DNA of 22,729 nucleotides, taken from the IMG/VR virus record IMGVR_UViG_3300024415_000919, positions 1 to 22,729 of that record. One strand, given 5' to 3'. The stretch comes from a virus. The notes beneath the pieces are model-generated. The model did no database searches and had not been told where the DNA came from. It saw nothing but the letters and a program-made list of their open reading frames with translations. The number at the start of each line of letters is the position of its first letter. Position 1 is the first letter of the stretch. The position numbers and the translations under genes are program-made. This document shows, piece after piece, positions 1 to 22,729 of this stretch.

Positions 1-962
1 CTGCCGAGTTTTGTCATGATATTTAAAATATTAATTGCTACTTTACTTTCGGTTTTTTGGTTTACAAAGGATCTGGATTTTAACTTGTTGCCTATAATGG
101 CTTTATATCGATACATCGCATTTTCTGCTTTAGCACGCCGGCCATAATCTGTATTCTTTTGCCATCGCTTTCGCCCTTGTTCAAGCAAACGAATATTATC
201 TATTCTTAATTTAGAATCATCAGGCATTTCTGCTCTAAATCCAAGATTAGGCGGTATTACGGATTTGATTACAACACCGTTGCCGTGCTTATCTTGGTGA
301 GCAGCTAACGCTTGATATACAGAGGGTTGATCATAAGCTCCATCAGCTAATACTGTATCTATTGGGCTTTCAATCTCATTTAATAAAGTTTCCATTGTTG
401 CGCTATCGCTAGTAAGGTGACTCGTTAGTTCGGAGCTGATTATAGAGCCATCCTCATCGTCTATACCAATATGTAATTTTCTCCATGATTTTCTGGTTCT
501 TAGCAAGTATTTTTCTTCTTGCCATTCTTGTTCGCCGTAGATCTTGAGTCCTGTACTATCAATCGCTACAACTAACGGCTTATCCTTGGTTTTAAAAGAC
601 TTGGAGATTTTAATCTTGCCAGATCTCCTGGAAATAGTAGTGTGATCAGGCACCTGTAGATCAAGTTGTAATAGCTTGATTATTGACTCCACAAAACCTT
701 CAGTTTGTCGCAAGCGTTGTTTGTATACTAATCCTAAAGTAACACATGTCTCAATCGCCAAATCAGAGTACGTAGCTGGCCTACCTCGCTTTCTATTCTT
801 TGCTATGTCGATATTATTCCAGCCGGCAATAGACTCCTCTGAAAACCAAATCGTTAAGCTGCCACGATTCTTTAATGCTTGATCGTACTCTCGACTATTG
901 CTAATTTTGTATTTCGCTTTCTCAAATTTATGACGGTGTGGATCTTGTAATTTGTTTGGCAT
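1..962 (-). CDS. IS5-family DDE transposase (3' end beyond window)
   Basis: I translated this frame by hand from ATG at 960-962. It stays open for 320 codons to the window edge, close to the full length of IS903-type transposases, so only a few C-terminal residues should be missing. The expected DDE triad is visible: D135 in VVAIDSTGLK, D207 in VLADGAYD and E280 in the YGRRAKAENAMYRYK block, which fits the Y-R-E-K signature. The enzyme cuts and joins the element ends as a dimer on DNA. The 109-nt leader between the start codon and the terminal repeat contains an extended -10 type box, TGGTATAAA, at 1005-1013 on the minus strand. Identification is firm at family level. No frameshift or internal stop is seen, so the copy may be active. 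Confidence 0.93.
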   Translation of the reverse strand, partial: MPNKLQDPHRHKFEKAKYKISNSREYDQALKNRGSLTIWFSEESIAGWNNIDIAKNRKRGRPATYSDLAIETCVTLGLVYKQRLRQTEGFVESIIKLLQLDLQVPDHTTISRRSGKIKISKSFKTKDKPLVVAIDSTGLKIYGEQEWQEEKYLLRTRKSWRKLHIGIDDEDGSIISSELTSHLTSDSATMETLLNEIESPIDTVLADGAYDQPSVYQALAAHQDKHGNGVVIKSVIPPNLGFRAEMPDDSKLRIDNIRLLEQGRKRWQKNTDYGRRAKAENAMYRYKAIIGNKLKSRSFVNQKTESKVAINILNIMTKLG

Positions 963-1053
963 AATCACTCTAAAATGACTGATTATAACTCTTTTATTTT
1001 ACTATTTATACCAATTTTGCATTAATTAAAAAAACTTATTTTATTCTAAAACT

Positions 1054-1071
1054 GATTTATGCAACAAAGCC
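1054..1071. repeat. Terminal inverted repeat of the IS element
   Basis: GATTTATGCAACAAAGCC on the plus strand marks the right end of the element. The methylase reading frame resumes at the very next base, which fixes the insertion boundary at 1071/1072. Confidence 0.85.
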
Positions 1072-1239
1072 GTTAAGCAAGTAGCAGCAGAAGATGAATG
1101 GTGTGCAGAGGCGTATATGGAAACAGATTATTCCAATCTGAGCAAAGATGATTTCGTTAAGACAATAAAGAACTACGTGGCTTTTCAATTTTTACATCAA
1201 ACAGAAGGGAATAAAGATGACATTAGTTGCATTAAATAG
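1072..1239 (+). pseudogene. 3' fragment of a DNA methylase (HsdM-like) gene, truncated by the IS
   Basis: Starting right after the IS end, one frame is open to TAG at 1237-1239 and encodes about 55 residues, including EDEWCAEAYMETD and FVKTIKNYVAFQF. This resembles the C-terminal tail of N-6 adenine methylases that work with a specificity subunit. I recognise the tail by its pattern and its neighbour, not by catalytic motifs, which would lie upstream of the IS. The fragment overlaps the S-subunit start by 23 nt, the usual arrangement in such operons. Without its 5' part it has no start codon and is a broken gene, although the other half may survive on the far side of the IS, outside the window. 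Confidence 0.7.
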
Positions 1240-2167
1240 GATTTTTAAAACAAAATATGGTGGCGCATTTTCTAAAATGCCTGATTACTCAGTTGGCAAC
1301 ACGCCAGTTATTAAATCACAAGGTGCAAATAATGGTGTTATTGGGTATTTAGATATTAAGCCAAATTTTCATAATATAATCACCATTGCCCGAACGGGTA
1401 GTGTTGGAGCAACTTTCTTTCACCCTTATCCATGTTATGCCACAGATGATTGTATTGTACTGGAAGCAAAGATTAAACTAACAGAAAGGCAGATGTTATT
1501 TTATGCCTATTTAATAAGAAAGGAATCAAAAAGATATAACTACAGTAGAAAGGTGACACCTAATAGATTGAATTCTACTTTAATCTTCTCTCCAGGTGAT
1601 ATTCCAAATTGGGTAAATAACACACCTAATCTTGATATGCCCCCGAATTCTTCTATCACAGAAGCAGATATTAGTATTAACCAAAGGACATGGAAAGAAT
1701 TTATTATAGGTGATTTATTCACATGTAGTATCGCAAAATCGTATGATTTTGGGAACATTAACAATACAACTATACCTAATAAAACTATACGGTTTATTGG
1801 GCGGACTCAGTTTAATAATGGGTTAACTAGCCATATTGAATATAAAAATGATTTTATCGTGCAATCAGCAAACACTATTAGCATTGCAATGGTTGGCGTA
1901 AGTGGTGTTAGTTTTTACCAAAGTAATGCATATATTTGCTCTCAAAATATACTAGTTTTAGAAAATAACAATGTTATAAACCCATATATCGCAATGTTCT
2001 TGACAACTGTTTTTAACTTAGAGCGGTTTAGATTTTCATATGGTAGGACACTACAAAAAAACTACTGGAAACAACATACAATTAAATTGCCATCAATTAA
2101 CGGCAACCCAGATTGGCAATTCATGGAAGATTATATAAAATCCCTACCCTATAGTAGTAATTTGTAA
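1217..2167 (+). CDS. Type I-like restriction-modification specificity (S) subunit
   Basis: The 316-aa protein has two target-recognition-like halves. The first, about residues 5-130, contains NTPVIKSQGANNGVIGY and TIARTGSVGATFFHPYPCYA. The second, about 160-316, contains FIGRTQFNNGL, ISIAMVGVSGVSFYQ and the ending PDWQFMEDYIKSLPYS. These patterns are typical of S proteins that position a methylase/endonuclease on its DNA target. The start at 1217 is supported by AGAAGGG at 1204-1210 and by the overlap with the methylase end. With the methylase cut by the IS, this subunit is probably orphaned unless a separate M gene supplies activity in trans. The protein is somewhat shorter than classical HsdS (about 400 aa). 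No restriction subunit is visible downstream. Confidence 0.82.
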   Translation: MTLVALNRIFKTKYGGAFSKMPDYSVGNTPVIKSQGANNGVIGYLDIKPNFHNIITIARTGSVGATFFHPYPCYATDDCIVLEAKIKLTERQMLFYAYLIRKESKRYNYSRKVTPNRLNSTLIFSPGDIPNWVNNTPNLDMPPNSSITEADISINQRTWKEFIIGDLFTCSIAKSYDFGNINNTTIPNKTIRFIGRTQFNNGLTSHIEYKNDFIVQSANTISIAMVGVSGVSFYQSNAYICSQNILVLENNNVINPYIAMFLTTVFNLERFRFSYGRTLQKNYWKQHTIKLPSINGNPDWQFMEDYIKSLPYSSNL

Positions 2168-2184
2168 TACAAAATAATATAATT

Positions 2185-2394
2185 ATGCTCCAACATCATG
2201 ACAACCCCGCTCCCTCTCAAGCCAATAATGCTGTAACTCACGAAGCTAACACTATACCAAAAAACAAAATATTGAACTGGCTATATTCAACAGATCGGCA
2301 CGTATCTATAGAAAAATTAGGCTCATGGCTTGAAAATAACACCGATGGCCAGTATAAGTTAGTCAAAAATAACATAAATAAAGACTGTGCATGA
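2185..2394 (+). CDS. Small hypothetical protein upstream of proQ-like gene
   Basis: A 69-aa frame whose TGA stop overlaps the ATG of the next gene (ATGA at 2391-2394), which suggests translational coupling. The N-terminal half is rich in Asn, Pro and His; the C-terminal half (KILNWLYSTDRHVSIEKLGSWLENN) could form a small helical fold. There is no good ribosome binding site before the ATG. I do not recognise a family. It could be a real small gene or the remnant of a larger one; the overlap with the next start is the best argument that it is translated. Confidence 0.4.
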   Translation: MLQHHDNPAPSQANNAVTHEANTIPKNKILNWLYSTDRHVSIEKLGSWLENNTDGQYKLVKNNINKDCA

Positions 2395-2981
2395 GTGAAG
2401 AATCTACACTAAGCCTTGGCGGTAAATTATCAGCCGAAACACAGAGTAAATTGCAAGAACTAGCAACTAAACCAAAGGAGGCAACAATTGAAGCCCATAA
2501 GGTTAATAATGCCAATGTAAAAAATGATAGTAAATCCGCTACAGCAGAAAAACCTACACCAAAAGCAAAAGAGCTAAACAAAAAACATCAAGCTATTGAA
2601 CTCCACAAGAAGCAAATAGAACAGGCAAAGGCTCTATATAAACAGCATTTTACTCATTTTAGTAAGTTACATCCAAAATGTTTTAGTCAAACACCAAAGC
2701 CTCTTGAGGTCGGTATTAATAAAGCAATGCTTGAAGAAGAAAATAAAAAACCAGAAGAGAAAAGGCTAAGTAAGACAACTATAAGCAAGTTCCTGAATAA
2801 ATATACTCGCAGCGTAGCCTATAAAGAATCCTTACAGTCTGGTAGTGCTAGAATCAATCTGCAAGGCGAAGAAGTAGATAAAGTTACGACTGAACATGCA
2901 GAATTTGCTAAAAAATCTCTTGAAGAATGGAGAAGCAGGAGAGCTAAACAGAATAATAACAGGCATAAACCGCAGAAATAA
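2391..2981 (+). CDS. ProQ/FinO-domain RNA chaperone
   Basis: The 196-aa protein has a Lys/Ala/Thr-rich, probably disordered N-terminal part (1-65) followed by a ProQ/FinO fold at about 78-180. Diagnostic stretches are LHPKCFSQTPKPLEVGI, the KTTISKFLNKYTRSVAY helix pair and ARINLQGEEVDKVTTEHAE. These match the family pattern FP..F......PL..GI, then the YT.S..Y block, then R.DL.G. The C-terminus is basic (RSRRAKQNNNRHKPQK). Family members bind structured RNAs such as intrinsic terminators and sRNAs, and the plasmid member FinO promotes antisense RNA pairing that represses conjugation. Here it sits beside HU and GapR genes. The RNA partners are unknown; short hairpin-bearing transcripts from this replicon are possible targets (inference). 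Confidence 0.85.
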   Translation: MSEESTLSLGGKLSAETQSKLQELATKPKEATIEAHKVNNANVKNDSKSATAEKPTPKAKELNKKHQAIELHKKQIEQAKALYKQHFTHFSKLHPKCFSQTPKPLEVGINKAMLEEENKKPEEKRLSKTTISKFLNKYTRSVAYKESLQSGSARINLQGEEVDKVTTEHAEFAKKSLEEWRSRRAKQNNNRHKPQK

Positions 2982-2996
2982 GCCAGTCTACCGAAA

Positions 2997-3011
2997 GGTG
3001 CACTGTGCACC
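2997..3011. other. Short GC-rich hairpin after the proQ-like gene
   Basis: GGTGCACTGTGCACC is a near-perfect palindrome 15 bases downstream of the ProQ-like stop. It lacks a following T-run, so it is not a classical intrinsic terminator. It lies across the GTG start of the next small ORF and could limit its translation. A second short hairpin, CCGAA...TTCGG, occurs about 50 bases further on. Confidence 0.4.
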
Positions 3012-3211
3012 TCGATGACGAAATTACAATAAAAGAAAAGCCTAAACAGACCCTAGTGCCGAAAGGCGCGTTCGGGAAAAGCCAGCGTATAAAACAATTA
3101 CAGGCATTTATTCAAAGAAAACTTTACCCAGAAGCAACTAAATGCTATATGATACAAGAGTTATGGCCTAGCGATTGTAATGAATTCCAGCTAGGCCACC
3201 AATTAAACTAA
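3005..3211 (+). CDS. Small hypothetical protein between proQ-like gene and HU gene
   Basis: A 68-aa frame with a GTG start lying in the hairpin at 2997-3011. The product is Lys/Gln-rich with no recognisable domain (ends SDCNEFQLGHQLN). No convincing ribosome binding site precedes the GTG. It ends 16 bases before the HU start. It may be a genuine small gene or chance coding. Confidence 0.3.
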   Translation: MHLDDEITIKEKPKQTLVPKGAFGKSQRIKQLQAFIQRKLYPEATKCYMIQELWPSDCNEFQLGHQLN

Positions 3212-3227
3212 TTAAGGAAATTATCAT

Positions 3228-3503
3228 ATGAACAAATCAGAGTTTGTAAAACATGTCGCCAATCAACATAGCATTACTCAAGACGAAGCTAATAAAGTAA
3301 TTGATACTTTTACCAGTAGCGTCATCTCCGCTCTAGGTGAAGGTAATGAAATACAGCTAGTTGGCTTTGGTAATTTCTCGGTATCAGAAGTTGCAGCAAG
3401 AGCAGGACGTAATCCAAAAACTGGTGAGGTTTTGCAGATTGCAGCATATAAACAACCTAGGTTTAAGGTTGGACAGAAATTGAAGAACGCTGTTAATAAG
3501 TAA
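3228..3503 (+). CDS. hup: HU-family nucleoid DNA-binding protein
   Basis: At 91 aa it has the standard HU length and layout: an N-terminal helical dimerisation part (MNKSEFVKHVA, ending near ALGEGNEIQLVGFGNF) and the DNA-binding arm with GRNPKTGE at residues 60-67, followed by KQPRFKVGQKLKNAV. HU dimers bind and bend DNA with little sequence preference and compact the nucleoid. They also assist initiation at iteron origins and site-specific recombination, both relevant to this replicon. The start is fixed by AAGGAA ten bases upstream. The next gene follows after 29 bases, so HU may be transcribed with it. Small HU/IHF genes are common on Rickettsia plasmids. Confidence 0.93.
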   Translation: MNKSEFVKHVANQHSITQDEANKVIDTFTSSVISALGEGNEIQLVGFGNFSVSEVAARAGRNPKTGEVLQIAAYKQPRFKVGQKLKNAVNK

Positions 3504-3532
3504 ATTCATGATATTATTTTGAGGATACCATT

Positions 3533-4273
3533 ATGCAATACGACTATAGATACCTTAAACAAAGCACCAGAAGCGCAACTGAATATGATGAGGGCTTGCG
3601 TAAGTATTTCCTTAAAATATATCAACTAATGAGCGCAGGGCTTGCAATTACTGCCATTGCAGCCATAGCAGTTTTTACATTACCTACACTTACTAATTTA
3701 ATGTTTTCTACAGATGGATACGGGCATTATATGGGCTTAACTGGCTTTGGCTGGCTGATAAGTTTTGCACCACTAGGAATTTCTTTATATTTTGCCTTTG
3801 GTTACGACAGGATAAGTGCAGAAAATGCACAAATACTATTCTGGATATATGCTGCTCTTGTTGGCATGTCTCTAGCAGCACTGGGGCTAATATATACAGG
3901 AGCGTCAATAGCTAGAACATTCTTTGTCTGCTCTGCTATGTTTGGAGGCATGAGTCTATATGGATATTCAACTGGTAAAGATTTAACAGGCTTAGGTTCA
4001 TTCTTGTTTATGGGATTAATAGGACTTATGCTGACTTCTATAATCAATATATTCTTACAAAGCCCAGCTATAGAATACGCATTATCAGTAATTGGGGTGA
4101 TTATTTTTACAGGACTAATTGCCTATGATACGCAGAAGCTAAAGAATATTTACTATAGTGGGCATGACGCTAGTGGTAAAGTTGGAATCATGGGAGCATT
4201 TACTCTATACCTTGACTTTATCAATTTGTTTGTATTCTTAATGAGATTCTTAGGAGTAAAAAGAAATGACTGA
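3533..4273 (+). CDS. Bax inhibitor-1/YccA family membrane protein
   Basis: The 246-aa protein has a short polar N-terminus (about 1-30) and then about seven hydrophobic segments, for example SAGLAITAIAAIAVFTLPTL, GMSLAALGLIYTGA and LTSIINIFLQSPAIEYALS. It ends with the family-typical block LIAYDTQKLKNIY and then LYLDFINLFVFLMRFLG. The conserved Asp residues in AYDTQ and LYLDFIN match the proposed di-aspartate pH sensor and calcium-leak site of TMBIM/YetJ proteins. It should sit in the inner membrane. In alphaproteobacteria these proteins are linked to membrane and protease homeostasis. GAGGA precedes the ATG, and the stop overlaps the gapR start by 8 nt, indicating co-translation. Its presence beside replication genes is unusual. 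Confidence 0.88.
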   Translation: MQYDYRYLKQSTRSATEYDEGLRKYFLKIYQLMSAGLAITAIAAIAVFTLPTLTNLMFSTDGYGHYMGLTGFGWLISFAPLGISLYFAFGYDRISAENAQILFWIYAALVGMSLAALGLIYTGASIARTFFVCSAMFGGMSLYGYSTGKDLTGLGSFLFMGLIGLMLTSIINIFLQSPAIEYALSVIGVIIFTGLIAYDTQKLKNIYYSGHDASGKVGIMGAFTLYLDFINLFVFLMRFLGVKRND

Positions 4274-4502
4274 AATAGTAGAAGCTGCAAAGCTCCAGCA
4301 AATTATCAACAAAATTGAAAATATAGAACAAGGATGCCTAGAAAATGCCGACTTGCTCAAGGACGCATTCAATGAAGCTAAAGCAATGGGCTTTGACGTA
4401 AAGATCATTAAGCATATGCTCAAGCTAAAGAAGAAAGATAAGGAAGCTCTTGCAGAAGAGGATAGCCTTATAGAACTGTATCGTGGTGCGCTGGGTATTT
4501 AA
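4266..4502 (+). CDS. gapR: GapR-like DNA-binding protein (DUF2312)
   Basis: At 78 aa it shows the whole DUF2312 pattern: LQQIINKIENIEQ coiled-coil start, DAFNEAKAMGFDVKIIKHMLKLKKKDKEA, and EEDSLIELYRGALG at the end. GapR forms a dimer or tetramer clamp around overtwisted AT-rich DNA and helps topoisomerases during replication and transcription; it is almost confined to alphaproteobacteria and their phages. It is translationally coupled to the Bax-inhibitor-like gene. Together with HU it gives the replicon its own nucleoid proteins. Confidence 0.9.
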   Translation: MTEIVEAAKLQQIINKIENIEQGCLENADLLKDAFNEAKAMGFDVKIIKHMLKLKKKDKEALAEEDSLIELYRGALGI

Positions 4503-4581
4503 AATTTCTATTCAGTAAACGTCTTAGAAAATCCAGAAGCGTATTTTGCAGAATTTGAAGATGACATTTTAACAAAACAAG

Positions 4582-4704
4582 GCAGCAAAATAGAGCAGCA
4601 AAAAGAACGCATTGACGCAGCAAGTGACATAAAAGTGGGCAGCAAAAATGTTGCCTCAACGCAGCAAAAATGCAGTGCTAGCGCAGCAAAAATGCTGCCT
4701 TGTG
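4582..4704 (+). repeat. Iteron-like array A: five tandem 22-bp repeats
   Basis: Units begin at 4595, 4617, 4639, 4661 and 4683, exactly 22 bp apart. All five begin GCAGCAA, and units 3-5 share GCAGCAAAAATG. An extra GCAGCAAAA lies at 4582, out of phase. Unit 5 contains GCAGCA and TGCTGC arms, and unit 3 has a similar pair with one mismatch. Because 22 is not a multiple of three, the repeat is read in changing frames by the overlapping ORF, so it is conserved as DNA and not as a peptide. A spacing of about two helical turns is typical of plasmid iterons bound by Rep proteins. An AT-rich tract follows at once. Confidence 0.72.
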
Positions 4705-5090
4705 GCCATCCACTACTATTATATATAAAAAAACTAATATATATAATAAATAAAAAAACTAATGTCGATGTGGACATTGATTTATACATGCTCATAAAGT
4801 CCATGAATTGGAGCAGTCTTTTTTCTCAAAATACTCCAGAACAAATTGAAGCATTTTCTCAATTCATAGCTAAGAAATCTCCTTTTTATTTTTACAGTCA
4901 AGAAGACTCACAAGAAGCCTTTAGAGATTTACACAAAATAGATACCATGGACAGATTAAGAACAAGCTATTTATCCAACATTAAATTGTCCTCACCAAAC
5001 TTGCCAAAAGAAATGCTTGAAGAAGTTGATAAAGAAAATGAAGCACAAGCAAAATACTTACTGGAAAATACTCACAAATTTTTTTCCTAG
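4635..5090 (+). CDS. Hypothetical protein overlapping repeat array A (start uncertain)
   Basis: The frame is open from directly after the gapR stop (4503) to TAG at 5088-5090, but no ATG, GTG or TTG occurs before GTG at 4635. From that GTG the product is 151 aa. The first ~45 residues are read through the 22-bp repeats and AT tract and look non-protein-like. From about 4788 (ATG) or 4803 (ATG) the product looks like a normal soluble helical protein (QNTPEQIEAFSQFIAKKSP, LPKEMLEEVDKENEAQAKYLLEN). The real gene may therefore be a ~95-100 aa protein starting at 4788 or 4803, or the 3' part of a larger broken gene. No family is recognised. Confidence 0.4.
   Translation: MGSKNVASTQQKCSASAAKMLPCGHPLLLYIKKLIYIINKKTNVDVDIDLYMLIKSMNWSSLFSQNTPEQIEAFSQFIAKKSPFYFYSQEDSQEAFRDLHKIDTMDRLRTSYLSNIKLSSPNLPKEMLEEVDKENEAQAKYLLENTHKFFS
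4711..4764. other. AT-rich tract with two 14-bp direct repeats (possible unwinding element)
   Basis: Directly after repeat array A comes a strongly AT-rich segment. ATAAAAAAACTAAT occurs at 4725-4738 and again, identical, at 4750-4763. Iterons followed by AT-rich direct repeats is the standard layout of iteron plasmid origins, where the AT-rich part melts first. Its role as an unwinding element here is inferred from layout only. Confidence 0.5.
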
Positions 5091-5112
5091 AGTGTATAAA
5101 CTTTTGAACAAG

Positions 5113-5153
5113 AACCAAAACGCCAGAACTCGTGGCAACGTTATTTTTTGGTT
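5113..5153 (+). terminator. Possible hairpin terminator after the 4635-5090 ORF
   Basis: Outer arms AACCAAAA (5113-5120) and TTTTGGTT (5146-5153) are complementary, with an inner GCCA/TGGC pair (5122-5125 and 5133-5136). The T-run lies within the 3' arm and not after it, so termination strength is uncertain. The rest of 5091-5343 holds no gene I can support. Confidence 0.4.
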
Positions 5154-5343
5154 GGCAAAGGAACTCTCAGTATTTTGTAACGCTGTACTTTAAATTACAA
5201 CATTTGAGTTTGCAGAAACAATATTCACTTTTCTTTTGATACCAATTATAGCCATTAACGCATTATAAGGGTATTTTTAGAAGCATTTAGTATATACGTA
5301 GTACGAAACCTAGCACGAGCAAAATAAGCTACTCCTGACGCTT

Positions 5344-5913
5344 CTATGACTCTTGCTCTTTCATTCCACGCACATATTTATACAAAGTCGGCTTTGAGAT
5401 CCCCACAGTCTCGCATATTTGCTTGATTGAGTGCTTACGTCCGTTATACAGATCAACTGCCAGCTTTCTCTTGTTTTCGTTTAGCTTCAAAGGCCTTCCC
5501 CCTTCTCTGCCTCTAGCACGTGCTGCCTCAAGCCCCGCCTTAGTTCTCTCTTTGATAAGGTTATGCTCAAATTCTGATAAAGCACCAAAAATGTGTACAA
5601 AGAGCTTGCCTGTTGAGGTACTGGTATTAATTCCTTCGCAAATACTCTCAAAGCCTATATTGTTCTGTGCAAACCATTCAGTCCAGCTAATAAGGTCTTT
5701 TAAAGAACGACCAAGCCTATCTAGTCGCCATACAACGAAAGTATCGCCAGAACGCAAAGTATGCTCTTTAGCTTTTAGTAATTCTTCTCTATTAGCAATT
5801 GAGCCACTAGCTTGTTCTGTAATTATTTTTCCGCAACCAGCTTTCTTGAGTGCGTCAATTTGCGAGTCTAGATTTTGAGTAATTGTTGATACTCGGGCAT
5901 AGCCTATTTTCAT
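5344..5913 (-). CDS. Serine site-specific recombinase (resolvase/invertase family)
   Basis: The 189-aa protein has the catalytic domain first: YARVST with nucleophile S9, EQASGS, and WRLDRLGRS with R66 and R69. A long helix follows (LIKERTKAGLEAARARGREGGRPLKL), then a C-terminal helix-turn-helix at about 155-183 (SIKQICETVGISKPTLYKYV). This is the length and order of Tn3 resolvases and DNA invertases. On plasmids these enzymes resolve multimers or invert segments. The start is supported by AGAGG before the ATG. The intergenic region 5914-6218 upstream would be the natural place for its recombination site, but no clear three-subsite array was recognised. Pin-type genes are typical of Rickettsia plasmids. 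Confidence 0.92.
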   Translation of the reverse strand: MKIGYARVSTITQNLDSQIDALKKAGCGKIITEQASGSIANREELLKAKEHTLRSGDTFVVWRLDRLGRSLKDLISWTEWFAQNNIGFESICEGINTSTSTGKLFVHIFGALSEFEHNLIKERTKAGLEAARARGREGGRPLKLNENKRKLAVDLYNGRKHSIKQICETVGISKPTLYKYVRGMKEQES

Positions 5914-6002
5914 AAAAACCTCTAAAAGTAAAATAAGGGTCTAAAGGCTTATATAGTTATCGTAGAAATATTGCCAGTAATTCTTTACTCTTGGCTTGCT
6001 GG

Positions 6003-6209
6003 TTGGTTCATTTTTTTAGTTGAGTGTAAAATTTATACAAAGATACGACCGTTTTTATTACTTGAAGTTTGTAATGGGTACGAGGGTATTTTTTTTCTTG
6101 CAAAAATAGTTTTGGCTGAGTATTCTTTGTTTGGGTTTATTATGTAGAAGATATAAAGAATTACAGAAGCCAATACGACTTAATAGTTGTTTTGGCTTCA
6201 TTTTTTTTT
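6003..6209 (+). ncRNA. Candidate small RNA ending at a strong plus-strand terminator
   Basis: Region 5914-6218 (305 bases) has no gene I can support. It does contain a very good plus-strand intrinsic terminator at 6166-6209 with no plus-strand gene before it. A possible promoter lies upstream: TTGGTT at 6003-6008, an 18-bp spacer and TAAAAT at 6027-6032. A transcript of roughly 165-170 nt would result. AGTTTTGGCT near 6109-6118 could compete with the 3' arm of the terminator for pairing with AGCCAA. The terminator is seen directly; the RNA itself is inference. Confidence 0.3.
6166..6209 (+). terminator. Strong intrinsic terminator (plus-strand orientation)
   Basis: A 15-bp stem pairs GAAGCCAATACGACT (6166-6180) with AGTTGTTTTGGCTTC (6185-6199), with one mismatch, one G-U pair and a TAAT loop. 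It is followed by A and nine T (6201-6209). The hairpin may also end the leftward parA operon, but on that side the T-run is weak. Confidence 0.75.
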
Positions 6210-6218
6210 GTACCAAGC

Positions 6219-6587
6219 TTAAGCAGACAAAGCCGTTAATCCAATATACCAAGTAATACGATCTATTACCTCACAAATCCCATCAAGCAGTTGTTTTGTA
6301 ACTATGCTTAAAAATGTTCGCTTCTTGGCTGTGTCCTTGTCTACTTTCACAGTATAAGAATAATGCCAGTGTTCTATATTAACTTGATTACTAGGCGTTA
6401 GTTTTTTTCTTGTAGTAGATATCATATGCTCGCCACTAAGAGAAACAGACAGGGTTATTTTCTTATTGGTATGAACCTCACTGACCAGCTTTTTTATTTT
6501 GTCCTGTTTGCTCATGAGTAGAGTCTTTAAATCCTCTTTGCTTAAGTATGAGTTTGTAGTTTTTGGGGTGGTTTTTAGGTTCTGCAT
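6219..6587 (-). CDS. Hypothetical protein downstream of the ParA/RHH pair
   Basis: The 122-aa product begins with a polar segment (KEDLKTLLMSKQDKIKKLVSEVH), continues with a beta-rich middle (KITLSVSLSGEHMIST, EHWHYSYTVKVDKD) and ends in a helix (LSIVTKQLLDGICEVIDRITWYIG). I recognise no family. It lies 39 bases after the RHH gene on the same strand, and the gap contains one of the TACTTA repeats also found upstream of parA. It could be an accessory partition or copy-control protein, but that rests on position alone. Confidence 0.65.
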   Translation of the reverse strand: MQNLKTTPKTTNSYLSKEDLKTLLMSKQDKIKKLVSEVHTNKKITLSVSLSGEHMISTTRKKLTPSNQVNIEHWHYSYTVKVDKDTAKKRTFLSIVTKQLLDGICEVIDRITWYIGLTALSA

Positions 6588-6590
6588 TAT

Positions 6591-6605
6591 TTACGTATTT
6601 ACTTA
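6591..6605. repeat. 15-bp repeat, inverted copy of the one at 7521-7535
   Basis: TTACGTATTTACTTA is the exact reverse complement of TAAGTAAATACGTAA at 7521-7535. The two copies flank the parA-RHH gene pair, one on each side. TACTTATATAA at 6639-6649, inside the end of the RHH gene, is related. Confidence 0.65.
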
Positions 6606-6626
6606 TAACTTTATATATTTATTAGC

Positions 6627-6824
6627 TTATTTATTCATATACTTATATAAAGAACTCTTTACAAGGTCAGTAAGAGTCATATCATTATCTATAGCAAACT
6701 TTTTTATCTCTTTATGAAAACTCTTAGGTATATTCATATTGATTTTTACAGTCTCTTCTTCTTGTAGATTATTTAATATTTTTTCCTTGTTTGCGGATGG
6801 TCTACCTGATTTTAACATGCTCAT
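6627..6824 (-). CDS. Ribbon-helix-helix DNA-binding partner of ParA (ParG/CopG-like)
   Basis: The 65-aa protein has a flexible basic N-terminus (KSGRPSANKEKI) and a ribbon-helix-helix at about 23-63: the strand EETVKINMNIP, then SFHKEIKKFAIDNDM, then TLTDLVKSSLYKYM. Its start overlaps the parA stop (4-nt overlap at 6821-6824). Small RHH proteins next to a ParA bind centromere repeats, repress the par promoter and stimulate ParA ATPase through their flexible N-terminus. TAAGTA-type repeats upstream of parA and downstream of this gene are the likely binding sites (inference). The family call is firm; the specific ParG role is by analogy. Confidence 0.82.
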   Translation of the reverse strand: MSMLKSGRPSANKEKILNNLQEEETVKINMNIPKSFHKEIKKFAIDNDMTLTDLVKSSLYKYMNK

Positions 6825-7447
6825 ATTATTTCCTTAATTTCGTTGACAATGTTAGTAATTTCAACAATAGCCTCATTGCTTTGGTTCATCTCAAAAACAG
6901 ACTTACCTTCTGCTGCCGATTTGGCGTATATTATTCTCTGTGAGGTGCTATTTTTTAATGTAGGTAACTCATAGCCTTGCAGAGCTTCAACTACTTCTTT
7001 GCTCAAAGTAGTGTTGGCAATTTTTCTACTTATGCAAAAATAAGCCTTAGGTTTGTCGTCGTTTAACATGCGCCTTTGCTTTATCACATCCACTAGGTCA
7101 GAGGACGCCCAAATATCATACGGCGATGGCTGCACTGGTACTATAACAAGACTTGCACATTTTATTGAAGATATAGCCATATTAGATAGTTGAGGCGCAC
7201 CATCTATTACAACCCAGTCAAATTGACTACCTATCTTAACAATATCTTTATCTATTGTTGGTCTATCCATAGCTATTACAGGAATATCATTATCTCCAGA
7301 CGAATGCCAATCTCTAGCTGAACCTTGTGGATCGCTGTCTACTAACAAAACCTTTTCGCCATCTAAGTGTAATTTACAAGCAATATTAGTAGATAGCGTA
7401 GTCTTACCAACGCCTCCTTTCTGATTTAGAATTGCTATAATCTTCAT
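6821..7447 (-). CDS. parA: ParA-family partition ATPase
   Basis: The 208-aa protein starts MKIIAILNQKGGVGKTT, with the deviant Walker A at residues 10-17. VDSDPQG (36-42) is the next conserved motif, DWVVIDGAP the Walker B region, and VIVPVQPSPYDIWA follows. The short length without an N-terminal HTH matches type Ib ParA proteins, which leave operon repression to a small partner, here the adjacent RHH protein. It binds DNA nonspecifically in the ATP state and moves plasmid copies apart. Upstream (7448-7535) lie TAAGTA repeats and a 14-bp palindrome that could be operator and centromere. Close relatives are standard on Rickettsia plasmids. Confidence 0.94.
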   Translation of the reverse strand: MKIIAILNQKGGVGKTTLSTNIACKLHLDGEKVLLVDSDPQGSARDWHSSGDNDIPVIAMDRPTIDKDIVKIGSQFDWVVIDGAPQLSNMAISSIKCASLVIVPVQPSPYDIWASSDLVDVIKQRRMLNDDKPKAYFCISRKIANTTLSKEVVEALQGYELPTLKNSTSQRIIYAKSAAEGKSVFEMNQSNEAIVEITNIVNEIKEII

Positions 7448-7472
7448 AGCCTTATTTACACATAAACTTAAT

Positions 7473-7535
7473 TACTTATATAAGTATTACTACATATCAA
7501 CATATAAGTAAATGCCTATTTAAGTAAATACGTAA
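7473..7535. promoter_or_regulatory. Operator/centromere-like repeats upstream of parA
   Basis: The 88-base gap before parA contains a perfect 14-bp palindrome, TACTTATATAAGTA (7473-7486), then TATAAGTAAAT (7503-7513), then TAAGTAAATACGTAA (7521-7535). The last recurs inverted at 6591-6605. Repeated TAAGTA half-sites beside a ParA/RHH pair are what one expects of RHH binding sites that serve both as parS and as operator. Binding itself is inferred. Confidence 0.55.
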
Positions 7536-9227
7536 CTAAGCAACACCACTAAGCACATTGTTGATCTCTACTTGGGCTTGCATTTGGTATGTAAGTATTG
7601 CACTTGCATCCCCTTTGGTTATTTTACGTACACCTTTAAATTGTGGTGGTAGCCATTTCCTTTGTTTATCAGTTGGCTTCGTACGCCTCCAACCTGCAAA
7701 CTTGGTCGCTGTATCATTGGTTTCGTGCGTATTCATAAAGTCATTACCACAAGCTAGAGCCTGTAGCTTATTTCCCCTGTGTAATATTGTTGTATCTACT
7801 ACTGGATCGGTTTTTGATTTACTGCCACCTATAGCTATCCACTTACCATCATACTCAAGAACGCAGCACCAGACTTCAAAGCCAGCTGCCATTCTTGCTT
7901 TATTCGGGAGGCGTAGATCAGTCCATATAAAGTGCGATTTCTCTAGTAAGTTTATTTCCGCCATAACAAAACGCTCTAACACTCGTTTCTCTTTGGCGAT
8001 CTTTTGCTGCTCTTCTGCTTCTTCTATATCTACATTGCATAAAGGACAAACCTCTGCATTTGCTGGAATCTGCTTTTTGCAATCAGGGCAAGAACTGGCT
8101 TCTTTTCTATTATCTTCACTCTCTAACTTTAAGTCTTGCTCCAAGCTGCCATGTAAAATAGTTGAAATACCAAAATCTAATACGATGCAGTCTTCTTTTT
8201 CAATGTTTGGATATAAGCTAGCGTCAATTGTCCTAAGACCTCTACCTATCATTTGAATCATGGTGGACTTGTAGGAGCTACAACGGAGTAGTACAACACA
8301 TGAGATAGGTGGATAATCCCAGCCTTCTGTGAGAATAGCCACATTTACTAACACCTGTATTTTCCCAGTCTCTAAATCAGACAAAGCTTGTTCTCTTGAT
8401 TCTTTATCCATTAAGCTGGTTACTAGTTCTGCTTGTACGCCTGCATTTTGAAAAGCCTCAGTTACATTTGAGGCGTGCTTTATGTCGGAGCAGAATACAA
8501 CTGTTTTTCTATCACCAGCTTTTGCCCGCCATTCTTCAACAACTCTTGTATTGAGCGGTACAGTATCAAGAATATCTGCTATTTCCTTATCGTTGTAATC
8601 AGAACCTTTACGAACGCTTATAGCTTCTAACTTCTTGCCAGTTTCGCCAGTATCAACTCTGTAAGTAATTGGCGGTACTAAATGCCCGCTAGATATTAAT
8701 TCAATTAAACTAATTTGATCGGCGCAATTACTGAATATTACGCCAATATTATTTTTATCACCACGCATTGGAGTAGCAGTTACTCCGAATATTTTAGCAT
8801 TAGGATTATTTGTAGTAACACAATCTATAACCTTTCTATATGTTTCAGCGGTTACATGATGGGCTTCGTCTATGACTACTATATCAAATTTTGGCAATGC
8901 TTTTAATGCCTTGGGTCTGCTTAATGACTGAACCATACCAAAGACAACTGAACCACTAGCGTCTTTGCAATCGCCGTTAAATAGAGAAGTATCAATATTT
9001 GGAGCTACTTTAGAAAACTTGCTTTGATTCTGATAGGTAATCTCGTCTCTATGAGCTATGACTAAAGCCTTTTCTATAATACCCTGCTCCAATAAATTCT
9101 TGATCACAGCAGATAGGCATATAGTCTTTCCTGCACCAGTAAAAGCAACGCCAACAGTATTACCATGCTCTTTTAAGGCAGCAATGCATTTGTCTACAAA
9201 TTCAATTTGTCTGGGTCTTAGTATCAT
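7536..9227 (-). CDS. DEAH-box superfamily 2 helicase with zinc ribbon
   Basis: The 563-aa protein shows the SF2 motifs in order: RPRQ near residue 5, Walker A TGAGKT (30-35), DEAH (120-123), TATP (150-153) and QMIGRGLR (325-332). A four-cysteine zinc ribbon follows (C380, C383, C394, C397). The C-terminal ~165 residues are unassigned (FEVWCCVLEYDGKWIAIGG, a possible beta-rich nucleic-acid-binding part). Proteins of this layout are frequent in phages and plasmids and resemble the helicase parts of restriction enzymes and UvsW/RadD-type remodelers. Its start overlaps the end of the DUF5681-like gene by 26 nt, so it belongs to the same operon. A role in replication-fork or recombination processing is plausible; no nuclease motif is seen. 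Confidence 0.88.
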   Translation of the reverse strand: MILRPRQIEFVDKCIAALKEHGNTVGVAFTGAGKTICLSAVIKNLLEQGIIEKALVIAHRDEITYQNQSKFSKVAPNIDTSLFNGDCKDASGSVVFGMVQSLSRPKALKALPKFDIVVIDEAHHVTAETYRKVIDCVTTNNPNAKIFGVTATPMRGDKNNIGVIFSNCADQISLIELISSGHLVPPITYRVDTGETGKKLEAISVRKGSDYNDKEIADILDTVPLNTRVVEEWRAKAGDRKTVVFCSDIKHASNVTEAFQNAGVQAELVTSLMDKESREQALSDLETGKIQVLVNVAILTEGWDYPPISCVVLLRCSSYKSTMIQMIGRGLRTIDASLYPNIEKEDCIVLDFGISTILHGSLEQDLKLESEDNRKEASSCPDCKKQIPANAEVCPLCNVDIEEAEEQQKIAKEKRVLERFVMAEINLLEKSHFIWTDLRLPNKARMAAGFEVWCCVLEYDGKWIAIGGSKSKTDPVVDTTILHRGNKLQALACGNDFMNTHETNDTATKFAGWRRTKPTDKQRKWLPPQFKGVRKITKGDASAILTYQMQAQVEINNVLSGVA

Positions 9228-9594
9228 TTTTCAATTTCTCCATTATCTCAAGCAAATGGCATGCGTCTTTTATGTTCAGAACCTTAAGAGAAAGAATCCC
9301 ATGGTATATAGCATCTATAATAGCTTGACGTTTATCTGGGTTCTCGGCGTCAATTTTAATGCTGAGTAAAGTTGATTGCGGGATTAACTCCTTGATATAC
9401 AATTCCACTGCCCACGGCTCGTCTCTATCTATTGCAGCATCAAGAATTTCTAACGATTTCTTGATATTGCCAAACTTAAGATTTTTGAGTAATTCTTTAG
9501 AAGCTGCTGTCTTATCGTTTAAAACTCCCTTGGGTCTCCCTTTAGGGTTACCACTCTGACCTTTTTTGAATGAGCCGCTATGTATTTTTGACAT
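9202..9594 (-). CDS. DUF5681-like protein (terminase-small-subunit-like N-terminus)
   Basis: The 130-aa protein opens with FKKGQSGNPKGRPKG, the hallmark of DUF5681 proteins often annotated near phage packaging or mobile-element genes. A helical segment (SKELLKNLKFGNIKKSLEILDAAI) and an unassigned C-terminal half follow. AGAGG precedes the ATG, and the gene starts 8 bases after the 188-aa gene. DUF5681 has no settled function; the basic GNPKGRPKG segment suggests nucleic-acid binding. No large terminase subunit is in the window. Confidence 0.75.
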   Translation of the reverse strand: MSKIHSGSFKKGQSGNPKGRPKGVLNDKTAASKELLKNLKFGNIKKSLEILDAAIDRDEPWAVELYIKELIPQSTLLSIKIDAENPDKRQAIIDAIYHGILSLKVLNIKDACHLLEIMEKLKNDTKTQTN

Positions 9595-9602
9595 AACAAC
9601 CT

Positions 9603-10169
9603 CTAAACTCTATCCAGTGCGAGTAAAAGCAATTCTTCATTTACTGACTTGCAGTATTTATCAATGCAACGCTGAGTGCTGAGATTGATATTATCCATAT
9701 CGCCATTTGTATTAAGCGTTTTACTAGCATGCTCCTTTAGAGAAAAAAATACTTTTCTACGGAGTTTTGCAACTTTGGGATTATCTTTAATAATTTCTGG
9801 GAAGGATAAAATGATCTTGTCCGCTTCCGCTAATTCTGGATTAGTTGTAAATAATTCCTCAGCTATTAGTTCAGACACAGCATTTCTATAACGGATTACA
9901 CTATTACCTAGTTTTAAGATATCAGGTGCGATGTGCTTTATAGGCTTTTGTAAATTTATTCCTATTGATTTTGGCTCTACTCCTATATCACCAGTTACTT
10001 TAGCGATTAGCTTCATAACTTCTGATTGGCAGCCTAAAATATTATGGCTCATAAGGAACTTAGCCTTTTCGTTTACCACTTTTTCTAGTTCAGTGTAGGA
10101 CATAATAGCCACTCCACAAGTTCTTAATAAATGCGCTGCTTCACTTGGATTGCTTATATAATTTTTCAT
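9603..10169 (-). CDS. Hypothetical protein in the ParB-like/helicase operon
   Basis: The 188-aa protein looks largely helical, with charged stretches (KVVNEKAKFLMSHNI, KDNPKVAKLRRKVFFSLKEHA). I see no motif that identifies a family. Its ATG overlaps the stop of the ParB-like gene upstream (TAATG at 10167-10171), and GAGGTAG provides a ribosome binding site. This tight coupling to the truncated ParB-like gene and to the DUF5681-like gene below makes expression likely. Confidence 0.7.
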   Translation of the reverse strand: MKNYISNPSEAAHLLRTCGVAIMSYTELEKVVNEKAKFLMSHNILGCQSEVMKLIAKVTGDIGVEPKSIGINLQKPIKHIAPDILKLGNSVIRYRNAVSELIAEELFTTNPELAEADKIILSFPEIIKDNPKVAKLRRKVFFSLKEHASKTLNTNGDMDNINLSTQRCIDKYCKSVNEELLLLALDRV

Positions 10170-10612
10170 TATGCTACCTCTGGTAATTGATTTAATAATT
10201 GGTATTTCTCTAAACGTTCGGCTCGCTGTATTTGAGTATAGACTTTCTTAATACTAGAATCGCCAGAATCAACTTGCGCTTTTTGTTCTTCTGTGCCTTT
10301 GCGTTGGATGGCGTCGTATTGTTCTGCCGTAGCTCTACTTACCCCTGCTTTTTGAGCTAGTTTTTCTAAGGTTTTTCCTTTTTCTTCCGGTGAGCTTACT
10401 GGTAGGCTAGCCGGTGTATCAGTAGTATCATTTTGAAATTGCTTCAAATTAGACAAGTTTGACTGACGCAGTTTAGCCTTCTCAGCCTCTATCTCCTTAA
10501 ACCTATATGCCAGCTTCATTCTGGTCTCTATAGGCAAATTACGACGATTGAACTGGTTATTGATCATCCACAGCTTAACATCAGCTTCGGTTTCAAATTG
10601 CAATTCTTGCAT
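10169..10612 (-). CDS. ParB-like paralogue lacking the N-terminal ParB domain
   Basis: This 147-aa protein matches the middle of the 289-aa ParB-like protein at 10769-11638. FETEADVKLWMINNQFNRRN corresponds to LDTDADIKLWMLYNQIGKRN, and the next lines align into KLRQSNLSNLKQ versus KERQLANLKQ. The HTH part (LEKLAQKAGVSRATAEQYDAI) is also kept. Both proteins begin MQEL, and the DNA just upstream is similar in both, so the ~65 residues carrying the ParB/Srx-type fold appear to have been lost in frame from this copy. It keeps the putative DNA-binding helices and may act as a competitor or heterodimer partner of the long form (inference). Confidence 0.75.
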   Translation of the reverse strand: MQELQFETEADVKLWMINNQFNRRNLPIETRMKLAYRFKEIEAEKAKLRQSNLSNLKQFQNDTTDTPASLPVSSPEEKGKTLEKLAQKAGVSRATAEQYDAIQRKGTEEQKAQVDSGDSSIKKVYTQIQRAERLEKYQLLNQLPEVA

Positions 10613-10642
10613 ACAATTTTCTTATTAATTGAACATAGTTAT

Positions 10643-10651
10643 ATTATACCA
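10643..10651 (-). promoter_or_regulatory. Extended -10 promoter for the short ParB-like gene
   Basis: On the minus strand the sequence is TGGTATAAT, a perfect extended -10 box, 30 bases before the ATG at 10612. The -35 position at 17-bp spacing reads TATACA, a partial match. The same TGGTATAAT box precedes the 211-aa gene at 12368-12376. Confidence 0.55.
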
Positions 10652-10768
10652 TAAAAACCAGTCTTTGTATACTGTTCAAGGTATTTTTAGTAGCTTTTTT
10701 TACTGTTTTTATGTGGCGTGATCAGTATGTTTTTATAGCAAATGAATAGAACCGCTTTTTTGTAATTT

Positions 10769-11638
10769 TTATTTTTCTTGTTTCGAGGCAATCCACTTTT
10801 CACATAACTTAGAAGCTTTATCAAAAGATAAATTAGTCTGCTGATAGATTGGTGTAGCAGTCTCCCACTCCTGTTCCTGACAAATAAGTATGTATTCCAG
10901 TTCATTACTTATCTTATGCCTTTTTAAAACAGACTCAACAAATTCAGCCCCTAATTTTTCAGCATTAAGAGGTATTATGCCTTTAGTCCCAACGCTTTCA
11001 ACATCATCTACACCTTTTTGGTATATAGGAGTTTTCTTTCCTAAGCTTTTGTAAGCTCTGTCTACTGAAATTTCGCCTTTTCTGAGTCGGTCTATAGTTG
11101 CATCAGTAGCTTTTTCGTATAATTTCTTTGCTTTATAAAGAGTTCCATAACTATAACCAACTTTTTTAGCAGCCTCTTCTAAAGCACGACGTTCACGACT
11201 TTTTTCATCCCGAGATGTCAAATCTGACATCTCGGTAGACTGGCTTGTTTCTGCCGTTTGTGGCGTGTCAGAATTTTGCTTTAGGTTAGCCAATTGACGT
11301 TCCTTACCCCGAATTATTTTTTGCTCTGCGATTTTTAAACCAACTTCTATCATCTCAGGAGCAGTATAATTTCTTTTGCCAATCTGGTTGTATAGCATCC
11401 ATAGCTTGATATCAGCATCGGTGTCTAAAGATTTTAACTTAAAAAATTTGTACTCAATATTATGCTTACGGCATATTTTATATCTATTATGCCCGTCAAT
11501 AATGGTATGGTCTTCCAATACGGTAATCGGCTCACGGCAACCATCCTTTCTTATGTTCTCTTCTAAAGCTTCAAATTCGTCTTCCGTAAGAGGTCTAATA
11601 AGATTCTTAAATTCTTCATTTATTTTTAATTCTTGCAT
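10769..11638 (-). CDS. ParB-like protein with Srx/ParB N-terminal domain
   Basis: The 289-aa protein has a ParB-type domain at about 10-70 (LTEDEFEALEENIRKDG, REPITVLEDHTIIDGHNRY with DGHNRY at 48-53). A connecting helix region (DADIKLWMLYNQIGKRN) follows, then an HTH at about 150-175 (AKKVGYSYGTLYKAKKLYEKA), and a C-terminal part without a clear family. DGHNRY replaces the box II GERRxR of chromosomal ParB, as in many phage and plasmid ParB-like regulators. It is not adjacent to parA, so it may regulate replication or transcription instead of pairing with that ATPase. A shortened paralogue follows 156 bases downstream. Confidence 0.82.
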   Translation of the reverse strand: MQELKINEEFKNLIRPLTEDEFEALEENIRKDGCREPITVLEDHTIIDGHNRYKICRKHNIEYKFFKLKSLDTDADIKLWMLYNQIGKRNYTAPEMIEVGLKIAEQKIIRGKERQLANLKQNSDTPQTAETSQSTEMSDLTSRDEKSRERRALEEAAKKVGYSYGTLYKAKKLYEKATDATIDRLRKGEISVDRAYKSLGKKTPIYQKGVDDVESVGTKGIIPLNAEKLGAEFVESVLKRHKISNELEYILICQEQEWETATPIYQQTNLSFDKASKLCEKWIASKQEK

Positions 11639-11706
11639 ATAAAATTCTCGTATTAATTAATATGCAAATACATATACAGCATAAGAAACTATATTTGTAT
11701 TGAATT

Positions 11707-12342
11707 CTATGCATTAGCAACCGCATCAAGCTTCTCTTTAAGCTCTCTATTTTCTCGCTGTAATTCCATTATATTATGCGCTCCAAGTAGCTTGTCGGAT
11801 ATTTCAAGGCATTCCGCCAATGAGGGTTTATTTTCTGGTGTATCTTCTTTTGGTTGTAGGGATATTAATTGCTGCTTGACTTGTGCCACGTCAAGAATCT
11901 GCTTAATTTCCGCTAAAGTAAGATTGCCTTCACGCATTTCAGAAATTACAGTGTTTATAATATCCACAGGAGCGGTATCATCAGGAATATTGAATTTGAC
12001 TTTAGGATCTTCTTTACCCCAACCAGCTTTAGTCTGTGCATAGAACTTTGCTGCTTGGAACTTCAATTGTAATTGAGCAGTATCTTCACCATCATATTGC
12101 ATGAACTTCATTAGAATATTCCCTGCATGACCATGGGCTTTGGCTACCCCCCGCTTGTAAGCTCTAAAAACATGATCATTTCTATTCTTTAAATTATGAA
12201 ATGAAGCCTCGCTAATACCAAAATAATCAGCTATTTTTGTAATAGGTAAAAATGCAGCCAGAAGCTCAACGTCTCTGATCTGCTGTGCGTCTAATTCAAT
12301 TTGAGGACGTCCCCCTTTATTCTTGGTAGTATTTTCAGTCAT
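11707..12342 (-). CDS. HTH protein resembling phage terminase small subunits
   Basis: The 211-aa protein starts with KGGRPQIELDAQQIRDVELLAAFLPITKIADYFGISEASFHNL, a GRP-type basic lead into a helix-turn-helix (about 25-55). KRGVAKAHGHAGNILMKFMQ and KFYAQTKAGWGKED follow, a pattern seen in proteins annotated as terminase small subunit or HTH domain protein. The C-terminus (LMELQRENRELKEKLDAVANA-type heptads) suggests a coiled coil. It is the first gene after the origin-like region 12494-12743 and has its own extended -10 promoter. It may be a packaging-type DNA binder or, given its location, an origin or transcription regulator. Confidence 0.65.
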   Translation of the reverse strand: MTENTTKNKGGRPQIELDAQQIRDVELLAAFLPITKIADYFGISEASFHNLKNRNDHVFRAYKRGVAKAHGHAGNILMKFMQYDGEDTAQLQLKFQAAKFYAQTKAGWGKEDPKVKFNIPDDTAPVDIINTVISEMREGNLTLAEIKQILDVAQVKQQLISLQPKEDTPENKPSLAECLEISDKLLGAHNIMELQRENRELKEKLDAVANA

Positions 12343-12367
12343 AGAACAATTTATTTAATTAATTTCT

Positions 12368-12376
12368 ATTATACCA
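12368..12376 (-). promoter_or_regulatory. Extended -10 promoter for the 211-aa HTH gene
   Basis: TGGTATAAT on the minus strand lies 25 bases before the ATG at 12342. The -35 region is weak (TTCAGT at 16-bp spacing), as is usual for extended -10 promoters. Confidence 0.6.
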
Positions 12377-12493
12377 CATCTAAATTTTTACTGAATGAAT
12401 GGAATGTATGGGTTTTTCTGCTATGGTGATCTACATAACGGCTAGGGTCTGTGCGATATATGGGTAAGTGCAAAATCCGCCATCGTATCTTGA

Positions 12494-12649
12494 GGCCGAT
12501 AAAAGAAAGAACATGCTAGCATTCTTTTTAGAGGCTAAAAAAAAGCATTCCACGCTTTCCCCAGAAGGCGGGGAAATGCTCTTAAGATACTATTAAGTAT
12601 CTATTAGGAAAAATGCCCCTCTAGAGCCCTATTGAAGACTGGGCTTCAA
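12494..12649. other. Hairpin cluster of origin-like region B
   Basis: Within the 470-base gene-free stretch 12343-12812 this part holds four hairpins. First, GCC..ATAAAAGAA pairs with TTCTTTTTA..GGC (12495-12534). Second, TTTCCCC/GGGGAAA with loop AGAAGGC (12556-12576), flanked by AGCATT/AATGCT. Third, AGATACT-ATTA-AGTATCT (12585-12602). Fourth, TTGAAG/CTTCAA (12632-12649). The same order of blocks occurs at 16761-16896 beside the other Rep-like gene. Such hairpins near an origin can be primase start sites, terminators or Rep-binding cruciforms; which applies is unknown. Confidence 0.55.
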
Positions 12650-12658
12650 AAAAACGAT

Positions 12659-12743
12659 TTGCCGGTTAGTGTACGTTTTTTGGTGTTTTGTTGCCGGTTA
12701 GTGTACGTTTTTTGGTATTTCTTGCCGGTTAGTGTACGTTTTT
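12659..12743. repeat. Iteron array B: three repeats at 31-32 bp spacing
   Basis: GCCGGTTAGTGTACGTTTTT occurs identically at 12661, 12693 and 12724, each preceded by TT. The spacings of 32 and 31 bp equal about three helical turns, which puts the repeats on one face of the DNA. The array lies 69 bases beyond the stop of the 325-aa Rep-like gene and next to a T/A-rich segment (12744-12800). Identical long repeats beside a Rep gene are the standard sign of an iteron origin. Confidence 0.85.
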
Positions 12744-12812
12744 ATCTAACAGGAGTAAATTTTTTTATACTTATTTAACTAAAAAATACAGTAATTAATT
12801 GCTACCATACTG

Positions 12813-13790
12813 TTAGGATTTGGACTTACTGATTGCAGTTCTTGATTTTATAGGCTTTATATGGGTATTCATTAAATCTACATACTCTTTTGTAAAATCA
12901 TATTTGATATAAAGGTTTATAAAAGTATTAAAATCATCGTTCTCAATGAGTTCTAGTTCTTTATCATTAAGAGGTTCTCCTTTAGCTTTACAATACTCCC
13001 AGCGTATTTGTTCCTCTAGAAAATGCATATCCCTATTAAAAGCTTGAACCACATCTCTTTTTTTCTGCTGTGATTTTTCCCAATCTTTTAACTTAGGACA
13101 TTCTTTGAGAAGGCTTTTTATGGAAATAACATTATTATGATTCTTATTAAAATTAATACGATCATACTCTGTTATTTTTCTACCTAAGGAATAACTATTA
13201 GGATTTGTTTTAAAATTACATTGTAAAACAACAATGGGCATCAACATTCTTTTCATGTTATTGGAGCTTAACATGTCATAAAATTTGTCACCTAACGTTG
13301 TAATCATCTCTCTATTTTTAATATCATAATCCTGACACAAGCGCATTTCTTTGCATTCATCAGATTTTACGCCCTTTTGAGATTGATATGATACTGAACA
13401 CCTATAAAATATATCTAAATCTGTTCTTAATTGCTTTCGTGCATGCCTTACACTGTCCAGATTACACATTTTCATATAATCTCTTACTTTTATTTTTATT
13501 GCTTTATTTGGGGTAAAACTTTCAGAAAATTTTATTAAAATAATATCAATCATCCTAAAGAAAGAAGCACGCAGATCTTTTACTGACAAATCGCTATATT
13601 GATGAATATATAAAGTAAAAGAACCCCTTGCTAATTTTGCATGACCGGTAATGTTATCGATCTCAATACCATCAGATACAAAGGTTCTTGACATATTATT
13701 AGTAACATTGTTCTGCACCAACCATTTATGACTTTGGCTTGCTTGATTGTGTTTTATATCTAATTCAGTTTTTAAAAGGTCAGACGGCAT
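12813..13790 (-). CDS. Plasmid replication initiator-like protein (two winged helices)
   Basis: The 325-aa protein has the two-part pattern of iteron-binding Rep proteins. A first winged-helix region lies at about 55-135 (AIKIKVRDYMKMCNLDSVRHARKQLRTDLDIFYRCS) and a second at about 196-270 (NPNSYSLGRKITEYDRINF, NVISIKSLLKECPKLKDWE). The second region parallels NPYAWAIGWKI...VFSISIKNLLEVC of the 529-aa protein, so the two are related. Its start overlaps the 261-aa gene by 11 nt. Three identical long repeats follow its stop codon, the probable binding sites. Identification as Rep rests on this layout and the adjacent iterons; no single catalytic motif is expected. Confidence 0.72.
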   Translation of the reverse strand: MPSDLLKTELDIKHNQASQSHKWLVQNNVTNNMSRTFVSDGIEIDNITGHAKLARGSFTLYIHQYSDLSVKDLRASFFRMIDIILIKFSESFTPNKAIKIKVRDYMKMCNLDSVRHARKQLRTDLDIFYRCSVSYQSQKGVKSDECKEMRLCQDYDIKNREMITTLGDKFYDMLSSNNMKRMLMPIVVLQCNFKTNPNSYSLGRKITEYDRINFNKNHNNVISIKSLLKECPKLKDWEKSQQKKRDVVQAFNRDMHFLEEQIRWEYCKAKGEPLNDKELELIENDDFNTFINLYIKYDFTKEYVDLMNTHIKPIKSRTAISKSKS

Positions 13791-14565
13791 CGTTATCGGG
13801 TTTTAATATTTTAATTATGGAATTAATTTTGTGCTGTTTAAATAGATGAGGCAAAGACTCTTTTGCTTGTAATATACAAGGCTCTGTCGGTTCTAAATCC
13901 ACAATGTTGAGTTTTGGGAATATTTGATTTGTCAGCATTTTTTTTACTTTCCTTATGTCCTTATCCCCAGTTAATATAGATTTTAACTTTTTTACATCGT
14001 TATTCAAACGCATCAAAGTATGTTCAAAATGTTCTGTTTTTACAGTAAAAACATTTTGTATTTCTACTATGTCAAAAAAATCAGCAAACAATTCAACCGC
14101 AGTATTGAACGTCATAACACGAGCTAAACATATTCTCAGAGCGTCTCTTGAAACAGATAAATAATGTTGAAGAGTGAAATTTGTGTTGTATTCATCAAAA
14201 ACAGAAAGGGACTTTATTATAGAATCCAGTTGAGTATTAGCATTCTTGACAGCTATAATTTGTTCAGCATAAATTGTCTGCTGCAATCTATTTTTAACTT
14301 CAGATAGTAAGTGATATGCCTGATATGAGTTAGCTCTCGCAGCATTATAACTAATGTGCAACCAGTTAATAAAAGTTTTATAACATTCAAAATGTTCAGA
14401 ATCTTCTTGGCTTTTAAGTTTGGAGCATAATATTCTAATATCTTGATCTGTAACAAGGCTTTTATTTTTGTAAACAATTGATAACTCTTGCAGCAAAAAA
14501 ATTCTGCCTACTTCATCACCTGTTAGGCTATCTTTTTTTAACAAAGAAGTAATATCAAATTCCAT
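13780..14565 (-). CDS. Hypothetical helical protein coupled to the 325-aa Rep-like gene
   Basis: The 261-aa protein is mostly helical (MEFDITSLLKKDSLTGDEVGRIFLLQEL, SYQAYHLLSEVKNRLQQTIYAEQIIAVKN, LMRLNNDVKKLKSIL) and has no motif I recognise. Its stop overlaps the Rep-like start (11 nt), so the two are translationally coupled. The related 529-aa Rep-like protein carries a helical N-terminal extension of about 235 residues. This ORF may therefore be the separated counterpart of that extension, although I see no convincing direct alignment. A possible leftward promoter is TTGATC, 16 bp, TATAGT at about 14660-14690. Confidence 0.62.
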   Translation of the reverse strand: MEFDITSLLKKDSLTGDEVGRIFLLQELSIVYKNKSLVTDQDIRILCSKLKSQEDSEHFECYKTFINWLHISYNAARANSYQAYHLLSEVKNRLQQTIYAEQIIAVKNANTQLDSIIKSLSVFDEYNTNFTLQHYLSVSRDALRICLARVMTFNTAVELFADFFDIVEIQNVFTVKTEHFEHTLMRLNNDVKKLKSILTGDKDIRKVKKMLTNQIFPKLNIVDLEPTEPCILQAKESLPHLFKQHKINSIIKILKPDNDAV

Positions 14566-14720
14566 GTTCGTTTATCTAATTATAAGGTGTCTATTTCCTG
14601 TATTTAAGCTAGATGTATATTCAGGGCTAATTGCTTGACTTGCTTTAATCATTGAATTTACTATATATTGCTTAAAACAAAGATCAACTTATCGCACAAA
14701 TAACCCTTATCTTTTTTTTG

Positions 14721-16730
14721 TTACCCAGAATTAAAAACAGCGGAGTATTTTTTATTACATTCACTAAATACATTAAACATAGGGTAATATTGATATTCTA
14801 TTGTTGACCCAGTTTCTCCATTCCTATTTTTTAATATTTTTAATTCTATTTCTCTAGGGTAAGCTTTCTTCGCTGCATCGACATCAAAATTTTTATTACC
14901 TGCTCCTTTTAACTGCAAACCTATTAGAACATCGGAACTATATTCAATAGCTCCACTTTCTTTAAAAGCATCCATGGTTATTGACTCCTTATAACTTGCA
15001 CGATTTAAGCTACTGACAACAATTACTGGAGTTTTAAAATCCCTACTTATACGTTTCAGCTCTAAAACTGCCTTATCCGTATTTTGTTTGTCCGTGGCTT
15101 TTGGATTATCTGGGGCTATTATCTGTAAGTAGTCAATTATTAGTATAGGCGTATTGCCAGTAAATTTTATGTGCTCTTCTATAAAAGACTTAATTTTTTC
15201 TACACCTATATCTCCTATTCCTTCATGTATATATAGATTCGAAGAATACGCTTTGTAGTTATCAGTAGCAGACTGTATTACTTTTTTATCTTCTTCTCTG
15301 TAGTTATCATATCTACGACCATCTAAAATACCTCTTATAGTTTTTGCATTTCTTGTGTCTATGTCATGCTCAGCACAATGTAATGACGTTTCTCTACTAA
15401 TACTCTTACCCATTAATTCATATTTGGACATTTCTAACGAACAATAAAGCACGTCTTGGCCTTGCTTCGCTAAGTGGTCTGCAATCTGTAGTATAAAAGT
15501 TGTTTTACCCAAAGAACTTATTGCTCCTATTGCATAAAGCCCCTCAAACAAGCTATTTCCTAATTTATCATCTAATTGCTCAAAGCTTGTAGAAATATAT
15601 TTTTTCCCTCGTCTAGATTGTATATAATCTTGAAAATCACTAATTGCAGAATACGCAGTAATCTTTTGGTATTCCTGCCTTGCGATCTCTTCTGCTTCTA
15701 TGCTAGCCTGTAAATTAATATCGATCTCTTCTTGTAAAGAATGTATAGCAGTAGTTGCTTTTTCTACAAAAAGTTTTTTTTCATTTTGTAAAAATTCATT
15801 TGCATCTTTATAATTATGATAAATATCTTCTGGGGTAAAATACTTAATATTTATTTTTGTTAGCTTATCTTCTAAACGTGCGCTTGCTTCTTTTCCTGCA
15901 TTGTCATTATCTAAGGCAATTACAAGAGGTGATTTAGCATTGAATTTTTGAAGAGCATTACAAAAGATATCAACATATGACGTACTACCAACGCTTACTG
16001 CATTAAATCCAAGCTCTAGAAAACTTAAAGCATCAAGTTCGCTCTCTACAACAAAACAAGGTTTATCTTCTGTGGTTGCCTCTATATTAAAGATTCTTAC
16101 CTTACCTATTTTGAGTTTTTGATTTGTTTTTACATTTATTGCTGTGTAGTGATCTATACTAGCTGGGATTATTAATCTTGGTGAGGGGTAACTAGGTTTT
16201 CCATCGCTTGTATTTTTTTGCAAGGATTGTGGCAAAGTCCATTGTTCCACATAACCTAAATTATATCGTTTAGCTGTTTCTATACTAATCCCTCTTTTTT
16301 CTAAATAATCAGCAGATAACTTTTGACTTATGTTAGAGTTAGCTTCTTGATAAAATGTACTATAGTCTATTTTTTTATCGTCAGTTTCCCGTGTGTAAAC
16401 TGGTTTACTAACGGATAATGTTTTAGCCTTTAAAGAAAGGTTGTCATTTGTGTCTTCTACAGTCAAATTTAATATTTCATAAACTTTATCAAATTTATCT
16501 TTCTCATCTGATATTCCATATTCATTGCCTACTAAGTCGAATATGTCATAGCTTGCATCACAACCAAAACATTTCACTCTATTTCTACTTGAGTCATAAC
16601 TCATACTAGGATTTTTGTCTTCATGGTCATGGCTTAAACACCTAAATGGCTTACGTGTGTTAATTCCTTTTCTCTGCAAATATTCTTGCAGCCTTGTTTT
16701 AGCAATTTCTTTTGCCTCTGATCGATTCAT
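14721..16730 (-). CDS. Bifunctional DNA primase-helicase (T7 gp4/DnaG-DnaB-like)
   Basis: The 669-aa protein combines three parts. The first is a primase zinc finger (C31, H34, C54, C57). The second is a TOPRIM domain with CFVVESELDALS (E229) and IALDNDNAGKEA (D274, D276) at about 222-300. The third is a RecA-like replicative helicase at about 380-650, with Walker A GAISSLGKT (402-410), YCSLEMS and Walker B LIIDYLQI (D533), then VIVVSSLNR and KNRNGETG near the end. This is the gp4/phage-plasmid type that both primes and unwinds at the fork, making the replicon less dependent on host DnaB and DnaG. It begins directly after origin-like region C, and its ATG is followed within a few codons by a basic helical segment (KTRLQEYLQRKG). 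Full length, no damage seen. Confidence 0.95.
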   Translation of the reverse strand: MNRSEAKEIAKTRLQEYLQRKGINTRKPFRCLSHDHEDKNPSMSYDSSRNRVKCFGCDASYDIFDLVGNEYGISDEKDKFDKVYEILNLTVEDTNDNLSLKAKTLSVSKPVYTRETDDKKIDYSTFYQEANSNISQKLSADYLEKRGISIETAKRYNLGYVEQWTLPQSLQKNTSDGKPSYPSPRLIIPASIDHYTAINVKTNQKLKIGKVRIFNIEATTEDKPCFVVESELDALSFLELGFNAVSVGSTSYVDIFCNALQKFNAKSPLVIALDNDNAGKEASARLEDKLTKINIKYFTPEDIYHNYKDANEFLQNEKKLFVEKATTAIHSLQEEIDINLQASIEAEEIARQEYQKITAYSAISDFQDYIQSRRGKKYISTSFEQLDDKLGNSLFEGLYAIGAISSLGKTTFILQIADHLAKQGQDVLYCSLEMSKYELMGKSISRETSLHCAEHDIDTRNAKTIRGILDGRRYDNYREEDKKVIQSATDNYKAYSSNLYIHEGIGDIGVEKIKSFIEEHIKFTGNTPILIIDYLQIIAPDNPKATDKQNTDKAVLELKRISRDFKTPVIVVSSLNRASYKESITMDAFKESGAIEYSSDVLIGLQLKGAGNKNFDVDAAKKAYPREIELKILKNRNGETGSTIEYQYYPMFNVFSECNKKYSAVFNSG

Positions 16731-16760
16731 AAATGATCTCCTGTTTTAAAATTAGACATT

Positions 16761-16896
16761 GCCTATAAAAGAAAATTTCTTTTTACAGGCCTATTGCTAT
16801 CATAGCAAAGCCTTTCATAGCCCCTGCGTATGAAAAGGCTCTTAAAATGTACTAAAAAGTACTAAAGCGTTTTAGCAAAAAAAATTTACACCCCTC
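16761..16896. other. Hairpin cluster of origin-like region C
   Basis: Between array C and the primase-helicase gene are four hairpins. GCCTATAAAAGAAA pairs with TTTCTTTTTACAGGC (16761-16790). TTGCTAT-C-ATAGCAA follows (16794-16808). GCCTTTCATA pairs with TATGAAAAGGC around a GCCCCTGCG loop (16810-16839). GTACT-AAAA-AGTAC comes last (16849-16862). GCTCTTAA (16838) and CCCCTC (16891) recur at matching places in region B (12578 and 12616). With the iterons this fills the gene-free stretch 16731-17090. Confidence 0.55.
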
Positions 16897-16899
16897 AAT

Positions 16900-17009
16900 A
16901 GCATATGATTACTAGGTTTTCAGCATATGAATTTGAAGCGATGTACTGAACCAACTGGGGGGCGATACTGAACCAACTGGGGGTCAATACTGAACCAACT
17001 GGGGGGTGA
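16900..17009. repeat. Iteron array C: five 22-bp units (two plus three)
   Basis: TACTGAACCAACTGGGGG occurs identically at 16944, 16966 and 16988, exactly 22 bp apart. In the same 22-bp phase, AGCATATGA occurs at 16900 and 16922, so the array seems to be five units of two types. It lies about 80 bases past the stop of the 529-aa Rep-like gene and before the hairpins that precede the primase-helicase gene. An AT-rich stretch with TATATGG and AATATTATTTAA follows at 17015-17045. Strong candidate for Rep binding sites. Confidence 0.85.
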
Positions 17010-17090
17010 TTTTCGATATATGGCGCAAATAAATATTATTTAACTTTGTTAGCATTTAAAACCTCCTTTTGCTCAATTGGTGACCCTTTT

Positions 17091-18680
17091 TTATTTTATT
17101 ACTTTCTTTTTTTTGGCAGCTTCGTCTGTTTTTTTAATTTGTTTCTTATCGAATTTAGGAATTTGTTTTAAATATTCTTGTGGCAACTCTATAATTATTT
17201 TTCTCTTTTTCCATTCTGAAAACTTTTTATTTTTTTCTATACTATACGAATCGCTTTCTGGATTATCATTTGCTATTTCTATATAATCTTGCACCGCATT
17301 ACCTTGTTTATCCTCATAGTGCCATTTGGTAATTACCCCTATATCTATCAATAGGTCTAAATCTCTTTCTATTGGCGATATAATTAATTTGCTGATGTGT
17401 TGAGACGTGTTATTTACTTTTTTGTAGCTAGGCAGTCCTGATCTTTGACATACTTCCAATAAGTTTTTGATACTTATAGAAAAAACATTATTTGGCTTCT
17501 CGTCCTTATACCGATTGAAATTAGCTTGAAAATTAATTTTCCAGCCAATTGCCCATGCATACGGGTTTTTAACTCTATTAGATGTTATAGAAAATAAATT
17601 ATTATTTATTGGCATAATATTACTTTTACTTAATAAATATCCTTTTATTCCTTCTTCATTAAATCTAAAGTACACTATGCTGTTCTCAATTTTAGCTATT
17701 GAAATCAACGGCGCACCTAAATAAGAAAACTTTCCCTTTACATCTTTTCCTTTTGTTCTTATTGACGTGTTGAGAAGATTATCGAATGACAGTACAATGG
17801 ATTCTCTTGCCTTCTTGATATTAGTTTTCCCTAATATGCTTGCTAATTCTTTCAAGGGGATTGAGATTGTTCTAGTTTCGCCATCAGTTATTTTTTGTAG
17901 CATCACTGCTAATATTTTGGATTCAGATTGAGCTAACTTTACATTACATCCATTCAGTATAATATCTAAGGATGTTTTCGGACTAGTGGCTGTGATTATT
18001 TTTGCTTTTGTTATTGGGTCTACTTCCATTTCCATTTTATCGGTTGAAGTAAGTAATAAATCAATAAAACCACTCTGCAAAATTTTTACATATTTTTGAT
18101 CTATATCATTTGTGCTTGTATTACTTTTTTTACGTTCTTCTCTCCATGCTTTTTCTGATATGATCAAAACTTCATACATAGTATCTAAAGCATCAAGAAA
18201 ATATCGCCTATGCTCTTCGCAATATTTAGCATTGGTTAGCATTTCAGTAAGAAGTTTTTTGCCATAATCTTTTTTATCAAAACCTTCTAAAATAAGATCG
18301 TTTACTTTTAGAAACCAAAAATCTACAAACTCTCCCTTATCTATTGGGATATAACTATAGCAATCACTATGTTTTTTAAAGACTGATTGAATATTTTGTA
18401 CACAATGTTTAATTGATTTTATCACTGCATCAACTTGACTAAAATAACTTTCAATTTGTTGAGGTGTAAATTTACCTTTATTCTGCTTCGGTAAGTAACA
18501 CTGCTCATATTCATGGTATAAATTTTTAATATTTTCTTGCTCTTTTTGATTTATTTGAATCTCCCTAAAATCTTCATTTTGTTTTGTTATATCAGAGAAT
18601 TTTATATTTATTACTCTGTCCTGATATTCAAATGGTCTATTTTCCCATTCTGTTTCTACACTTTTACGTTGCTTTTCCAT
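17091..18680 (-). CDS. Plasmid replication initiator-like protein with long N-terminal extension
   Basis: The 529-aa protein has a helical N-terminal region (about 1-235), then a Rep-like pair of winged helices. The first is near 240-310 (QSESKILAVMLQKITDGETRTISIPLKELASILGKTNIKKARESI) and the second near 372-450 (NPYAWAIGWKINFQANFNR, NVFSISIKNLLEVCQRSGLPSYKK). The C-terminus is very basic (KQIKKTDEAAKKKKVIK). The second winged helix parallels the 325-aa protein at 12813-13790. The start lies inside the end of the DnaA-like gene (25-nt overlap), so both initiators are probably co-translated. Array C follows its stop codon. The start codon at 18680 has only a weak GGA ribosome site, consistent with coupling. 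Confidence 0.74.
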   Translation of the reverse strand: MEKQRKSVETEWENRPFEYQDRVINIKFSDITKQNEDFREIQINQKEQENIKNLYHEYEQCYLPKQNKGKFTPQQIESYFSQVDAVIKSIKHCVQNIQSVFKKHSDCYSYIPIDKGEFVDFWFLKVNDLILEGFDKKDYGKKLLTEMLTNAKYCEEHRRYFLDALDTMYEVLIISEKAWREERKKSNTSTNDIDQKYVKILQSGFIDLLLTSTDKMEMEVDPITKAKIITATSPKTSLDIILNGCNVKLAQSESKILAVMLQKITDGETRTISIPLKELASILGKTNIKKARESIVLSFDNLLNTSIRTKGKDVKGKFSYLGAPLISIAKIENSIVYFRFNEEGIKGYLLSKSNIMPINNNLFSITSNRVKNPYAWAIGWKINFQANFNRYKDEKPNNVFSISIKNLLEVCQRSGLPSYKKVNNTSQHISKLIISPIERDLDLLIDIGVITKWHYEDKQGNAVQDYIEIANDNPESDSYSIEKNKKFSEWKKRKIIIELPQEYLKQIPKFDKKQIKKTDEAAKKKKVIK

Positions 18681-20353
18681 AATTTAATTTCCATTTTATT
18701 TATTCCAAATTTTGCTGCCACTTTACTCAAAAACGACAAATAAGTCTGCTCTATTCTATCTCTAACCATGCCACTACTTGTAGAAAGCTCAATAATGCCT
18801 TCTTTCTCAACGACGTTTAAAGGTTTTAGCCAGTGTTTATATAACTCCATGCCAAATTCTGCTACAAATTCAGTACAAATATTCCCCCATTTGCCTTTTG
18901 GGAGTTCTGGCTCTTGCTCCTTTTCTGGTTCTCTGAAATTACAATTACTAGCTATTGTCACAAACTCTAATTTATTAACTCCAGCATAGCCACCAATGCC
19001 TTTTGCATGATTCAGCAACGACTGTACTAGATTCTCACCTAAAGTAATTGGTTGATGCATTGTAACCTTCAAGACGTGTTCCTCTTTTTTAACCTCTACC
19101 ATGTTTGTGAGCAAGTCATAGGCTAGGTTGATCGGAAATTGCCCAGCTATACGAGCCTTATACTGCGTATAATCACACCTTGCATAGATTGCGGAGCTCT
19201 CAGTCTCATTGAGGTATTTTTCCTTCTCATGCAATAGTTTATCCTCCGCAGTCATACCAGCTAGAGTATAATAATTCTCTCCACCAACTTTATTCGGATC
19301 TCGTTTTTCTCGTATCAACGCTGGTATTAGGTAAGCTACAAGCCCGTTAATGTGGTAAAAAAATGCTTGCCTGCCACGCTCACTAGCTGCAATTGCTTTG
19401 GTTATCTCCTTGATCGCTTTATTGGTAAAAGCTCTACCTGAACCTGATCGTAGTTTTTCGCATATCTCGTCTGTCAAATACGGCTGTACCTCGCTTAAAC
19501 GCTTGCCTCCGCCTAGAAAACCATTACGAATGACATGGCAAGTTTTACGTTGTTTTTGCTCCTCTCGTGTTCTAGTTTTACGTTTATTTGCGGGGCGTGA
19601 TTTGACCTGTATAGGTGTAACCGTTGCGGGTGTAGGGCTTGTTGTTTCTACAATTTCTGGCTCATGAAGCGTTTCAGTTTGCTCCAGTGTTTGTGTATTA
19701 GCAGAAGAGTTTAAACTAATTCCTTTTGCTACCCCTGACGAATTTTCAACAAGTTCAGTGCTTGTATTTTTAGAATTAAAATTACTATTGGAAAAATTAG
19801 CTCTAGATCTTATTTTAATTTCATTAGAAATATTCTTATTATTTATAGATCGGGGCTTTTTTGCTGGGATGAATTCTGATTCTAATACACCTGCTTTCTT
19901 TAGTTCTTCGGTAATTGCTGGGTTTAATTTGAACACATAACAATATTCATAAAACTTGCCGTCTTTTAAATAAGCTCTTTCGTATTCTGCATGAAATAAA
20001 TTATCTAGCTGTTTTATATGCCTTTTATTCTGATCTGCTAAACAGTCAGTAATTGTATGTAAATATTTATGTGTAAGTATTACCTCTTCCTCTCCGTCAT
20101 AAGCTATTTTATTGAGGACAGTTTCGGCAATGAGAGTTGCTTTAGGGTGCAGCTTGCGTGTCTTGTCTGTTTTTTGTGTTTTTATTGCAACGCCAGCCCT
20201 TTGGAGCTTTTTTAGAACATGCCTACGATTTTTTATACGATATTTATAACTAAGGTATGTTTCTGTTTCTGGTAAGTATTTCTGAACTAGCTTTAATTTT
20301 GGTTCAGTTACTAGAGTTTCTTGCTCTTGGTTTATTTGTTGTGCGTATGCCAC
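18656..20353 (-). CDS. Rickettsia-plasmid-type replication protein with C-terminal DnaA_N domain
   Basis: The 565-aa protein starts at GTG with GAGG nine bases upstream. An N-terminal part (about 20-165) looks like a winged-helix module (TYLSYKYRIKNRRHVLKKL, LTHKYLHTITDCLADQNKRHI). A Thr/Pro-rich linker follows (about 170-265), then a conserved-looking central region. The C-terminal 78 residues (488-565) match DnaA domain I: KWGNICTEFVAEFG, YKHWLKPLNVV, IIELSTSSGMVRDRI. Domain I normally recruits DnaB, but here it is at the C-terminus and no AAA+ domain is present. DnaA-like proteins of this type are a hallmark of Rickettsia plasmids. It heads the minus-strand replication block. Confidence 0.85.
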   Translation of the reverse strand: MAYAQQINQEQETLVTEPKLKLVQKYLPETETYLSYKYRIKNRRHVLKKLQRAGVAIKTQKTDKTRKLHPKATLIAETVLNKIAYDGEEEVILTHKYLHTITDCLADQNKRHIKQLDNLFHAEYERAYLKDGKFYEYCYVFKLNPAITEELKKAGVLESEFIPAKKPRSINNKNISNEIKIRSRANFSNSNFNSKNTSTELVENSSGVAKGISLNSSANTQTLEQTETLHEPEIVETTSPTPATVTPIQVKSRPANKRKTRTREEQKQRKTCHVIRNGFLGGGKRLSEVQPYLTDEICEKLRSGSGRAFTNKAIKEITKAIAASERGRQAFFYHINGLVAYLIPALIREKRDPNKVGGENYYTLAGMTAEDKLLHEKEKYLNETESSAIYARCDYTQYKARIAGQFPINLAYDLLTNMVEVKKEEHVLKVTMHQPITLGENLVQSLLNHAKGIGGYAGVNKLEFVTIASNCNFREPEKEQEPELPKGKWGNICTEFVAEFGMELYKHWLKPLNVVEKEGIIELSTSSGMVRDRIEQTYLSFLSKVAAKFGINKMEIKLWKSNVKV

Positions 20354-20398
20354 ATCTATAGCCTCACTATATATTAATTAAACTTCATATTTTCGTCT

Positions 20399-20464
20399 AA
20401 CTAACAAATAGGTGTTGACTAATAGGCATTACTCTACTATTCTAACTATACCTACTTGTTAGTT
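20399..20464. promoter_or_regulatory. Inverted repeat and promoter-like boxes upstream of the DnaA-like gene
   Basis: AACTAACAAATAGGT (20399-20413) and ACCTACTTGTTAGTT (20450-20464) are complementary at 14 of 15 positions, separated by 36 bases. Inside lies a rightward promoter-like pair: TTGACT (20415-20420), 17 bp, TATTCT (20438-20443). The repeat is 46 bases before the GTG of the DnaA-like gene and could be its autoregulatory operator. The rightward promoter would point toward the winged-helix gene at 20745. The remaining part of the 391-base gene-free stretch up to 20744 holds the AAGGTA repeats. Confidence 0.45.
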
Positions 20465-20591
20465 TTAGTTAGTAAAAAACGGGTGGTCAGTCAGTTGCAA
20501 CAACTGGCTTGGATGTTTGAGAAAATTTGCATCTGGCGGGATTAAAAACTTTCTCCTATACTATTTATTCATAAAATACATTTACATAATG

Positions 20592-20701
20592 TTTACCTTT
20601 TTGTATTGTCTTGTACGAGTAAGGTATTTCTGCTTACCATAAGGTAGATATAATTTACGGAACATTACCTGTCAAGTATTTTTACTTGAATTTTTAAGGT
20701 A
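20592..20701. promoter_or_regulatory. Six AAGGTA half-sites around promoters of the winged-helix gene
   Basis: AAGGTA or its complement TACCTT, or close variants, occur at 20594, 20621, 20634 (complement, TTACC), 20641, 20665 (complement, TTACCT) and 20696. The pair TTACCATAAGGTA at 20634-20646 is an imperfect palindrome. TATAAT is at 20649-20654. A second promoter is possible: TTGAAT, 17 bp, TATGTT, with the last half-site (20696) in its spacer. This density just before an HTH gene suggests autoregulation by its product. Confidence 0.5.
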
Positions 20702-20744
20702 GTATTGTTATGTTGATACAAATGTAAATAGCGTTATTGTGTAA

Positions 20745-21044
20745 ATGTCTAACATCGATCATAAATTATTAATTGAAGCTCTAAATAATGTGGGATTATA
20801 TACTTCTGCAGAATCAACTATTTTACAAAAAATATTAAAAGTTGAAACAGATGGAGTAGCTTTGATTCCAGCAAAGACTTTAAAAGACGTATTAGATCTA
20901 TCTCATACAGCGATATATTCTTCTTTAAAAACTTTACAATTAAAAGGTGTTATTACAAAATCAACCGACCAGCCTCATTCTTACAAAGTTAATTTCCAAA
21001 AGCTAGAAGAAGCTATCAACCTATACAAAAAAATTAAATTATAA
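20745..21044 (+). CDS. Small winged-helix DNA-binding protein (MarR-like fold)
   Basis: The 99-aa product has the layout of a winged helix. An initial helix (MSNIDHKLLIEALNNVG) and a second helix (STILQKILKVE) come first. The HTH follows (LIPAKTLKDVLDLSHTAIYSSLKTLQLKGVI, about 40-72), then the wing ITKSTDQPHSYKVN, then a C-terminal helix (LEEAINLYKKIK). It should act as a transcription regulator. The AAGGTA repeats immediately upstream are its likely operator. No clear ribosome binding site precedes the ATG. It sits between the divergent DnaA-like gene and the recombination operon and may control either or both. Confidence 0.72.
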   Translation: MSNIDHKLLIEALNNVGLYTSAESTILQKILKVETDGVALIPAKTLKDVLDLSHTAIYSSLKTLQLKGVITKSTDQPHSYKVNFQKLEEAINLYKKIKL

Positions 21045-21074
21045 TATTATTCTGTATTTATACTGAATAAATAC

Positions 21075-21103
21075 TTGACAATATAAATTCCTTATACTAT
21101 ACT
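21075..21103 (+). promoter_or_regulatory. Near-consensus sigma-70 promoter of the recombination operon
   Basis: TTGACA (21075-21080), exactly 17 bp, then TATACT (21098-21103). This is the best promoter in the window. Transcription would begin near 21110 and give a leader of about 140 nt before the ATG at 21251. Confidence 0.8.
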
Positions 21104-21216
21104 GCCTTATAAGCAAGGCATAAAAAAACGCCTGAAGCCTTTAGAAACTTCAAACGTTTTAATATTCTTTGTGATTTGTAAAAATATTTCACCGTTCAAA
21201 ATAAAAATATTTTTAC
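21104..21216 (+). promoter_or_regulatory. Structured 5' leader of the recombination operon
   Basis: Three hairpins follow the promoter. GCCTT/AAGGC is at 21104-21119. AAAACG..GAAG/CTTC..CGTTTT is at 21125-21160, followed by an AT-rich run. GTAAAAATATTT (21178-21189) pairs perfectly with AAATATTTTTAC (21205-21216) around a 15-nt loop. The leader may act in attenuation or RNA-based regulation. It matches no riboswitch class I know. Confidence 0.45.
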
Positions 21217-21250
21217 TTTCGACATAACACATCCAATTAAGGAGGATATA

Positions 21251-21772
21251 ATGCATAATAGCAACAATTCCGCCGTAGGTAAAGTTATATTTACTGGCAC
21301 ACAGCTTGCACAAGCAAAACTACTAGGCATAACAGCCGACACTAACAATCCCAATCCGAATGAATTACAGGAGCAAATAGAAGCTGATACACAAGCTAAA
21401 ATTTCTATTATACCACGTTTTTCAGAAGCCAAAGTTCAAAATGGCGAAGTTCCCGTAGAGTTAATAAACTATATGGCTCGCAAGTCAGAAGAGCTAAATG
21501 CTGAATTTGACAAAGTAGAGCTTGAACTACTTGCCAAAGCTGACGAGTACCAAATTCCTTACAACAAAAAATGCATAAACTGGCATGATCTGGAAGACAA
21601 AATATGCAAGTTTGAAAGCATTATAGAGGAAGCTGACGAATGGCTTATAGAGTGGCATTACTTCGGCTACGACCCAATTGGCATTCAAGAAGAAATAGAA
21701 CGCAAGCAAGAGCTACAACGTGAAGGTTTAATTTTAGATAGGTTAGCTGGGGGTGGTTATTATGCATACTAA
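21251..21772 (+). CDS. Hypothetical protein, first gene of the recombination operon
   Basis: The 173-aa product is acidic and helical, rich in Glu (NELQEQIEADTQAKISII, KSEELNAEFDKVELELLAKADEYQI, IQEEIERKQELQREGLILDRLAGGGYY). The segment NYMARKSEELNAEFDKVELELLAKA could form a coiled coil. AAGGAGG five bases before the ATG is the strongest ribosome binding site in the window. I recognise no family. Position upstream of a YqaJ-type exonuclease, with overlapping reading frames in between, suggests an accessory phage-type gene. Confidence 0.8.
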   Translation: MHNSNNSAVGKVIFTGTQLAQAKLLGITADTNNPNPNELQEQIEADTQAKISIIPRFSEAKVQNGEVPVELINYMARKSEELNAEFDKVELELLAKADEYQIPYNKKCINWHDLEDKICKFESIIEEADEWLIEWHYFGYDPIGIQEEIERKQELQREGLILDRLAGGGYYAY

Positions 21773-21998
21773 AATAAATTTCACTGGCATATTTAGCCAT
21801 TATCAGCCAATTAACTTTGAGCCTTATTATGTTTTTACAAGCGATAATCAATTTCTGATCAAATGCAGAGACTACCCAGAATTAATGAGCCATTTATCCC
21901 CGCAAGACTTAGTCAATATAGAGGCTGAACTTGGCGAGAAAGCTAATTGCGGCACTCATTTAGTAAATGTTAAATTTGGGAGGCTTAGTAATGAATAG
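21762..21998 (+). CDS. Hypothetical small protein A of the recombination operon
   Basis: About 78 aa from ATG at 21762, which overlaps the end of the previous gene; a GTG three codons earlier is possible but less likely. The sequence MHTKINFTGIFSHYQPINFEPYYVFTSDNQFLIKC suggests a small beta-rich domain, and the C-terminal part is helical. GGGGGTGG precedes the ATG. The layout INFTG-F, PYYVF, NQFLIKC resembles the next small protein (IYKGYFEGL, PYYMFKLD), so the two may be distantly related. No known family. Confidence 0.7.
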   Translation: MHTKINFTGIFSHYQPINFEPYYVFTSDNQFLIKCRDYPELMSHLSPQDLVNIEAELGEKANCGTHLVNVKFGRLSNE

Positions 21999-22212
21999 TA
22001 CAGAAGAATTTATCTACAAAGGTTATTTTGAGGGTTTGAGCAAGCACGAAAGGTCAGTTCATATTCTCAAGTCAGAAAGTAATTCAACTCCTTACTACAT
22101 GTTTAAACTAGATAAAGACGTAGAAGTAGGGTCAAGGTTACTTGTTAGCTACAATCATACTTTTGCTTACAGAAAAGGTCAGTTTTTAGTTGGAGGTGTT
22201 TGTCATGAATAG
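21991..22212 (+). CDS. Hypothetical small protein B of the recombination operon
   Basis: From ATG at 21991, with GGAGG seven to eleven bases upstream, the product is 73 aa (MNSTEEFIYKGYFEGL to QFLVGGVCHE); an in-frame ATG at 21967 lacks a ribosome site. It looks beta-rich, with PYYMFKLDKDVEVGSRLLVSYN. The start overlaps the end of protein A and its stop overlaps the exonuclease start, so all these genes are translationally coupled. No known family. Confidence 0.7.
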   Translation: MNSTEEFIYKGYFEGLSKHERSVHILKSESNSTPYYMFKLDKDVEVGSRLLVSYNHTFAYRKGQFLVGGVCHE

Positions 22213-22729
22213 AGAACAATTTTTACTAGATCGTAAGAAAGGAATAGGAGGCTCTGATTGTGCATCTATCCTAGGAGTCTCGCCATTTCGCACGGCTTTA
22301 GAAGTTTACCACGATAAAACTAGTCCAGAGCTTGTACTTGAAGAGCCGACAGAAGATATGCAGCGTGGAGTACGTGTTGAGAAATACATACTACAAGAAT
22401 ATGCAGAACGCAGTGAAGTAGAACTTAACACTAATATTCCAACAATAGTTGATAAGCAATATCCATTCATGCGGGCTAACATTGACGCTAAAGTTATTGG
22501 CGCAAATGTCATAATAGAAGCAAAGTCAACAAAAGCCCCTATTTCTTCATGGGAGAGCGGAATACCAGAATATTACAAAGCACAAGTTGCTTATTATGCA
22601 ATGCTAACTGACGCTAATTATGTTGAGATACCAGTGTTATTTAGTGGCTGGAAATATGCCTGCTTTACTTATTGGAGAGACGCTGAGTACGAAGCCAGCA
22701 TAAAAGAGGCAGTAATAAATTTCTGGCAG
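22205..22729 (+). CDS. YqaJ-type viral recombinase/exonuclease (3' end beyond window)
   Basis: The visible 175 residues carry the YqaJ (lambda-exonuclease-like) pattern: RKKGIGGSDCASILGVSPF at 11-28, QRGVRVEKYI with E59, and the PD-(D/E)xK core with ANIDAKVI (D94) and IIEAKS (E105, K107). YYKAQVAYYAML, the helix that follows the core in this family, comes next. Such enzymes resect double-stranded ends and work with a single-strand annealing protein such as RecT/Bet, which would be expected just downstream, outside the window. GGAGG lies about ten bases before the ATG. The family's usual length is 200-320 aa, so roughly the N-terminal half to two-thirds is visible. Confidence 0.92.
   Translation, partial: MNREQFLLDRKKGIGGSDCASILGVSPFRTALEVYHDKTSPELVLEEPTEDMQRGVRVEKYILQEYAERSEVELNTNIPTIVDKQYPFMRANIDAKVIGANVIIEAKSTKAPISSWESGIPEYYKAQVAYYAMLTDANYVEIPVLFSGWKYACFTYWRDAEYEASIKEAVINFWQ

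Follow-up and report, generated by a model that had tools for sequence, protein, structure and literature searches.

Two related Rep/iteron modules with a primase-helicase gene between them: a probable composite replicon on a Rickettsiales-like plasmid

IMG/VR record IMGVR_UViG_3300024415_000919 (22,729 bases, analysed whole and here called the window) probably carries a composite iteron replicon of a Rickettsiales plasmid, in which two origin/Rep pairs of one type share a single primase-helicase. Both modules lie entirely on the minus strand, where the initial annotation had put them, and along that strand the order is rep529, three iterons, an element with hairpins (16897-16761), the primase-helicase gene, ORF261, rep325, three iterons and a second such element (12621-12495); the proposal that each Rep is followed on the same side by an iteron array and a hairpin region, with the primase-helicase between the modules, thus describes the DNA correctly. 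The ParA of the window is 71% identical to one encoded on a plasmid of Candidatus Megaera polyxenophila, and the DnaA_N-domain protein of the window has matches only to Megaera plasmids (same plasmid collection), which together point to a Rickettsiales (Candidatus Megaera-like) plasmid as the likely source, in agreement with the earlier guess; no virus structural genes were recognised among the window proteins examined. The features are as follows:

17091..18680, minus strand: rep529, module 2 initiator, 529 aa (Foldseek, structure model, tblastn, family HMM)
16944..17004, minus strand: module 2 iterons, three copies of TACTGAACCAACTGGGG starting at 16944, 16966 and 16988 (22-bp period)
16847..16897, minus strand: module 2 melting region (DUE-like, placed and repeated as relatives show), with GAGGGGT (16890-16896), a T-tract and 10-bp direct repeats TTTAGTACTT/TTTAGTACAT (16847-16866)
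16807..16842, minus strand: module 2 hairpin H1, AGAGCCTTTTCATA...TATGAAAGGCTTT (same place in relatives)
16799..16807, minus strand: module 2 extended -10, TGCTATGAT (7/8 to TGnTATAAT)
16761..16790, minus strand: module 2 inverted repeat H2, GCCTGTAAAAAGAAA/TTTCTTTTATAGGC (kept across the family)
14721..16730, minus strand: primase-helicase, Toprim and DnaB_C with a weak zinc ribbon
13780..14565, minus strand: ORF261, companion protein family with G-x-E/D-x-GR (iterated profile E 5e-63)
12813..13790, minus strand: rep325, module 1 initiator, 325 aa, RepE fold (model, Foldseek, tblastn)
12660..12738, minus strand: module 1 iterons, three copies of TGCCGGTTAGTGTACG starting at 12660, 12692 and 12723 (32/31-bp period)
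12585..12621, minus strand: module 1 melting region, GAGGGGC (12615-12621) and then two 11-bp direct copies TAATAGATACT/TAATAGTATCT (12585-12606)
12537..12582, minus strand: module 1 H1 (by folding), then a terminator-like T8 where relatives carry the -10
12495..12535, minus strand: module 1 H2, imperfect inverted repeat GCCTCTAAAAAGAA...TTCTTTTATCGGC

Compared directly, rep325 and rep529 are weakly similar (E 0.012), and the sequence link between them runs through the Reps of Smac51 plasmids; rep529 matches a Smac51 plasmid protein (tblastn E 1e-9) and rep325 an S. thermophilus plasmid Rep (tblastn E 1e-22). The predicted models of both have the two-winged-helix, RepE-like fold of Rep_3 initiators and match the RepE54 structure with identical helix/strand order (Foldseek E 5e-6 for rep325, whose model has a pLDDT of 85.8, and 3.9e-6 for rep529), so the expectation that the two proteins share a fold was confirmed. 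In rep529 this fold occupies residues ~195-505, the C-terminal part in which alone the model is confident, and residues 1-190 are modelled at low confidence as an all-helical extension. In Pfam searches rep325 scores 20.1 bits against Rep_3 (PF01051), below the gathering score of 22.4, and rep529 has neither a PF01051 match nor any other meaningful one; 11 of the 19 members of the Rep family alignment match Rep_3 at E<=0.01. The window resembles RepE/mini-F and other Rep_3 systems in the fold (Foldseek E 4e-6 to 5e-6) and in having iterons that adjoin an AT-rich melting region beside rep, but its origins are downstream of rep, it has its own primase-helicase, and in Pfam rep325 is under the cut-off and rep529 lacks a meaningful match.

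The primase-helicase combines a zinc ribbon, Toprim and DnaB_C in a single chain, as do T7 gp4-like enzymes (Pfam DnaB_C 6.5e-31 and Toprim_2 4.8e-15; Zn_ribbon_DnaG 3.8e-5 at 23.9 bits, under the 24.9 cut-off, with aligned cysteines). ORF261 and rep325 are intact and overlap, and members of the ORF261 family sit directly upstream of rep in ~18 relatives; neither ORF261 nor its relatives have a Pfam match above cut-off. Upstream of rep529, where the companion ORF would stand, is the DnaA_N-domain protein; with this replacement and the long N-terminal extension of rep529, helicase loading at module 2 may follow another route. The idea that rep529 arose by fusion of ORF261 with Rep was rejected, since at a cut-off as loose as E 100 its N-terminus still does not match the profile of the companion family.

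Are the two origin regions related as well? Their iterons are not, as had been noted: 71% of shuffles score as high as or higher than the real pair of units. The module 1 copies are near-identical to each other, and in most related loci iterons are 21-22 bp long. From this divergence it is plausible that the two modules would not interfere with one another. The iteron-free elements do align (score 37 versus a mean of 19.7, sd 2.9, for 2000 dinucleotide shuffles, none of which scored as high), and no other window segment approaches this score, which supports homology of the hairpin regions of the two modules. Not all of the shared pieces first listed survive with them: the supposed hairpin with AGTA arms consists of direct copies of one palindromic 10-11-mer in the melting region (TTTAGTAC-TT and TTTAGTAC-AT in one module, TAATAGATACT and TAATAGTATCT in the other), at which position relatives carry two to three direct repeats (e.g. 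TACTATTAAG, AGTACTTTT), and the CTTTC/CCCC pieces are arms of the sequence-variable hairpin H1 rather than a conserved motif.

Module 2 is the complete, standard form and leads into the primase-helicase gene. It has the whole order of what we define here as a pSMQ-316-like replicon (Rep, iterons, melting repeats, H1, TGnTATAAT, primase-helicase), and its H1 has folding z scores of -3.0 as RNA and -3.5 as DNA. Module 1 has its companion ORF261 and the other parts, with an imperfect H2, and lacks two: where TGnTATAAT is expected after H1 it has TGCTTTTTTTT (best -10 score 5/8), and no primase-helicase gene follows. These absences were overlooked in the initial annotation, and they mean that the two modules are not equivalent in function. 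The S. thermophilus plasmids pSMQ-316/pSMQ308 have a Rep 25-27% identical to rep325, a primase-helicase with ~43% protein identity to that of the window, and the same order of Rep, iterons, melting repeats ACTATTAAG, H1, TGCTATACT, H2 and primase-helicase; they differ in their iterons (4 x 22-bp), in having a single module and in their Firmicutes host.

Approximately 90 related loci were found, in Firmicutes, Spirochaetes, Synergistota, Elusimicrobia, Bacteroidota and Proteobacteria. The primase-helicase profile search gave 79 loci from genome contigs plus 13 from viral ones (of which two are only remote), and the iterated Rep profile gave 57 Rep ORFs, a few duplicate loci counted. In these loci the element stands downstream of Rep or before the primase-helicase. 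The iterons come first, then an AT-rich stretch that holds direct repeats of 9-11 bp, then H1 (a GC hairpin whose position is constant and whose sequence varies), in most cases an extended -10 and, in some of the loci, H2. In 30 of 35 regions a hairpin that exceeds the shuffled controls (p<=0.05) lies 60-130 bp from the iterons, starting at a median of 82 bp after them (IQR 73-90, 35 loci); in some loci the best-scoring hairpin falls within the melting repeats, and H1 was there assigned manually for the subsequent analyses. The scripts did not find iterons or H1 in every locus. TGnTATAAT occurs at >=7/8 in 13 of 31 loci versus 0.18 expected. A blind scan of the 94 loci (927 kb) for a hairpin plus a TGnTATAAT-like site placed 27 of its 31 matches at the origin position (shuffled loci gave 0-2), among them matches from Synergistota, Elusimicrobiota, Bacteroidota and several Clostridia; these counts are not fully independent, some loci (Streptococcus, Oscillibacter) being closely related. 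The possibility raised earlier that the regions are not origins finds no support.

H1 is kept and the -10 is missing where no primase-helicase lies downstream, in module 1 and in the Smac51 locus L004 (Smac51 plasmid 1 has no -10, and its primase-helicase is elsewhere on the opposite strand), and in three loci (L036, L018, L052) Rep is elsewhere and the iterons and element stand together before the primase-helicase. Iterons, melting repeats and H1 therefore travel as a unit, and the -10 tends to go with the primase-helicase. This last rule is not strict, since six loci (L029, L035, L054, L071, L094, L105) have a downstream primase-helicase and no clear -10. Single-protein scans of viral contigs found no relatives, and a DNA-pattern scan returned S. 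thermophilus-like relatives and otherwise chance matches inside genes. DnaA boxes are not in excess, and a generic promoter/terminator scan likewise showed no excess.

How might such a composite replicon work? Because RepE binds the T-rich single strands of its melting region (PMC10797057), we suppose that each Rep would bind its own iterons, that the AT-rich stretch with its 9-11 bp direct repeats would melt, and that Rep would hold one of the strands. The plasmid's primase-helicase would then be loaded at the melted stretch and prime beside H1. The extended -10 of module 2 and most relatives, just beyond H1 and pointing away from the melting region, would drive the primase-helicase operon, and transcription from it would also under-wind the melting region. 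Having neither this promoter nor its own primase-helicase, module 1 would have to borrow the enzyme made from module 2, and we accordingly propose one primase-helicase common to both. H1 itself may be a priming/loading site, may act as an insulator, or may belong to a promoter that is read once the DNA has been opened. The oriV of RSF1010 has iterons, an AT-rich region, priming hairpins (ssiA/ssiB) beside the melted region, and plasmid-encoded primase and helicase. The window likewise has iterons, an AT-rich region, a hairpin beside it and a plasmid-encoded primase and helicase, and H1 folds as DNA; its primase is of another type, however, it has one hairpin and then a promoter, and priming at H1 is putative.

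Two other readings of these parts are possible, although we doubt both. H1 and H2 could be a regulatory leader, namely a terminator of rep followed by the promoter and 5' leader hairpin of the primase-helicase operon, the origin then being the iterons and AT-rich stretch only. The -10 is genuine and in most cases stands at the head of that operon, a T-run follows H1 in module 1 and L029, and H2 would be 5'-terminal in the transcript, all of which this reading explains; it does not explain the near-fixed distance of H1 from the iterons, the retention of H1 with no -10 or primase-helicase after it (module 1, L004), or the absence of a T-tract from most H1 copies. Perhaps, too, module 1 is a decaying relic and firing is from module 2 only. 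Its missing -10, imperfect H2, odd iteron period and lack of its own primase-helicase could be signs of decay, but the intact, overlapping rep325 and companion ORF, the near-identical iterons and the retained H1 argue against this.

Within the composite-replicon reading, H1 and the abutting TGnTATAAT could conceivably form an opening-dependent promoter, from which RNA polymerase would start only after the origin has opened, although we think this improbable. Rep would melt the neighbouring repeats, the single strand would fold into H1 and the -10 would be exposed, giving primer RNA and/or primase-helicase message; if so, several phyla would have in common a start-site switch that module 1 has lost. 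Frpo-type single-strand promoters hold both the -35 and the -10 inside a hairpin stem. The present element is like those of conjugative plasmid leading regions (e.g. PMC11541004) in that a promoter element is joined to a hairpin, but its -10 is directly 3' of the stem rather than within it, no -35 is evident, and it is in a replication origin and not a transfer leading region.

Did the two modules arise by duplication in place or by two captures, the alternatives left open in the initial annotation? Their homology is supported by the Rep fold and the element that they share and by an arrangement that recurs in many plasmids. In a 30-row Rep tree both window Reps fall inside one 8-row clade (97/93), within which the partner of rep529 is the Rep of locus L099 (98/94) rather than rep325. 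The AU test rejects a grouping of the two Reps of the window (p 0.019), where the branches are long, the test shares the weakness of the model on them, and the group was tested after the first tree had been seen. Because the tree rejects the two as sisters, there is moderate evidence that favours two captures over local duplication. The tandem position of the modules on one strand and the common 8-row clade are what one would expect of a local duplication followed by fast divergence, but the pairing of rep529 with L099 and the differences between modules in iterons, iteron periods and upstream proteins make that history unlikely. An assembly chimera of two related plasmids is very improbable: the contig is a metagenomic assembly and none of the 94 relative loci has a second Rep in the stretch fetched, as the window alone does, but its gene order is continuous on one strand with short gaps, its base composition is even along the contig, and the modules are too dissimilar in sequence for mis-assembly through shared DNA. 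Multireplicon plasmids (e.g. IncF, PMC12992427) also carry more than one replicon of different Rep specificity on one molecule; the window differs in that its two modules, separated by ~4 kb, belong to a single origin type and enclose one primase-helicase.

Our literature search found no paper that describes this origin type, parts of which the S. thermophilus plasmid papers may cover, and we found neither an Rfam entry for it nor one specific to it in Pfam or NCBIfam; the Rfam search gave no match at the gathering score and nothing relevant at E<=5. It is a sequence-defined origin type common to plasmids of several phyla, with a companion family that has no Pfam match, and the window offers a natural example in which two such origins, each with another Rep, apparently depend on one primase-helicase, so that one can test which functions a Rep has to supply in cis and which may be held in common. 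Three smaller observations concern the hairpins. H2 has six double-change pairs (1/500 shuffles), a covariation that is weak on other measures and from which RNAalifold predicts no pairs. In a comparison meant to tell RNA from DNA pairing, mismatches in H1 are asymmetric (A-C 18 versus G-T 4), an excess that shrinks to few independent groups, and those in H2 are mixed. The H1 loops, which were picked by hand, read TTT on the rep-sense strand in 20 and AAA in 4 of 34 cases, a hint of strand specificity only.

The gene directly upstream of that for Rep (the RepE-fold iteron initiator) in about 18 of the related loci collected by Rep and primase-helicase profile searches encodes a member of one companion protein family (named loci: L003, L004, L005, L018, L022, L023, L026, L036, L038, L086, L099, L100 and L102), and the companion and Rep open reading frames usually overlap. 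The family has the N-terminal motif G-x-E/D-x-GR and no match in Pfam, and its members may be helicase loaders or partners of Rep. At rep529 the spot held by the companion ORF in relatives is occupied by a 565-aa protein that overlaps the rep529 start; in the collection searched, its only matches were to proteins of Candidatus Megaera plasmids. These and other window genes, the latter identified by inspection, are as follows:

3-968, transposase (left edge)
1217-2167, HsdS-like protein
3228-3503, HU
3533-4273, Bax-inhibitor-1-like membrane protein (also tblastn support)
5344-5913, resolvase
13780-14565, companion family member, upstream of rep325
18656-20353, 565-aa protein, DnaA_N domain at its C-terminal end
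22190-22729, YqaJ-like exonuclease (right edge)

The genes identified by inspection look like those of a plasmid and not of a virus.

In locus L060 a single Rep is flanked on either side by pieces of a primase-helicase, one at each end of the retrieved stretch; the source contig of this locus may be circular or have two primase-helicases. A conserved variant precedes the primase-helicase in L032, L034, L037, L039-L041, L044-L046 and L048, nearly all Treponema. It has repeats of ACGTGGAA, along with CCTAAGAGCTTATTATATAGC and one short hairpin, and ends in GGTGGGGACC just ahead of the start codon; no clear TGnTATAAT (extended -10) was found in it. Upstream of the primase-helicase in L049, L053, L057 and L059, the place of the iterons of other loci is taken by inverted repeats (AAACGCATTT...TTGCGTTTA), imperfect and set in long arrays; the origin there may be of another type that is combined with the same primase-helicase.
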